From Clostridiales bacterium (lineage in GTDB: Bacteria > Bacillota > Desulfotomaculia > Desulfotomaculales > VENG01), in NCBI GenBank assembly GCA_021736985.1, contig JAIPEW010000017.1, positions 1-59,924 on the forward strand: a stretch of DNA of 59,924 nucleotides, read 5' to 3'. The translations under genes and the position numbers were made by a program. How positions within the stretch are numbered: position 1 is the first letter of the stretch; the number at the start of each line of letters is the position of its first letter. Below the pieces are notes generated by a model that ran no database searches, was not told the origin of the DNA, and worked only from the letters and a program-made list of their open reading frames with translations. Below, one piece after another: positions 1 through 59,924 of the stretch.

Positions 1-138
1 ACTTGCTTGGCATAGCCTAATCAATAATTAAGAACCGTTGGGCAAACGGGGTTAGCTTGGTAATTATACTGGCGTTAGCTAGTACGTCCCAAGAAGCCCC
101 CACCTCTAAGCGTTAGCGTAGGTAGGGGAGTATGTCAC
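1..138 (+). mobile_element. Right end of an IS200/IS605-family element (tnpB lies upstream of the window)
   Basis: The first bases have no long reading frame but carry the layout of an IS200/IS605 right end. A hairpin at 97-128 pairs CCCC-ACCT with AGGT-GGGG around a CTAAGCGTTAGCG loop. A TCAC tetranucleotide follows at 135-138, resembling the right cleavage site used by Y1 transposases in this family. The exact end is inferred and could lie near 130. The transposase genes would be to the left of base 1. Confidence 0.6.
1..138 (+). ncRNA. Probable 3' part of a TnpB reRNA/omegaRNA scaffold
   Basis: In IS200/IS605 elements the transcript covering the tnpB 3' end and the element right end is the guide RNA of TnpB, and the guide is the flanking DNA just past the right end. 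The structured GC-rich segment here (GTTGGGCAAACGGGGTTAGC at 38-57 and the hairpin at 97-128) fits such a scaffold. Only position and fold support this. If correct, the guide would start at about 131 or 139. Confidence 0.35.
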
Positions 139-352
139 TGATGAAGATGGTGACGGTAATATTAATGAAACTTTTACTTATAATGGTGCTGGAGGAAATT
201 TTTCTAAAAGCATAAGCAAACCTTGTGTTGGTGCAGTTATCAAAGCTCCAGTTGAATTAACAGGTTTTGCGAAAATAGCTAAAGATATGCCAATCAATAA
301 CAATATTTATGTAAGTGCTTTGGTTTCACCAAATCTTAACCCAAACAGCTAA
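139..352 (+). pseudogene. 3' stub of a gene interrupted by the IS element
   Basis: An open frame runs from the element boundary to a TAA at 350-352 with no start codon or ribosome site of its own. It reads like genuine protein, with a DEDGDGNINETF stretch (a calcium-loop-like acidic run), then glycine/serine-rich sequence, then a hydrophobic beta-like segment ending NPNS. In-frame stops lie just upstream inside the element. The simplest reading is that the insertion separated this tail from its 5' part. The family is not recognised; an extracellular protein is plausible from the composition. Confidence 0.5.
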
Positions 353-451
353 GAAAAAAATGTTAAATTTGAAATTTTATTGTAAAAAAAAGAAGGATTT
401 ACCGGTAGATATGTATAATTAATTAATAAAATAATAAATGGAGGTTTTTTT

Positions 452-1477
452 ATGAAAAAGTTAAGCTTTATAATAATGTTTTGCATGTTTACCTTTACAT
501 TATTTTCAGGCAGCGCGTTTGCAATGCCGATAGATGAATTTGATCGGGACGATGTGAAATCATATGAAAACACTATTACCTACAAAAAACATGGTAATTT
601 ATATGTTACTATATTTTGCAGATATCCTGAAGAATGGGATCGAACTGTATTAGATGACTATAGTAAAGAGCAGATACAAGAATTTTTTAAGGGTTCGGTA
701 GAAACCTCGGCACATGAGATAGGAGATGATTATGCTAATTATCAGATTGTAAAAATAAATGGAGTCCCCTGGCAAAATTCTCCTTACAGAAACTTAGTGT
801 ATGATAATATGGATCATTATGGTGGCGGCGATTTTGACAAATATCCTGAGCTGTATGAAATTGCTAAAGACAAGAGATTCAATGGCAGGGGAGAAGAAGT
901 AATACAATTACTCAGCGAAGGAAAATCAATAGATGAAGTACAAAAAGCCATGGGAATTACCGGCGAATTACAAAATAGTTTAAATGAAAAAATACATGAA
1001 GAAAATAATATAAGTAAAGAAAGTCAAGAAGAAGAAGAGAATAAAGAAAAAGAAACCAAAAAAGATACAAATAATTATATAACTCCTGAAAAGTTAAAGA
1101 TAAATATGAAAGCCGATAGCAATAAGCTTTCTATTTCGGAAGACGGCACAAATTATGAAGATGAATTAGAAATTGCGCCTTATATTTATGATGGTACAAC
1201 TTATGTACCTGTAAGGGGTATATTAGATAAATTCGGCGTAGAAATAGGTTGGGACGGAAATACTAGAGAAGTTTCTTTATCCAATGACTACGCTGATATA
1301 GTGTTGACAGCTTGGAATAAAACAGTTCAAATAAACGGAGAAGATATTGAAGTAGATAAACCGGCTCAAATCAAAAAAGGGAGTACTTATCTACCACTAA
1401 GGTTTGTATCAGAAAATCTTGGTTATAATGTGGGATGGGATTCGGAAACAAAAACAGTTTATATAAAAAATTATTAA
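452..1477 (+). CDS. Secreted protein with C-terminal copper-amine-oxidase-N (stalk) domain
   Basis: A 341-residue protein with a clear Sec signal peptide (MKK, hydrophobic core, cleavage near SAFA-MP at about residue 24). Residues about 25-180 are of unknown fold. Residues about 180-210 form a Glu/Lys/Asn-rich linker. Residues about 235-341 hold two copies of the stalk motif (YVPVRGILDKFGVEIGWD and YLPLRFVSENLGYNVGWD), which defines the Copper_amine_oxidN family, common in secreted proteins of Clostridia and thought to be a binding or wall-attachment module. No catalytic amine oxidase domain is present. The start is supported by GGAGG nine bases before ATG, and a strong terminator follows. 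Confidence 0.85.
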   Translation: MKKLSFIIMFCMFTFTLFSGSAFAMPIDEFDRDDVKSYENTITYKKHGNLYVTIFCRYPEEWDRTVLDDYSKEQIQEFFKGSVETSAHEIGDDYANYQIVKINGVPWQNSPYRNLVYDNMDHYGGGDFDKYPELYEIAKDKRFNGRGEEVIQLLSEGKSIDEVQKAMGITGELQNSLNEKIHEENNISKESQEEEENKEKETKKDTNNYITPEKLKINMKADSNKLSISEDGTNYEDELEIAPYIYDGTTYVPVRGILDKFGVEIGWDGNTREVSLSNDYADIVLTAWNKTVQINGEDIEVDKPAQIKKGSTYLPLRFVSENLGYNVGWDSETKTVYIKNY

Positions 1478-1501
1478 ATATTACAAGACGTAAATTTTAA
1501 A

Positions 1502-1541
1502 TAAAGCAGGGTTAAATAAATTTAACCCTGCTTTATTTTTT
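1502..1541 (+). terminator. Rho-independent terminator
   Basis: A perfect 15-bp stem (1502-1516 with 1521-1535) with a four-base loop, followed by a T tract, 25 bases after the stalk-domain gene. Confidence 0.9.
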
Positions 1542-1660
1542 GAGGTTTAAAATATACATTTTTACAAAAGGTTAAGTATTATTTAATGAGGGCCTTTTTT
1601 TGAAGGGCCCCTGTTTTTTTTATAGAATAATATAAGTAACATATTTTGGAGGTGGCAGGT

Positions 1661-2008
1661 ATGTTTGTCGACAACATAAAAAATATCAGTAAAACAAATG
1701 TGAATGCTCCTGGAGCAGTAAATGCAGTGAGGCAGACACTGGTGGGCCCGGAACAGGGGTGGGAAGGATGGGTTATGCGGGTGTTTACTTTAAGTAAAGG
1801 CGGAAATACACCCAGGCATTCCCACGATTGGCCGCATATTAACTATATAACTGCAGGTGAAGGTATATTATACCTGGACGGTGAAGAGCATGTGGTTCAG
1901 GAAGGCGCTGCAGCATATATTCCCGGTGGGGCAGAGCACCAGTTTATTAACCGCGGCGAAAAAGATTTTTCTTTTATCTGCATAGTGCCTGAAGAAGGAG
2001 ATAAATAA
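1661..2008 (+). CDS. Small cupin-domain protein
   Basis: A 115-residue single-domain protein with the cupin signature. Motif 1 is HSHDWPHINYITAGEG (H-x-H ... E-like position replaced by N/Y, then G). Motif 2 is PGGAEHQFIN, supplying the third histidine, so a metal site is likely. Cupins of this size include sugar isomerases, dioxygenases and sensors; nothing here fixes the substrate. An upstream TTG at 1646 would lie on the ribosome site, so ATG 1661, seven bases after GGAGGT, is chosen. The gene is monocistronic, with terminators on both sides. Confidence 0.8.
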   Translation: MFVDNIKNISKTNVNAPGAVNAVRQTLVGPEQGWEGWVMRVFTLSKGGNTPRHSHDWPHINYITAGEGILYLDGEEHVVQEGAAAYIPGGAEHQFINRGEKDFSFICIVPEEGDK

Positions 2009-2058
2009 AAGCAGATTTCTAAAATAAAAATGGTAAATAAGGATGTTATATTAAGAGG

Positions 2059-2099
2059 CAGCAAGTACCACTTTTAAGCCGGTACTTGCTGTTTTTTTT
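2059..2099 (+). terminator. Rho-independent terminator
   Basis: An 11-bp stem (2059-2069 with 2081-2091) followed by an eight-T run, just after the cupin gene. The remaining bases up to 2319 are AT-rich and hold no gene that I can see. Confidence 0.9.
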
Positions 2100-2319
2100 C
2101 GGTAACATTTAACGATAAAATTTCATAATATATGGAAAATAAATTAATTTAAATACTTAAAAGAAGCATATCCAGTATAGTTTATGAAAAACAAAAATTT
2201 TTAGGATATAAACAAGAAATATTTTTTTAGCCTGGAACATTCTACAACAAACAACAATATAATGTAATATCCATCATATTTAAACATTTATTACAATAAA
2301 CAAATGGAGGGTTTAAAAA

Positions 2320-3168
2320 ATGTTTAATGAGAAGAAAAACTTCTGCCAAGAAGAAGTAGAAGATGAAAACTCAGCAGTCCAGGAAGAATTAGAAGCACCT
2401 GATTTTGCCGAGACCTCATCTACGCAGGAAGACGTTGAGGTAGAAGTTGAAGAGGCACCTGTTGATGCCAAATTTAAACCATGGGGATCAGAAAATTGTA
2501 CTGGTGAAGCTTGTAATTGCTCTGAATGCTGTGACCTCTTTAATAGAAGTCGTAACCTTTGTTCTCCTGCCGTTACAAATTTCGGAGTTCTGCCCGGCCA
2601 GGTACCTTTTATATCCTGCACCTGTCATGATATTTGTGTTCAAGAATCAGTATTGTTCTGTACAGCTACTATTCCGCCTTTTTCATTTGAATTTGGTTCA
2701 TCTATGGCATGCCGGGTACCATCTTGTGCCGGTCCTATAATAAGCTGTACTCCCAGGATTATTGCAGCAAACGAAGTACTGTGCACATCCACCTGTGACC
2801 AGGTAAATTTATGCGTGGAGTATATGCTGGAAGTAGATATATCAGGAAATGCAGCTCCTACTTGTATAACAGCACCGCCTGTAACCGCTACTTGTACAGA
2901 ATTCTTCCCATTTCCCAGCGGACCGGCCATTAGCGGCAGCGAACTTGCGCAAGCTATGCAAGAAATCGAAGGTTCCTGCTTAGTGGCCCAGATTGAATGT
3001 GAAATAAGCGGTAATACGGTAATGGCCAGCGGCAACCTGGTGGATAAATTGTGGAAGCATGAAAACCTGTGGGTAACAGCTCTCCGCCCCTACAAAGGTA
3101 CTACCGTCAAGAAAGAATTTCCCGAACAAGTACTTCCAACATGTACTACTCCTACCTGCCCGTCTTAA
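2320..3168 (+). CDS. Cysteine-rich protein with acidic N-terminus, unknown function
   Basis: A 282-residue protein that I do not recognise. Residues 1-50 are strongly acidic (many Glu/Asp). The remainder is unusually rich in cysteine, often as C-x-C, CC or C-x(3-6)-C (for example ENCTGEACNCSECCDLF and SCTCHDICVQ), mixed with Pro/Thr/Ser. There is no signal peptide or membrane segment. Such a composition is typical of disulfide-cross-linked spore coat or crust proteins or of metal-binding proteins, but that is inference. The start has a perfect GGAGG nine bases upstream. The gene stands alone and its terminator is the insertion site of the group II intron. Confidence 0.7.
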   Translation: MFNEKKNFCQEEVEDENSAVQEELEAPDFAETSSTQEDVEVEVEEAPVDAKFKPWGSENCTGEACNCSECCDLFNRSRNLCSPAVTNFGVLPGQVPFISCTCHDICVQESVLFCTATIPPFSFEFGSSMACRVPSCAGPIISCTPRIIAANEVLCTSTCDQVNLCVEYMLEVDISGNAAPTCITAPPVTATCTEFFPFPSGPAISGSELAQAMQEIEGSCLVAQIECEISGNTVMASGNLVDKLWKHENLWVTALRPYKGTTVKKEFPEQVLPTCTTPTCPS

Positions 3169-3177
3169 GATACCGAA

Positions 3178-3205
3178 AAAGCAGGCCAAAAGCCTGCTTT
3201 TTATT
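3178..3205 (+). terminator. Rho-independent terminator, target of intron insertion
   Basis: A 9-bp stem AAAGCAGGC/GCCTGCTTT with a five-base loop and short T run follows the cysteine-rich gene. The group II intron begins six bases past the T run. Confidence 0.8.
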
Positions 3206-3210
3206 TGCTA

Positions 3211-3740
3211 GTGCGCCCGGCATGGGGTAGTCTAACGGGTGAAAGTCCCGAGTGCGGGTTGATAGTGCCAAGCACATAGCCAAAGGCAAGGGTATCCATC
3301 GCGAGGTGGAATCTGAAGGAAGCCGGAGGCAAACTTCTGGTCTGACGAACAGGAACCACATCAGGCATATGTAGGCTGGGTAAGGTTGCTAGACAAACTA
3401 AAGCCCAAAACTATCCGGAAGCCGAAGACGTATCCGCATGATTCTCTGGAAACAGTGGAAACGAGTGAAGACAAGATGTGAAATGCTCAAATCACTCGGA
3501 ATACACAAACAGAAAGCATGGGAATATGCAAACACAAGAAAAGGCTACTGGAGAACATCCAATAGCCCAATTCTATCCAAAACCTTAAGAAATAATGTAA
3601 TTAAAGGACTTGGGTTCCTACTCTTTTCAGATTATTATCGACAAGTCACTGCGTAAACTAAGGAACCGCCGTGTACCGAACGGTACGCACGGTGGTGTGG
3701 GAGGTCGGCTACTCAAATAATGGGTGGCCTCCTACCCGAT
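3211..3740 (+). mobile_element. Group IIC intron, internally deleted
   Basis: The 5' end GTGCGCCCGGCATGGG and the following domain I sequence (AGTCTAACGGGTGAAAGTCC, AATCTGAAGGAAGCC) closely resemble group IIC introns such as the Oceanobacillus iheyensis intron. The 3' part has the domain V hairpin starting GAACCGCCGTGTACC (about 3662-3700) and domain VI ending near CCTACCCGAT. Insertion directly after a terminator hairpin is the known habit of this class. At about 530 bp it is far shorter than a full intron (near 1.9 kb) because most of the reverse-transcriptase ORF is missing. The exact 3' boundary is uncertain by a few bases. Confidence 0.9.
3423..3656 (+). pseudogene. ltrA: Remnant of group II intron reverse transcriptase/maturase (C-terminal domain)
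   Basis: The frame RRRIRMILWKQWKRVKTR, then ANTRKGYWRTSNSPILSKTL, matches the C-terminal maturase (GIIM/thumb) region of group II intron-encoded proteins and ends in the usual place before domain V. The reverse-transcriptase palm, including YADD, is absent, so domain I RNA is joined directly to the last ~75 residues. Any mobility or splicing would need a maturase supplied from another copy. Confidence 0.85.
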
Positions 3741-3760
3741 TAAAGTACAGCCAGTTATTC

Positions 3761-3964
3761 TTATTCTGTTTTTTCTCCTGGACCAGGTGTCTGATCTATA
3801 TGAAAAGCCTTCTCCACCCGGATCAAGCGTTCCTCGATAACCTTTAAACGAGATATAATCTCTTCCAGGAGAATCTTGTTCTGTTTCTCTTCCATTCCTG
3901 CGTCTGGCTGTTTCCAGTAGTTTACTTTACTGTAAGTTACCGAGTTGGACTTTACAGAGTCCAT
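3761..3964 (-). CDS. Small coiled-coil protein, unknown function
   Basis: A 67-residue protein. The middle (about residues 22-52, EEKQNKILLEEIISRLKVIE) is a strongly predicted amphipathic helix or coiled coil; both ends are polar. There is no signal peptide. A TTG nine bases upstream is in frame but lies one base after AAGGAG; ATG at 3964 has that site nine bases upstream and is preferred. It lies about 90 bases downstream of the first glycosyltransferase gene on the same strand and may be its last cistron. No family recognised. Confidence 0.5.
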   Translation of the reverse strand: MDSVKSNSVTYSKVNYWKQPDAGMEEKQNKILLEEIISRLKVIEERLIRVEKAFHIDQTPGPGEKTE

Positions 3965-4052
3965 ATTACTCAACTCCTTTTCTAAGAACCCATCTTTCTA
4001 AGTGGGAGAGGGGTGTGGAATAGAATACATATCTTATGCCTGCCTTTCAGTT

Positions 4053-5195
4053 TTAGCTGCCGGAAATAATTTCTTTTACTGCCTCTAAAATATTTCTGGC
4101 ACTTCTTTCCCAGCTCCAATTTTTTATATCCTGGTAAGCTTTTTCACCTTTTTGATTTACTTCTTCCCTGTTTTCATAAGCATACCGCATAGTATTTGCC
4201 AGTTGTTCTTTATCAGGTTCAGCCAGGCGCATGTAATCCCGAAAATATGCCCGGCATTCCGGTTCCTTCATATCTACCTGCTGCAGCTGGTAAGGTAAAA
4301 GAAAACCATTGGAATCATTGATAAAATCTGTCTGGCCGCCCCAGCCTGTTGCTATACAGGGTTTTTTGCAGGCCATAGCTTCCATATATGGTAATCCAAC
4401 TCCTTCACCCCTGGAAGGGAGTACATAACAATGACAGGATCTATATAGTTTGGCCATTACTTCATTAGTTACATTATTTAAGCCTACCAGTACAGGAGCG
4501 GTTTTTTTGCTGCCCACGGCTTTAAATTTTTGTTTTTCAATATCGTTTATTAATTCTTCTTTATTTGGAAACCAGGCTGTACCTGATTTAAATAACAGGC
4601 ATACTTTATCTTTCTCTGAAAATTCTTTCCAATACACTTCCAGTAATTCACGTATTGCTTTACGGTAACTGCCCCAGAATGCTATTGTCAAAAAGTAAAA
4701 ATATTCATCACCAGGGGAAAATGATATTTTATCTCCCACAGGATTGTATGTTTTAAGATTGACTCCATGAGGAATAACATATATGGGTTTTTTAACTCCG
4801 CTGTTTCTAAAAATATCTTTATTATGAGTGCTGGGAACCCAGACTGCATCGGCTGCATTTAATGGGGGCAGCCATTCATTTAATATTGGTTCAGGTTCAA
4901 ATACTATATTTATTATAATATAATCATAAATTCGCCTTTCATTTTCAAGATCCAGTCCCCAGGGAGCATTATGTAATACCAGTATGCGTTTTTTATGGTT
5001 ATCCAGTGGTTTTTTTTGGAGGTCTGTTAGTTTTAAATAATCCTTTTTATTTAATTTTTTCATGCCGCCGCCTACAGATTCGATCCTTATGTCAATGCCT
5101 AATTTATCTAAGCCTAAAACATATCCCCTGGAAGCCTGGGCGTATCCGGAATGGTTATAAAAAAAACCGCGCCAGGTGAGTTGAATATTATCCAA
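4053..5195 (-). CDS. Family 4 glycosyltransferase (GT-B fold)
   Basis: A 380-residue cytosolic or membrane-associated glycosyltransferase. The N-terminal Rossmann half (WRGFFYNHSGYAQASRGYV) has the glycine-rich acceptor loop seen in GT4 enzymes. The C-terminal half has the nucleotide-sugar-binding E-x7-E signature (RGEGVGLPYMEAMACKKP, about residues 268-285). The start is TTG 5195, ten bases after GGAGG. The paralogous GT4 gene lies 80 bases upstream on the same strand, so the two are probably co-transcribed. Substrate unknown; context points to a surface or spore glycan. Confidence 0.85.
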   Translation of the reverse strand: MDNIQLTWRGFFYNHSGYAQASRGYVLGLDKLGIDIRIESVGGGMKKLNKKDYLKLTDLQKKPLDNHKKRILVLHNAPWGLDLENERRIYDYIIINIVFEPEPILNEWLPPLNAADAVWVPSTHNKDIFRNSGVKKPIYVIPHGVNLKTYNPVGDKISFSPGDEYFYFLTIAFWGSYRKAIRELLEVYWKEFSEKDKVCLLFKSGTAWFPNKEELINDIEKQKFKAVGSKKTAPVLVGLNNVTNEVMAKLYRSCHCYVLPSRGEGVGLPYMEAMACKKPCIATGWGGQTDFINDSNGFLLPYQLQQVDMKEPECRAYFRDYMRLAEPDKEQLANTMRYAYENREEVNQKGEKAYQDIKNWSWERSARNILEAVKEIISGS

Positions 5196-5275
5196 TGTAC
5201 ATTAACCTCCTACTAAAATATTTACCCTGTACCGGGAGCGTATTGACGTGCTGGAGAAGTAACCAGTACTGTTAC

Positions 5276-6454
5276 TTAAATTTTATAAAACTTAATGTCG
5301 CTGCTTTGAGTGTTGGCCAGCTCTTTTTCAACATTTTTTATTATTCTCATTAATTCTTTCCTGGCATGGTCCCACGTCGTGTTTACAGCAAATTCTCTTT
5401 CCTGGTTACCTAGCATTTTTAATTCATCCCGGTGATAGTAAAAATATTCTAATTTATCTGCCAGATCATCGGAATCGGCGTATGCCTGTTCGATATTGCC
5501 ATGTGATATGATCATTTCTTTAACCTTAATCAATTGTTTTTCTGATTGGATAAGCTCCCTGCTGTTTGAACAGTCAGTTATTATAACTGGTACACCGCAG
5601 CTCATTGCTTCCAGTGTTGTTAGTCCAAATCCCTCTCCGGAAGTTGTGGAAACATGAATGTCAGCCAAATTATACAGGTCAATTAATTGCTCTTCTGGTA
5701 TTCCCTTTCCGGGGGGTGCGTCAATAATGGTAGCTTTTCCTTGCAAATTAAATCGTTCCAATAATTCGGGAAGATCCCAGCCTACTCTTTCACTGGCATG
5801 CATTCTCAGCACAAGCAAAACGTCATCTTTGTCCCGGGCAAATTTAGCAAATGCTTTGATTGTTAGTGGAATCTGCTTTCTAATCTGGTTGCGGTTAACA
5901 TTTAAAACGACAAACTTATCTTGCCAGCCGTTTAATTCCCTGCCTTTTTTTATATCTTCCTCCCGGTACGGCCTGTATTTATTACTGTCTACCCCGTGGT
6001 ATAACACCTCAATTTCCCTATCCGGTAAGAGTTGGTGTACGGCATTACGGGCAAATTTACTGATTACAACGATTTTATTCATTTTATTTATTAATTCAGC
6101 CCATTTTTTAGGTAGGGGTTTTCCATCTACGGGGAAATAACCTATCCAATATACTGGAAAATGATCAATAATCTTTGGCAGTGGTTCTACGGCCCAGGGA
6201 TCAGCCAGTGTCATTATTATGTCCGGCTCATAAGTGTTTAAGATATGCGGGAGCAAACTGTATCCCCAGTAATCTTTTTGTGGATTGGTTGGATAAATTG
6301 GATAAGGTAAATCATTATTTCCCTGGCTATCACCGCACCCCATTGCGCGTACTTCATACCCATTTTCATGCAATCCTTTTAACAATTCCTTTCCTACTTT
6401 TCCATATCCGGTTGTTAACGCCGGGCTGTCAGAAATGTATAGTATTTTAGTCAT
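5276..6454 (-). CDS. Family 4 glycosyltransferase (GT-B fold)
   Basis: A 392-residue GT4 enzyme. It opens MTKILYISDSPALTTGYGKV, with a glycine-rich N-terminal loop, and carries the donor-site motif SGEGFGLTTLEAMSCGVPV (E-x7-E) near residue 285. A longer in-frame extension of 25 residues exists, but it includes the GGAGG site itself, so ATG 6454 is chosen. The gene heads the leftward pair of glycosyltransferases and is preceded by a repeat unit (6561-6798) separating it from the divergent 6880 gene. The exact sugar cannot be told. Confidence 0.85.
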   Translation of the reverse strand: MTKILYISDSPALTTGYGKVGKELLKGLHENGYEVRAMGCGDSQGNNDLPYPIYPTNPQKDYWGYSLLPHILNTYEPDIIMTLADPWAVEPLPKIIDHFPVYWIGYFPVDGKPLPKKWAELINKMNKIVVISKFARNAVHQLLPDREIEVLYHGVDSNKYRPYREEDIKKGRELNGWQDKFVVLNVNRNQIRKQIPLTIKAFAKFARDKDDVLLVLRMHASERVGWDLPELLERFNLQGKATIIDAPPGKGIPEEQLIDLYNLADIHVSTTSGEGFGLTTLEAMSCGVPVIITDCSNSRELIQSEKQLIKVKEMIISHGNIEQAYADSDDLADKLEYFYYHRDELKMLGNQEREFAVNTTWDHARKELMRIIKNVEKELANTQSSDIKFYKI

Positions 6455-6560
6455 TAAACATCCTCCAGGTTTAAATAAGCAGATTTTCTTTATACAAAGT
6501 ATGCGATAATTTGTTAAATCGTTAACCATATTATTATCTTTTCTTCCTTTAGAATTTAAT

Positions 6561-6798
6561 ACGAAATTCTAGTTTTTGCTAGGCCGGTGGTACTCTCTGC
6601 TCCCTACTCCGGCACATAAAATTGTCAGCTCAATCGGCCTCGGGCGCCGGTGAACTCGCTTCCTCCGGTCGCTCAGACAGTACCGGCGCTTTTCCTCGGC
6701 TTCATTCGCTCTTTGAACGCGCCTCCTTCGTACGTCCGCTTTAAGTACCACCGGCCTCCCACCTAGCTATCAGAAAAGTTTTCATACTCTGTTGTGAG
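6561..6798 (+). repeat. Dispersed 240-bp repeat, copy A
   Basis: A GC-rich core (6582-6756) is bounded by 13-bp inverted ends GGCCGGTGGTACT and AGTACCACCGGCC. Outside these lie conserved AT-rich flanks (left CTAGTTTTTGCTA, right CAGAAAAGTTTTCATACT...GTTGTGAG). The same unit recurs at 10723-10965 (inverted), 17794-18030 and 37358-37633, with shorter pieces at 14182 and 20786. It fills the gap between divergent glycosyltransferase genes and is open in several frames only because it is GC-rich. Confidence 0.85.
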
Positions 6799-6879
6799 TC
6801 ATAAGAAATGTAACAGATTATTCCATTGGTTCATATGCTGAATTAATATAAAAGATAAAAGATGTATAGAGGTGTAAAT

Positions 6880-8787
6880 ATGGCGGGTAAGCATATTCTT
6901 GTAGTTGATCACAGCGTACCTACATATGACCAGGATTCAGGATCGCTTAGAATTTACTCTATTCTTAAAATACTGGTTGATCTTAATTACAGTGTAACTT
7001 TTATTCCCTGTAATCAAGCGCAAAGAGAGCCCTATACAAGTGACCTGCAAAAAATAGGCATTGAGGTAGTTTTTGGTGATGTTGAGGATTTTCTTAAAAC
7101 GTGGGGACGCCTGTTTAAAATTGTTATATTGTCGAGACCGGATGAGGCATTTAATTTTCTGCCGTATATAAGGGCTTATGCAATTAACAGCAGGATAATC
7201 TATGATACAGTAGACATTCACTGGCTTAGAAATCAGCGGGCAGCAGATTTATATGGCGATCAGCAATTGAAGCAGCAAGCAAGGTATTACCGAAATATAG
7301 AAACAGTAAATGCCTTGTGCAGTGATTTAATTTTTACAGTTACAGAAGATGATAAAAAAGTCTTTTCAGAGAATAATCCCGAGCTACCAATTGAATTAAT
7401 TCCTAACATTCATGAACCTGTACCAGTTGATAAACCTTTTTGCCAGAGAAAAGACTTAATGTTTATCGGCGGGTTTTGCCACCAACCCAACGTTGATGCT
7501 ATGTTATTTTTTAGTGAAGAAATTTTTCCGGTTATTAGAGAAAAAATTCCTGGAATAAAGCTTTACATCGTAGGGAGTAACCCGCCGGTTTCTATTCAGC
7601 AATTAAACGATTCAAATATAGAGGTAACTGGTTTTGTGAAGGATGTACAGCCCTTTTTTGAAAACTGCAGGGTATTTGTGGCACCTTTGAGGTACGGAGC
7701 CGGAATGAAAGGCAAAATAGGGCAAAGTATGGCTTATGGTTTACCAGTGGTTACTACATGGGTAGGTGCTGAAGGAATGAATTTAACAAACGTAAAGAAT
7801 GTTTTAATTGCCGATGAACCGCAAATGTATGCTCAGGAAGTTGTAAACTTGTATCAAAATGAAGTACTTTGGAATAAAATTTCTGCAAACTCTATAAAGC
7901 ACATAGAAGAGAATTATTCTCCGGAAGTAATAAAAGAAAAAATTGACAGGGTTTTAAGTACTTTATTGAAAACAAAGCTGCGAATTCCTAATTACTCTTG
8001 TTTGAATCCTCCCGTTCAGAATAAAGAATTAACTAAAAAGATAGGAAGTAATTCAAAAACTTTTAGCTCCATAACCAGGGGAAATGTACTTGTAGTTGGA
8101 GTTTATCTTGCTGAGCAGGAAAATAATATGGAACATTTAGTAAGAGAATTTAGAAATTGCCGTGAATGGAACGTGGTGCAAAAGTGGGCTTCTATAGGCC
8201 GGGAAAATCAATCTTCTATGGTTGATGAGTACACGAAAATCAAATTGGAACAGGGCTGCCCTAAATATACAATGCTGAATATGCTATTAAGGGATGAAAA
8301 TCTTGATGACTATGATTTTATTATCACCTGTGACGATGATATAACACTGCCTCCCAGTTTTATTGATACTTTTTTAGGCCTGGAGCAAAAATATGATTTT
8401 GCTCTTGCTCAACCGGCAAGGACGCATAATAGTTATATTGATCATGCTATTGTAGAAAAACTTGATGGATTAAAAGCACGGGTTAGCCGTTTTATTGAAT
8501 CAGGGCCCCTGGTTTGTTATCGTTATGACGCCTGGGCATTGTTATTACCTTTTGATGAAGATGTGTCACCTATGGGATGGGGATATGATTTTATATGGCC
8601 CTACCTGATAGAACAAGCTGGAATGCGTTCAGGAATAATTGATGCTGCTGCTGTGGAGCACAGCATGAGGAAACCGGTAGCAAATTATGATTACGAAGAA
8701 GCAAAAAAACAAATGGAGGACTGTTTATCTCAAAATCCCTACTATTCTATTGAAGATGCCTATACAATAATAGAATCTTATGCATGA
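6880..8787 (+). CDS. Two-domain glycosyltransferase: GT4-like N-half fused to GT2-like C-half
   Basis: A 635-residue fusion. Residues about 1-370 form a GT-B unit (HILVVDHSVPTYDQDSGSLR; donor region RYGAGMKGKIGQSMAYGLPV, where the usual second glutamate is Gln). Residues about 410-635 resemble a GT-A domain, with a three-aspartate metal motif in FIITCDDDITLPPSF and a later WGYDFIWPYLIEQAG segment. Two activities in one chain suggest sequential addition of sugars. ATG 6880 has GAGGTG five bases upstream and is preferred over ATG 6862. It starts a rightward run with a GT2 gene and rmlD. Confidence 0.8.
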   Translation: MAGKHILVVDHSVPTYDQDSGSLRIYSILKILVDLNYSVTFIPCNQAQREPYTSDLQKIGIEVVFGDVEDFLKTWGRLFKIVILSRPDEAFNFLPYIRAYAINSRIIYDTVDIHWLRNQRAADLYGDQQLKQQARYYRNIETVNALCSDLIFTVTEDDKKVFSENNPELPIELIPNIHEPVPVDKPFCQRKDLMFIGGFCHQPNVDAMLFFSEEIFPVIREKIPGIKLYIVGSNPPVSIQQLNDSNIEVTGFVKDVQPFFENCRVFVAPLRYGAGMKGKIGQSMAYGLPVVTTWVGAEGMNLTNVKNVLIADEPQMYAQEVVNLYQNEVLWNKISANSIKHIEENYSPEVIKEKIDRVLSTLLKTKLRIPNYSCLNPPVQNKELTKKIGSNSKTFSSITRGNVLVVGVYLAEQENNMEHLVREFRNCREWNVVQKWASIGRENQSSMVDEYTKIKLEQGCPKYTMLNMLLRDENLDDYDFIITCDDDITLPPSFIDTFLGLEQKYDFALAQPARTHNSYIDHAIVEKLDGLKARVSRFIESGPLVCYRYDAWALLLPFDEDVSPMGWGYDFIWPYLIEQAGMRSGIIDAAAVEHSMRKPVANYDYEEAKKQMEDCLSQNPYYSIEDAYTIIESYA

Positions 8788-8818
8788 TTGAGTATATAAC
8801 GCAAAAGGGGAATTGATA

Positions 8819-9796
8819 ATGCCGGTACAAAAAGTAAAAGAAGATCAAGAAAATCCAATCATCAGTGTAATAATTTGTACTTTTAACCGGATGGATTTAC
8901 TTAAGTTAAATTTACAGAGCCTTGCCAACCAGACAATTGACAAGACAGATTTTGAAGTTATTTTGATTGATGATGGTTCAACCGATGATACAAAAAATAT
9001 AGTAAAATCTTTTACTGAGTTAATTCCTATACGGTATTACTTCCAGCAAAATTCGGGCCCTGGCTCAGCGAGAAACCACGGAATCTTTGCTGCACGGGGT
9101 AGATTTCTATTCTTTTTTGATGACGATGATATTGCTGCTCCAACTTTGTTGGAAGAACATCTAAAAACACATAAACAATATCCAGATAAAAATTTTGCAG
9201 TCTTAAACTATACCACATGGCATCCAGATATAAATGTAAGCCCTCTAATGTATTATATTACCATGGTGGGTTGTCACCTGTTTTCTTATCCTTCAATAAT
9301 ACACGATATGATTCTTGATTACACGTATTTCTGGACAGGTCGCTTATCCTGTAAACGGTCTTTTTTATTATACAATGGGGTTTTTCGTTCAGATTTAGAA
9401 GCATATGAAGACATAGAACTGGGCTACCGCCTTTTCAAAAAGGGTGAGTTAAAAATTGCATATAATGAAAAGGCTGTAAGTTATATGACACGAAAGGTTT
9501 CGTTCGACAATTTTTGTCAGCGGCTCGTAAAGCAAGGACGTTCATTATACCTTTTAAATAAAATTCACAACTGCCCGGAAATAGATCAATATTGCAAGCT
9601 TAAAGGAGCAGAAAAGGATTGGGAGTCAATTGCCCCGTTTTACACTTCAGAAGTAAGGGCAGCACGGGAATTAGACAGGATTGTTACTTCGAGAGCTGGT
9701 TTAGGATTAGAAGTAGATAGGGATGTGTTGCGTCTTCTTTATGCTTCATATTCATGGGTATTCAAGGCCTGTAAATTGCAAGGAATGAATTCATAG
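8819..9796 (+). CDS. Family 2 glycosyltransferase
   Basis: A 325-residue GT2 enzyme. SVIICTFNRMDLLKLNLQSL and VILIDDGSTDDT form the nucleotide-binding Rossmann part. GSARNHGIFAARGRFLFFFD leads into the DDDD metal site. A later YEDIELGYRLFKKGE gives the ED motif of the acceptor region. The C-terminal 80 residues are helical. ATG 8819 follows AAAGGGG by eight bases; the in-frame TTG six bases earlier lacks spacing. It lies 31 bases after the fused glycosyltransferase, so the two are probably one operon. Confidence 0.9.
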   Translation: MPVQKVKEDQENPIISVIICTFNRMDLLKLNLQSLANQTIDKTDFEVILIDDGSTDDTKNIVKSFTELIPIRYYFQQNSGPGSARNHGIFAARGRFLFFFDDDDIAAPTLLEEHLKTHKQYPDKNFAVLNYTTWHPDINVSPLMYYITMVGCHLFSYPSIIHDMILDYTYFWTGRLSCKRSFLLYNGVFRSDLEAYEDIELGYRLFKKGELKIAYNEKAVSYMTRKVSFDNFCQRLVKQGRSLYLLNKIHNCPEIDQYCKLKGAEKDWESIAPFYTSEVRAARELDRIVTSRAGLGLEVDRDVLRLLYASYSWVFKACKLQGMNS

Positions 9797-9873
9797 AACC
9801 ACTAAGTATAGAGAGTTTCAAAAGATACTAGCATATAGGGACGGCAAGGTAGGAAATCGGGAGGGATGACAAA

Positions 9874-10716
9874 ATGTCTATTTTAGTTGTAGGGGCCCGG
9901 GGTATGCTGGGGCAAGATGTAGTAAAAGCTTTTTCTTCTGATTACCGTGTAACAAGTTTAGGGCACCGGGATTTGGATATTACAGATCAAAACAATACAA
10001 TTCGAGTGATTAAAAAACTGAATCCTAATATTGTTATTAATTGTGCAGCATGGACAGATGTAGACAAATGTGAAAGCTATACTGAAAAAACTATAGCTGT
10101 AAATAGCCTGGGCCCAAAAAACCTGGCTCTTGCATGTCGCGAAATAGATTCTGTCCTGGTACAAATCAGTACCGATTACGTGTTTGACGGTCATAAAACA
10201 ACTCCTTATGTTGAAGACGATCCTCCCAATCCTCAAAGTGTTTATGGTAAATCCAAGTTGCTCGGGGAAGAGCATGTTTTTTCCTTACTAGACAGGTATT
10301 TTATTGTAAGGTCTTCCTGGCTTTTTGGAGAAAATGGAAATAATTTTGTTTCTAAAATTTTAGCGTTAACTCAAAAGATTAATGAGCTGGCGGTTGTCTA
10401 CGATCAAGTCGGTTCTCCTACATATACACTTGATCTGGCCCGGGCAATCGCTGAACTAGTACAAAAAAATGACTATGGTATTTATCATATAACCAATAAC
10501 AAAAGTTGTTCCTGGTATGGATTAACCAGGGATATATTAGAAATAGCTGGTATTCAAGGAATTAATGTCAGGCCCATCCCTACTAAAGAACTAAAACGGC
10601 CCGCAGCCCGGCCTGCATATTCAGTATTGGAAAATAGAAAATGGCAATCTACAGGGCATACACCCCTTCGGTGTTACCCGGAAGCTCTGGCCGATTATCT
10701 AAGAAAACATCCATGA
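9874..10716 (+). CDS. rfbD: dTDP-4-dehydrorhamnose reductase
   Basis: A 280-residue extended SDR that reduces the 4-keto group of dTDP-4-dehydro-6-deoxy-hexose with NAD(P)H, the last step of dTDP-L-rhamnose-type synthesis. The N-terminal GARGMLGQDV is the Rossmann GxxGxxG. CAAWTDVDKCE and QISTDYVFDG are diagnostic RmlD motifs, and YGKSKLLGE supplies the Tyr-x3-Lys catalytic pair. Length matches the family. GGGAGG precedes the ATG. Together with rfbB (13054) and the RmlC-like gene (14384) it completes the pathway, although these lie on the opposite strand. Confidence 0.92.
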   Translation: MSILVVGARGMLGQDVVKAFSSDYRVTSLGHRDLDITDQNNTIRVIKKLNPNIVINCAAWTDVDKCESYTEKTIAVNSLGPKNLALACREIDSVLVQISTDYVFDGHKTTPYVEDDPPNPQSVYGKSKLLGEEHVFSLLDRYFIVRSSWLFGENGNNFVSKILALTQKINELAVVYDQVGSPTYTLDLARAIAELVQKNDYGIYHITNNKSCSWYGLTRDILEIAGIQGINVRPIPTKELKRPAARPAYSVLENRKWQSTGHTPLRCYPEALADYLRKHP

Positions 10717-10722
10717 GTGTCC

Positions 10723-10965
10723 GCTCACAACTGAGTATAAAACTTTCTCAGTAACCGTGTGTAAAGGGCCGGTGGTACTTGGAGCGGACGTGAGGAGGCG
10801 CATTCAAAGAGCGAATGAGGCCGGGGAAAAGCGCCGGTGCTGTTTGAGCGACCGGAGGGAACGAGTTCACCGGTGCCCGAGGCCGATTGAGCTCGGACAA
10901 TTTTATGTGCTGGAGTAGGGAGCGGAGAGTACCACCGGCCTAGCAAAAACTAGAGTTTTCGTATT
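10723..10965 (-). repeat. Dispersed 240-bp repeat, copy B (inverted)
   Basis: Reverse orientation of copy A, with the same 13-bp terminal inverted repeats and both conserved flanks (CTCACAAC...GTATAAAACTTTCT on the left, AAAAACTAGAGTTTTCG on the right). It separates rfbD from rfbA. Confidence 0.85.
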
Positions 10966-10985
10966 AAGATACGGGGGACTAACAA

Positions 10986-12050
10986 ATGAAGGGATTGATT
11001 TTGAGCGGGGGAAAAGGTTCCCGGTTAAGACCCGTCACCCACACACTTCCCAAACAGCTTATCCCTGTTGCGAATAAACCGGTTCTTTTTTATGCTATTG
11101 AATCTTTAAGAGATGCAGGAATAACTGGTATTGGTATTGTAGTCGGAGAGAATAAAAATGAGGTAATAAAAATGGTAGGAGACGGCAGCAGGTGGGGTAT
11201 TCATGTAACCTATATTGAGCAAGAAGCTCCACTGGGTCTTGCTCACGCAGTTAAAATTTCTGAATCATTTATTGGTAATGAACCTTTTATTATGTTCCTG
11301 GGGGATAATCTACTCCAACAGGGCGTATCTACACTAATTAAAAAGTTTCAAAAAGACCGTCCTCATTCCCTGGTACTTCTTGGTGAAGTTGAAGAACCCC
11401 GCTATTTTGGCGTGGCAGAACTCAAAAATGGTAAAATTATTCGTTTAGTTGAAAAGCCGCAGTTTCCTCCCAGCAACCTGGCATTAGTAGGAGTTTATCT
11501 TTTTGACCAAAATATTTTCCAGGCTGTACACAGCATAAGACCATCATGGCGGAATGAGTTAGAAATAACTGATGCCATACAGTGGATGGTTGAAAATGGT
11601 TACGAGGTGCACCCGCATCTGCTAACCGGTTGGTGGAAAGATACCGGAAAGCCGGAAGATGTACTGGAAGCAAATCGTTTAGTCCTGGAGACTATTACAA
11701 CAAAAATAGAAGGCAGTGTAAGTAGTGATTCGCGCGTTATTGGTCCACTAGTTATTGAACCAGGGGCTAAAGTTGTTAATAGTGTTATTCGGGGCCCGGC
11801 GGTAATCGGTAAAGACTGTACCATTATCAATTCATGCATTGGCCCATTTTTATCTGTAAGCGATGAGGTAACTGTAAATAATAGTGAAATTGAAAACAGC
11901 ATTGTTTTGCCATGCTCTACCATCTCAGGTGTACCTTTACGAATCGATAAAAGCCTGATAGGTAGAAATGTAAAGGTAAATGCCCGGCCCAAAAGACAAA
12001 ATGCCATTAATTTAATCCTTGGTGATACCTGCCAGGTTTACGTTACTTAA
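10986..12050 (+). CDS. rfbA: Glucose-1-phosphate thymidylyltransferase, long form with left-handed beta-helix
   Basis: A 354-residue nucleotidyltransferase making dTDP-glucose from glucose-1-P and dTTP. The first ~235 residues carry the pyrophosphorylase signature (LSGGKGSRLRPVTHTLPKQL) and the metal/nucleotide segment MFLGDNLL. Residues about 240-354 are hexapeptide-like repeats (VIGPLVIEPGAKVVNSVIRG), i.e. a left-handed beta-helix, as in the StrD/archaeal long form rather than the 290-residue RmlA. The long form may have a different allosteric behaviour. It is the final gene of the rightward set, ending in a strong terminator. Confidence 0.9.
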   Translation: MKGLILSGGKGSRLRPVTHTLPKQLIPVANKPVLFYAIESLRDAGITGIGIVVGENKNEVIKMVGDGSRWGIHVTYIEQEAPLGLAHAVKISESFIGNEPFIMFLGDNLLQQGVSTLIKKFQKDRPHSLVLLGEVEEPRYFGVAELKNGKIIRLVEKPQFPPSNLALVGVYLFDQNIFQAVHSIRPSWRNELEITDAIQWMVENGYEVHPHLLTGWWKDTGKPEDVLEANRLVLETITTKIEGSVSSDSRVIGPLVIEPGAKVVNSVIRGPAVIGKDCTIINSCIGPFLSVSDEVTVNNSEIENSIVLPCSTISGVPLRIDKSLIGRNVKVNARPKRQNAINLILGDTCQVYVT

Positions 12051-12098
12051 AAAAGAAAACCACAAAGTCATTATTCTGACTTTGTGGTTTTCTTTTTT
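12049..12098. terminator. Bidirectional terminator
   Basis: A perfect 22-bp stem (12049-12070 with 12077-12098) with a six-base loop and A/T tracts on both sides lies between the convergent rfbA and methyltransferase genes, so it can serve both strands. Confidence 0.95.
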
Positions 12099-12103
12099 TA
12101 TTC

Positions 12104-12913
12104 CTATTTTTTTTCTATCCAAAACGATCCACCACCGATCATTTCAGGCTTGTTCATTTCCAGAGTTTCCCATAAGGGAGACATAATTACTTTAAGTTGC
12201 GAATCACTGCTAATAAAAGTGTTGGGTAAAATCACTTCAAATTTATTACCTTCTGCTAATAATGTGGCTGCCAACATATATTGTTCGGAATAGTATCTTT
12301 CTTTCCAGTGAGGTGGGTAGTCAAATGGAAGAAAAATATCGTGAAAGTGCACAAGGACTCTCTTCTTTAAGTATGGCAGAATATCAAGGAATACAACGGC
12401 TACATCCGAATTCATAAAAATTCGGTGAGAACCGTCAATAAAAAGAAAATCTCCGTTTTGTATTTCATTAAAAAAATTGGTGTTGATAGCTTCAATTGGT
12501 ATCCTAATTATATCATTACAAAGGCAATCAATTTCAGCCCTTGGATTAGGATCGATAGAGATAATCTTTGTTCTTAAATCGTGGTCAATTATAGCCTGCT
12601 GCGCAAATTTTGTGGACATACCTGAACCTATTTCAAAATATGTTGCTGGGTTATTTAATACTAAGAAACCATATAATGCTGCAGCATCTAAACCAGAAAA
12701 CCAGTTATTGTTCCAATAAGGGGTAAGAGGTCTTGTATTGCTTTGAGTTATTTTAATCTGGCTAAGATAGTCTTTGTACTTAATAAAACTTTCTAAGAAG
12801 GACTTGTATGTTTCCCGGTTACAATTTAATATTTCAAAGATTTTAGAATGCGGAGATTTACCGTAACCGTACCTCGGCTTTGGATTGACAGGATAATCAA
12901 TAGAAATTTTCAT
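12104..12913 (-). CDS. Class I SAM-dependent methyltransferase (Methyltransf_24 type)
   Basis: A 269-residue protein. YFEIGSGMSTKFAQQA is the SAM-binding glycine loop, ISIDPNPRAEID the acidic end of strand 2, and FLFIDGSHR the DGSH motif typical of the Methyltransf_24 group, often found in surface-polysaccharide loci and acting on sugars or small hydroxy compounds. HFHDIFLPFDYP contributes the usual late His-Asp. There is no membrane segment. It reads leftward toward rfbA and lies 140 bases from rfbB, probably the end of that operon. Substrate unknown; O-methylation of a glycan sugar is plausible. Confidence 0.8.
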   Translation of the reverse strand: MKISIDYPVNPKPRYGYGKSPHSKIFEILNCNRETYKSFLESFIKYKDYLSQIKITQSNTRPLTPYWNNNWFSGLDAAALYGFLVLNNPATYFEIGSGMSTKFAQQAIIDHDLRTKIISIDPNPRAEIDCLCNDIIRIPIEAINTNFFNEIQNGDFLFIDGSHRIFMNSDVAVVFLDILPYLKKRVLVHFHDIFLPFDYPPHWKERYYSEQYMLAATLLAEGNKFEVILPNTFISSDSQLKVIMSPLWETLEMNKPEMIGGGSFWIEKK

Positions 12914-13053
12914 ATCTTACCCTCCAAATTTACAGGGATGCACTTACTTAATAAGATCGGCACTGATGCCGGCCAACCCTCTGTACTCATAGCCTCTGGT
13001 TACTGGAGTAGTTTCCAAAGCGCACATTCTTTTGACGATGGTGTATTAACCGT

Positions 13054-14130
13054 TCAATTTTGCGAAGTAAATATGTTGGAGAGGCCCAAACGCTCACCCT
13101 GATAACTTCCGCTTAGCACACGATAACACCAATCCTGGTTTTTCAAATACCACTGAACAGTTTTACTCAAGCCAGTTTCGAAGGTTTCTCCAGGTATCCA
13201 GCCTAATTCACGTCTAATTTTACTTGCATCAATGGCGTAGCGCAGGTCATGGCCAGGCCTATCCTCGACGAATTTAATTAGATCTCGATAATTTATATTG
13301 TTTTTATTAGGGCGTATTTTATTTAGCAGGTCACATATAGCATGGATAACCTGCAAATTAGTTTTTTCGTTATTCCCGCCGATATTGTAAGCTTTTCCGG
13401 GGGTTCCTTTTTCTAAGACAGTTCTAAAAGCAGTACAAAGATCTTTTACATAAAGCCAGTCGCGAATGTTTTGCCCGTCCCCATAAACCGGAAGGGGTTT
13501 ACCCTCCAGTACATTCATTATCATAAGAGGAATAAGCTTTTCAGGGAATTGATAAGGCCCATAAGTGTTAGAGCAATTAGTTGTTAATACCGGCAGCCTG
13601 TATGTATGAAAATAAGAGCGTACGAGGTGGTCCGAAGCTGCCTTGGAAGCTGAGTACGGAGAATTAGGGGCATAAGGATGGTTTTCATTAAAATAACCTT
13701 TATCTTCCAGAGAACCATAAACTTCATCGGTAGAAACATGGAGAAAACGAAAATTATTTCTTTTGGGTTTAGCTAACTGGCTCCAATATGTCCGAACTGC
13801 TTCGAGCAATTCAAATGTTCCAACAATGTTTGTATGAATAAAGTTTGCCGGGCCGTCAATGGAACGGTCAACATGTGATTCTGCAGCAAAGTTTACAACG
13901 GCATCCGGGTGATAAGTAAACATTATTTTATCGAGCAATTCTTTATTATCGATACTGCCTTTGACAAAAATATGATTTTGATTGTTCATTTCAGACGCCA
14001 ATGATTCTAAATTCCCGGCATATGTAAGCTTATCCAGGTTAATAATTTTTACTTTATTTATAGTAAGGCTTTGTCTAATAAAATTACTGCCTATAAAACC
14101 TGCTCCACCGGTAACAAGCCAAGTTATCAA
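13054..14130 (-). CDS. rfbB: dTDP-glucose 4,6-dehydratase
   Basis: An approximately 358-residue extended SDR that converts dTDP-glucose to dTDP-4-dehydro-6-deoxyglucose. [17 protein letters not shown] is the NAD-binding loop, STDEVYGSL contains the Asp-Glu acid/base pair, and [12 protein letters not shown] gives Tyr-x3-Lys. [20 protein letters not shown] is also typical. TTG 14130, eight bases after AAAGGAG, is the best start; a TTG 18 bases upstream overlaps the ribosome site. It shares an operon-like leftward run with the RmlC-like, C-methyltransferase and SAF oxidoreductase genes, a repeat fragment intervening upstream. Confidence 0.93.
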
Positions 14131-14181
14131 CTTTGTGTCTCCTTTCAACTATTTTTTATAGATATTTACAACAAAAAATAA

Positions 14182-14291
14182 TACCGGCCAGTGGTACTCT
14201 CTGCTCCCTCCCTGAATGTGCCTTTGTATGCTCGTTCCGGGCGCCACCGGCGCCTTACATTTAAACCAGAAAAGTTTTACTTTGTTGTGAG
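14182..14291 (+). repeat. Dispersed repeat, shortened copy C
   Basis: Begins with the diverged end CCGGCCAGTGGTACTCTC and ends with the conserved right flank CAGAAAAGTTTTACTTTGTTGTGAG, but most of the GC-rich core is missing or replaced. It lies between rfbB and the RmlC-like gene. A 118-codon open frame across it is not considered a gene. Confidence 0.6.
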
Positions 14292-14383
14292 CAAAAAGCT
14301 TGTGGGCGTTATGATATTTTATGTTTAAGCATCGGAGGTGTGTGTTTAAAAAGGCTACCGGTTTGGGCTGTTTTTTTTGTTTA

Positions 14384-14896
14384 TTATTTATGAGGCAGCT
14401 TATTCCAATCGAAAGGTTTTCCACTGGCAGGGTCGATAATTGAAGGGTCATTCCATGCTCTTCGTTCCTCATCAGGTTGATGGTAATTATACAGGTTATT
14501 GACAAAATACATGGTTAGTGACGGTTCACTGCTTACCGTTTTGGTTCCGTGCCAGTAATGTCCGGGTATGCGTACAATTTGAGGACGCTGTCCGGCAGCT
14601 ACAATTTCTACCAGGTTGCCTTTTTGAGCTGAATCAGGGCGATCATCGTAAGCACAAAATTTTACAGCACCCTGGAGAACTAGAAAATAGTCTACTTGCC
14701 CGCGCAAATGGCGGTGCCAGGCTCTGATCATACCGGGGTAATTATAAGAAATGTTAGCCTGAACAATTTTATCTCCTTTTAAAAATTCTTCCCAGTCTTC
14801 TCTAAAAGCCTCAGAAAAAAAACCTCGTTCATCTGGATAAATATTTAAATCATATGTGCAAACTCCCGGTAGGAGGCTGTATGTCTGAATATTCAT
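14384..14896 (-). CDS. dTDP-4-dehydrorhamnose 3,5-epimerase family protein (divergent RmlC)
   Basis: A 170-residue cupin-fold protein of the RmlC family: YPDERGFFSEAFRED is the family N-terminus, IVQANISYNYPGMIRAWHRH the active-site strand, and IPGHYWHGTKTV and YHQPDEERRAWNDPSI the later conserved parts. Classical RmlC has RGLH at the catalytic histidine where this protein has RAWH. It may therefore act as a 3- or 5-epimerase, or a 3,4-ketoisomerase-like enzyme, on a sugar other than rhamnose. GGAG precedes ATG 14896. Its neighbours (C-methyltransferase and SAF oxidoreductase upstream, rfbB downstream) support a branched-deoxysugar pathway. Confidence 0.8.
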   Translation of the reverse strand: MNIQTYSLLPGVCTYDLNIYPDERGFFSEAFREDWEEFLKGDKIVQANISYNYPGMIRAWHRHLRGQVDYFLVLQGAVKFCAYDDRPDSAQKGNLVEIVAAGQRPQIVRIPGHYWHGTKTVSSEPSLTMYFVNNLYNYHQPDEERRAWNDPSIIDPASGKPFDWNKLPHK

Positions 14897-14936
14897 GTAA
14901 AATCTCCTTTCAATTTAAGTATTATTAAAAAGATAC

Positions 14937-16172
14937 TTAAAACACTTCAATCTCGGGTATTAGTATTATGAATTTCCCACCCCATTTTCTTATGTATCCC
15001 ATCCTCTTTATAATTTCATCTTTATGGTTCCAGGGTAAAATAAGTACATAATCCGGCCTGGTTTCATTTATTTTTTCAGTATGAAAAACAGGAATGCGTG
15101 TTCCAGGTAAATACAGTCCTTGTTTATACGGGGTTATATCTACCGTGTAATCCAGGAAATCCGTTCCAATACCACAGTAATTCAATAGTGTGTTGCCTTT
15201 TGCAGGGGCACCATAACCCACGATTTTTTTCCCCTGCTCTTTTAAATTAATCAATAATTTTAAGATTTTTCTTTTAGTTATTTTTATTTGCTCGTTGAAT
15301 AACTGGTAAGTTTTAATATTATCTATTCCCATTTCTTTTTCTTTTTTTAATAGATTAATAACATTTGGGTTAGCTGTGTATTCCATCTCAGAGTGCCCGG
15401 CATAAATTCTTAAAGATCCACCATGAGTGGGAATTTCTTCTACGTCAAAAACAGTAAGGTTGTATTCCTTGAAGATATGCTGAACAGTGATAAAAGAAAA
15501 GTATGAAAAGTGTTCATGGTAAATAGTATCAAACTGGTTTTCTTGTATCAGTTTAAGCAGGTGAGGAAATTCCATGGTTATTATTCCCCGGGGTTTGAGA
15601 ATTTTTTTCATACCGCTGATAAAATCATTTATCTCCGGTATGTGAGCCAGAACATTGTTTCCTATCAACAAGTCTGCTTGTTTCCCTTCTTCAGTAAGCT
15701 GTTCCGCGAGCTCTTTACAAAAAAATTTAGTTATGGTTGTAATTCCCTTTTTTTCTGCTTCTCTGGCTACATTTTTTGCCGGGTCTATTCCAAGCACAGG
15801 GATTCCCTTTTCTTGAAAGTATTGCAGTAAATATCCATCGTTGCTGGCTATTTCAATTACTACTGATTCTGAATTAAGGTGAAACCGGGAAGTCATCATT
15901 TCTGTATATTCTTGCACATGTTTCAACCATTCATCAGAAAAAGAACTAAAATAAGCATAATCAATAAAAATATTTTCGGGGGGTTCGAATTTATCCAGCT
16001 GCACTAAAAAACAATTACTGCAAATATGAGCATTCAAAGGATAATAAGTTTCACTTTTATACAAATTTTGGGGAGGAATAAATGAATTTGCCAGGGGACA
16101 CATTCCAAGGTCTGCGAATTGTTCTGTTAATGGATTACCGCAAAAACGGCAGTTAAGATAATATTTTTTCAT
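14937..16172 (-). CDS. Sugar C-methyltransferase (TylC3-like)
   Basis: A 411-residue three-domain SAM enzyme. An N-terminal zinc ribbon holds C-x2-C (CRFCGNPL) and C-x2-C (HICSNCFLVQ). A central Rossmann domain has VIEIASNDGYLLQYF as the SAM loop and THGGSLRIY carrying the catalytic histidine region. A C-terminal Methyltransf_14 domain contains GYGAPAKGNTLLNYCGIG. Members add a methyl group to C3 of dTDP-4-keto-deoxysugars to make branched sugars. Its start overlaps the stop of the upstream oxidoreductase gene by four bases (ATGA), so the two are translationally coupled. Confidence 0.88.
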   Translation of the reverse strand: MKKYYLNCRFCGNPLTEQFADLGMCPLANSFIPPQNLYKSETYYPLNAHICSNCFLVQLDKFEPPENIFIDYAYFSSFSDEWLKHVQEYTEMMTSRFHLNSESVVIEIASNDGYLLQYFQEKGIPVLGIDPAKNVAREAEKKGITTITKFFCKELAEQLTEEGKQADLLIGNNVLAHIPEINDFISGMKKILKPRGIITMEFPHLLKLIQENQFDTIYHEHFSYFSFITVQHIFKEYNLTVFDVEEIPTHGGSLRIYAGHSEMEYTANPNVINLLKKEKEMGIDNIKTYQLFNEQIKITKRKILKLLINLKEQGKKIVGYGAPAKGNTLLNYCGIGTDFLDYTVDITPYKQGLYLPGTRIPVFHTEKINETRPDYVLILPWNHKDEIIKRMGYIRKWGGKFIILIPEIEVF

Positions 16173-17488
16173 ATGACTTCACTTCCAGGGGGAGGTTGGG
16201 TAGACACCATTTGTGCCTGCTGTTTTCTCAGTTTCCAAAATGTTGAAGTTTTATCTATTTCGACATCATCAAGGGTAATTGGCTCGTCAATTTTTATAGA
16301 CCTGATAACCCTGGTTCCCGGGGCCATTGCAACCGGTAAAAGCTTTTGTTCTTTAACTATATGTGCCCGGTCAATGAGCCCGTAGAATGTATACCCCCCA
16401 ATGTTGTCTAAAATCTCACCGGCTTTTATGTTACGTTTGGCAACTGCAAGCACATCTGCAACAGGAGGTCCAGCAGGCGCAATAGTAGCGTCACGGGCAA
16501 GAACTGCTCTAATTATGGAAATTCCCATTTCCACGTGGGCTAAATGGTAGGGCCGGTAAAAAAGGTAGTTGGGCCCATCGCCCATTTTGAGATATTGAAA
16601 ATTTTTTATTATTTGCGGGTGAGATGTAGTGGCAACAACAAAAACCCCGCCGCTAGGTTTAACCTCCTGAACCACTTCTACAACACCGGTTGAGCTAAGT
16701 ATACCTTCCTGCTCTTTTAGGCTTAAAACTCCAGGTACTGTTTCCAACGTGGCAGCAGGACAATGCATTCCCCTTATTTCAGGAACTAACCCGGTAGCAT
16801 TGGCCAGCAAAGTCATCTCAATATTCATTTTAGTACCGTCAGCAGCAGAAGCTATCATAAACGGGTTTTGGGCGAACTTGTCAGACCAGGGTTTTACCGA
16901 TTCGGGTGTAGCATAACGATTATAATAGCCTTTAAACTTACCGGCAGCAATTATATCCAGGCCCAATAAAGAAACATACCGGTACAGGTTCATGGTCACT
17001 CCCGGCTCGTCGCCGTCAGCCCCACTGTACACCAGGCCTTTATTTTTGGCCAGTTCATTCAGCATTGGTCCAACAGCTGAATCGGCCTCGGGATTGGCAA
17101 TAAAGTGCTTGCCGTGTTCTATTGCTGCTAGCCCAAGATTTGCTCCTAACAGGGGGTCATCAGTACAGTCACATATAATGTCAACATCTGCTGGTGCAAG
17201 CAATAGCGGGTCACTAACTACCCCGATTTCGCCATTTTGTAATGCCCTGTTTAAACTCTCCTGGTCATTACAGCAGCGGTGCTTTTTATTAGTTTCACAT
17301 TGCTCCAGTGCTTTAACTGCTTTATCACGGGTGCGGTTAGCTGCGGCTGTGACTTCAATGCCTTTCATTAAACTTAACTGGATAATCAATCCGCGCCCAA
17401 TAAAACCTGTACCAGCTATAGCTACCCTGATAGGCTTGTTACAGGCTTCTTTCTCAATAAGTTTTTCGATCAAGTTATTGCATATCAT
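16169..17488 (-). CDS. NAD(P)-dependent oxidoreductase with SAF domain
   Basis: A 439-residue protein. The N-terminal VAIAGTGFIGRGLI is a Rossmann loop of the homoserine-dehydrogenase/GFO type. The middle contains a long catalytic-like domain (DGDEPGVTMNLYRYV, ASAADGTKMNIEMTL). The C-terminus (about 345-425) has a SAF-type segment, AKRNIKAGEILDNIGGYTFY. Proteins of this architecture occur beside sugar C-methyltransferases, but their reaction is not established to my knowledge. The tight ATGA overlap with the C-methyltransferase gene argues that it works on the same nucleotide-sugar. GGGGGAG lies upstream of ATG 17488. Confidence 0.8.
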   Translation of the reverse strand: MICNNLIEKLIEKEACNKPIRVAIAGTGFIGRGLIIQLSLMKGIEVTAAANRTRDKAVKALEQCETNKKHRCCNDQESLNRALQNGEIGVVSDPLLLAPADVDIICDCTDDPLLGANLGLAAIEHGKHFIANPEADSAVGPMLNELAKNKGLVYSGADGDEPGVTMNLYRYVSLLGLDIIAAGKFKGYYNRYATPESVKPWSDKFAQNPFMIASAADGTKMNIEMTLLANATGLVPEIRGMHCPAATLETVPGVLSLKEQEGILSSTGVVEVVQEVKPSGGVFVVATTSHPQIIKNFQYLKMGDGPNYLFYRPYHLAHVEMGISIIRAVLARDATIAPAGPPVADVLAVAKRNIKAGEILDNIGGYTFYGLIDRAHIVKEQKLLPVAMAPGTRVIRSIKIDEPITLDDVEIDKTSTFWKLRKQQAQMVSTQPPPGSEVI

Positions 17489-17793
17489 CTTTTATACTCC
17501 CCCAGAGTCAAGAATATATAACTATCGTTCCGCTGGAGAATATGTAATCTTAATTTTCAGCGAAATCAAAAGTTAATATATGAACACTATATGTTGTAGT
17601 GGAGCCAAATGTGTGTTAACCAAGGGAATACTGTAAAAGATGTAATCTCCTATATACGGCCGTGTATCTCACAAAAATTTTATATTGGCATATACTACAT
17701 TAACCGGGTGCGAGTTTAATCAGAAAACTCTCTAAAAGGCTATGGCATGGGGGGTTAATACGAAAATAGTTAAAAGTGGCATGAGGGGTTGAT

Positions 17794-18030
17794 CAGAAAA
17801 CTTTGTTTTTGCCGGGCCGGTGGTACTCTCCGCTCCCTACTCCGGCACATAAAATTGTCCGAGCTCAATCGGCCTCGGGCGCCGGAGAACTCGCTCCCTC
17901 CGGTCGCTCAGACATGCACCGGCGCTTTTCCTCGGCCTCACTCGCTCTTTGAATGCGCTTTCGTACGTACGCTCTGAGCACCACCGGCCTTAACACGGCT
18001 GCTGAAGAGTTTTCATACTTCGTTGTGAAC
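17794..18030 (+). repeat. Dispersed 240-bp repeat, copy D
   Basis: A near-intact unit with core 17814-17987, terminal GGCCGGTGGTACT and an imperfect right end CACCACCGGCC. It also has the internal inverted pair GCGCCGG/CCGGCGC and both flanks. Just before it (17719-17750), GAAAACTCTCTAAAAGGCTA repeats a piece found again at about 20991. The rest of the 583-base gap (17489-18071) shows no gene. Confidence 0.85.
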
Positions 18031-18071
18031 CGTAGTTTATATTTCTAAATACTAAAAAGGTGGTTCTTTTT

Positions 18072-19649
18072 ATGACTGTGAATTTACCATCCGTATCGAT
18101 TATTATAGTAGTATTTAACCAGCTAAAATATACTAAACAGTGTATAGATAGTCTTTATGATACTTTGCAATTAAATAATAATAATATAGAAATAATAGTT
18201 GTCGATAATAATTCGACCGATGGCACCGGTTCTTATTTGCAAACATTGCCCAAACAGCATTTTAAGGTGTTAACTAACCAGGAAAACCTGGGTTATGCCA
18301 GGGCAGCCAACCAGGGTGCTTCAATAGCTGCGGGGCAATATTTGGTTTTCATTAATAATGATATTATTGCTCTTTCAGGCTGGTTGGAAGAAATGGTTAA
18401 AGTTATGGAGGTACAGGATAATGTCGGTTTAGTGAGTAGTAAACTTTTATATCCGAACAATACCATCCAGCATGCTGGTATGGGAATGTATATGGTTAAT
18501 AATCAATCCCTGCCATTAGATTATTATTTTATGTTTCAAGGAAAGCCCAGTAATCTACCGGCTGCAAACATAATGCGCGATTGCCTGTGCGTTATCGGGG
18601 CCTGTGTACTGACTCCCAAAAAAATTTTTGATCAAGTAAGGGGATGGGATGAAAACTACTGGGTAGGACATGAGGATTTGGACTTATGTCTTAAGGTCAG
18701 GCAAAAGGGGTATAGAGTTGTATATTGTCCCCGGAGTGTTTTGTATCATTTTACATCAGTAAGTGAAGCCCGTCATATTCGTGATCATGAAAATATTCGT
18801 TATTTTCATGAAAAGTGGCTTGGTAAGTTTAAACCGGATATAAAACCGTCTACAGATTCTTTAACCAGTATAATTATTCCTTGTTTTAATCTAATTAAAT
18901 ATACAAAACTTTGCATTGATAGTATATATAAATACACTTATGAGCCGTTTGAAATCATCTTGATAAATGCCGTCTCTACGAATGAAACAGAGTCATACCT
19001 TAAACAGTTAACCCGGCAGTATGGTAATGTTAAAGTTATTAGTGGTAAGCAAAACCTTGATCTCGCAGCAGCCTGCAACCTGGGTATCAAAGCTGCCAGT
19101 GGAGAAAATATATTAATAATGCATAATGATGTAGTGGTAACAGCATATTGGCTAACCAGAATGCTGGCAATAGAAAAAAGTTTTGGAATTATGGGCCCGG
19201 TATCTAATGCAGCTGCGGGGTTACAGCAAGTTAAAGACATTCCCTATATTGATAAACCTGGAATGCATAAATTTGCCCGGGAAATAGGTGAGAGTTTTGC
19301 GTCTAAAATGATCGAAACCAACCGGGTTTTGGATTTCTGCATGCTGATTAATAAAGAGGTTATTGATCATATAGGTGGCTTTGATTCCCAATTAGGCCTT
19401 TTAGCTTTTGATGACTTTTGTATGCGTACCAGGTTGAGCGGTTATAAAATTCTTCTAAGAAAAGATGTTTTTGTTCATCACTTTGGCAAACGTCACCTGA
19501 CCCGTGCAAAAATTAACCAAACCAGGTTAATGGAAGATAGCTGGGAAAGTTTCGAAAAAAAGTGGAATATTCCCCGGGAACGATTGCTTGAAGAGGGGTA
19601 TGACCCGTCCTACCTGAAAAAATTTGTTTTTTATTGTCCTATTCAATAA
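18072..19649 (+). CDS. Tandem-domain family 2 glycosyltransferase
   Basis: A 525-residue protein with two GT-A domains. Domain 1 (about 8-250): SIIIVVFNQLKYTKQCIDSL, VVDNNSTDGTGSYL, the metal motif FINNDI and WVGHEDLDLCLKV. Domain 2 (about 260-520): SIIIPCFNLIKYTKLCIDSI, IMHNDVVVTAYWL and FDDFCMRTRLSG. The second domain has a degenerate nucleotide segment (INAVSTNE), so it may have lost activity or changed donor. ATG 18072 follows AAGGTGG; the GTG four codons earlier overlaps that site. It is monocistronic, between repeat copy D and a terminator. A fragment of a close paralogue lies at 20865. Confidence 0.88.
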   Translation: MTVNLPSVSIIIVVFNQLKYTKQCIDSLYDTLQLNNNNIEIIVVDNNSTDGTGSYLQTLPKQHFKVLTNQENLGYARAANQGASIAAGQYLVFINNDIIALSGWLEEMVKVMEVQDNVGLVSSKLLYPNNTIQHAGMGMYMVNNQSLPLDYYFMFQGKPSNLPAANIMRDCLCVIGACVLTPKKIFDQVRGWDENYWVGHEDLDLCLKVRQKGYRVVYCPRSVLYHFTSVSEARHIRDHENIRYFHEKWLGKFKPDIKPSTDSLTSIIIPCFNLIKYTKLCIDSIYKYTYEPFEIILINAVSTNETESYLKQLTRQYGNVKVISGKQNLDLAAACNLGIKAASGENILIMHNDVVVTAYWLTRMLAIEKSFGIMGPVSNAAAGLQQVKDIPYIDKPGMHKFAREIGESFASKMIETNRVLDFCMLINKEVIDHIGGFDSQLGLLAFDDFCMRTRLSGYKILLRKDVFVHHFGKRHLTRAKINQTRLMEDSWESFEKKWNIPRERLLEEGYDPSYLKKFVFYCPIQ

Positions 19650-19665
19650 AAGAAGTGCCTGAAGC

Positions 19666-19719
19666 AAAAAAAAGTATGAGTATTACATGTTACCAATATG
19701 TATACTCATACTTTTTTTT
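19666..19719. terminator. Bidirectional terminator
   Basis: An 18-bp stem (19666-19683 with 19702-19719) whose arms begin with an A run and end with a T run lies between convergent genes. Confidence 0.9.
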
Positions 19720-19744
19720 TAATCTCGTCAAGCGATATCTTCAC

Positions 19745-20752
19745 TTAACAATTCTTAAATACGTCCAGGTATTTTTTACCAGCATTTTCCCAACTATTTT
19801 CCTCTATATAGCTTAAATATTCTAATTTACTATTATCTGCCTTTATTAAAACGTTTGGGAAATCTTCTATATTATAAACATTTATATATGGCAAAACATC
19901 TTTTATTACATTGGATGGTGTGGCAACGATTGGTATTTTTGCTGCCATAGCAATTCTTACAGCGCCACTATGCCCGGGGGTATCTTGTGGATAGGAAAAG
20001 CAAGCTGCATTACATGCAGACAATATATTGATTATATTTTCTATTTCCAGAAAGTCATGTATTACAACGTAATTGCAATTAATACTTTCCATGTATTGTT
20101 GAATTTGTTGCACATTTGATATTGTATCTTGTCTTTTACCAAAAATAAATACAAGAACAGCATTGTTAATTTTATTGACAGCGTCAATTATGTTTTTGTG
20201 TCCTTTGTGTAAAAATGGAAATCCAAAATGACCTACCAGCAATTTTCCATATGTATTGTATTTTTTATCGAACTCGTTTCTATTATGTTTATGATTTATA
20301 TCTAAATTTAAAAAGGCATGGGGTATTTCTGTGTTGTTATTGCCAATGGCTGTAGTATGTGTTATAGTGCAATCTGAATTTTGTGCTATAATATTTTCTT
20401 TTAAATTTTCATTATATGTAGTTGCATGCAAAGTTGTAATAACCTTTATTCCCATATTGCGTATTTGTTGTATCGCTAAAGCTGCCATATAGGTATCCAT
20501 TATACCTGGTTCATATTGAATATTAATAACGTTCAGGCTGTGTTCAGGCAAAATGTAATTAATCAATTCATAGAAATTATCTTTGTGCCAGCACCTTACT
20601 ACATTTTGTTCATCATTTCTAATTAAGTTATCATCATACCTGGCAAATATAACCACGTTTTTATCTTTAAGTCCGTATTCAATGAGATATTTACTGTATT
20701 CGGAAATACCACATGGTATATTCCAGGGTGTAATAACTCCAATTTTAAACAT
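19745..20752 (-). CDS. Family 4 glycosyltransferase, AT-rich
   Basis: A 335-residue GT-B protein. The N-terminus MFKIGVITPWNIPCGISEYS and the C-terminal region YPQDTPGHSGAVRIAMAAKI (in place of the classical E-x7-E) fit a GT4-like family; HFGFPFLHKGHKNIIDAV is the inter-domain segment. The coding sequence is much richer in A/T (AAT, ATA, TTA codons) than the glycosyltransferases around it, hinting at separate acquisition. GAGGGG lies nine bases before the ATG. It converges with the tandem GT2 gene on a shared terminator. Sugar unknown. Confidence 0.8.
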   Translation of the reverse strand: MFKIGVITPWNIPCGISEYSKYLIEYGLKDKNVVIFARYDDNLIRNDEQNVVRCWHKDNFYELINYILPEHSLNVINIQYEPGIMDTYMAALAIQQIRNMGIKVITTLHATTYNENLKENIIAQNSDCTITHTTAIGNNNTEIPHAFLNLDINHKHNRNEFDKKYNTYGKLLVGHFGFPFLHKGHKNIIDAVNKINNAVLVFIFGKRQDTISNVQQIQQYMESINCNYVVIHDFLEIENIINILSACNAACFSYPQDTPGHSGAVRIAMAAKIPIVATPSNVIKDVLPYINVYNIEDFPNVLIKADNSKLEYLSYIEENSWENAGKKYLDVFKNC

Positions 20753-20785
20753 ATTTTAAAACCCCTCTATTGTTTTTTATATTAA

Positions 20786-20837
20786 CGGTCGCTCAGACAT
20801 GCACCGGCGCTTTTCCTCGGCCTCTTTCGCTCTCTGA
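20786..20837 (+). repeat. Fragment of the dispersed repeat core (copy E)
   Basis: GGTCGCTCAGACATGCACCG and the following GCGCTTTTCCTCGGCCTC match the middle of copy D. Both ends are missing, and the piece is followed directly by a short palindrome. Confidence 0.7.
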
Positions 20838-20864
20838 ATAAGTTGGTGACAGGCACCAACTTAT
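20838..20864. repeat. Short palindrome P1
   Basis: ATAAGTTGGTG and CACCAACTTAT are 11-bp inverted arms around a five-base centre. The same palindrome lies at 23535-23563 and, with extended arms, at 41915-41957. Confidence 0.85.
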
Positions 20865-20972
20865 AAGTGGAATATTCCCGGGGAACGCTCATTTGACGAA
20901 GGATATGACCCGTCCTACCTGATTAAACAACTTTTATATTGCCCTATACTCAAGAATATTCATACCTTTTGA
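20865..20972 (+). pseudogene. C-terminal fragment of a second tandem GT2 glycosyltransferase
   Basis: An open frame beginning right after the palindrome reads KWNIPGERSFDEGYDPSYLI then KQLLYCPIL. It closely matches the C-terminus of the 18072 protein (KWNIPRERLLEEGYDPSYLK ... FYCPIQ) and ends at a TGA. No start or remaining body is present. It is a relic of a duplicated or rearranged paralogue, cut at the repeat boundary. Confidence 0.8.
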
Positions 20973-20990
20973 CTTTTGCACCTTATGTTT

Positions 20991-21240
20991 GAAAACTCTA
21001 AAAGGCTATGGTCTGATAACAATCTGCAAAAGGGTCGGTGGATTTCCGGAAGGTAGCGGAGTCTGGGTGCGCTGCATAGCCCGTCATTTGTAAAGTGTGA
21101 TGTGGGAGGTAGGAAGTGTGATAATTTGAGGAAGTCTACTGCGTAGACTTTTTCTTTTTCCCACCTCTAATTTCCCACTTCTCACCTCTGCTCTTTGCCC
21201 CGGCCCCTCACCCAGTTCTCAGAAGAGTTTCATACTCCGT
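20991..21240 (+). repeat. Composite of dispersed repeats E3 and E2
   Basis: The left part (about 20991-21078: CTCTAAAAGGCTATGGTCTG, TTTCCGGAAGGTAGCGGAGT) is found inverted at 35330-35425. The right part (about 21079-21198: CATTTGTAAAGTGTGATGTG, GAGGAAGTCTACTGCGTAGA) is found at 37452-37565 and, in part, inverted at 35283-35330. The end carries the 240-bp repeat right flank (CAGAAGAGTTTCATACTCCG). No gene is present between 20973 and 21264. Confidence 0.75.
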
Positions 21241-21264
21241 TGTGGGCAAGAAGCTCGTGAGAGT

Positions 21265-22314
21265 TTAATCATGATTTTTTGTATAATGATCAACTCGCGG
21301 GTCTTTGCTGGTTTTTAACATGTCAACTACTTCTTTTACCCGTTGAGCATTATCTCTTCGGCAGATTAAAAGGGCATCATCGAGTTCTACAATAATTAAA
21401 TCGTATACTCCTATCATAGCCACCAGTTTTTCCTTTTCTTTAAAAACTAAATTATTGTTAGAATCAATTAAAATGTCCCCGGGATAACTGAGATTACCTT
21501 TTTCATCACGTTTGAAGTAGTCGTAGAAAGCATCAAAGCTGCCCAGGTCGCTCCATTTGACGTTCATTGGAACTACAGCAACCTTTTTTGATTTTTCCAT
21601 TAACCCGTAATCTACTGATATTGCAGGTATTTTTTTGTATGTCTCTGCGATATCTTTTTCTTTAAAGGCCCGGTAAACTTCAGGAGCATAATGTCTAATT
21701 TCCTCAATAAAAACATCCGTTTTAAACATGAACATACCGCTGTTCCACAGGTAACCTTTTTGCAGATAAACGGCTGCGGCTGCATCATCTGGTTTTTCTT
21801 TAAATTCTTCAACTAAATAGCCGCATCCCATGGGTTTCCCAGGTTTTATGTAACCGTAGCCTGTGTGGGGCTTACCGGGCCGGATACCGAAAGTAACTAT
21901 ATGTTTTTTTGCCAGCCAGTTACTGTTTATGATAGTCTGGATAAATTCTTCCTCGTTTTTTATTAAATGGTCTGAAGGGAAAACTATTGTTGTATCATCA
22001 CCTTGTTTTTGTATCTCTTTGATACCATAACATATGGCCGGCAGAGTATTTTTCCCCTCTGGCTCTACTAAAACTTGTTTTTCAGCAGGCCCGCAGTCTA
22101 GTTCTTCCATTTGTTTTAATACTAAATCCCTGTACATATCATTTGTGATTATATAAATTTGAGACGGGTCAGTCAGCTTGAAGCATCTTTTCAGGGTCAG
22201 TTGAAAAATTGAATAATTCATTTGCTCCAGTTTTAGAAATTGCTTGGGTAAACTGGTTCTACTTAACGGCCACAGTCTCGTACCTGTTCCCCCGGCCAAA
22301 ATAATTGCTTTCAT
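21265..22314 (-). CDS. manC: Mannose-1-phosphate guanylyltransferase
   Basis: A 349-residue nucleotidyltransferase forming GDP-mannose from mannose-1-P and GTP. ILAGGTGTRLWPLSRTSLPK is the family signature, FPSDHLIKNEEEF the metal-binding region, and FKEKPDDAAA the FVEKP-like motif. VKWSDLGSFDAFYDYF is diagnostic for the family. It is the single-function form, without the C-terminal cupin isomerase domain. AGGAGG lies seven bases before ATG. It is the last clear glycan-precursor gene of the locus and supplies a second sugar donor type in addition to dTDP-deoxysugars. Confidence 0.92.
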   Translation of the reverse strand: MKAIILAGGTGTRLWPLSRTSLPKQFLKLEQMNYSIFQLTLKRCFKLTDPSQIYIITNDMYRDLVLKQMEELDCGPAEKQVLVEPEGKNTLPAICYGIKEIQKQGDDTTIVFPSDHLIKNEEEFIQTIINSNWLAKKHIVTFGIRPGKPHTGYGYIKPGKPMGCGYLVEEFKEKPDDAAAAVYLQKGYLWNSGMFMFKTDVFIEEIRHYAPEVYRAFKEKDIAETYKKIPAISVDYGLMEKSKKVAVVPMNVKWSDLGSFDAFYDYFKRDEKGNLSYPGDILIDSNNNLVFKEKEKLVAMIGVYDLIIVELDDALLICRRDNAQRVKEVVDMLKTSKDPRVDHYTKNHD

Positions 22315-22383
22315 GTTTAGCCTCCTGACATATTAGCTAAGAGAGCAAGGTTGGATTAAAATCAATCTATTATCTACTACTCG

Positions 22384-22917
22384 TTAGAGTTGTATCAAGG
22401 AAACTGAATCCAGGTCAAAGTTTCCGGTGCCAGTTTTTTCAAAAGATACCCGGGCATATACTGCATTGTCCGGGGATTTTGACGTGACAGCAGTTATGTG
22501 CTGGTAATAGGGTAGGGCAGCAGGGTTTATCTGCAGGTTTAATCCCCGGTCAATTATTTCTTCCCGGTTACTTAGCCATGATACTTCGATTACCGGAACG
22601 TTTGAATGGGGCCCCGGCGTCTTCAAGGTGAACTTTAATTCGTAAAAATGGCCGGGGAGAATTACAATATCCTGGGATAGATAAGCTTCTTCACCGGGGC
22701 TGCAGCCCAGGCGAGCAGCTCCGTTTTCAGTAAGGGCTTCTTCGGTTTTAGAGACATTCTGTGTTTGCCAGTGTAATGGGATGTTATCATCCCATTCAGT
22801 AAAGAAATTGTTTTTAACCAGTTCTCCGCGACGGTTTCCTTCCCTATATATGAACGTATGAACAATTTGTCCTTCGGGTTCTTTGTTTTTGGGGGTGGCA
22901 GCAGTTTTATTAACCAT
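22384..22917 (-). CDS. Hypothetical protein, probable beta-sandwich (carbohydrate-binding-like)
   Basis: A 177-residue protein that I do not recognise by name. After a polar N-terminus of about 35 residues comes a pattern of alternating beta strands with NNFFTEWDDNIPLHWQ, GHFYELKFTLKTPG and ARVSFEKTGTGNFDLDSVSL. This resembles the jelly-roll domains of the CBM4/9-like or DUF642-like type, where the final DLDSVSL strand is typical. There is no signal peptide. No convincing ribosome site precedes ATG 22917, so the start is uncertain. It lies between manC and the SPOCS gene on the same strand, consistent with a spore or surface role. Confidence 0.6.
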   Translation of the reverse strand: MVNKTAATPKNKEPEGQIVHTFIYREGNRRGELVKNNFFTEWDDNIPLHWQTQNVSKTEEALTENGAARLGCSPGEEAYLSQDIVILPGHFYELKFTLKTPGPHSNVPVIEVSWLSNREEIIDRGLNLQINPAALPYYQHITAVTSKSPDNAVYARVSFEKTGTGNFDLDSVSLIQL

Positions 22918-23022
22918 GTTGTATAGAATGCAGTTTAATAACAGGTTAATTAAACTTATATGCCACCCTTCATCAATAAACCTGTTAACTTGCTCGTTAA
23001 TTGTTTTTCACCACCCATTGTT

Positions 23023-23469
23023 TTAAGAATTAGACTGGCCCGGCCTTTCCCTGGTTACTTCCAGTAAGATATCTGCAATAAACTTTATCCTGGCAGTCAA
23101 AATATTGCTGGATGTATCCCTTGTTTGAGGAATAACGCTTTTATAATCTGAGACAGCTGCTTCCTTGATTATACAACTATCCTCCGGCAAAGCACCTTCA
23201 ATCTTAACTATTCCTCCAAAATCAAATTCTTCCTCGTGATAGCAGATTACCCCTTCGTTGCTGGAATCTTTCTGTCCCTTATAAATAATATCTACTTTAA
23301 CGATGCCGTCTATAACTACTTTGTCGCGATATACGCTGGAATCAATTACTTTAACCTGGCATTTTTCTTCAATAATTTCATATATGGGTACATTGAAGAT
23401 TATGGGATCGCTAATTATCATCACCTGGCTGTTTTCTTTCCCGATAACTCCTGGTGACTTTACATGCAA
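23023..23469 (-). CDS. SPOCS (DUF3794) domain protein
   Basis: A 148-residue protein from TTG 23469, seven bases after AAAGGAGG; a GTG 42 bases upstream would include the ribosome site. The whole chain is one SPOCS domain: KVIDSSVYRDKVVIDGIVKV then DIIYKG is the typical strand pattern, followed by CYHEEEFDFGGIVKIEGAL. SPOCS domains occur in SpoVID/SafA-type spore coat morphogenetic proteins and many single-domain clostridial paralogues, and are thought to mediate coat assembly. It implies that the host forms spores. Confidence 0.85.
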   Translation of the reverse strand: MHVKSPGVIGKENSQVMIISDPIIFNVPIYEIIEEKCQVKVIDSSVYRDKVVIDGIVKVDIIYKGQKDSSNEGVICYHEEEFDFGGIVKIEGALPEDSCIIKEAAVSDYKSVIPQTRDTSSNILTARIKFIADILLEVTRERPGQSNS

Positions 23470-23534
23470 TAATATCCCTCCTTTTATGTTTTGTTGTGGA
23501 ATGAACCCCACGGGTTAAACTCTAGTTTTTGCTT

Positions 23535-23563
23535 AATAAGTTGGTGACAGGCACCAACTTATT
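23535..23563. repeat. Short palindrome P1
   Basis: AATAAGTTGGTG/CACCAACTTATT arms. Immediately before it (23517-23534) is the AAACTCTAGTTTTTGCTT flank of the 240-bp repeat without the rest of that repeat, so this is probably a deletion derivative. Confidence 0.85.
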
Positions 23564-23751
23564 TTTAAAAGAGCAAAAAATTCCGCGGGTATTTAATCTA
23601 TAATATGCAGAACGGTAAACAGTGGTTTAGGGATTTGGATGTTAATAAATATCAGCACATCACTTAATTTCCAGGAAAAAAACCAGATATTACAAAAAGC
23701 AAAGTTTATTTGACTACATATTATGTAATAAACAGAAAGGAGGAACCTCCC

Positions 23752-25065
23752 ATGGTAAATCAAGATGAAATAAATAATGCCGTAGATAAGGGGATTACGT
23801 GGCTTAAATCGCAGCAAAATATAAACGGCAGTTTTGGGAAGTGGGGGCCCGGCTCGACGGGATTAGCCGTATTAGCCTTGCTGCAAGGTATGCCAGATTC
23901 TGACCCGGCAGTTAGAGATGCTGTTAATTATATACTTGAATATGATCCAGGTAATTTTACTTATTTCAGATCTATAGGTGTTATGGCTCTAACAGCTGTT
24001 GGCGATCAATCAAGCAGCCATTACGATAAAGTGCAGTCAGATGTGGATTGGTTAGTTCAAGCGCAGGGAAACGATCCCCTGGATAAGAGAACATATGGAG
24101 GTTGGGGACAGACAAATGAGTCTAAAGCAGCAGACGGCTCAAGTACCCATTATGTAATACTGGCCTTGTATTCTGCAGTCCTGTGGGGTATAGATATTCC
24201 CCGGCATACATGGGATAAAGCTGTAAACTGGTATGAAAATAACTATGAAATTAATAAAAACGGCAGTTTTGTTTACAGCTTAGACAGTTCTAATAAAAGT
24301 ATAACTCAAACTATGACTGCTGCAGCTTTAACAAGCTTAAAGATTGCAAAGTTAATGTCTTCAGATCCTGGCAGTATTTCCCGGGCAAAAAATTTGATTA
24401 ACAGTGCAGTTGAGTGGTTAGAAAAAAATGCTGTTATGGAATTAAACCTCCAGGTTCCGGGAGAATGGTATTACTATCATCTATATAGCTTTTGTGTTGG
24501 CTGCTGTACAGCACCTTATTATATCTCTGCAGCAAACAGTGACTGGTATACTGACATGGCTGTTAATTTAATGGAATTGCAGGAGCCTGAAGGAAAGTGG
24601 GTAAGTACTTCAGATAAAAAATCCGCCGGGGTTGTTCATACCAGTTTTGCCGTACTGGCTTTAGCCAGTTATGCTTTTGCTGTACCGTCAAAAATAACTT
24701 ATACTGGGGCTGTAACTGCAATGCCGGGGAAAAAAGTAGTTATGAAAGCTAAATTAACTGACAGTTGTGACAATCCCCTGCCTGGTAAAGAGGTATATTT
24801 TTATTTAACTGATTTTTCTTCTTTAAGGGCCAGCACCGGGGATGACGGGGTTGCTAAAACAGTAATATTTTTTAAACGCCCGCCCGGTAATTATAATTTA
24901 ACGTCTGTGTTTTTCGGTGATAAAATATATATGGGCTGTAAAGACATAAAAGATCTCAGCGTTAATACAAAAATGAAAAGATTTATGTGTACAAAAAATT
25001 GCCAGGTAATAAAATTTAACGGGCACACTTGCCTTTCGAGACTGCCGCGAGGACGATCCCGCTGA
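23752..25065 (+). CDS. Prenyltransferase/squalene-cyclase-repeat protein with C-terminal Ig-like domain
   Basis: A 437-residue protein. Residues about 5-325 are alpha-alpha-barrel repeats with QW-like motifs (WLKSQQNINGSFGKWGPGST, YGGWGQ, LMELQEPEGKWVSTSDKKSA), the fold of squalene-hopene cyclases and prenyltransferases. The DxDD catalytic motif of hopene cyclases is not visible. Residues about 330-415 resemble a bacterial Ig-like/invasin domain (AMPGKKVVMKAKLTD ... GKEVYFYLTD). The last residues (CLSRLPRGRSR) and the stop are encoded by a palindromic repeat. No signal peptide is present. AAAGGAGG precedes ATG 23752. The role is unknown; a surface or spore protein using the fold for binding is an alternative to catalysis. 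Confidence 0.75.
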   Translation: MVNQDEINNAVDKGITWLKSQQNINGSFGKWGPGSTGLAVLALLQGMPDSDPAVRDAVNYILEYDPGNFTYFRSIGVMALTAVGDQSSSHYDKVQSDVDWLVQAQGNDPLDKRTYGGWGQTNESKAADGSSTHYVILALYSAVLWGIDIPRHTWDKAVNWYENNYEINKNGSFVYSLDSSNKSITQTMTAAALTSLKIAKLMSSDPGSISRAKNLINSAVEWLEKNAVMELNLQVPGEWYYYHLYSFCVGCCTAPYYISAANSDWYTDMAVNLMELQEPEGKWVSTSDKKSAGVVHTSFAVLALASYAFAVPSKITYTGAVTAMPGKKVVMKAKLTDSCDNPLPGKEVYFYLTDFSSLRASTGDDGVAKTVIFFKRPPGNYNLTSVFFGDKIYMGCKDIKDLSVNTKMKRFMCTKNCQVIKFNGHTCLSRLPRGRSR

Positions 25066-25092
25066 CATGATAAATTGTCAGCGGGACGTCCC
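25051..25092. repeat. Short palindrome P3 at the end of the terpene-cyclase-fold gene
   Basis: GGACGATCCCGCTGACA and TGTCAGCGGGACGTCC are near-perfect inverted arms. The TGA stop of the upstream gene lies in the left arm, so the repeat has supplied the gene's last codons. Confidence 0.8.
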
Positions 25093-25128
25093 CGTGACTA
25101 TAAAAAACGATAATCTGAAGGTGATTGT

Positions 25129-27438
25129 ATGGATTTTTTACTAGAGAAAATAAAATCGGATCCCGGTTATAAAGAGCAGGTGGTGCATACAGAAGATATC
25201 TCGCCGTACTCTCCCGAGTACGGCGAGCTCAGTTCCCCTTTGCACGGGCTTTTAAATAAGGCCCTGTCTCAACAGGGAATAGAAAAACTGTTTACTCACC
25301 AGGTAGAAGCAGTAGAAAAAGTGCGTGCCGGTAAAAATGTAGTGGTGGTTACGCCGACTGCTTCGGGGAAAAGTATGTGTTATAACTTACCGGTACTGGA
25401 CGGGCTTCTCCGGCAGCCCTCGGGGTCTGCCCTGTATCTTTTTCCTACCAAGGCACTGGGGCGGGACCAGGTGGATACCCTGCGCGAGTTTAATACTAAC
25501 CTGTGTTTTGGAGTATATGACGGTGATACGCCCGGTGGAGAGAAAAAATACCTGCGGGATGTCGCAAATATTATATTTACCAACCCGGATATGCTTCACC
25601 AGGGGATACTGCCGCATCACCTGAAATGGCACTGCTTTTTTTCCAACTTAAGATATATAGTTATAGATGAAATGCACAACTATCGCGGGATATTTGGTAC
25701 TCACGTGGCGCATGTATTGCGAAGGCTGCGCAGGGTTTGCATTTACTACGGTGTTGACCCCGTATTTATATTTTGCTCTGCTACCATTGCCAATCCACGG
25801 GACCATGCTTCCAGGCTGGCCGGAGTGCCGGTGGAGAAGGTGGATAATAACGGGGCCCCGCGGGGAGCAATGCGTTTTGTACTGTGGAAGCCGCCCGTAC
25901 ATACCCCTTATATACAGGATGCGGCCTGGATTTTATCCCGCTGCATGGAAACCCGGCTGCGTACCATAACTTTTACCCGGGCCCGGCAGGCAGCAGAGCG
26001 TATTCTGCGGTTTACTAAGAAAGATACCGGGGAAGAAGGCGGGGCAGTTACTGCTTACAGGGGAGGTTACCTGGCCTCTGAACGCAGAAAGATAGAAGAA
26101 GGGCTTTTCAGCGGTAGGCTGCGGGGTGTGGTTTCCACTAATGCACTTGAATTGGGTATAGACGTGGGTGATCTCGAGGTTTGTATTATTGCCGGTTTTC
26201 CGGGAACTATAGCTTCTACCTGGCAGCAGGCCGGCCGGGTAGGGAGGAAGAACAAAAAATCGCTGGTAGTTTTTATAGCAGTGGAAAATCCCCTGGACCA
26301 GCATTTTATACGCAATACCCGGGCCCTTTTTTCCACACCCAGTGAAAGGGCGCTTATAGACCCGTCCAACCCTTACCTGCTCATGGGACATGCTGTTTGT
26401 GCTGCCCACGAACTGCCCGTGTCAGTGGAAGATTATCATCTCTGGGACGATATTTTCCAGGAACTGCTGGTTTTACTGGAAGAAGACGGAGACGTTATTT
26501 TTTCGGACGGTAAATATTACTTCAATGGTCAAACTTACCCGGCTAAAAGAGTTAACATAAGATCGAGTTCTCTTGAGCCGGTAAGCCTGCGGGATACTGG
26601 AAGCAAGAATCGCCTGCTCGAAGTTGTAGACGGCGACTCGGCATTTTCCCAGGTACATCCTGGTGCTGTATACATGCACCAGGGAGAGACTTTCGTGGTA
26701 AAAGACTTAGAATTAGATAAGTCAACTGCTTACTTAGAACAGCAGGATGTAGACTACTATACCATGTGCAGCAAGGATAAATCCACGGAAATCCTTTCAA
26801 TTGAGAGGGAAAAAGAATTTAACGGGCATAAACTTTATACGGGACAATTAAGGGTTAGAACAAGGGTGACAGGATATATAAAAAAAGAAGAACACACGGG
26901 ACAGGTTGTCGGCGGCGGCAACCTGGACTTGCCCGAGCAAGTACTGGAAACCACGGGAATGTGGGTAGTGTTTAACAGCCGGGCAGGAGAATTATCCAAT
27001 GAGTATAATTTGCATCTCATGGGAGGGCTGCATGCTGTTGAGCACGCTTCCATAGGGCTGCTGCCGCTGTTTGCCATGTGCGACCGTAATGACCTGGGGG
27101 GGCTATCGGTAGTAGAGCATTCTCAAACCAGCGGGCCCACGGTGTTTATACATGATACCTGCCACGGCGGGGTAGGCTTTGGTGAAAGGGCTTATGACCG
27201 GGCGCAGGAACTATTTGAAACCACTCTGGAGGCAGTCCGGTACTGCGAGTGTGAAGATGGCTGCCCGGCATGCATTCACTCTCCCAAGTGTTCTAACTTT
27301 AACCGCCCGCTTGATAAAGAGGGTGCAGTACTCCTACTGCACCTTTTACTGGGGTGGGAGTATCATCCAACGCAGCACGAGTCTCCCAAAATCGCAAACA
27401 GGGAAAAACTCAAAACAGCAGCCCGCAAACTGCGGTAA
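25129..27438 (+). CDS. mrfA: MrfA-type DEAD/DEAH helicase with DUF1998 zinc domain
   Basis: A 769-residue superfamily 2 helicase. Walker A TPTASGKSMCYNLP, DEMH box VIDEMHNYRG, motif III CSATIANP and motif VI QQAGRVGRKN are all present. The C-terminal domain ends with a four-cysteine cluster (CECEDGCPACIHSPKC) characteristic of DUF1998. The architecture is that of YprA/MrfA of Bacillus subtilis, which works with the exonuclease MrfB in repair of mitomycin-type lesions. Its usual partner is 1.5 kb downstream at 28944, separated by a leftward two-gene insert. GAAGGTG precedes the ATG, and the stop is within a palindromic element. Confidence 0.93.
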   Translation: MDFLLEKIKSDPGYKEQVVHTEDISPYSPEYGELSSPLHGLLNKALSQQGIEKLFTHQVEAVEKVRAGKNVVVVTPTASGKSMCYNLPVLDGLLRQPSGSALYLFPTKALGRDQVDTLREFNTNLCFGVYDGDTPGGEKKYLRDVANIIFTNPDMLHQGILPHHLKWHCFFSNLRYIVIDEMHNYRGIFGTHVAHVLRRLRRVCIYYGVDPVFIFCSATIANPRDHASRLAGVPVEKVDNNGAPRGAMRFVLWKPPVHTPYIQDAAWILSRCMETRLRTITFTRARQAAERILRFTKKDTGEEGGAVTAYRGGYLASERRKIEEGLFSGRLRGVVSTNALELGIDVGDLEVCIIAGFPGTIASTWQQAGRVGRKNKKSLVVFIAVENPLDQHFIRNTRALFSTPSERALIDPSNPYLLMGHAVCAAHELPVSVEDYHLWDDIFQELLVLLEEDGDVIFSDGKYYFNGQTYPAKRVNIRSSSLEPVSLRDTGSKNRLLEVVDGDSAFSQVHPGAVYMHQGETFVVKDLELDKSTAYLEQQDVDYYTMCSKDKSTEILSIEREKEFNGHKLYTGQLRVRTRVTGYIKKEEHTGQVVGGGNLDLPEQVLETTGMWVVFNSRAGELSNEYNLHLMGGLHAVEHASIGLLPLFAMCDRNDLGGLSVVEHSQTSGPTVFIHDTCHGGVGFGERAYDRAQELFETTLEAVRYCECEDGCPACIHSPKCSNFNRPLDKEGAVLLLHLLLGWEYHPTQHESPKIANREKLKTAARKLR

Positions 27439-27476
27439 TAAGTAAAAAAATGTGCCAGGCACATTTTTTTACTTAT
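27438..27476. repeat. Palindrome P2, shared 3' end and likely bidirectional terminator
   Basis: Perfect 19-bp arms (27438-27456 and 27458-27476) around one base: ATAAGTAAAAAAATGTGCC and its complement. It touches the stop codon of mrfA and contains the stop codon of the convergent kinase gene. The T-rich arms would also terminate transcription both ways. A close copy is at 40962-41002. Confidence 0.9.
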
Positions 27477-28357
27477 ATGAAAATAGTGAAGGTAGTTTCG
27501 GCCTGTGGATTATTTTCTACTTGAATTTTCCCTCTGTAAGTTCCTTCTACTAACTTTTTAATTGTAAATAATCCTATACCTGAGCCGTCTTTACCCTTGG
27601 TGGTATAACCGAATTGGAAAATCTTATTTTCATTAATTGTGGTGCTGCATGTGTTATTTACTTTTATAACAAGCGTATCTTGTATATTATTAAAAGATAC
27701 TTTAATGTATTTATCTTCTTCTGGTATTTCAGTATTATTCTTTAATTCATAAATTGCATTATCTATAAGATTACTTAAAATACGTACCATATCTGATTGA
27801 CTGATTTTAGCATTTGAAAGATCTGTATTTATATCATGCTCCATTTTTATACCGTGTTTTTCGGCTTCTTTTTCTTTAATAAACAAAAGAATGGATACTT
27901 CCGGCATTTCCAGGCCGCTTACTGCACTGACATTCCTGACTTCTTCGTGGATACCTTTGATGTATTTTACAGCAGCATCTTTTTTATCAAGTTGAATATA
28001 GCCTAATAATACTTGCAGGTGATTTAAAAAATCGTGGCGGTGAGAACGCAGCAGCTTAATAGACTTCTGTGCTGTTTCATTGGATATTTTAGCAATGGCC
28101 AGTTCTTTTTCCAGTTTGGCCATTTTTAATAACTGAAAGATTAAGTACGTTACTGTGAGTGTCAGGGAACAAGTGACTATGATTAACAATTTGCACAGTA
28201 ATGGTAATCCATATATGGGTAGGTCATAATACTGGTGAAAACCAGTTAAATTAAAAAATATTTGCCATGCACATAGAAGTATAAATAATATTTCAGATAT
28301 AATAACAGCAAGGATGGCGTACCTGTAGTAATGATACTGTTTATTTAACATGTCCAT
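27473..28357 (-). CDS. Membrane sensor histidine kinase, Spo0B/GHKL type
   Basis: A 294-residue kinase. Two hydrophobic segments (about residues 13-33 and 48-70) are followed by a short coiled linker, then the Spo0B-type phospho-acceptor helix SHRHDFLNHLQVLLGYIQ, with the HD-FLNHLQ pattern of CitA/DcuS/AgrC-like kinases. The GHKL ATPase domain shows the N box NLIDNAIYELKN and the G box GSGIGLFTIKKLVEG. There is no large extracellular sensor, and no response regulator gene is adjacent. The start overlaps the end of the upstream membrane protein gene by 17 bases, so the two are coupled and may form one sensor. Confidence 0.85.
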   Translation of the reverse strand: MDMLNKQYHYYRYAILAVIISEILFILLCAWQIFFNLTGFHQYYDLPIYGLPLLCKLLIIVTCSLTLTVTYLIFQLLKMAKLEKELAIAKISNETAQKSIKLLRSHRHDFLNHLQVLLGYIQLDKKDAAVKYIKGIHEEVRNVSAVSGLEMPEVSILLFIKEKEAEKHGIKMEHDINTDLSNAKISQSDMVRILSNLIDNAIYELKNNTEIPEEDKYIKVSFNNIQDTLVIKVNNTCSTTINENKIFQFGYTTKGKDGSGIGLFTIKKLVEGTYRGKIQVENNPQAETTFTIFI

Positions 28358-28778
28358 TTCTTACCTTCTTTATAACCAGTGTAATTATACAAAATATTAT
28401 TACATGCGGCAGCATGGTCAGCAGCCAGAGTGAATTATAATTTGATACACTAAACTGAGAGTGTGCTAGAAAATAAGTCAGGGGTTCAACCATTATAATG
28501 ACAGCATAACTTAATGTTACAGGGATAAGTATTTTATACCAGTTAACTTTAGTAAACATGTAAATTAGAACTATATATGTAAATATTCCCAGCAGTAAAT
28601 GGATAAAGAGATTTGTTTGAAGTATAATTTTAGCAAAGAGTAATAATGTTACAATACATATATCCAGCAGTATGAACCGGATAGAATTTATTTTTACATC
28701 TAGAATGTTTAATATAAACCACAGGGTTGCGCCTACCTCAACAAGGCTTCCTGGGAATATTATCCAGATAGGCGGCAT
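28341..28778 (-). CDS. Small polytopic membrane protein coupled to histidine kinase
   Basis: A 145-residue, almost wholly hydrophobic protein with about four or five membrane helices (for example FILLDICIVTLLLFAKIIL, LLLGIFTYIVLIYMF). It ends in a basic tail, VIKKVRNGHVK. No family recognised. It overlaps the kinase gene, so it is probably its membrane sensing or regulatory partner. ATG 28778 is about 20 bases from the nearest AAGGAG; an in-frame ATT three codons beyond it has better spacing, so the true start may be a rare codon. Confidence 0.55.
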   Translation of the reverse strand: MPPIWIIFPGSLVEVGATLWFILNILDVKINSIRFILLDICIVTLLLFAKIILQTNLFIHLLLGIFTYIVLIYMFTKVNWYKILIPVTLSYAVIIMVEPLTYFLAHSQFSVSNYNSLWLLTMLPHVIIFCIITLVIKKVRNGHVK

Positions 28779-28943
28779 GGCTTCACAAATATACGTTACT
28801 CCTTGTAATATATTAGAAGTAAAAAATAGATATTGTATAATTTCGTCAACATTATAAATTACACCTGCAAATTGATGTTATTTTTCATAAAATGAAACAG
28901 TTTAGTTGTTTAAGTAATACAAAAATATACAGGTGGAATGTAA

Positions 28944-29912
28944 ATGAGCCTTTTTCAGCGGTTGAACAATTTAAAAAAGGACCGGTCGCGGGAAAACAAG
29001 GTTAAAACAGATGTAAAGCCGGTGAATATTCCTGGTGGTGAAGTTATAACTTCTTGCGGGGAAGAGTGCGTATATCTGCAGGAAGTTTACCCCGGGCCCT
29101 TTTCTTTTCCCGGGCCCGCGAATTTGTGCAGGAACCTCAGGCTGCTGCGGGGAGTGGGGCCCGTAAATGAAAGCAGGCTGCAGGAGCAGGGGTATTTTTC
29201 TATCCAACAATTAAAGTGCCATCCCAGGTGGGGAGAGTGTGCATCTGAAGTACTCAGGCTACTTGATGAAAAGAATGTACACGGTTTGCAGAAACTTGGT
29301 GCTTCAGACTGGGACCTGCTTTCTTTTTATGACGCGGGAGAAGTGGTTTTCCTGGATATAGAGTCTACAGGACTCTGGGCTAACCAGCCCCTGTTCCTGG
29401 TGGGAGTTATGTACTGCCGGGACGGTGAGCTGGTGTCCGGGCAGTATTTTGCGCGCTACTACGGGGAAGAAAAGGCTGTTCTAGGAGCAGTAGACCGGCT
29501 GCTGCAAAATTTTAATGTAATTGTCACGTATAATGGCAAAAGTTTTGACATGCCGTACATTACCCAGCGCTGCGTGGCCAGGGGGCTTTTTTACCGGTAC
29601 GGGCATTATCACGTGGATCTTTTATATCACGCGAGAAGACATTTAAAACATCTCTTGCCTGACTGCCGGTTAATGACCCTGGAAGAATATCTTTTAAATT
29701 TTCGCCGGGAAGGGGACATACCCGGTTACTTAATACCGCAGACATATCACCGTTTTGTAAAAACAGGTGATGCCGGCCTGGTGCAGCCTGTAATAGAACA
29801 TAATAAGCTGGACCTGTTGTCCATGGCCCGCCTTTTTTATCTTGTAAACCCTGAATGCCCGGTCGATGTTGAATTAAGCCGGGCTCAGGCTGCTGCTGCT
29901 AGAGATACATAA
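28944..29912 (+). CDS. mrfB: MrfB-type DEDD exonuclease (YprB family)
   Basis: A 322-residue protein with an RNase-H-like exonuclease domain from about residue 130. VVFLDIESTGL supplies the first Asp-Glu, VTYNGKSFDMPYI and HVDLLYHARRHLKHL the middle acidic sites, and EHNKLDLLSMARLFY the final His/Asp. The N-terminal third contains a helix-hairpin-helix-like RLLRGVGPVNESRLQ segment. In B. subtilis MrfB is a metal-dependent exonuclease acting with MrfA in repair of DNA adducts. Unlike the usual adjacent arrangement, here it is separated from mrfA by an opposite-strand sensor pair. AGGTGG lies upstream of ATG. Confidence 0.9.
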   Translation: MSLFQRLNNLKKDRSRENKVKTDVKPVNIPGGEVITSCGEECVYLQEVYPGPFSFPGPANLCRNLRLLRGVGPVNESRLQEQGYFSIQQLKCHPRWGECASEVLRLLDEKNVHGLQKLGASDWDLLSFYDAGEVVFLDIESTGLWANQPLFLVGVMYCRDGELVSGQYFARYYGEEKAVLGAVDRLLQNFNVIVTYNGKSFDMPYITQRCVARGLFYRYGHYHVDLLYHARRHLKHLLPDCRLMTLEEYLLNFRREGDIPGYLIPQTYHRFVKTGDAGLVQPVIEHNKLDLLSMARLFYLVNPECPVDVELSRAQAAAARDT

Positions 29913-30207
29913 CGGTACTGATACAAAAACCCTGGTTTAAACGCGGTCAATAATCTGTAAACCCAAAGGGCAGGTGGATTCCCGGAGCGTTTATACTAAA
30001 ATACACTCCATGCTCGAAGAAAGAATACGAAGTCTCCTGGAAGGAAACCACCGGTCCTCATCCAGCTATCAGAAAACCTTGTTTTGAAATGCAAAAATAC
30101 TAATTTCACCAGAAGGGGAGGTGGGTTTCTGGAAGGTCGCGGTCATTCAAGTCAAGAACCGTCCCCAGTGTTGATTTTGATATTGATATAAGGTTAGGAG
30201 GGATTAT
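29913..30207. other. Intergenic region with decayed repeat fragments
   Basis: It contains pieces resembling the E3 repeat (CAATAATCTGTAAACCCAAA with GGTGGATTCCCGGAGCG at about 29948-29992, and AGGTGGGTTTCTGGAAGGTC at about 30119-30138) and the 240-bp repeat right flank (AGCTATCAGAAAACCTTG near 30063). No gene is visible. The region ends with the ribosome site AGGAGGG of the next gene. Confidence 0.5.
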
Positions 30208-30666
30208 ATGGGTATAAATGTGATGCTGGCAGCTGCAAATAGCGACCAGTTAAAAGAGGCCATGGGTAGGGCTGCTGAAAATTCCATAGTAGCTTTTGCT
30301 ACCCTTGATGATGATGTGCTTACCCGCATGATGAACAAGACAGCGCAGCAAGAAATCCCGGTATATTTTTATGAATCGGGTTGAGATTGCGGCAGAAGGA
30401 TAGCAGCCGTGGGCTGCCTTTGGAAAACGTGGCTTGATGTACCGGATGCAGATGATAAAGAGGAATTAACCAGTGAATTTAAAAAATTTTTTGGTGCTGA
30501 TTGGGATGATGTGTTAATCGGGGCCCGTAATCCTTTTGTTTATCACAAGGATTGGAAGGCATATTTTGCCGTTTCAGACCTTGAGGCAGTTTCCGGGTTA
30601 AATGTACTGGACCTGGCTGCACAGGAAGATATTGACCGGACATATAATGTAATAATTGGTTCGTAA
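30208..30666 (+). CDS. Candidate selenoprotein: small protein with one in-frame UGA (U-x-C motif)
   Basis: From ATG 30208 (TAGGAGGG seven bases upstream) one frame runs 153 codons to TAA 30664-30666, broken only by TGA at 30382-30384 (codon 59). Coding-like sequence continues without a gap on both sides: IPVYFYESG - UGA - DCGRRIAAVGCLWKTWLD. If UGA is read as selenocysteine, the site becomes U-D-C, a redox-type U-x-C pair. A hairpin of bacterial SECIS geometry follows the UGA. The second part has no ribosome site of its own, so it is not a separate gene. The family is not recognised: the N-terminus resembles a small alpha/beta protein, and there is no signal peptide. The alternative is a pseudogene with a single nonsense mutation. 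No sel genes are in the window. Confidence 0.55.
30382..30424 (+). promoter_or_regulatory. Putative bacterial SECIS hairpin after in-frame UGA
   Basis: The stem GCAGCC/GGCUGC (30403-30408 with 30412-30417) has a GUG loop whose first base is 24 nt past the UGA. A lower helix AAGG/CUUU lies below an AUA bulge. Bacterial SECIS elements lie within roughly 16-37 nt of the UGA and carry a G at the start of the loop; this hairpin meets both criteria by eye. Confidence 0.5.
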
Positions 30667-30712
30667 AAAAAACAATTCCGGTACTGCAGGCAGCACCGGA
30701 ATTGTTTTTTTT
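30667..30712. terminator. Bidirectional terminator
   Basis: A 16-bp stem (30667-30682 with 30695-30710) flanked by A and T runs lies between the convergent UGA-containing gene and the 30711 gene. Confidence 0.93.
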
Positions 30713-31040
30713 ACATAAGGTTGTCCATGATCCAGTCTTTAATTTCCTTGTTAACATTATAAATATCTTCATTCTCCATGTTGCCGCCCTGCTCTTTGAT
30801 TGCTTTAACCAGCATTTCCTGGGGTGGTTGTTTTGCAACACTTGTTGTTTCACTAACATATGTGCTTACTTTATACATGGACAGGCGGGCTTCATTGTCT
30901 ATTACATCGATTACAAAAGCAAATCCTTTTTTCCGGTCAGTTGTGAACTCGTTTTTAACGTCAAAATCCCAGATTAACTTATCTTTAACTTTATTCAAGT
31001 CTACGTCAAATTGTTTAATGAGTTCGGGATCTAAATCCAT
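30711..31040 (-). CDS. Hypothetical protein, 109 aa
   Basis: A soluble 109-residue protein that I cannot place. It has an acidic N-terminus (MDLDPELIKQFDVDLNKVKD), a beta-rich centre (KGFAFVIDVIDNEARLSMYK) and a helical C-terminus (NKEIKDWIMDNLM). Translation is well supported by AAGGAG nine bases before ATG, and a terminator lies at its end. It is monocistronic, divergent from the zinc-ribbon gene at 31212. Confidence 0.65.
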   Translation of the reverse strand: MDLDPELIKQFDVDLNKVKDKLIWDFDVKNEFTTDRKKGFAFVIDVIDNEARLSMYKVSTYVSETTSVAKQPPQEMLVKAIKEQGGNMENEDIYNVNKEIKDWIMDNLM

Positions 31041-31211
31041 AGCACTTCACTCCTTCATATTTATAGCTTGTCAACATTTTACCACAAGTTAATAATATTG
31101 TTTACATGAGATTGAGAAAAAAATAACAAAGCAGGATTTTAATATTACAATATGGAAATAATATTGCCTGTTAAGTAAATTTTTATATATATTCAGGGGA
31201 GGATTTACAGT

Positions 31212-31511
31212 ATGCCTATTTACGAGTACAAGTGTAAAGACTGTAACAATGAATTTGAACTGCTTCAACTGCCCGGTCGTAATGATCAACCGGCCTGTCC
31301 GGAATGCGGTAGTACAAATTTAAAAAAATTAATATCAAGCATTTTTTTACCCAGTGATGTAGGTAAACCTGCTAACGAGGAACCGGTTTCACGCAATAAT
31401 AATAATAATAACACTTCTTCCAGTAATGAAGGTGATACCGGCAGTCATAGCAGCACGGAAAGTGAAAATGCCAGCACTGGAAAAGAAAAATCTGAAGAAA
31501 AAGCTGTTTAA
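31212..31511 (+). CDS. FmdB-family zinc ribbon protein
   Basis: A 99-residue protein. Residues 1-42 are the FmdB/CxxC zinc ribbon: MPIYEYKCKDCNNEFELLQ followed by PACPECGSTNLKKLIS, giving two C-x2-C pairs. The remaining ~50 residues are low-complexity Asn/Ser/Glu (an AAT repeat near 31397). Members are small regulators, first noted beside formamidase genes, of unclear mechanism. GGGGAGG precedes the ATG. It is a single gene with a terminator directly after it. Confidence 0.85.
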   Translation: MPIYEYKCKDCNNEFELLQLPGRNDQPACPECGSTNLKKLISSIFLPSDVGKPANEEPVSRNNNNNNTSSSNEGDTGSHSSTESENASTGKEKSEEKAV

Positions 31512-31545
31512 AAAGAACCGGCACGGTTATAGCGCCGGTTCTTTT
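31511..31545. terminator. Bidirectional terminator
   Basis: A 12-bp stem AAAAGAACCGGC/GCCGGTTCTTTT between convergent genes. Confidence 0.92.
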
Positions 31546-31547
31546 AT

Positions 31548-33620
31548 TTATGGTGTTATTTCTGATTTGTCGTAATTAACACCCGGGTTCCAGAGCAGCC
31601 AGGTGTTTATGTCGTGATTTTGAGCTGCATTTATTTGATCCTGTATTTCTTCCCGGCCGTATTGAGGTGATCCCATGGTAAATGCCTGCAGCCAGGGGCG
31701 GAGTTTACAACCGGTAGGATGTAAAAGTTCCTCGAAATCGCTGAGGGACTTGTCCACTATACCGTAAGGATTGGCGTTAGGGTTGGAATAACCGTAGTTG
31801 CCCCGACCGAAGTGAGAGGGATAGACCATGGGGGACATGTAGTCCAGGTAGGTTCCTAACCGTTCCGGTCTCTGTCCTATGCCCTGGTCGTCCTGGGCAT
31901 ATCCCATAAACCCGAATATAGCTGCTGAGATCCTTTTTTCCCACCCAATTTTTTCCCTGGCGTACTTAAAGAAGTCAGTTATAACTTCTACCCGGTGACG
32001 TTTGTCCTCGGTGCCGTAATGGGCGGTGTGAACATCACTTCCTTCCGGAAAGCGTATGTAATCAAATTGCACCTCGTTAAATCCCATCTCAAAAGCTTCC
32101 TGCGCCAGGTTTAAATTATAATCCACTACGTCCTGTTTGCGGGGATTCACCCAGACCCCGCCTCCGATAGGGGCCCCGCCCTTGTTTTTAACCATGTATT
32201 CAGGCTTTTTTTTAGCCAGCACGGGATCCCTGGATACAACAATCCGGGCCACGGAGTAAATCCCGCGGTCCCGGAGGTCTTGCAGCATTTCCTTCACAGG
32301 CATATAGTCTTTTGCAGCCCCTATTTCTTGAGCCAGATGTACGCTGGAATCGTAGCCTATATATCCCGATTCGTCCTTGACGTCCAGTTGTATGGCATTT
32401 AACTGTGTATTCTCTACCAGGGAAATTAATTCTTTCCAGCGTTGTTGAGAAGAAGCATATGAATAAGTTACATGCATTCCCCTGGCGTTATTTGCCTGTT
32501 CTTCCTTTTCAAGTGTACGTGCAGCATTCTCCATGGTGTAAGTGACTACTTCTTTAGCCATTTCTTCTGAAAGGAATTGTTGCGAACTTTCTGGTATAGA
32601 AACAATTTTTGTATTTCCATCACTTACATATCGCCTGTGCTCAATCCTGTTTAACCAGTTGACTAAGCTGCTTTCACCGTGATCCTGGAAGACCTGTATA
32701 CGCTGTATGTGATAAGGATCGAAATCTTTATGGTATGGTGAATAAGCATCTCTCCATGCCCATTTTACTACTCCAAGGTGTTTATATTCGGTTTCCTTGT
32801 ATTTGCCTTCTACCAGGAGATTATATGGTTCGGGTACACCATCCTGCACTATGGCCAGGGTCTCTGGTTTGTATGCCGGCAGAGCCTGTTGAATATGATC
32901 CTGCAGTTTGGCTATCTGGGATTGTACTTCTTCAGGAGTTAAATCTCCCATGTTTTCGTGATGATAAGTGTGATTGCCTATTTCAAATCCCCAGTCTTGC
33001 AGCATTTTTAATTTCTTTTTCCACAGTCCTTCCTGTCCTTCTTCTCCGCTAAAGGGGTTTGCATTTACATAAAATGTTGCTGTGTGCCCAAATCCCTCGT
33101 GTTTCTCTCCGAATTCTTTTAAAATGCCTGCGGCACAATCCGGGTCTACTTTATATTTATCTTCTTCAGTGTCTTTTTCTTTTAGCAGGCGAAAGTGCCC
33201 GGGAGTACTGTCATCAAATGTTATTATGGCAGGGGACTTGCCTGCCGGTATATCTATATTGCCTTTTAAGTAGCTGGTAAGAGATACCAGTGTATATCCT
33301 TTTGAATATAATTCTTCCAGGTCTTTGCGAAAATTTTCCGGGGTCCGGGTCCAGCGACCTTCTTCTTCACCAATACGGTGATAAACTAGTATTGGTACGT
33401 ATCCTAATTCATTAGCCCCGGTTAATTTTGCTTGTTCTGCAGGGCTTATTTCTGGTTCTTTTTCTTTATCAGATTCCCCGGTATTTTTTTCTTCCTGGTT
33501 TACCTGGTTATCTTGTCCCACAGCAAAGGAAAGCCCGGGGGCACCCCGGTAGATTACAACGACAAGCAGTGCTAAAACGAGTAGTCCGAGTATGCCGTAA
33601 AGCCATTTCTTTTTAGGCAT
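31548..33620 (-). CDS. Membrane-anchored polysaccharide deacetylase fused to a GHL13 (DUF4015) glycosidase-like domain
   Basis: A 690-residue protein with an N-terminal membrane anchor (about residues 5-26) and an acidic linker. The NodB-type deacetylase domain (about 70-370) has PILVYHRIG, catalytic/metal TFDDSTPG and FEIGNHTYHHENM with the histidine pair. A TIM-barrel domain (about 385-690) has GMHVTYSYASSQQRWKELIS, IQLDVKDESGYIGYD, EVQFDYIRFPEG and YLDYMSPMVYPSHF, typical of DUF4015. The pairing suggests coordinated deacetylation and cleavage of a wall or capsule polysaccharide outside the cell. A GGAGG site lies upstream. It forms a likely set with the next leftward genes. Confidence 0.9.
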   Translation of the reverse strand: MPKKKWLYGILGLLVLALLVVVIYRGAPGLSFAVGQDNQVNQEEKNTGESDKEKEPEISPAEQAKLTGANELGYVPILVYHRIGEEEGRWTRTPENFRKDLEELYSKGYTLVSLTSYLKGNIDIPAGKSPAIITFDDSTPGHFRLLKEKDTEEDKYKVDPDCAAGILKEFGEKHEGFGHTATFYVNANPFSGEEGQEGLWKKKLKMLQDWGFEIGNHTYHHENMGDLTPEEVQSQIAKLQDHIQQALPAYKPETLAIVQDGVPEPYNLLVEGKYKETEYKHLGVVKWAWRDAYSPYHKDFDPYHIQRIQVFQDHGESSLVNWLNRIEHRRYVSDGNTKIVSIPESSQQFLSEEMAKEVVTYTMENAARTLEKEEQANNARGMHVTYSYASSQQRWKELISLVENTQLNAIQLDVKDESGYIGYDSSVHLAQEIGAAKDYMPVKEMLQDLRDRGIYSVARIVVSRDPVLAKKKPEYMVKNKGGAPIGGGVWVNPRKQDVVDYNLNLAQEAFEMGFNEVQFDYIRFPEGSDVHTAHYGTEDKRHRVEVITDFFKYAREKIGWEKRISAAIFGFMGYAQDDQGIGQRPERLGTYLDYMSPMVYPSHFGRGNYGYSNPNANPYGIVDKSLSDFEELLHPTGCKLRPWLQAFTMGSPQYGREEIQDQINAAQNHDINTWLLWNPGVNYDKSEITP

Positions 33621-33721
33621 GGATAATTGTTTCCTCCTTGAGTGCTTAGTTTTTTGCTTTTTTAATTAATTCGTTTAATAATGTCGTAAATCCTTTTTAT
33701 TTTGCTGCTTTTTACTGGTAT

Positions 33722-34768
33722 TTATGGCATTACCAGTATGTTAGTTGGTACTTCTCTTTGTCTTCCGTCCGAGGGGCGGTTTAAAATCTCTCCCTTGTAA
33801 ACAAAAGCACTTGAACCGCCTCCATCCAGGTTGTATGCTTCGATAACACCGAGTTCTATAAGTTTTATTTGCAGCCTTTCCAGGGTTACTCCTCTGCTCC
33901 AGCTTGATTGGCGCCCGTCAACTACAATCATGATTAAATCCCCGTTTCCATATTCACCTAAGATGGTGCGGGGTTGTTTTTCATGCTGCCACTTTTCTGG
34001 TATGTCAACTGGTTTAAGATTTCTTATTAATATTGGTACAAAACTTACTCCCTGCCAGGGATTTAACTTGAGCAGGTTTTCTTTTTTCTTAAAGATTCCA
34101 CCTAATAAGTCTGCTTTCTTAGTTAGGCCTGCAAAAAATAAATTATCATGTGACGGGGAAAAACCATTTACAAGTTCGCCGTCTATTACGGTATTTCCAA
34201 TGGGCAGTATGTATTTTTTACCGTCTTGATAAACAGGGTAGAAACCTCCCCCGTTTATACCTAGTATAGCCTCTGTTCGCTTTACTGCGTGTCTGGTAGT
34301 TTCGCCTTCACCCTGTTTGCCGTTGCCCAGTGCTACTTTTACAGCACCGGGATCGAAAATCTTGATTTTTGCTATATAGCCCCGGTAATCCAGCTCTTTT
34401 AAAGAATAAATCTTTATTTCTACCTGGTCTGATTCATGTGTTTTTACAGGCATACCCAGGCGGTTGAGTATACGCTGCTCGTAGATATTATCTGATAGAT
34501 TTTTTTGCTGCATGCTCTGTTCGGATAGTTCTTTTAATCTCTCGTTTTGTTCTTTGTATTCTTGTTCTTGTTCTTTTATACTCTGGCTGACGATGCCCGT
34601 GCCTTCTTGCAGGTTGTGCACTTTTTCTTCTAGTGATTTAACCTCTGGTTTTATATCTTCCACGGGCAATTCTAGTGCACCTACTGTGCTGCCCAGGTTA
34701 ACAAGTACAAGCGCCAGCCCTATAAAAGGTGCTGCAAGAAATACTAAAAAAAAGTTAATATTCCGCAT
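33722..34768 (-). CDS. Phosphodiester glycosidase (NAGPA) family protein
   Basis: A 348-residue protein with an N-terminal membrane anchor or signal (INFFLVFLAAPFIGLALVLV), a coiled-coil stretch (about 45-95) and a C-terminal NAGPA domain. LGINGGGFYPVYQDGKK, IMIVVDGRQSSWSRGVTL and AYNLDGGGSSAFVYKG are the family motifs; relatives cleave GlcNAc-phosphodiester bonds or occur in exopolysaccharide loci. The start overlaps the 3' end of the preceding coiled-coil gene by 14 bases, so the two are translationally coupled. Confidence 0.88.
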   Translation of the reverse strand: MRNINFFLVFLAAPFIGLALVLVNLGSTVGALELPVEDIKPEVKSLEEKVHNLQEGTGIVSQSIKEQEQEYKEQNERLKELSEQSMQQKNLSDNIYEQRILNRLGMPVKTHESDQVEIKIYSLKELDYRGYIAKIKIFDPGAVKVALGNGKQGEGETTRHAVKRTEAILGINGGGFYPVYQDGKKYILPIGNTVIDGELVNGFSPSHDNLFFAGLTKKADLLGGIFKKKENLLKLNPWQGVSFVPILIRNLKPVDIPEKWQHEKQPRTILGEYGNGDLIMIVVDGRQSSWSRGVTLERLQIKLIELGVIEAYNLDGGGSSAFVYKGEILNRPSDGRQREVPTNILVMP

Positions 34769-35138
34769 CGCCTGTCTCCCTCAATATTTTTAAGCTTTTT
34801 TGTAAATTTTTTAACTGGCTGTCCAGTTGTTCAATCTTATTGTTAAGCTGCTGCCGGGTATCTTTTGAACTGGATATTTTTTGGTCAGCCTGGTCCAGGG
34901 CTGCATCAACTTCTTCTATGCCTTCTTCAACTTCTTTTATGTTCTCTTTCAAGGCTTGTATGTGCATGGCATTTGTTTCTTGCACGTCTTTTATGGTGCT
35001 GTCGAAGTAATCTTTAGCGTAATAATATCCCCCGCCGGCAATGCCTGTCCATAAAGCCAGCAGCAATATTCCCAGCAGTATTTTAGTCATTGTGCTATTT
35101 TTGTCCTTTTTGCGCTTGTTTTCTGTTCGGGATGTCAT
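34755..35138 (-). CDS. Single-pass membrane protein with coiled coil
   Basis: A 127-residue protein: basic N-terminus (SRTENKRKKDK), one membrane helix (about 18-42, ILLGILLLALWTGIAGGGYY), then an uninterrupted coiled coil to the end (KEVEEGIEEVDAALDQADQK). It shares the membrane-anchor plus coiled-coil plan with the downstream phosphodiester glycosidase, whose gene overlaps it. The two may form a heteromeric complex at the cell surface; that is inference. An AGGTG site precedes the ATG. Confidence 0.75.
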   Translation of the reverse strand: MTSRTENKRKKDKNSTMTKILLGILLLALWTGIAGGGYYYAKDYFDSTIKDVQETNAMHIQALKENIKEVEEGIEEVDAALDQADQKISSSKDTRQQLNNKIEQLDSQLKNLQKSLKILRETGDAEY

Positions 35139-35282
35139 TTTTTCACCTGCCTTCCTTTTTTATTTTACTCTTTAAGTATATGGTATGATAGTATGATTTA
35201 ATTAAAAAGACAAAAATTTTATAAGTAATACCGGTTTGAATCAGCATCCGGCCTGCTGTAACACTGAGTATTCGAATTAAAC

Positions 35283-35425
35283 ATGTCACACTTTCCACCC
35301 CCCACATCATACTTCGCAAATGACGGGCTATGCAGTGTACCCGGACTCCGCTACCTTCCGGAAATTCACCGGCCCTTTCAATTTGAAGATTGTTATCGGA
35401 CCATAGATTTTTAGGGAGTTTTTGA
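35283..35425 (-). repeat. Inverted copy of dispersed repeats E2/E3
   Basis: The reverse complement of this stretch matches 21010-21100: E3 (CTTCCGGAAATTCACCGG, GAAGATTGTTATCGGACCAT) and the first part of E2 (CACATCATACTTCGCAAATG). The surrounding bases up to 35496 show no gene. Confidence 0.75.
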
Positions 35426-35496
35426 ATTAAAGGAAAAAGTGAAGTTTTGTAGAAAAATTATTTTAAATTTGGCATGATCAGGCGGTGTTCTTTTAT

Positions 35497-36321
35497 ATGA
35501 ATGATGTAACTATAGCACTTGCACAGGTTGAGGCCCGCTTCGGGCAGGTTGAACAGAACCTTGCTAAAATACGAGATTTTACCAGGGAAGCAGCAAGTAA
35601 AGGAACTAATATTATATGTTTCCCCGAGCTGTGCGTTCATGGCTACCAGCGGGAAAATGTGCATCGTATTGCCGAGCCTGTACCCGGAAGTAGTTCTGAT
35701 TTTATAATCAGTACAGCAAAAGAGACTGGAGTAGTTGTGTTAGCAGGAATGGCCGAAGACTCGGGAGAAGACAAGCCCTTCAATACTCATGTGATTGCTT
35801 ATCCCGATGGTATGCTGCAGAAATATAGAAAGACGCACCTGGGTAAAAGTGAAGAAGCATATTTTAGCCCGGCGAGCGTTCTGCCTGTTTATTCCGGGCC
35901 CGGTGCAAGTTTTGGTATAGAAATTTGCTGGGAGATGCATTTCCCTGAGATAAGCACTATATTATCCATAAAAGGCGCGGAGATAATTTTTGCTCCCCAT
36001 GCTTCACCTATCATGGTGGGTGACCGCAAAGAGATCTGGCTGAAATACCTGTCAGCACGGGCTTATGATAATTCTGCTTTTGTGGCTGCATGTAATTTAA
36101 CCGGTAAGGGTGATGAAAAGCAGAATTTCTGCGGTGGGGCCCTGGTTATAGATCCAAAAGGAAATGTAGTGTCAGAAGCTTTTAATGAGCGGGAGGAACT
36201 GCTGGTAACCAGGCTGGATTCCGGGCTGCTAAATAAAATTCGCTGCCAGGAATCGCGCTCTATGCGCCATAGTTTTTTCCTAAATGCACGCAGGCCCGAG
36301 CTTTACGGTGAATTGCTCTGA
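35497..36321 (+). CDS. Carbon-nitrogen hydrolase (nitrilase superfamily)
   Basis: A 274-residue single-domain amidohydrolase with the Glu-Lys-Cys triad: IICFPELCVHGYQ (Glu), KYRKTHLGKSEEAYFSP (Lys) and FGIEICWEMHFPE (Cys). Such enzymes hydrolyse amides, carbamoyl compounds or omega-amidated acids; the substrate cannot be assigned. ATG 35497 lies nine bases after AGGCGGTG; the GTG four codons earlier is within that site. Its 3' end overlaps the convergent NUDIX gene by 19 bases. Confidence 0.88.
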   Translation: MNDVTIALAQVEARFGQVEQNLAKIRDFTREAASKGTNIICFPELCVHGYQRENVHRIAEPVPGSSSDFIISTAKETGVVVLAGMAEDSGEDKPFNTHVIAYPDGMLQKYRKTHLGKSEEAYFSPASVLPVYSGPGASFGIEICWEMHFPEISTILSIKGAEIIFAPHASPIMVGDRKEIWLKYLSARAYDNSAFVAACNLTGKGDEKQNFCGGALVIDPKGNVVSEAFNEREELLVTRLDSGLLNKIRCQESRSMRHSFFLNARRPELYGELL

Positions 36322-36923
36322 TTAATTATCTTTAAGAAATTTACCAGTATTTTAGAAGTTATCCCCCAAATGAAGTAATTTTCGTACTCGTAATAATAGA
36401 CGGAGAAGTTCCACTGTTTTTTCCAGCCGGGCCCGTATACAGCAGGAACTTTTTCCAGGGGGAAGCAGGAATCATAGCGAACAGCTATATCTCCTTTTGT
36501 TACTACCGGCTCGTTATTTAAAAAGAAATCCAGGGGAATAGTGAAAACTTCTTTTACTTCTACCGGGTCCGGGGAAATATTATCGTAAGGTATTTTCCCC
36601 ACGTAAGGGTGAATAACCTTTCCTATTGGAGTAACTAGCAAGTCAAGGGGCCCGGCAAGCTCAATATTCTCTTCAGCTATACCCAGTTCTTCCGAGGTTT
36701 CCCGTACGGCAGCATGGGAAGGGGATTCATCCTTTTCTAGCATGCCCCCGGGAAAACATATTTCCCCGGGCTGGCGGTCCAGGTTCGGGGATCTTACCTC
36801 AAACAGAATCTGTGTTTTACCATTTGTTTTTATAACTGGCACAAGGACGGCAGAAATAGAATATTCTTCTTTGTCCATTAAGTAAGGCTCTCGCCCGCTA
36901 AATTTTTCTAAAAAATCATTCAT
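36303..36923 (-). CDS. NUDIX hydrolase, CoA pyrophosphatase type
   Basis: A 206-residue protein containing the Nudix box GGMLEKDESPSHAAVRETSE followed by ELGI (G-x5-E-x7-RE-x2-EE). It is preceded by SPNLDRQPGEICFPGG, which matches the extra UPF0035 motif of CoA pyrophosphatases (NudL/YeaB). The expected reaction is hydrolysis of CoA or its derivatives to 3',5'-ADP and phosphopantetheine. GGAGG lies 14 bases before ATG, somewhat far. It overlaps tail-to-tail with the nitrilase-like gene. Confidence 0.85.
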   Translation of the reverse strand: MNDFLEKFSGREPYLMDKEEYSISAVLVPVIKTNGKTQILFEVRSPNLDRQPGEICFPGGMLEKDESPSHAAVRETSEELGIAEENIELAGPLDLLVTPIGKVIHPYVGKIPYDNISPDPVEVKEVFTIPLDFFLNNEPVVTKGDIAVRYDSCFPLEKVPAVYGPGWKKQWNFSVYYYEYENYFIWGITSKILVNFLKIINQSNSP

Positions 36924-37021
36924 GATGTGGGTAACGGCCTCCTGAATATATAGTTATATATGCTCATGTTAGCAGGAAAAATTATATTAAATTTACTTGT
37001 TTTTTTATATTTTAACTTATC

Positions 37022-37060
37022 TGCCGGGAACCCCCTTCCTGAGCGAAGCGAAGGGAGGGG
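37022..37060 (+). repeat. Short hairpin repeat P4
   Basis: TGCCGGGAACCCCCTTCCTG followed by AGCGAAGCGAAGGGAGGGG recurs with few changes at 59190-59230. It can form a CCCTT/AAGGG hairpin. The GAGCGAAGCGAAGG core resembles other dispersed intergenic palindromes in this window. Confidence 0.65.
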
Positions 37061-37097
37061 TAGTTCACAATACATGTCAATAGAAAGGGGGAGTATC

Positions 37098-37322
37098 ATG
37101 AGTTCACATGAAAAAAATATTAATATTCCCGAAGTTGGGGGTAACAAAAGTGTATCAGAGCTTGTAAAGGTCGATTCTATAGAAGAAGCTAACCGTTTGC
37201 TGCAAGAAGGATTAGTTTTTCTAGCAGTGTTTTACAACCAGGCCCTGGGCAAAGAAGAATATGTCCTTGGTAAACAGGAAGATGATAAAAATAGCAGGAG
37301 GCCTATTGGTTTTGGTAAATAA
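37098..37322 (+). CDS. Small hypothetical protein, 74 aa
   Basis: A 74-residue soluble protein from ATG 37098, five bases after GGGGGAG. A longer in-frame version reads through the P4 hairpin and is not credible. The core KVDSIEEANRLLQEGLVFLA plus VLGKQEDD suggests a small alpha/beta fold of the type seen in short clostridial hypotheticals. No family assigned. A strong terminator directly follows the stop. Confidence 0.65.
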   Translation: MSSHEKNINIPEVGGNKSVSELVKVDSIEEANRLLQEGLVFLAVFYNQALGKEEYVLGKQEDDKNSRRPIGFGK

Positions 37323-37348
37323 AAGGGGGCAAAACAACCCCCTTTTTT
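37321..37348 (+). terminator. Rho-independent terminator
   Basis: AAAAGGGGG/CCCCCTTTT stem with an eight-base loop and T run, overlapping the TAA of the 74-residue protein. Confidence 0.9.
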
Positions 37349-37357
37349 AATTAATAC

Positions 37358-37633
37358 AAAAACTCTAGTTTTTCCAGGCCGGTGTAATCTCCGCTCCCTA
37401 CTCCGGCAGATAAAATCGTCCGGGTTCAATCGGCCTCGGGCGCCGGAGAACCTTCATTTGCGAAGTGTAATGTGGGAGGTGGGAAGTGTGACAATTTGAG
37501 GAAGTCTGCTGCGTAGACTTTTCTTTTCCCACTTTTAATTTCCCACCTCTCACCTCTGTCCTTTGCACCGGCGCTTTTCCTCAGCCTCAATCGCTCTATG
37601 AATGCGCCTCCGTACGTCCGCTCCGAGTACCAC
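37358..37633 (+). repeat. Dispersed 240-bp repeat, copy F, with E2 unit embedded
   Basis: Left flank ACTCTAGTTTTTCCAGGCCG and core up to CGCCGGAGAACC match copy D. The core then switches to the E2 unit (37452-37565: CATTTGCGAAGTGTAATGTG ... CACCTCTGTCCTTTG), then resumes at CACCGGCGCTTTTCCTCAGC and ends GAGTACCACG. About 25 bases of the host core are replaced. E2 also occurs at 21079-21198. Confidence 0.8.
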
Positions 37634-37634
37634 G

Positions 37635-38384
37635 TTAATTAATGAGATATTCTATGTTGACATATGCATTTACTTTAACCATCCCCGGTGAAATGGAAGC
37701 AACTGATTCTGCTGCTCTGCCTGCGCCGTCAGCCATTTTTTTGTTGTATTCGATGGGCCTGGGATTATTGGAATTCCATGAAGCGTGAGCTGTTTTTATC
37801 CCCTTTAATTGAGTTCCCAGTGTGCTGGCCAGGATCTCTGCCCGGTTTTGCGCATCTGCAGCGGCTTTTTGCAGGGCTTTTTTCTTGAATTCCAGTGCGT
37901 CCCCTGTGGTAAATCTTACATTAGAAATCTGGTTTGCCCCGTTTTCCAGTGCTGTATCAATAACTTCTCCCAGGTTGTCCAGGTCTCTTACTTTTACTTT
38001 CATTCTGTGAACAGCTTCATAGCCTTCAATTTTTTTTGTTTTTTCTTCCTTGAGTGAACTCTGTTTTGAAGGATATGTGTATTGGGGATTGAGCCGGTAA
38101 TTTTGAGTTTGTATATCTTTGCCTGCTGTGCCTAGTTCTTTGAGTGCTTTCACTACTTTGCTAATATTGGCGGTGTTATTATGCTGCACTTTTTTAGCAT
38201 CCGGGCCCTCGGTAATGACGGAAAAATTTAATTCCGCCTGGTCCGGTGCAATTTCCATGGTGGCCTCCCCGTTTACCCTGATAGTATGTTCCGGGCTGTT
38301 TTCTGCTTGAGCTGTATTACTGCCTGTAAACAGTATGATTAATGTCAGGCAAACAGCAAGTACTGGCAGTTTAAATCTTCTCAT
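37635..38384 (-). CDS. SIMPL-domain (DUF541) secreted protein
   Basis: A 249-residue exported protein with signal peptide (MRRFKLPVLAVCLTLIILFT, cleavage near TAQA) and one SIMPL domain. IRVNGEATMEIAPDQAELNF is the characteristic first strand, followed by IQTQNYRLNPQYTY and NVRFTTGDALEFKKKALQKA. Members are periplasmic or surface proteins of uncertain role, linked to stress or outer-layer assembly. AGGAGGAG lies before ATG. It is a single gene whose stop abuts repeat copy F. Confidence 0.9.
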   Translation of the reverse strand: MRRFKLPVLAVCLTLIILFTGSNTAQAENSPEHTIRVNGEATMEIAPDQAELNFSVITEGPDAKKVQHNNTANISKVVKALKELGTAGKDIQTQNYRLNPQYTYPSKQSSLKEEKTKKIEGYEAVHRMKVKVRDLDNLGEVIDTALENGANQISNVRFTTGDALEFKKKALQKAAADAQNRAEILASTLGTQLKGIKTAHASWNSNNPRPIEYNKKMADGAGRAAESVASISPGMVKVNAYVNIEYLIN

Positions 38385-38900
38385 ATGTACTTCTCCTCCT
38401 TTAAATATTTACTTATATAGACGAAAAAACTCTAACGTCTGTTCCTAAATATTTATTTTTTACGTATATTGTTGTGTGTTATTGAGGAAAATAAAGAAAA
38501 ATTACTGTTAAACATGTAGGGTTTTTAGCTGTAAGCCGGGTGGAGCCGGGGAGCTCTCAGGAGATTCCGTATTTTTTTCGAACATGGAATATATTTGTGG
38601 GAGTATTTTGTGCTGCTGCATAGCAATTTTTTATACCCTGAGCAGTCAAAGCTTTCGGGAGTTTATCTAGCACTCAGTAAAATATAAAAGATTTATCTTA
38701 AGTAATTAAGAAAGATAGATTTTAAGTTTTGCCTTTTATATAATAGCAGGCTGAGTGTTGGGCCGCTGTCTTCCGGAAATTCCTCGACCCTTTGGGGCTA
38801 CAGAGTTTATAGAGTTTTCGAATTAGATTGCCCACAAAACATGGTGTTTCGTTTTTTCTGTGCACGGGACGAATTTATATAAATTAATGGAGGTATCCTC
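38385..38900. other. 516-base intergenic region, no gene seen
   Basis: Mostly AT-rich and without a credible reading frame. Near 38756-38825 a segment (TCTTCCGGAAATTCCTCGAC ... AGAGTTTTCGAATTA) resembles inverted E3. A TATAAT occurs at 38739-38744 but has no good -35 partner. The end carries TGGAGGT, the ribosome site of the next gene. Confidence 0.5.
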
Positions 38901-40931
38901 GTGACGGTTAAGTTTCCTAATCTTTTTAAGCAGGGTAAGATCGGTGAGCTGGATATAAAAAACCGGGTTGTAATGCCGGCAATGGGTACAGGTATGCACG
39001 GGGGAGACGGTGAGGTGGTGCAGCAGGGGATAGATTATTATACTGCCCGGGCCCGGGGCGGCACCGGTCTTATTATCGTTGAGATAGCCGCAGTACATCC
39101 TACGACGAAGGGAATGAGCTACGGTATATATGATGACAGCTTTATCCCCGGCCTGCAGGAACTGGCTGGTGCTATAAAAAATAATGGTGCGCGAGCCTGT
39201 ATACAATTGTGGCATGCCGGGCGCCAGATAAACAGCGCTCAAACTGGGATGGAAATTGTAGCACCTTCTTCTATCCCGTGTCCCATGTGTCATGAAGAAC
39301 CGCGGGAACTTGCTGTCCCGGAAATAAAAGAGCTGGTGGAAGCTTATGGTAATGCTGCTCTCCGGGCCCAGAAAGCAGGGTTTGAATGCGTGGAAGTACA
39401 TGGTGCACACGGGTATTTAATAGCCCAGTTTTTATCCCCGTATTCCAATAACCGCAATGACGATTACGGCGGTACATTTGAAAATCGCCTGCGTTTTGCA
39501 GCTGAAGTAGTGCAAAACATTAAGAAGAAGTGCGGGGAAAATTTTCCGGTAATTTTTAGAATAAGCGGAGAGGAATACGTCGACGGGGGACTTACTATTG
39601 AATCAAGTAAAAGGATAGCCCGGGAACTAGTTTCCCACGGGGTAGATTGCATGCATGTTTCAGTTGGTAATTACGAAACGATACACTGGGTAGTTCCCCC
39701 CATGGATAAAGACAGGGGATTTAATGTCTGGGCAGCAGCGGCCATAAAAGAGGTAGTAAACGTACCGGTTATAGCTGTTGACAGGATTAACAACCCCCGG
39801 CTGGCAGAAGAAGTGCTGTCCAGGGGAAAAGCTGATTTTACAGCAATAGGTAGAGGGGTATTAACTGATCCGGAGTTTGCCAATAAAGCCCGGGATGGGC
39901 GGGAAAAGGAGATAAAAAAATGTATTGCTTGCAATCAGGGCTGCGTGAACAGGCTGTTGATAGAGCAAAGGCATACTACGTGCATTTTAAACCCGGCCTG
40001 CGGGCGGGAACGGGAATTTCAGTTAAAGCCGGCCTTAAGGCGCAAAAATATTGTAGTTGCCGGCGGGGGCCCGGCTGGAATGGAAGCAGCACAGACTGCT
40101 GCCAGGAGGGGACATCGCGTAACGCTTTTTGATGTTAATGATAGATTGGGAGGTCGTTTTAGGATTGCATCATATCCTCCCAAAAAAGAAGAAATAAAAG
40201 AATATTGCGAGTACATGGAATACATGCTGCCCAAAGCAGGGGTTGATGTAAGGTATAATACCCGGGTAACTCCAGAGTTGATAGCCAGGGAAAACCCGGA
40301 TGCAGTCATAGTGGCTACTGGAGGCAAACCGGTATTTCCACCCCTGCAGGGGGTAGAGCGGTCCGGCGTAGTTTCTGCACAGGAAGTCCTGGAGCAGAAA
40401 ACAGAAGTAGGGGGTAATGTTGTCATAATAGGAGGAGGCAGTACCGGCCTGGTAACTGCTGATCACCTTGCTAAGCGTGGGAGAAAGGTGACAGTGTTGG
40501 AAGCAGGAGAGACAATAGGTGAAGACGAGGGCCCGGCACGTAAGATATTTCTCATGGAAAGGTTAGGGAAAAATGGTGCAGACATTTATACAAATGCTGC
40601 AGTTCAAGCTATAACTGACAGGGGACTTGAAGTGAGTTTTTCTGGGAGTAAAACTGAACTAGAAGCAAACAGTGTAATAATGGCAGTAGGAGATAAACCC
40701 GTGGATGAATTATCTGAGAGGCTGCGCGACATGGGGGTTCCAACGTTTGTCATCGGTGATGCCAGGAATGTGCGTAAAGCAACAGAAGCAATTTATGAAG
40801 GAGTAAAATTGGGTCTTGAAATTGAAAAACGCCTTGAACCGCACCTGGAGCCCGGAAACAGGATAATGTTTGGTACTCGCATAAAAGATAATCCGGCCAT
40901 CGAATTCGGTGTAAGCCCGGCAGCACATTAA
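38901..40931 (+). CDS. Old yellow enzyme / 2,4-dienoyl-CoA reductase-type flavoprotein with 4Fe-4S
   Basis: A 676-residue protein with the three-part plan of FadH/BaiCD/trimethylamine dehydrogenase. The FMN TIM barrel (about 1-330) includes VVMPAMGTGMH and EVHGAHGYLIAQFLSPYSNN, with HGAHGYL at the active site. The cluster motif is CIACNQGCVNRLL, then a cysteine 12 residues further (C-x2-C-x3-C-x12-C). FAD/NAD(P) Rossmann domains carry VVAGGGPAGMEAAQTAARRG and VVIIGGGSTGLVTADHLAKR. The likely reaction is reduction of an alpha,beta-unsaturated carbonyl, enoate or thioester. GTG 38901 follows TGGAGGT by nine bases. It is alone between repeats. Confidence 0.9.
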   Translation: MTVKFPNLFKQGKIGELDIKNRVVMPAMGTGMHGGDGEVVQQGIDYYTARARGGTGLIIVEIAAVHPTTKGMSYGIYDDSFIPGLQELAGAIKNNGARACIQLWHAGRQINSAQTGMEIVAPSSIPCPMCHEEPRELAVPEIKELVEAYGNAALRAQKAGFECVEVHGAHGYLIAQFLSPYSNNRNDDYGGTFENRLRFAAEVVQNIKKKCGENFPVIFRISGEEYVDGGLTIESSKRIARELVSHGVDCMHVSVGNYETIHWVVPPMDKDRGFNVWAAAAIKEVVNVPVIAVDRINNPRLAEEVLSRGKADFTAIGRGVLTDPEFANKARDGREKEIKKCIACNQGCVNRLLIEQRHTTCILNPACGREREFQLKPALRRKNIVVAGGGPAGMEAAQTAARRGHRVTLFDVNDRLGGRFRIASYPPKKEEIKEYCEYMEYMLPKAGVDVRYNTRVTPELIARENPDAVIVATGGKPVFPPLQGVERSGVVSAQEVLEQKTEVGGNVVIIGGGSTGLVTADHLAKRGRKVTVLEAGETIGEDEGPARKIFLMERLGKNGADIYTNAAVQAITDRGLEVSFSGSKTELEANSVIMAVGDKPVDELSERLRDMGVPTFVIGDARNVRKATEAIYEGVKLGLEIEKRLEPHLEPGNRIMFGTRIKDNPAIEFGVSPAAH

Positions 40932-40956
40932 CCCGGCGCATCTGCGCCGGGTTTTT
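40930..40956 (+). terminator. Rho-independent terminator
   Basis: ACCCGGCGCA/TGCGCCGGGT stem with a two-base loop and T run, overlapping the stop of the flavoprotein gene. Confidence 0.93.
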
Positions 40957-40961
40957 AATTC

Positions 40962-41002
40962 AATAAGTAAAAAAATGTGCCAGGCACGATTTTTTACTTA
41001 TT
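40962..41002. repeat. Palindrome P2, second copy
   Basis: AATAAGTAAAAAAATGTGCC and its near-complement, with two mismatches, centred on one A. Same family as 27438-27476. It lies directly after a terminator, not on a stop codon. Confidence 0.85.
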
Positions 41003-41056
41003 ACTTAATACGATATATAATTTATATGTGTAATATTTTGATAGCGGAGGTATAAT

Positions 41057-41926
41057 ATGAAATCATTACCAACCAGCCCTGATTTTTGGAAGAAAATGTG
41101 GCAGGAAGCGCTGGAGACATCACCGGTGGCACGCAGGCGCTGCCGCAGTGAAGAAGAGTTAGTTGAAAATTGGAATAAGCGTGCCAGGTGGTTTGCAAGG
41201 CGTGCAGGTGATAAGAACGGGGGAAAAAGGCAGCAGGCAGTCCTGAATATGCTGAAGGAAAAGGGGGCGCTTAAAGAAGGATACAGTGTGCTGGATATTG
41301 GTGCGGGGCCCGGAAATTTTTCTATCCCGATGGCATGCACGGTAGAACAAGTTACAGCCCTGGAACCTGCCGCCGGCATGGTGGAAATATTGAAAGAAAA
41401 TGCACAAACTGAACAGTTAAATAATATTGAAGTTGTTGAGCGTACATGGCAGGATATTGATATAGAAAAGGACAAGCTGTCCGGTAAGTTTGACCTGGTG
41501 TTTGCTTCCATGTCCCCCGGTATTAGGGACCATGAAACTCTTGACAAAATGTTACGTGCTTCCAGGGAGTTTTGTTACATGAGCGGTTTTTCAGGCCGCA
41601 GGTGGGGACAGCCCTATATTGATCTCTGGGAGCATTTTTTTGCAGAAGATATAGGAGATACTCCGGGTGACATACTATATCCCTGGGGGTATCTCTATGC
41701 TTCAGGATATCGTCCGGAGACAAGGTTTTCTACAATACGCCATGTAAATGAAGAGCCGGTAGAAAAAGCAGTAGAAAACTTAACAAGATTTTTCTGGGCT
41801 TACATGGACATAACTCCCGAAGTCAAGCAGGACATAGAAAGATACGTACAAAAAAGAGCTGAAAACGATATTTTTAGCTACGAAAATACTGTCTGTCAGG
41901 GCATGATACTGTGGAAAGTGCAATAA
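41057..41926 (+). CDS. Class I SAM-dependent methyltransferase
   Basis: A 289-residue protein. VLDIGAGPGNFSIPMA is the SAM-binding loop, TALEPAAGMVEILKENA the motif II acidic position, and FDLVFASMSPGI the post-II segment; the C-terminal ~110 residues are a helical and substrate domain with Trp/Tyr-rich sequence (IDLWEHFF, YPWGYLYASGY). The resemblance is to small-molecule methyltransferases found near corrinoid or metal genes, but the substrate is not known. GGAGG precedes the ATG. The last codons and the stop are built into a palindrome (41915-41957). Confidence 0.85.
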   Translation: MKSLPTSPDFWKKMWQEALETSPVARRRCRSEEELVENWNKRARWFARRAGDKNGGKRQQAVLNMLKEKGALKEGYSVLDIGAGPGNFSIPMACTVEQVTALEPAAGMVEILKENAQTEQLNNIEVVERTWQDIDIEKDKLSGKFDLVFASMSPGIRDHETLDKMLRASREFCYMSGFSGRRWGQPYIDLWEHFFAEDIGDTPGDILYPWGYLYASGYRPETRFSTIRHVNEEPVEKAVENLTRFFWAYMDITPEVKQDIERYVQKRAENDIFSYENTVCQGMILWKVQ

Positions 41927-41957
41927 GTTGGTGCTTGTCACCAACTTATTGCACTTT
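41915..41957. repeat. Palindrome P1 with extended arms, overlapping a stop codon
   Basis: 19-bp perfect arms (41915-41933 and 41939-41957) around five bases. The inner 12 bp match P1 elsewhere; the outer AAAGTGC matches the methyltransferase 3' end and is mirrored beyond the stop. It probably also terminates transcription. Confidence 0.88.
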
Positions 41958-42023
41958 TAAAGAGGGATTTTTAGATGTTATGTCAAATTAAGTTATTTTA
42001 TAATGTTAAAAGAGGTGTAGTCT

Positions 42024-42803
42024 ATGCAATTAACCCACCGTGAGTGGATGCATCTCAATGATCTTATTGCGGAAGCAGGCAGTATATTCTCTTTATTTGA
42101 TGTCTGCGAGTCTGTTTTAGGGATGCTGCAGACAATTATTCCCTTTGACCACGGGCTGTTTTTTTTCTACGATGATACGGACCTAAAATTATTGAAACCA
42201 TTTTTATTCAATGTTTCGGAAAGAGTTAATAAAGAGTATTTTGAATATTATTACCGTATTGACGATATAAGGGCCCGGGCATTTAACCAGCCTTTTCCTG
42301 CCCGCAGTTCGGATATCATGTTTTACAAAGAATGGGATAAAAAAGAATATTTCTGTGACTTTATGAAGGCTAATGATTTTTATTACCAGCTAAAAGCCGA
42401 CATACATTATAAGGACGAGCTTTTAAGCTCAATTAGCCTGCTTCGCAATAAGAAAAGCGGTGACTTTACGGATAAAGAGTTATTCTATATTAGTCTTTTG
42501 CGTCCCCATCTCGGCAACCACATGTACAAGCTGATGATTTTAAAAAAGCAGGAAAAAGCCTTAAAAGACCATGGATTGCAGATTTCTCAAATTATTGATC
42601 AAAATCAAAAAAGATATAAACTTTCTAACCGGGAAACTGATGTGATAGAGCTTGTCATAAAAGGCCTGACTACCGAAGAAATATCTGACAAGCTGCATAT
42701 TTCCAGGGAAACTGTTAGAAAGCATTTTAAAAATATTTTTTCCAAGAGTACGGTTAGAAATAAAACAGAGCTGCTGGCCAAACTGGTAGGTTTACTGGAG
42801 TAA
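42024..42803 (+). CDS. LuxR-family transcriptional regulator
   Basis: A 259-residue regulator. Residues about 1-175 form a GAF-like/sensor domain (SLFDVCESVLGMLQTIIPFD, FYDDTDLKLL). Residues about 195-255 are the LuxR helix-turn-helix: LSNRETDVIELVIKGLTTEE then ISDKLHISRETVRKHFKNIF. No receiver domain is present, so it responds to a ligand or partner rather than phosphorylation. AAGAGGTG precedes ATG. It ends two bases from the convergent envelope operon, which may or may not be its target. Confidence 0.9.
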   Translation: MQLTHREWMHLNDLIAEAGSIFSLFDVCESVLGMLQTIIPFDHGLFFFYDDTDLKLLKPFLFNVSERVNKEYFEYYYRIDDIRARAFNQPFPARSSDIMFYKEWDKKEYFCDFMKANDFYYQLKADIHYKDELLSSISLLRNKKSGDFTDKELFYISLLRPHLGNHMYKLMILKKQEKALKDHGLQISQIIDQNQKRYKLSNRETDVIELVIKGLTTEEISDKLHISRETVRKHFKNIFSKSTVRNKTELLAKLVGLLE

Positions 42804-42805
42804 TA

Positions 42806-43978
42806 TTAATTCTTTTTTCTTTTTTTAATAAATTTGTAGATTAACCAGATAGCAAGTGCCAGGGCCAGTACGCAAACCAGTATAAATACTATAAATATTA
42901 TAATTATAGTTGTGTAAGAAGAGGAGCTGTCGCTGCCGAAAGTACCTTCCGGTACCTTTAAGCTAAGTACCAGGTTTTCGGCCGGCAAATCTGTAAATTT
43001 CCCTGAGTATTTTCCTTCCTTATGTTTTAGCGGGAGGTTGCTGGCGAAAGGCATATCTTCCGGTAACAGCACCTGTATGTTTAAATTTTCAAAGGAATTC
43101 CATTTGCTTGCCGGCTGTAATAAATACTGGTAATGGACAATATTATTTACATCATCCCGGCATGGGGTTTGATTGTAGCTTATGAGTACATCTTTTTTTT
43201 CGTTTGCCTGTATCTTTATGTTAAATAATACCAGTCCCAATATGGGGCCCGGTGAAAATTGCTCATTGTAAGTACCCTCCTGCAGAGGGTCAGGCCAGCT
43301 GGTGCGCTCGCTCTCAGATTTCCATGCTCCCCCGGCCTTTTTAACTTCTCCCGGCGCTATAAGGCGAACTATTTCCATGGATTCGTAGGGATTTCCGGGC
43401 CCGGCAAATTCTCCCGCGGCAAGAAAATCTTTCATTGTTTCATAAGTTCTGTCTTCCACGTTAAGAGCTATACCTGAAGAAACAAGCCTTTCATAAAGGG
43501 TTTTATCTAAGAGTTCTGCCGGTTTAGTTTTACCGGACTCTTTTAATTGTTTTATTTCACCTGCCATAGATACAATGTCCCTGTGTCCTTCCACCCATTC
43601 TTTTACCCGGGGCCAGAGAAGGTCATAAAGCCATACGGGACGTGTAGTCTTTTCTACCCCGTCAATTTCTATACTTACAGTTTCCAGGTCAGTCCAGGGT
43701 GATGCATAAAGGGCAAAAGCTGCCGGCAAGTTAATTGACTGGCTGCCCTGGTTGTATAATTTGTAGTTAGCAGATACACGGGCGTTTGTAATATCTTCCT
43801 GCAAATCAAAAGTTAACTGCTCACTTTCTACGTTAACCCGGTTTTCTTCTTGCGGGTAGGGCACCCCGGAAATTTCACTGTACCAGGGTGTCTTGGAAAT
43901 ATTCGCTGCAGCAGGAGAGGAAAAGAGAAATAAGGCTAAAATAAATATAACTGGTAAAAACAAGCGCTTAATCATCAT
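42806..43978 (-). CDS. Exported protein with C-terminal membrane anchor, unknown function
   Basis: A 390-residue protein with a signal peptide (LFLPVIFILALFLFSSPAAA), a large extracellular part with two beta-rich regions (FDLQEDITNARVSANYKLYN and NIKIQANEKKDVLISYNQTP), then a C-terminal membrane helix (IIIIFIVFILVCVLALALAI) and a basic tail. The topology is type I, anchored outside. No family I can name with confidence. It is the last gene of a leftward run of four; its start overlaps the previous gene by 11 bases. Confidence 0.75.
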   Translation of the reverse strand: MMIKRLFLPVIFILALFLFSSPAAANISKTPWYSEISGVPYPQEENRVNVESEQLTFDLQEDITNARVSANYKLYNQGSQSINLPAAFALYASPWTDLETVSIEIDGVEKTTRPVWLYDLLWPRVKEWVEGHRDIVSMAGEIKQLKESGKTKPAELLDKTLYERLVSSGIALNVEDRTYETMKDFLAAGEFAGPGNPYESMEIVRLIAPGEVKKAGGAWKSESERTSWPDPLQEGTYNEQFSPGPILGLVLFNIKIQANEKKDVLISYNQTPCRDDVNNIVHYQYLLQPASKWNSFENLNIQVLLPEDMPFASNLPLKHKEGKYSGKFTDLPAENLVLSLKVPEGTFGSDSSSSYTTIIIIFIVFILVCVLALALAIWLIYKFIKKRKKN

Positions 43979-44423
43979 CTACACCTTCGTGCACCAGGCC
44001 TTCTTTATCAATTGGTTTTTTCTTTGACTTTGGCAATGCCCAATTAGTAAACCAAACCTGGATATTAAATAATTCGTTGAAATCATCCCGGGGTAAAGAT
44101 ATTATAAAATCATTCTGAAAATTTTTAGCCAGGTTATAAGCCCTGTCCTTATTATATACTTCCAGGAGGATAGCACAGGCCAGGTAAAACCCTCCCAGGT
44201 CATCTGATTCTCCCCAGGAGAAATACACATCTTCCGGGGCCCACCCGTAAGTCTCACAAATCTTGTCTTTAGTTAATTCTTGACCATACAGAATAACTCT
44301 TTTTTCTTGATAAAACCCCTGTAATTCAAGGGCCCCACCATGTTTTTTTACTCTGGTCAACTTGGCGTCTTCACTTTCCAGAAAATTATCAATCATTTTA
44401 CCGAATATCTTTTTTAGACCCAT
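43968..44423 (-). CDS. Hypothetical protein, 151 aa, in envelope operon
   Basis: A 151-residue soluble protein without signal peptide: MGLKKIFGKMIDNFLESEDA, beta segment GGALELQGFYQEKRVILYGQ, then YGWAPEDVYFSWGESDDLGG and helical AILLEVYNKDRAYNLAKNF. It is acidic at the C-terminus (HEGVDDD). Not recognised. Coupling by overlap with the anchored protein gene suggests a cytosolic partner. The upstream gap of 84 bases is GC-rich. Confidence 0.65.
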   Translation of the reverse strand: MGLKKIFGKMIDNFLESEDAKLTRVKKHGGALELQGFYQEKRVILYGQELTKDKICETYGWAPEDVYFSWGESDDLGGFYLACAILLEVYNKDRAYNLAKNFQNDFIISLPRDDFNELFNIQVWFTNWALPKSKKKPIDKEGLVHEGVDDD

Positions 44424-44507
44424 AACACACCCCTGTTTCGATAAATTTTCAAACCTTTGTTATGCCCTTGGGCCGGGCTAAATCCCCGTGGGGGCCATTC
44501 TTTAAAC

Positions 44508-45359
44508 TTAAGCTCGCGTGCGTTTAAGCATGCCGATACCTTTGCGGATAATTGTTATAACTCCTATTATAAAAACCAGCAGTACCAGCAGGGTAATTAA
44601 GAGAAATCCCCATATTCCGCCTTCATTCTGGTCTTCAAAGTTATCGATAAATTTTTCCGGGCTCATACTGCCTTCGGTAACTGCTAAAACATCTTCTGCA
44701 GAAGCTTTTACAGTAAAAATATCCTCTTCGCTGTCGCGGTGAAAATTGAATTCAACAGTTTCTATCCACGGGCAGTCTTCTACTACTAACATGGCCATGG
44801 AAAAGAATGTCGACCAGAATTCTTTTTCACTGTCGCCCAGGTATTCCAGGTCTACTGAAGCCTTTTTATCATCCAGTGCTACTTCCCCGATGAGTACGTT
44901 GAATACTCCCAGGTCATGTTCTACCACGGTTTCCGGGGCCCGGAGGTCTTCAAATTGGAACCTGGAAACAAGCTCTTCTACACTGATTTTTTGTTCAACA
45001 TAATTACCGAGGTCACTGCCGCTGGCAGCAGCTCTAAAAAGGGGGTTCCCCATGTGGTAAGATTCTACCCTTACATTATTAGCTGTAGGGTAATTCAAAA
45101 AACCCGCGGCAGCTAATTCTACCATGTGCCCGGAAAGAGAAGAATCAACTACGGGAACTTCCATGCGCATAAGCATATTCCCATCCTCTATGGCCACGTA
45201 ACTTTCTTCAAATCCCTTGGCCTTCATTTCCTGGTGTACAGCATTTTCAATAAAGTCATAAGGCAATTCTGCCTCGCTAGCTAAACAAGCAGTACAGGAA
45301 AAAGAAAATGCAACCAGGATACCTACTGCCGCAAGAATGATTAAAATATGTTTTTTCAT
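44508..45359 (-). CDS. Exported, C-terminally anchored hypothetical protein
   Basis: A 283-residue protein with a lipobox-like signal (AFSFSCTACLASEAE), an external domain with beta-alpha character (ENAVHQEMKAKGFEESYVAI, TVEFNFHRDSEEDIFTVKAS) and a C-terminal membrane helix (GFLLITLLVLLVFIIGVITI) with a basic end (KGIGMLKRTRA). Same type I topology as the 42806 product. GGAGG lies before ATG. It is 15 bases downstream of the large 754-residue gene, so the two are co-transcribed. Confidence 0.75.
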   Translation of the reverse strand: MKKHILIILAAVGILVAFSFSCTACLASEAELPYDFIENAVHQEMKAKGFEESYVAIEDGNMLMRMEVPVVDSSLSGHMVELAAAGFLNYPTANNVRVESYHMGNPLFRAAASGSDLGNYVEQKISVEELVSRFQFEDLRAPETVVEHDLGVFNVLIGEVALDDKKASVDLEYLGDSEKEFWSTFFSMAMLVVEDCPWIETVEFNFHRDSEEDIFTVKASAEDVLAVTEGSMSPEKFIDNFEDQNEGGIWGFLLITLLVLLVFIIGVITIIRKGIGMLKRTRA

Positions 45360-45374
45360 TACATTATCCTCCCT

Positions 45375-47639
45375 CTACAGCTCTCCGTCTTTTTTCATCG
45401 TTTCCACTATAGAATCAAAGCGTGAACCCCGGTCTTTATATTTGCCCTTGCTGTTCCAGGCCAGTGTTGCCTGCGACCGTCCGTAAATTGATTCTGCGTT
45501 ATCAATATTAAAATGGGTATAGGTATTTCTGGCCGTTTTTACAGCTTCTTCCGGAGACTTGCCGTTATCAATGTTCTTTTTGATCAGTTTCTTAACATGT
45601 TTTATATCTTTCCCCGCGGCATTGGCATAATTCTTTTTCATAAAGCTTCCCATCTTGTCCAGCGTCCACTTAAAGGGAGCTACTGCTGTTTTCTGGGCTT
45701 TACTCAGGAAATCTGTAACCATGTTTTGAGCAGGCTTTAATTTTTTCTCCCTGTCGTCAAAAGCACACCACTTGCTGTAGCCTTCAGCACTATCCTCGTC
45801 TACATTAAATTCCTTTTTTGTTTTGATAATTTTCTTTTCCAGGTCCTTTTCTTTCTTTTTTTCTTCTTCTTTATCGCTGAAAATAATATCATCTTTTTTG
45901 TCCTTCACCTGGTCGCTAAAATATTTAAGGCCCGGTATATTTTCTATAATCTTGTCAACTACCGGGTTTAGAATTTTTTCATTTAATGTGTATTTCTCTT
46001 CGAAATAACTTCCCGGTTCTTTTTCTTTATCTGCCTTTATTTCACTATCTTTTCGGACTAAATGTGCTGTTTTTATACCTGTATTCATATTGGGCAGCGT
46101 ATTTTCAATAAATTCCATAGATGCTTTTTCAGCTATTTTCACCAGTCTTTTTTTATTTATTTCTACAGCTGCTTTCTTTTTTTCTTTATTGATATTTTTT
46201 TCTCCGGGGTTATCCTCGCCGTCAAATATAGTCATACCTGCTTTTTTACGCTCTTTATCCCCGGGTGAAAGGTCTTTATCTTTAATTTCTCCGTTGTCTG
46301 GTGTTGAAGTATCTTTTTCCTGGTCTTTAGTTTTGTCGGTATCAGGTTTCGAATTGTTTTTTTCCGGCTGCCCGTCACCGGACGGTGTTATGTTCGAGCC
46401 GTTTCCCAGGTTGCCTGATGCACCGGAACCTGCCGGGTCACCCCCGGTGTTTTCAGGCACATCTTCGGGTTTTTCGCTTGTATCATCGTCTGGCTGCTGG
46501 TTTCCAGTATCGCCGCTTGTTTCTCCTATCCTGTTTACGTGCCAGTTTCCTATGGCTAGCGGCCCGCCGGGAGAAGTAAGCTTACAACTACCTGAAACCT
46601 TTGTACCGCCGGCATTGGTTTGCCCGGTATACACATAATCCACACCCTGTGGTAAATCCTGGTCATGGTAATAAACTTGAATCTTATTGCCGCTTACCGA
46701 AGCCTTTCCTTCAAAGGTATAGGGGCCGTCTTGCATAATAGCTTTATATTTTCCACTGCCAGTTTTAGTTATCTTTGCGCCTATTGTGTCGCTCTTACCT
46801 ATGGCTTGCTGCGCTTCTTCCCTGGAAAGGTCAACACCGAATTGTCGGTTAATTCTATCTACGTATATGTTTTTCATAGTCATTTTACCCTGCCACTTAC
46901 CAGCAAATAAGTCTCCACTGCTGCTGCCTGCAACATCTTCACTGCTAAAACCGCCGCCTTCTTCGTTTATATAAAGCAGCAGGTCATATATCGCAGCTTC
47001 CCCGGGGTCAGATACTTTTACTCTTTCTTTATTAAAAGGATATGGATCCCCGACAATAGCGGAATTACTCCTGTTTCTGTAATAACCCATGTTCTTATCA
47101 TGCTGCTGCTGGGTAATCCCTGATTTCTTGTTAGAAACTGCGTAATCAATCAAGTTATTATAATAATCAATGTACCTCCGGGCATAAAAAATCCCGTTTA
47201 ATGCCTTCATGTATTTTGCACTGTCGTAAGCGCCGTAGGTCATGCTCATTTTTACACCGGTTTGCGGGTCAGTCATAGCGCTAAATTTAGCAGCTTCTGT
47301 TTGTCCCTCCGGTGTTCCTACGCTGAGTCCTGTTTCTTTGTATTTTTTTAATACATTTAACCATGTTGGAAACCATTCATTCCCGAAAAAAGTAAACATG
47401 TCACGATCAAAGTCGTCCTGGGCAGTCTTTAAATTACTTAAATTATCATTTCTGGCTTTTTTTACTTCACTAATATATCTTTCTACATCTGTTTTGCATT
47501 CCGAGAGCTGCCTTTTTTGGTTATCTAGATTCATTCTCATATTATTTATCCCTTGCTCAAGTTCATACTGGTAACTACCGAAAGCTGCAGCAGGGAACAA
47601 AAGCATAAAAATTAAAACTAAAAGCACAATTTTACGCAC
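45375..47639 (-). CDS. Large secreted protein with low-complexity linker, unknown function
   Basis: A 754-residue protein with a signal peptide (IVLLVLIFMLLFPAAAFG). A coiled coil (about 20-65) is followed by a helical domain to about 230 and a beta-barrel-like module (about 245-365: GKWQGKMTMKNIYVDRINRQ ... GPYTFEGKASVSGNKIQVYY) reminiscent of lipocalin or extracellular ligand-binding sheets. A Pro/Asp/Asn/Gly-rich linker (about 370-450) precedes a long Lys/Glu helical C-terminal region. The C-terminus has a tetratricopeptide-like SKWCAFDDREKKLKPAQNM region. GTG 47639 has AAAGGAGG upstream. It is the first gene of the four-gene envelope operon. Confidence 0.75.
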   Translation of the reverse strand: MRKIVLLVLIFMLLFPAAAFGSYQYELEQGINNMRMNLDNQKRQLSECKTDVERYISEVKKARNDNLSNLKTAQDDFDRDMFTFFGNEWFPTWLNVLKKYKETGLSVGTPEGQTEAAKFSAMTDPQTGVKMSMTYGAYDSAKYMKALNGIFYARRYIDYYNNLIDYAVSNKKSGITQQQHDKNMGYYRNRSNSAIVGDPYPFNKERVKVSDPGEAAIYDLLLYINEEGGGFSSEDVAGSSSGDLFAGKWQGKMTMKNIYVDRINRQFGVDLSREEAQQAIGKSDTIGAKITKTGSGKYKAIMQDGPYTFEGKASVSGNKIQVYYHDQDLPQGVDYVYTGQTNAGGTKVSGSCKLTSPGGPLAIGNWHVNRIGETSGDTGNQQPDDDTSEKPEDVPENTGGDPAGSGASGNLGNGSNITPSGDGQPEKNNSKPDTDKTKDQEKDTSTPDNGEIKDKDLSPGDKERKKAGMTIFDGEDNPGEKNINKEKKKAAVEINKKRLVKIAEKASMEFIENTLPNMNTGIKTAHLVRKDSEIKADKEKEPGSYFEEKYTLNEKILNPVVDKIIENIPGLKYFSDQVKDKKDDIIFSDKEEEKKKEKDLEKKIIKTKKEFNVDEDSAEGYSKWCAFDDREKKLKPAQNMVTDFLSKAQKTAVAPFKWTLDKMGSFMKKNYANAAGKDIKHVKKLIKKNIDNGKSPEEAVKTARNTYTHFNIDNAESIYGRSQATLAWNSKGKYKDRGSRFDSIVETMKKDGEL

Positions 47640-47710
47640 TATCGGAACCTCCTTTTAACGGGCCCGAGAAAGGGCACACGCGATTTTAGACAATATTAGC
47701 ACTATTTATA

Positions 47711-47739
47711 CAAACAAAAAATACCCCATTTGGGGTATT
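47711..47739 (-). terminator. Terminator of the GntR gene
   Basis: AATACCCCA/TGGGGTATT stem with a T run on the minus strand, downstream of the regulator gene and in front of the envelope operon. Confidence 0.8.
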
Positions 47740-47893
47740 AAACAATAAGTTGATGTTTTTTTGAAAGTCCTTGATAGTATCACTCTTTTATCTTTTTCTT
47801 ATATTGCCTTGTTTTTTGCAATAACAATATAATAACTGATTATGTGTGTATTAGCTTACTGATATTATAGAAGTTCCATAAAGCAAAGAATAT

Positions 47894-48547
47894 TTATATT
47901 AAATCAGGATATTTTGTTGCCCAGTGAGTGAAGCGAAGAAAGTTTTCAAGCTCTTCCTTGTTTTTATTTTTAAAGAGCTCAACTATTTTCCTGTGTTCAT
48001 TATTAGCTTCTTTTAGAGCTGAAAACATTTTATCTTTATCAGTGCTAAAATAGGATCTGTGAAGCGGGCCTGTAGACAGGTCATTTAGCATCTTGATAAG
48101 CATTGGGTTATTGCATTTATTAACATAAATTTTATGAAATTGATCTTGTAGAGTATAATAATCTGAAAATTTTTCGTATTTTATAGCAATATCAATCTTA
48201 TCAATGCATTCATGCATTTTTACAATATCATTTTCTGTTATATTATCAACAGCAAGTGTAGCTGCAAAAGCATCTAAAACAGCAATAATATTATAAAGGT
48301 TTAATTTGGATTTATAATCAATTTCCTGAATTTTATAACCCTTGCTAGGTATTTTTTCTAAGATTCCATCAGCAACAAGATGGATAAAAGCTTCTCTTAC
48401 GGGTGTTCTGCTGACATTTAAATCATTGCAGATTTGAACTTCATTTATTACTTCATTAGGTTTTAATTCATGATGCTGAATTTTATGTTTAATCTTACTA
48501 ATTATTTGATCACGTAAAAACTTTTTAGAATTCATTATATTCACCAT
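47894..48547 (-). CDS. GntR-family (FCD/FadR-type) transcriptional regulator
   Basis: A 213-217-residue regulator. The N-terminal winged helix contains LNVSRTPVREAFIHLVAD; the C-terminal FCD helical domain (about 75-217) has AFAATLAVDNITENDI, DQFHKIYVNKC and EHRKIVELFKN, whose His/Asp residues usually bind a metal and an organic acid or amino acid. No ribosome site is seen before ATG 48547; ATG 48535 is preceded by TGGTG and may be the true start. It is transcribed divergently from the amino-acid catabolic operon, which it probably controls. A consensus promoter lies directly upstream. Confidence 0.88.
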   Translation of the reverse strand: MVNIMNSKKFLRDQIISKIKHKIQHHELKPNEVINEVQICNDLNVSRTPVREAFIHLVADGILEKIPSKGYKIQEIDYKSKLNLYNIIAVLDAFAATLAVDNITENDIVKMHECIDKIDIAIKYEKFSDYYTLQDQFHKIYVNKCNNPMLIKMLNDLSTGPLHRSYFSTDKDKMFSALKEANNEHRKIVELFKNKNKEELENFLRFTHWATKYPDLI

Positions 48548-48563
48548 TAATTTAATTTTTTAC

Positions 48564-48592
48564 ATTATAGCAACGTAATTTGAACATGTCAA
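48564..48592 (-). promoter_or_regulatory. Sigma-A promoter of the GntR gene
   Basis: On the minus strand, TTGACA at 48592-48587 and TATAAT at 48569-48564 are separated by 17 bases: full consensus. Start-site distance to the regulator ATG is short. Confidence 0.8.
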
Positions 48593-48838
48593 AGTTTCAA
48601 CGGGGAGTAGGTAAACCTTATCACAGGTTTTTGGAAATGGCCCGTCTGCGAATAAAAACTATATATCTGAAGTGCCATCAGAACATTATTTGAACTGCAA
48701 GCTTGGGGCAGACAAAAAAATTGGTCTTGATAAGGCATAAAGTTTTTACCTTCAGTGCTAATACTTCTTATATATGAGCCGGGTTATTTTGAACGTAAGT
48801 CAAATTAGTAATCATTAATTACTATTATATGTACTCAT

Positions 48839-48869
48839 CCATCTGGACAAGTCTAGATGGGTGTTTTTT
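48839..48869 (+). terminator. Hairpin with T run in the divergent intergenic region
   Basis: CCATCTGGA/TCTAGATGG (one mismatch) with a four-base loop followed by GTGTTTTTT. It faces the catabolic operon and lies about 205 bases before its promoter. It may end an unseen transcript or belong to a leader. The remaining 48593-49073 holds no gene. Confidence 0.5.
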
Positions 48870-48929
48870 AATCAAATAAATTTATCTGTTTCTCCTTATC
48901 TAACGTAACATGATTATGTATATAATGAC

Positions 48930-48941
48930 TATGTATACATA
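48930..48941. promoter_or_regulatory. Candidate regulator operator (TATGTATACATA)
   Basis: A perfect 12-bp palindrome. Its TGTATAC core recurs at 49104-49110, immediately after the -10 box of the catabolic promoter. Repeated sites in a divergent GntR intergenic region fit an operator pair; this is inferred only from sequence. Confidence 0.4.
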
Positions 48942-49073
48942 AATACATGAATAAAAGATAGTATAGTGTGCTTATGCATGAAAAGTATAGCTAAAATAAA
49001 TTGCTGATGTGACAAGGGTTTAGAGGGTAAATTTAAAAAATTTATATTAAATTAAATTTTTAGAAAAGTTCTA

Positions 49074-49103
49074 TTGACGATAACAGAAAAATTTATGTAT
49101 AAT
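49074..49103 (+). promoter_or_regulatory. Sigma-A promoter of the catabolic operon
   Basis: TTGACG at 49074-49079 and TATAAT at 49098-49103 with an 18-base spacer, 49 bases before the dehydrogenase start; a TGTATAC half-palindrome abuts the -10. Confidence 0.75.
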
Positions 49104-49151
49104 TGTATACGTAGTTTGGCAAATACAAAGTCGAAGGGGGAACAAAAGAAT

Positions 49152-50294
49152 ATGAAACCTTATATCGTTGTAGAGTGGAATGATACCGAAAGCTCCGCAA
49201 AAGGGTGGTTGTGCGCATTTAATTTTGTGAACAATTACTGCGGCGGTGGAACAAGAATGCATCCCACGGTTACTAAAGAGGAAGTTGTAAGATTAGCAAC
49301 AACAATGGGATACAAATACAAGGCTGGTGAATCAACTACCACCGGAGGATGTAAAGGTGGAATAGCCTATGATTATAAAGCATCTGACGCCAAAGATGTG
49401 TTAAGAAGATATTTTGTTGCTATGGCACCTTATATTAAAGCAGGTGTGTCTATCGGTGGAGATTTAGGTGTTGATTACGGGGACGTTTTGGAAATTTTAG
49501 ATGACTTAGGAATAGGCCTACCCCAAACAAAAGAAATGCGAAATGATCCTAAAATTCAACAGGGAATTAAAAACCATGATGAAGCTTGTGAGTTAACTTA
49601 TGATGGATTTAAGATGTATGACATGATCACAGGTTATGGTTGTGCACACTCCCTTGATGAAGCTTGGAAATTTAAAGGCGGCAAAGATGGAGCAAGGGTA
49701 GTAATCCAAGGGTTTGGTTGTGTTGGTGCAAGCATGGCAAATTGTTTAGATCAGATGGGTTATAAGGTTGTAGGTATTTCTGACGCGAATTGTCTTGTTT
49801 CTTGTCAAGATGGTTTGGATGTAAAGAAATTAATTGAGACTAAAAAACCTAAAGGTGAATTGAACTCAGCATACTTTGAAGATAAATATACTGTAAGTTC
49901 AAATACAAAATGGTTAGATGTAGATTGTGACATCTTAGTTCCTGCTGCACTAGAAGATGTAATTAATAAAGATAATGCTCATGATGTAAAAGCATCATTA
50001 ATTGTCGAAGCTGCAAATATTCCTGTAACGCCAGAGGCAGATGAAATTCTTGCTGAAAAAGGTGTTGATACCTGCGTTGATTTTATAGCAAATATTGGTG
50101 GAATTAGGATTTATGAAGCTTTGGTATTTGGAATAGTTGATAAAATCCCTCAAGATATTGTTGATGATACTAATTCGTTAATTAGAAAAAATACTAGATT
50201 ACTATTTGAGGAAGCTATAAAGCAAGGTAAAACGCAACGCCAGGTTGCTATGGAAATCTTTTCTCCTGACACATTTGATACACCGGATATATAA
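49152..50294 (+). CDS. Glu/Leu/Phe/Val-type amino acid dehydrogenase, divergent
   Basis: A 380-residue member of the ELFV dehydrogenase family, converting an amino acid to 2-oxoacid and ammonium with NAD(P). The catalytic lysine region reads GGCKGGIAYD (usually GGAKGG), the catalytic aspartate segment SIGGDLGVDYGD (usually GPD), and VVIQGFGCVGASMANCL is the NAD loop. These departures place it outside the standard Glu and Leu enzymes, so specificity is open: valine, isoleucine, phenylalanine or a diamino acid. ATG 49152 is eleven bases after AAGGGGG; a start at 49074 would lie in the -35 box. It is the first gene of the operon. Confidence 0.85.
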   Translation: MKPYIVVEWNDTESSAKGWLCAFNFVNNYCGGGTRMHPTVTKEEVVRLATTMGYKYKAGESTTTGGCKGGIAYDYKASDAKDVLRRYFVAMAPYIKAGVSIGGDLGVDYGDVLEILDDLGIGLPQTKEMRNDPKIQQGIKNHDEACELTYDGFKMYDMITGYGCAHSLDEAWKFKGGKDGARVVIQGFGCVGASMANCLDQMGYKVVGISDANCLVSCQDGLDVKKLIETKKPKGELNSAYFEDKYTVSSNTKWLDVDCDILVPAALEDVINKDNAHDVKASLIVEAANIPVTPEADEILAEKGVDTCVDFIANIGGIRIYEALVFGIVDKIPQDIVDDTNSLIRKNTRLLFEEAIKQGKTQRQVAMEIFSPDTFDTPDI

Positions 50295-50320
50295 TGTTGA
50301 TTTAGTCGTGGAGGTACATT

Positions 50321-50530
50321 ATGGAAAAACTAATAATACACAAGGAAAGTTGTAAAAGCTGCAGATATTGCATTGAAAATTGTCCCAAAGGGGCCCTTTA
50401 TATAAAAGGGGATATAAATGAGAAGGGATATCCTTATGTTTCAGTTGACCACGAAAAGTGTACTACTTGTGGTATCTGTTATAATGTTTGCCCAGATTAT
50501 GTATTTGAGATTCAAGAAAGAGAGGTGTAA
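50321..50530 (+). CDS. korD: 2-oxoacid:ferredoxin oxidoreductase, delta (ferredoxin) subunit
   Basis: A 69-residue two-cluster ferredoxin: CKSCRYCIENCPKGAL and CTTCGICYNVCPDYVF each give C-x2-C-x2-C-x3-C-P for a 4Fe-4S cluster. It carries electrons from the TPP subunit to free ferredoxin. GGAGG lies nine bases upstream. It is followed three bases later by the alpha subunit gene, the usual order for the four-subunit branched-chain or 2-oxoglutarate enzymes. Confidence 0.92.
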   Translation: MEKLIIHKESCKSCRYCIENCPKGALYIKGDINEKGYPYVSVDHEKCTTCGICYNVCPDYVFEIQEREV

Positions 50531-50533
50531 TTA

Positions 50534-51592
50534 ATGGAAAAACAGCTTATGAAAGGTAACGAAGCTATAGCTGAAGCAGTAGTAAGGGCAGGATGTAAAT
50601 TTTTTGCTGGTTATCCTATTACACCGCAAAGTGAAATACTTGAATATCTATCTTGGAGACTTCCTGAAGTTGGAGGTAATTTTGTTCAAAGTGAATCAGA
50701 ATTAGCTGGTATTTCAATGGTTTATGGTGCCGCTGCTGCAGGTTTTCGTGCAATGACCAGTTCATCGGGCCCAGGGTATAGCTTGCTCCAAGAAGGAATT
50801 TCTTATATTGCATCAGCGGAATTACCGTGTTTGATCATAAATGTCATGAGATATGGTTCTGGTCTTGGTGATATCTTTGTCGGGCAGAGTGATTATTGGC
50901 AAGCAGTTAAAAATGGTGGACATGGTGATTATCGCTCTATAGTTTATGCTCCTGCATCTGTCAAAGAAGCTTCTGACCTTGTTGTTTTTGGCTTTGATAA
51001 GGCCGAGGAATATAGAAATCCAGTTACACTTTTATCTGATGCATCTATCAGCCAAATGATGGAGCCTGTAGAATTACCGGAAATGCAAGAACATAATCCA
51101 GATAAGTTTGAATGGTCATTAAAGGGTAAAGGTGAAGGAAAGGCTAGAAGCATAACCTCTGTTATGTATTTCCAGGAGGATTATGATAATTATATAGCTG
51201 CTAAATATAAGAACATAGAGAAAAATGAGCAACTCTGGGAAGAAATTGAAACAGAAGATGCAGAAATTATCTTAGTTTCATATGGAATAACATCACGAAT
51301 TTGTAATGAAGCCGTGGAATTAGCTAGAGAAGAAGGAATAAAGGTAGGGCTATTAAGACCTATATCTTTATATCCTTATCCTGTTCGGGCATTTCAGAAG
51401 CAAAAAAATGTTAAGGCATATATTTCAGTGGAGATGACTGCACTTGCCCAAATGGCAGAAGATGTTGCTTTGGCATGCAAAATGAAGCAGCCAGTTTACT
51501 CTCTTGCTGGTGGTATGGAGATTTTTGAAGCCTCTGATGTTTGCAATAAAATAAAAGAAGTAATTGATGGCAAAGCAAAGGAGGTGTTTTAA
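50534..51592 (+). CDS. korA: 2-oxoacid:ferredoxin oxidoreductase, alpha subunit (VorB/KorA type)
   Basis: A 352-residue subunit. KGNEAIAEAVVRAGCKFFAG and YPITPQSEILEYL are the family N-terminus, SESELAGISMVYGAAAAG and TSSSGPGYSLLQEGISY the pyrimidine-binding region, and GLLRPISLYPYPV the C-terminal part. Closest in appearance to 3-methyl-2-oxobutanoate dehydrogenase VorB of Clostridia, so branched-chain or related 2-oxoacids are likely substrates, which fits the amino-acid dehydrogenase upstream. It oxidatively decarboxylates the 2-oxoacid to acyl-CoA with ferredoxin. AGAGGTG precedes the ATG. Confidence 0.92.
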   Translation: MEKQLMKGNEAIAEAVVRAGCKFFAGYPITPQSEILEYLSWRLPEVGGNFVQSESELAGISMVYGAAAAGFRAMTSSSGPGYSLLQEGISYIASAELPCLIINVMRYGSGLGDIFVGQSDYWQAVKNGGHGDYRSIVYAPASVKEASDLVVFGFDKAEEYRNPVTLLSDASISQMMEPVELPEMQEHNPDKFEWSLKGKGEGKARSITSVMYFQEDYDNYIAAKYKNIEKNEQLWEEIETEDAEIILVSYGITSRICNEAVELAREEGIKVGLLRPISLYPYPVRAFQKQKNVKAYISVEMTALAQMAEDVALACKMKQPVYSLAGGMEIFEASDVCNKIKEVIDGKAKEVF

Positions 51593-51594
51593 GC

Positions 51595-52332
51595 ATGTTA
51601 AAGAAAAAACCTGCCGCCTGTTTTGTAGATAATAAGTATTGTCCTGGATGTGGACATGGTATTATAAACCGTTTAGTTGCAGAGGTTCTTGAAGAAATGG
51701 GAATATACGAAGAATCTATAGGTGCCATAGCCGTAGGGTGTGCCTCACTTATGCCTGAAACTTTTGCTGTCGACTGTATACAAGCTCAACACGGTAGAGC
51801 TGCGGCGGTTGCTGCGGGGATAAAAAGATGTCGTCCTGATAAAACAGTCTTTACTTACCAGGGTGATGGTGATGCATTGGCCATTGGTTTTTCTGAAACT
51901 ATGTATTCAGCTATAAGAAATGAAAATATAACAGTTATATTTGTTAATAACAGCAATTTTGGAATGACTGGTGGGCAAATGGCACCTACTACGTTAGAGA
52001 ATCAAAAAACAACCACAACACCTCGTGGTCGTAATATAGCTGAAACTGGAGATCCCCTTAATGTGATTAATATGATGAAAGATCTCAATACAGCATATAT
52101 AGCACGAGGTTCATTAACTAATAATGCAAATATAATGAAAACAAAGAAATATATAAGAAATGCATTTGAAGCACAACAGAATTCAGAAGGATTTTCATTC
52201 ATAGAAATACTTTCACCCTGTACAACCAACTGGAAAATGGATCCTATTAAAGCAATGGAACATATTGAAAAAAACGTTACACCAGTTTATGAATTAGGTG
52301 TATTTGTAGAGCGGGGTGAAAAAAATGCCTAA
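51595..52332 (+). CDS. korB: 2-oxoacid:ferredoxin oxidoreductase, beta (TPP) subunit
   Basis: A 245-residue thiamine diphosphate-binding subunit. YCPGCGHGIINRLVAEVLEE is the family start, and TYQGDGDALAIGFSETMYSA then NNSNFGMTGGQMAPTT is the TPP/Mg motif (GDGD ... NN). FSFIEILSPCTTNWKM gives the conserved end. GGAGG precedes ATG 51595, three bases after the alpha stop, and the gene overlaps the gamma gene by eight bases. Confidence 0.94.
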   Translation: MLKKKPAACFVDNKYCPGCGHGIINRLVAEVLEEMGIYEESIGAIAVGCASLMPETFAVDCIQAQHGRAAAVAAGIKRCRPDKTVFTYQGDGDALAIGFSETMYSAIRNENITVIFVNNSNFGMTGGQMAPTTLENQKTTTTPRGRNIAETGDPLNVINMMKDLNTAYIARGSLTNNANIMKTKKYIRNAFEAQQNSEGFSFIEILSPCTTNWKMDPIKAMEHIEKNVTPVYELGVFVERGEKNA

Positions 52333-52858
52333 CCTTATATTTGCGGGTTTCGGTGGTCAAGGGGTGTTGACTGCCGGACTTATTGTTGCAAAAACAGGAA
52401 TGGATAATGGAAAAAATGTTACATGGATACCGTCTTATGGTTCGGAAATGCGAGGTGGAACAGCAAATTGTAACGTTAAAATAGATGACGGAAAGATATC
52501 AAGTCCTTTTGTTAAACAAATAGATATATTGGTTGCAATGAATGTTCCCTCACTAGCAAAATTTGAACCTATGGTATCTTCTGAAGGTACAATAATTGCC
52601 AACAAAAGTATGGTTAAAGATTGGGATTTTAGAAGTGATCTTAAGGTTGTAGAGGTTGAAGCTACATCTATAGCTGAAGAGCTAAATAATCCTAAAGGCT
52701 CAAACATTGTTATACTTGGTGCTTTAGCAATGTCGGGGCAATTGTTTGATAAAGATGTTATGGAAAAAGGTGTTGAAGCGTTTTTTGCTTCAAAAGGGAA
52801 AAATAATCCTAAAAACAGAGAATGTTTTTTAAAAGGGTTTGAATGTGCAATAAACTAA
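52325..52858 (+). CDS. korC: 2-oxoacid:ferredoxin oxidoreductase, gamma subunit
   Basis: A 177-residue subunit: IFAGFGGQGVLTAGLIVAKT is the CoA-binding gamma signature, then WIPSYGSEMRGGTANCNVKI. It closes the active site over CoA in the tetramer. ATG 52325 is used, with GGGGTG six bases upstream; GTG 52316 is an alternative three codons earlier. It ends the four-subunit set. Confidence 0.93.
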   Translation: MPNLIFAGFGGQGVLTAGLIVAKTGMDNGKNVTWIPSYGSEMRGGTANCNVKIDDGKISSPFVKQIDILVAMNVPSLAKFEPMVSSEGTIIANKSMVKDWDFRSDLKVVEVEATSIAEELNNPKGSNIVILGALAMSGQLFDKDVMEKGVEAFFASKGKNNPKNRECFLKGFECAIN

Positions 52859-52871
52859 TTCGAGTATGTTA

Positions 52872-52938
52872 AGTGAGCTCTGGGAATGGCCATAGTTTTT
52901 AAGTGAAATAATGGAAAGACTCAGAGCTTATTTTTTTT
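52872..52938 (+). terminator. Probable terminator after the oxidoreductase genes
   Basis: AGCTCTG (52876-52882) pairs with CAGAGCT (52922-52928) across a 39-base loop and is followed by nine T. The long loop is unusual and could make this an attenuator before the acyl-CoA synthetase gene. Confidence 0.5.
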
Positions 52939-52980
52939 TGTAAATTTCATTTTCTTGTATATGTAGAAAGAGGGGTAATA

Positions 52981-55062
52981 ATGGATATAAACAAATTATT
53001 AAAACCAAATAAAATTGCAATTATTGGAGTAAGTGAAAAAGAAGGTTTTGGAGGTGATACATGTCGTAACGTCCTGGAGTATATGAACGAGGATTCATAC
53101 TATTTTATTAATCCCAAGCGAGAGGTGGCTTTCGGTAAAAAATGCTATAACTCCTTAGTTGAACTTCCTGAAAATATAGACCTTGTTGTTATTTGTACTC
53201 CACAACATACAGTTGAACAACTAATTAAAGAGGCAGCAGCTAAAGGTGCAAAAGCAGCAGTTGTTTATGCAAGTGGTTATTCAGAAGTGGGAACAAAAGA
53301 GGGAAAAGAAGCGGAAGAATCATTGATAAATCTTTGTGAAGAACAGGATATTGCTCTTATGGGGCCAAATTGTGCCGGATATGTTAATTTTATTAATAAT
53401 ATTTCCCCTTTTGCATTTATATCTGAAGAAAGAAATCGCAAAGGTTCAGTAGGTGTTGTTTCTCAAAGTGGACAACTTGTTCTTTCCATGATGGATAGCC
53501 CTAAAACGAAATTTTCTTATGCTATTTCAGCAGGTAACAGTAGTATTTGTAAAATGGAAAATTATCTTGAATATCTTGTTGAGGATGAATATACAAAAGT
53601 AATTGCTATGTATATTGAAGGTGTGAAAGATGCAGATCTATTTACCAGGGTGCTAAAAAAGGCAGCAATTAAACGCAAGCCTATTGTGGTATTGAAAACA
53701 GGTCGTTCTGAAAAGGCTCAAGAGATAGCTGCTTCACATACAGGAAGTCTTTCAGGTGCAGATAAGGTATATGATGCATTGTTTGAAAAGTTTGGAGTTA
53801 TCAGGGTAGACGATTTAGAAGAATTAATGTCTACTTCCTTAGCTTTAGCAACAATGAAGAAAATACCTGAAAACAATAATTTTGCATCTATGAATTTGTC
53901 CGGTGGTGAAACTGGTATATGTGCTGACCTGGGAGAATTAAATGGCATTAATTTCGTTGACTTTGCTCCTGAAACTTTAAAAAAGTTAGATGAACTACTT
54001 CCCGGTTATGCAACTCCAAATAATCCTCTTGATATGACAGCTACACTTTCATATGATGTTGAAAAATTTGCACAAGCTTTAGATACTGTTATGTCCGATC
54101 CTTCAGTAGGAATTGTTGCAATAGGATATACTTTGCTGCAGGATATTGCGGATCCAGCCATTTATTATATGTCAGAGGGAATTGAAAGGGTAACTGCTCA
54201 GAAAAACTCTAAGCCTGTGGTAATGATACCGTTTACTGAGAATACCAGAAATTCCGAATATAGCGAAAAACTGGAAAAAGCAGGTGTACCTGTGCTGCCA
54301 ACTTCTAATTATGCTTTTAAAGTATTAAAAAATATTGCAGATTTTGTAGGTTATGATGCTGCAAAGCATAATATTGAAGTGGAAATTCCCAATCCAAGTA
54401 AAGGGGAAGGTAGTGTTTTAAGTGAATCTGAAAGCAAGGAAATGCTAAAGGAATACGGAATGCCTTTCCCTGATTGTAAGATTGCTAAATCAGAAGAAGA
54501 TGCAATAGAAGCTGCTAAAGAGATTGATTTCCCTATAGTTGCTAAAATAGATAGTCCAGATATTCTCCATAAATCAGATACTGGTTGTGTGAAACTTAAT
54601 CTTAATGCTGAAAATGAAGTGAAAGAGGCATTTAATGAAATAATGAATAATGCTCAAAAGCATTATCCAAATGCCAGGATTAATGGAGTTCAGATCAACA
54701 ATATGGTTGCGAGTGGAACTGAAATGATTATAGGTGTGAATAATGATCCTCAATTTGGGCCTTGTGTACTATGTGGTTTAGGTGGAGTTTTTGTAGAAGT
54801 GTTTAAAGATACTTCTCTTTGTCTTGCCCCTGTTTCCAGAGATGAAGCGTATAAAATGGTAAACTCTTTAAAGGGTGTAAAGTTATTAAGAGGATACAGA
54901 GGTAATAAACCTGCTGACATAGATGCATATGTTGAAGCAATAGTCAATGTTTCCAGATTTGCTTGTGATCATAAAGATGAGTTAAAAGAGCTTGATATTA
55001 ATCCTATATTTGTTTATGAGAATAATGTTTGTGTAGTTGATGCTTTGGTTGTAAAAAAATAA
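52981..55062 (+). CDS. ADP-forming acyl-CoA synthetase (acetate-CoA ligase family), fused alpha-beta
   Basis: A 693-residue fusion. The alpha part (about 1-455) has a CoA-binding domain (KIAIIGVSEKEGFGGDTCRN), succinyl-CoA-ligase-like SGYSEVG and MGPNCAGYVNF, plus SQSGQLV. The phospho-histidine is probably in VLKTGRSEKAQEIAASHTGS. The beta ATP-grasp part (about 470-693) has SESESKEMLKEYGMPFPDCK, FPIVAKIDSPDILHKSDTGC and ELDINPIFVYENNVCVVDAL. It makes acid + ATP from acyl-CoA, ADP and phosphate, the energy-conserving step after KorABCD. AGAGGGG precedes the ATG. Confidence 0.9.
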   Translation: MDINKLLKPNKIAIIGVSEKEGFGGDTCRNVLEYMNEDSYYFINPKREVAFGKKCYNSLVELPENIDLVVICTPQHTVEQLIKEAAAKGAKAAVVYASGYSEVGTKEGKEAEESLINLCEEQDIALMGPNCAGYVNFINNISPFAFISEERNRKGSVGVVSQSGQLVLSMMDSPKTKFSYAISAGNSSICKMENYLEYLVEDEYTKVIAMYIEGVKDADLFTRVLKKAAIKRKPIVVLKTGRSEKAQEIAASHTGSLSGADKVYDALFEKFGVIRVDDLEELMSTSLALATMKKIPENNNFASMNLSGGETGICADLGELNGINFVDFAPETLKKLDELLPGYATPNNPLDMTATLSYDVEKFAQALDTVMSDPSVGIVAIGYTLLQDIADPAIYYMSEGIERVTAQKNSKPVVMIPFTENTRNSEYSEKLEKAGVPVLPTSNYAFKVLKNIADFVGYDAAKHNIEVEIPNPSKGEGSVLSESESKEMLKEYGMPFPDCKIAKSEEDAIEAAKEIDFPIVAKIDSPDILHKSDTGCVKLNLNAENEVKEAFNEIMNNAQKHYPNARINGVQINNMVASGTEMIIGVNNDPQFGPCVLCGLGGVFVEVFKDTSLCLAPVSRDEAYKMVNSLKGVKLLRGYRGNKPADIDAYVEAIVNVSRFACDHKDELKELDINPIFVYENNVCVVDALVVKK

Positions 55063-55088
55063 ATAATAAACTTTAAGAGGTGATTAGT

Positions 55089-56342
55089 ATGCAAGGCAAA
55101 ATGCAAAAATATTTGTCTATTTTAGCTCTATCTCTTAGCGGAGGTTCAATATACTTATTACCATATATTAAATATGTGTTTTATGATCATCAAATCGAAG
55201 TTATGGGAATTACTAATCAACAATCCGGTTTGCTGCTAACTATGTATGCTATAGGATGTATTCTCCTTTATATACCTGGTGGTATGGTTGCTGATAGAAT
55301 TTCTACTAAGAAATGTCTTTTATTTTCGTTGATTGCTACAACAGGATTAGCATTATTGTACGCTTTTACATTTAACTTTAAGTTAGCATTAGTTATTTGG
55401 TTATTACTGGCACTCACAACATCTTTTGTCTTCTGGACATCATTGGTGAAAACGATAAGAATGATTTCAAATGAAGATGAACAAGGAAGAATGTTTGGTC
55501 TTTATTATGCAGGAAATGGAATAACTGGTGCAGTGGGTAATTCCCTGGCATTATGGGCTGCTGGTCTAACAAGTGATCCCAGGGGTGGTTTGTTTAATGC
55601 AGTTATAGTTATGGCAATTGCTACTGCATTATCAGCTTTGTTTATTGCTATATTCCTCAAGGATAATAAAAAAGACGAAGTAGCGACTGCTGAAGAAGAA
55701 AAATTCCACTTTAGAGATGTGGGGAAATTAATTAGAAATCCAATAGTATGGGTCTTTTCTTTGATAATTTTCTGTGGATATAGCCTGTATTCGAGTACCA
55801 CGTATTTTACGCCGTATCTTACTAGTGTAGTAGGAGTTTCACCTGCAGAATCTGGAGTGTTTTCGATTATAAGAACATATTTGTTTATGTTACTTGCTCC
55901 AGTTGGTGGATATCTTGCTGATAGAATCTTTAAATCTACAAGCAAGTGGTTTATGATAGCATTTTCTCTTCTGGCATTATTCTTTATTTCCGTTATGTTC
56001 ATACCCGAAGGGATAAGTCCAATGTTTGTAAGTATATTTACTCTTATACCGGGTGCCTTGGGATTAGCCCTTTATGGAGTAGTATTTTCTGTAGTGGAGG
56101 AAGCAAGAATACCAGTGGCTGTTACTGGTACTGCAGTTGGAATAGCGTCTATTATAGGTTATTCTCCTGATTTGTTCATGTCTGCTATGTTTGGTACTTG
56201 GTTAGATAACTGCGGTAATGGTGGATATACATATATCTTTCTTTTCCTTGCAGGAGTATGTGTTCTGGGATTAGGTTGCTCATACCTCATAAGAAGACAT
56301 AGTAAAAAGGTTGATTCTTCTCAAATAAATGAAACTGCATAA
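55089..56342 (+). CDS. Major facilitator superfamily transporter
   Basis: A 417-residue, 12-helix permease. The first loop motif is GGMVADRISTKKCLL, between helices 2 and 3, and a related GGYLADRIFKSTSKWF is in the second half; the central loop (KDNKKDEVATAEEEKFHFRD) is charged. It resembles the NarK/oxalate-formate antiporter-like branch that moves organic anions. It sits directly after the acyl-CoA synthetase, so it may import the amino acid or export the resulting acid. ATG 55089 follows AGAGGTG by six bases; the GTG at 55080 is within that site. Confidence 0.88.
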   Translation: MQGKMQKYLSILALSLSGGSIYLLPYIKYVFYDHQIEVMGITNQQSGLLLTMYAIGCILLYIPGGMVADRISTKKCLLFSLIATTGLALLYAFTFNFKLALVIWLLLALTTSFVFWTSLVKTIRMISNEDEQGRMFGLYYAGNGITGAVGNSLALWAAGLTSDPRGGLFNAVIVMAIATALSALFIAIFLKDNKKDEVATAEEEKFHFRDVGKLIRNPIVWVFSLIIFCGYSLYSSTTYFTPYLTSVVGVSPAESGVFSIIRTYLFMLLAPVGGYLADRIFKSTSKWFMIAFSLLALFFISVMFIPEGISPMFVSIFTLIPGALGLALYGVVFSVVEEARIPVAVTGTAVGIASIIGYSPDLFMSAMFGTWLDNCGNGGYTYIFLFLAGVCVLGLGCSYLIRRHSKKVDSSQINETA

Positions 56343-56788
56343 ATTAAAACGAGAATTTATAAAGGTAACTAAGAGCAATAAGAAAAATTTCTGGTTTGCG
56401 CGTTTAGAAAAAAATGAGTAAGGTTTAATTAATCTATCCAAGGATGCTATTATTAGTACTTGTTATTATTGAGGAGAACCGGGCTGGCTTAACCAGGATT
56501 AATAACTAATTGTTTCATAGAATTTGGCTTTTTAAGATAAACGGCGGTTCCGGCTCTCTCTGGCCAAGTGTTTAGGGAGTTTGGAGATTATATTTCCATT
56601 TGTGGTTTTAATATTTAGTTTCTTCTTAGTAATTATAATCTTGTTTTTTTTCTTAAAATTTCCGGCAAAAAGTTGCTGAGCGGCTGGCTATCTTAGTTCC
56701 TAGTTTTTTAAACGCGCCTCCCGTTGATTATATTTTATCAACTTAAGATACTTTGTCTAAAGTTATTGGGAGAGACTTAATAGAGAAT
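56343..56788. other. Intergenic region, no gene seen
   Basis: AT-rich with several short hairpins (for example GAGAACCGGGC near 56472 against GGTTCCGGCTCTC near 56545). There is no convincing reading frame and no match I can make to a known riboswitch. Confidence 0.4.
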
Positions 56789-56834
56789 GCAAAAGTTAAA
56801 CTCATGGGGCAATTTCCATGAGTTTAACTTTTGC
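56789..56834. repeat. 19-bp perfect inverted repeat, possible terminator
   Basis: GCAAAAGTTAAACTCATGG and its exact complement with an eight-base loop. Only a short T stretch lies inside the arm, so it is atypical for a terminator. It lies between the transporter and the AOR promoter. Confidence 0.8.
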
Positions 56835-56960
56835 TAAAAGCATTTCTGGTTTAAGTCTGTTGGCAAAGTAAATTTAATTTGTGAAGTATAATATTTTTAG
56901 TTTTTATCGAAACAAATATGCAACTTTTTTGTATATTTTTTCAAGCATTTTTAGGTAGCT

Positions 56961-56980
56961 GTGAATGTTTCACGTATAAT
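56961..56980 (+). promoter_or_regulatory. Probable promoter and operator of the AOR gene
   Basis: TATAAT at 56975-56980 with a GTGAA-TGT-TTCAC inverted repeat (56961-56973) just upstream. A clear -35 is lacking, which suggests activator dependence. The GTG start is 32 bases downstream. Confidence 0.4.
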
Positions 56981-57012
56981 TATATAGTATAAAAAATTCA
57001 GGGGGAGTTTAA

Positions 57013-58887
57013 GTGATTTATGGAGGTTTTTGGGGCAAGTTATTAAGGGTTGACTTAACAAATAAAATCACTAAGATAGAAGAAATTCAGCAAGATCTTC
57101 TAAAAAACTTTGTAGGAGGGGCTTTATTAGGAGCAAAGCTTTTATATGATGAAGTTTTACCTTATACAGAGGCTTTGGGGGCTGGTAATAAGCTAATTTA
57201 TACTGTTGGACCTGTAACTGGCACGGCTGCTCCTTGTGCAAGTCGTTTAAATATAGCTACTAAATCTCCTTTAACAGGTGCTTTAGCTAACTCTTTAAGT
57301 GGCGGGTTTTTTCCAGTTGAAATGAAAAAAGCTGGTTTTGATGCTATAGTTATTGAAGGTAAAGCTAAGGAACCAGTGTATTTATATATTACGGATGATA
57401 AGGTAAACATTAAAAGTGCTAAGAAATATTGGGGTTTAGATACCATGGATACCCAATTATATCTTAAAGAAGACTTAAAAGACCACAACTTGCGTATTTC
57501 TTGCATTGGGCCTGCAGGAGAAAATCTTAGTTTAATGTCCTGTATAATTAACGAAGCACGAGCTGCCGGTCGTAAAGGTATAGGAGCAATTATGGGTAGT
57601 AAAAATTTAAAGGCAGTAGTAACCAGGGGTACTAAAGAAGTTACTATTAAGGATCCAGGTAAATTTAAAAATGTGGTTAAGGAAATATTAGAAAATTTTA
57701 AAAAATGCGAGGTAACTTATCCTTTTTTTTCTAAGACAGGTACAGTTTCAACTATTGAAGGAGTAAGTGAACTGGGGGTTTTCCCTGAAAATAATTTTAG
57801 GGATACCGGGGTGAATGATTGGTCAGTGCCCCTGGGAAGCAGTGCACTTTCTAAATATAATCAAACTCGTAATCCTTGTTATCGTTGTCCAATTTGCTGC
57901 AGCCAGGTTCGCATGGTTAGAGAAGGCAAATATGCTGGTATTTCAACTGAAGGGCCCGAATATGAAACCATTTATTCTTTGGGTTCAATGTTGGGAATAG
58001 ATAACCCTGAGGTAATCATAGCTGCAGATAGGCTTTGTGATCAACTAGGATTGGATACTATATCTGCAGGTGTCACTATAGCTATGGCTATGGAACTTTA
58101 TGAAAAAGGAATCTTTACAGATACCGCTGGAATGGAACTTACTTTTGGTAATCATGATATAGTATTGCCTTTATTAAGAATGTTGGCATATAAAGAGGGC
58201 TTTGCTAAAATTTTTGCAGATGGTACCAAATGTGCTGCGCAAAGAATTAGTGAACAAGTTAATGATTATGCTATGGAAGTAAAAGGGCTGGAACTACCTG
58301 CTTATGATGTTAGGGGATTAAAATCCCAGGGGCTAAATTTTGCTACTAGCTATACAGGAGCTGATCATAACCGGGGGTATGCAATTCAAGAAGTTTCTGG
58401 AATTCAAATACCCCATCCTGTAGAGAGGCTTAATATTAAAGGAAAAGGTGCGTTAACCAAGTTTAATCAAGATTTCGCAGGTACATATGATGTTTTAACA
58501 ATGTGCCAGTTTCCTATGCAATCAGCTTTAGTCCATATAGCCCAAAGAGTTTCAGCAGATTTATTAACAGTTGTTACAGGGTTTGCATATACAGAAGAAG
58601 ATTTGTGGAAATTAGGTGAACGATTAAATAATATTTGTAGAATGTTTAATGTTAGGGAAGGTTTTACACGTAAAGATGATGTTCTGCCAAAACGTATTAT
58701 GGAAGAACCAATTAAGCAGGGTTTATCCAAAGGAGAAAGGATAAGCCAGGCAAATTTAGATAGTATGCTCGATGAATATTATCTAGCTAGAGGATGGGAC
58801 ATGAGCGGCATACCAACGCCGGAAAAACTAAAAGAACTTAATTTAGAATTTACCATTAAGGACTTAAATAGAAGTGCCAATAATTAA
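57013..58887 (+). CDS. aor: Aldehyde:ferredoxin oxidoreductase family protein (tungsten/molybdenum pterin)
   Basis: A 624-residue AOR-family enzyme. The N-terminal domain (GFWGKLLRVDLTNKITKIEE) and YTVGPVTGTAAPCASRLNIA, then GGFFPVEMKKAGFDAIVIEG, bind the bis-pterin. The 4Fe-4S ligands are in NPCYRCPICCSQ (C-x2-C-x3-C) and a later cysteine in VLTMCQFPMQS; GPEYETIYSLGSMLGI is also typical. These enzymes interconvert aldehydes and carboxylic acids with ferredoxin. It follows the catabolic operon but has its own promoter. GTG 57013 follows GGGGGAG. No MoaD-type partner gene is seen in the window. Confidence 0.92.
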   Translation: MIYGGFWGKLLRVDLTNKITKIEEIQQDLLKNFVGGALLGAKLLYDEVLPYTEALGAGNKLIYTVGPVTGTAAPCASRLNIATKSPLTGALANSLSGGFFPVEMKKAGFDAIVIEGKAKEPVYLYITDDKVNIKSAKKYWGLDTMDTQLYLKEDLKDHNLRISCIGPAGENLSLMSCIINEARAAGRKGIGAIMGSKNLKAVVTRGTKEVTIKDPGKFKNVVKEILENFKKCEVTYPFFSKTGTVSTIEGVSELGVFPENNFRDTGVNDWSVPLGSSALSKYNQTRNPCYRCPICCSQVRMVREGKYAGISTEGPEYETIYSLGSMLGIDNPEVIIAADRLCDQLGLDTISAGVTIAMAMELYEKGIFTDTAGMELTFGNHDIVLPLLRMLAYKEGFAKIFADGTKCAAQRISEQVNDYAMEVKGLELPAYDVRGLKSQGLNFATSYTGADHNRGYAIQEVSGIQIPHPVERLNIKGKGALTKFNQDFAGTYDVLTMCQFPMQSALVHIAQRVSADLLTVVTGFAYTEEDLWKLGERLNNICRMFNVREGFTRKDDVLPKRIMEEPIKQGLSKGERISQANLDSMLDEYYLARGWDMSGIPTPEKLKELNLEFTIKDLNRSANN

Positions 58888-59251
58888 TTACTAGTCAATC
58901 AGGTTAATCAGGTAATATGCATATTTATCCTTCTATAATGACCTCTATACATGGATGGTATAGACAAGTTTTTTAAGCAGTACTGTTAGAAGGCAAAAGG
59001 TACAGGCTGATTCTATGGCTAATCCTCCTTATTTATGTTTGAATTGCATTTGCAGTTTTATAAGTAAAACTGGTATTTATGCATATCCAGTTGTTTTTTT
59101 TAAAACCGGGTGGACATAAACTTATCATATTTAATTTTGCCGGTTACGCAATCAAATGGACTGCGGCATGACTATATATTTAACTCACCTGCCGGGAAGT
59201 CTCCTTCCTGAGCGAAGCTAAGGGAGAGGATGATAGGCCGGGCTTATTTTT
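58888..59251. other. Intergenic region, no gene seen
   Basis: AT-rich, with a P4-type hairpin repeat near its right end (59188-59231) and then the left end of an IS element. No reading frame of interest. Confidence 0.4.
59188..59231 (+). repeat. Short hairpin repeat P4, second copy
   Basis: TGCCGGGAAGTCTCCTTCCT followed by GAGCGAAGCTAAGGGAGAGG matches 37022-37060 with few changes. Confidence 0.65.
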
Positions 59252-59306
59252 GTAGAACCTCAATAGAACTATTGTTCTGTTGAGGTTCTACTGATATAAT
59301 ACGGTT

Positions 59307-59604
59307 ATGAAGTACACTATTGACAAAGGTTGCCACTCTGTGTATTCATTGCGGTTTCACTATGTTTGCTGTATCAAATACCGACGCAAGGTGCTGACCC
59401 CGAAAGTAACAGAGTATCTAAAAAAATCAACATAAAAATTGCCGGTAAGTTTGGAAGTTAACTTCGGCGCGGTTGATTTTCCGCGATTACAAGAAAAAAC
59501 TTTGGGGCGGTAACTTCTGGTCGCCAAGTTTTTTCTTATCCACCGTTGGGGAGGTAAAGTTGGAGGATGTTAAAAAATACGTCCAGTCCCAGGGAAGTCC
59601 GTAA
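59307..59604 (+). pseudogene. tnpA: Decayed IS200-type tnpA (Y1 transposase)
   Basis: ATG 59307 reads MKYTIDKGCHSVYSLRFHYV then CCIKYRRKVLTPKVTEYLKK, the TnpA N-terminus, ending at TAA 59433. After a gap the C-terminus appears in another frame from 59485: KKLWGGNFWSPSFFLSTVGE ... DVKKYVQSQ, ending at TAA 59602-59604. The middle (including the HUH metal histidines and the catalytic tyrosine region) is missing and the frame is broken, so this copy cannot transpose without help. Confidence 0.85.
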
Positions 59605-59924
59605 CTATAAATTCCGCATACATCCCAATAAAGAGCAGAAACGTAAACTCACCAACTGGCTGGCAACCTGCCGGGTAATTTATAACTCGGCCCTGGTTGA
59701 CCGTAAAAACCACTACAAGTGTACTGGTAAAGGGCTTACCCAAACAGCACAGCAGGTAATTCTTAAAGCAGATAAGAAAAACCACTCGCAGGTTAAAGCA
59801 GTACACTCCCAGGTAGTCCAGGAAGTACTGTTTCGGGTAGAAAGAGCATTCAACAACTTTTTTCGCCGCGTGCAGGCCGGGGAAAAACCAGGCTATCCCA
59901 GGTACAAGGGGCGGGGGCACTACA
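59567..59924 (+). CDS. tnpB: TnpB RNA-guided nuclease, N-terminal part (continues past window)
   Basis: From ATG 59567 (GGAGG at 59562-59566 immediately before it, so an unusually close site or a downstream start) one frame runs open to the end, 119 codons. YKFRIHPNKEQKRKLTNWLA, CRVIYNSALVDRKNHYK and FRRVQAGEKPGYPRYKGRG are the family N-terminus. It overlaps the tnpA remnant by 38 bases in a different frame. The RuvC and zinc parts would lie outside the window, so intactness cannot be judged. Confidence 0.85.
   Translation, partial: MLKNTSSPREVRNYKFRIHPNKEQKRKLTNWLATCRVIYNSALVDRKNHYKCTGKGLTQTAQQVILKADKKNHSQVKAVHSQVVQEVLFRVERAFNNFFRRVQAGEKPGYPRYKGRGHY

Follow-up and report, generated by a model that had tools for sequence, protein, structure and literature searches.

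The gene analyzed here raises the question of whether a TGA codon within its reading frame is a stop, a mutation or a selenocysteine (Sec) codon and, in the last case, what kind of selenoprotein the gene encodes. In the 59,924-nucleotide stretch of DNA that was analyzed (hereinafter the window), the frame at 30208-30666 has TGA 30382-30384 as its sole interruption. A preliminary description made from the sequence alone had noted this single frame, its good ribosome site and its one TGA, as well as a hairpin with a GUG loop 24 nt past the UGA; all these features were recovered at the positions listed below.

30208-30666, plus strand: gene of a 152-residue selenoprotein (Sec-59), ATG start and TAA stop (homologues, alignment, dN/dS)
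30382-30384, plus strand: in-frame TGA assigned to selenocysteine, residue 59 (aligned in all 50 Sec-type copies)
30196-30202, plus strand: ribosome binding site AGGAGGG, with the ATG 5 nt further on (sequence)
30403-30417, plus strand: bacterial SECIS hairpin GCAGCC-GUG-GGCUGC (covariation, shuffle controls, synonymous-site constraint, bacterial SECIS model)
30409-30411, plus strand: SECIS loop GUG, 24 nt past the UGA
30664-30713, no strand: near-perfect inverted repeat with A/T tails, probable intrinsic terminator (sequence)

The inverted repeat is located directly 3' of the TAA, between two convergent genes, and is probably a bidirectional terminator common to the selenoprotein gene and the convergent gene. 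An Rfam search yielded no match to a SECIS family; the sub-threshold miRNA matches at 30663-30714 were rejected, being the terminator palindrome.

Decoding of the in-frame UGA

The Sec-type set consists of 50 members from species-level genomes, namely 46 genomes of the order and four MAGs labelled as other phyla. In the alignment, TGA occupies the same column in 50 of the 50 copies, bearing out the expectation of a conserved UGA in homologues; of the 48 full-length homologues from the order, 46 contain exactly one TGA, in this common column, and the other two contain none. The Sec is embedded in the motif YFYExGU..RKVVAVGxL, or close variants, in 45 members and in the motif FCxPTUxLPHxxVAxG in five (subfamily 2). 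In close pairs, dN/dS is mostly 0.1-0.3 both upstream and downstream of the UGA, and purifying selection acts on both sides of the codon. A one-base nonsense mutation, offered at first as the competing explanation, is excluded because the same TGA is under selection in 50 species-level genomes; a pseudogene or a sequencing error is likewise ruled out by the conservation.

The four genes expected of a Sec-decoding organism, selA, selB, selC and selD, are all present in the same genome. The selA and selB genes are side by side (C12:9493 and C12:10953), tRNA-Sec is found at C12:31951 (71.4 bits), and selD (C44:161461-162393, locus L032) contains one in-frame TGA, which makes the selenophosphate synthetase a selenoprotein too. 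Nearly all genomes of the order possess SelB, and its presence is therefore unusable as a correlate within the order.

The published model of bacterial SECIS elements places the loop 16-37 nt after the UGA, with a G in the first two loop positions and a limit of -7.5 kcal/mol. The hairpin in the window, with 6 bp and a 3-nt loop that begins with G, at -8.9 kcal/mol, fits this model; so do 33 of the 50 family members, compared with 20 (1.1%) of all 1770 TGA triplets that the window contains, the strict energy limit being missed by 17 members. In 45 members, the hairpin is conserved with its GUN loop 24 nt past the UGA, and the other five have a shifted hairpin. In the 45-member group, pairs form in 96.8% of pair cells. 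Covariation in the hairpin is 0.340, compared with 0.168 +/- 0.015 in shuffles, none of which (0 of 500) reaches 0.340, and with at most 0.160 in slid-partner controls; compensatory change on both sides is seen at four hairpin pairs. The codon for Ala67 is GCC in 45 of 45 members (background 0.40) and that for Gly69 is GGC or GGT in 45 of 45 (background 0.58), and in the loop codon for Val68 the third base is free to vary, in contrast to the frozen third bases at paired positions. The hairpin of subfamily 2 reads CGUNGY-(G/C)GUN-GCNRCG in four members, and the fifth has a close variant of it. The loop of this hairpin is 17 nt past the UGA, and all six pairs form in all five members; measured against coding constraint (P about 0.14 each), the excess is not clear. 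Because the single window sequence folds no better than shuffles (global fold, z = 0.00, not unusual), the case rests on conservation, with the single sequence merely suggestive; because the folding energy of the whole region relative to synonymous recoding gives a weak signal (mean z -1.05), the defined hairpin was tested separately. The identification of the hairpin at 30403-30417 as a SECIS element is supported by these analyses.

The conserved TGA column, the selection on both sides, the SECIS covariation and the Sec machinery strongly support the original assignment of the UGA to Sec; judging by this sequence evidence, SelB and tRNA-Sec almost certainly insert Sec at UGA-59 under the direction of the SECIS hairpin 24 nt downstream. 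That the UGA is a true stop, either separating two short ORFs or marking a nonsense-mutated pseudogene, appears extremely improbable: the downstream part does have a possible start, GTG 30409 (85 aa), but such a break would split the middle of one compact domain and would have to recur at one column in 50 genomes, flanked by selection and followed by a covarying hairpin. Also very unlikely is the reading of the UGA as another amino acid, or a hairpin that aids read-through without SelB. The presence of Ile or Ala at this position in two paralogues would be compatible with this alternative, but the hairpin conforms to the bacterial SECIS model, the genome encodes the full Sec machinery, and SelB is full-length in each of the four outside MAG genomes.

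The copies lacking the TGA have Ile (L089:6051-6512, minus strand) and Ala (L110:2971-3420, plus strand), and each is found in a genome that also keeps a UGA copy, so that both look like diverged duplicates (paralogues). The search for Cys homologues proposed initially thus returned no Cys form, with Cys at the Sec site in 0 of 52 members.

Distribution and novelty of the family

A protein search detected homologues in 27 of 60 relatives, and a profile search in 46 of the 113 genomes of the order, with 48 full-length copies; a class-wide search retrieved the identical set, and ~385 genomes from elsewhere in the phylum yielded no homologue. A DNA pattern spanning the UGA and the SECIS was run against a collection of 84,980 species and matched 26 contigs, all 26 of which encode the selenoprotein family and are true homologues. 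Twenty-two of these contigs are from named Desulfotomaculales or other Bacillota bins, and four are from MAGs labelled Nitrospirota (two), Deltaproteobacteria and Desulfobacteraceae; the named loci of carriers within the order belong to Desulfotomaculales. No homologue was detected in viral contigs with the DNA pattern or in plasmid or phage records with tblastn. Near one intact gene, there is a second partial match with two TGAs (L080, G010:C252:4799-4942), probably a decayed duplicate.

The four outside MAGs form one clade nested among the sequences of the order, which fits a transfer of the selenoprotein gene out of the order, with MAG binning as a caveat. In the two Nitrospirota contigs (L113 and L132), the gene is located directly 3' of lpxB, an ABC exporter and a Kdo transferase; because the gene adjoins lipid A and Kdo genes, these contigs come from LPS-bearing bacteria, and the context suggests horizontal transfer between phyla. 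Contamination of the outside MAGs is countered by the LPS gene context for these two contigs only.

The selenoprotein has no match among the models of Pfam, NCBIfam 20.0 and PADLOC; when 28 members were scanned, the best E-values, each in one member, were 0.047 (NCBIfam) and 0.0049 (Pfam), and no selenoprotein family was among the matches. Of the 119 bacterial selenoprotein families catalogued in 2026 (PMC13188914, Table 1), none fits the sequence or the PUA-like fold discussed below, as judged from the domain and motif columns. The early surmise that the family is undescribed holds within the libraries (Pfam, NCBIfam 20.0) and the catalogue checked; the family is new in the sense of its absence from both, and, the literature covered being open-licence only, an earlier description elsewhere is possible. 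These findings add a family of selenoproteins with a wide distribution in Desulfotomaculales; its gene has probably been split into fragments in annotations that take the UGA for a stop.

The family resembles known bacterial selenoproteins in the in-frame UGA, the downstream SECIS hairpin and the use of SelA, SelB, tRNA-Sec and SelD but differs in that no Cys form was found and there is no UxxC or CxxU motif. In a 2006 analysis, the only bacterial family without known Cys-containing homologues was GrdA, the glycine reductase selenoprotein A (PMC1794560), which is similar to the present family in this respect; unlike the present family, GrdA contains a CxxU motif, and the two showed no similarity in sequence. 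Because no Cys form was found, in contrast to most families, this one is a natural test of what Sec does beyond Cys. The family is open to experiment since cultured carriers exist: Desulforamulus aeronauticus, Desulforamulus putei, Desulfoscipio geothermicus and Desulfotruncus alcoholivorax.

Predicted fold and possible role of the selenol

No match in the PDB was found by sequence. AlphaFold2 predicts one compact domain both for the window protein (pLDDT 94.5) and for a member of the divergent subfamily (94.6), and the top structural neighbours of both models in the PDB are almost all PUA-like (ASCH, YTH, EVE or YqfB). For the two models, the Z-scores are 7.2 and 8.2 with ZmASCH, 7.6 and 7.5 with AF2351, 6.7 and 7.0 with the YTH domain, and 6.5 and 6.7 with TTHA0113; the match to YqfB has Z 6.0. 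The top Z-scores, 7.6 to 8.2, are at a level also within reach of unrelated models; each Z-score alone is middling, yet both predicted structures agree on the PUA-like superfamily. A thioredoxin-like fold is not among the top structural matches in the PDB. On the strength of these models, the protein very likely consists of one domain with a PUA-like fold as in ASCH, YTH and EVE, with the Sec predicted to be in the beta3-beta4 loop, which in PUA-like relatives would line the nucleic-acid-binding cleft.

Profile comparisons gave E 0.075 with a probability under 1% for EVE (hhalign, 10 EVE sequences) and E 0.17, which falls short of the cut-off, for Pfam EVE in one member; hhalign against ASCH, from only 4 ASCH sequences, was not significant, and the ASCH motif GxKxxxxR is not apparent in the family consensus. 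The ASCH proteins, such as the ribonuclease ZmASCH and the ac4C amidohydrolase YqfB, are similar to the selenoprotein as its best structural matches and as small single-domain bacterial proteins but differ in that no significant profile similarity was found, the GxKxxxxR motif is not seen here, and ASCH proteins are not selenoproteins. The sole local alignment with EVE, which is non-significant, pairs YFYESGU-xxRRIAAVG with FIYHTGK-EKAIVGVAEV. The RNA cleft of ZmASCH is lined by Tyr47, Thr49, Arg50 and Lys53, the first of which also recurs as a conserved residue in EVE proteins (PMC5615036). The conserved Tyr four residues before Sec-59 probably corresponds to this cleft Tyr of ZmASCH and EVE proteins; by the local EVE alignment, Sec-59 would be located four residues past it.

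The residues around the Sec bear on its chemistry. The thiol-redox role first envisaged from the U-x-C context in the window is not upheld: Cys is found at +2 in only 8 of the 50 members, at -4 in five, at -2 in four and at +1 in two, and the predicted fold is PUA-like rather than thioredoxin-like. A conserved Cys near the Sec, the feature of U-x-C or U-x-x-C thiol oxidoreductases, was thus not found among the 50 members; 31 of them have no Cys within 5 residues of the Sec, and four lack Cys in the whole protein. A more constant neighbour of the Sec than Cys is the basic residue at U+4, Arg or, in subfamily 2, His.

Overall, the observations are best explained, with high probability, by a Sec-decoded, SECIS-directed family of PUA-like selenoproteins with the selenol putatively at the cleft. 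UGA-59 would be translated as Sec via SelB and tRNA-Sec, guided by the small SECIS hairpin, and the lone selenol, without a conserved partner Cys, would be positioned at a cleft whose target may be a nucleotide, a modified base or RNA. The selenol could serve as a nucleophile or as a one-selenol redox centre, aided by the basic residue at U+4, and the neighbouring CxxCxxCC metal-binding protein could provide electrons or metal. Action of the lone selenol at a nucleic-acid or nucleotide cleft is, tentatively, the likeliest mechanism, a general redox or metal role being about as likely. It is conceivable, with some doubt, that this is the first PUA-superfamily selenoprotein to be described, with a Sec at the nucleic-acid- or base-binding cleft whose selenium chemistry targets a modified base or RNA, or uses it for sensing, and with no member in which Cys takes the place of the Sec. 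Should the PUA-like prediction hold, Sec would extend beyond the usual redox folds into a fold that binds nucleic acids or modified bases.

The protein might instead be a plain selenol redox protein, or a selenium or metal carrier, that reduces peroxides or binds metal or selenium together with the CxxCxxCC protein, the PUA-like barrel being incidental; this, too, is a possibility to be entertained with reserve. Known selenoproteins are mostly redox proteins (PMC13188914), and in 13 loci the gene for the CxxCxxCC protein (PF03692) adjoins the selenoprotein gene and is co-directional with it. The CxxCxxCC gene is on the upstream side in one family and on the downstream side in another, and about a quarter of the carriers show this adjacency. 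Across genomes, PF03692 is present in 21 of 27 carriers compared with 9 of 33 non-carriers (Fisher p = 2e-4). A redox or carrier role is at odds with the lack of a conserved partner Cys and of a thioredoxin-like fold, and 6 of the 27 carriers lack the CxxCxxCC gene, which in the window does not adjoin the selenoprotein gene.

Gene neighbourhood in the window

In general, the neighbourhood of the selenoprotein gene varies between families. A 109-aa protein encoded at 30711-31040 on the minus strand of the window has no Pfam match; its relatives are encoded on the opposite strand near the selenoprotein gene in 8 loci of three families, including the window. On the other side, the region 25129-29912 encodes an MrfA-like helicase and an MrfB-like RNase H protein, with two minus-strand genes between them (27473-28778) that are absent between the MrfA/MrfB-like pair in the sister genome G001; these two genes probably encode a sensor kinase and a membrane protein.
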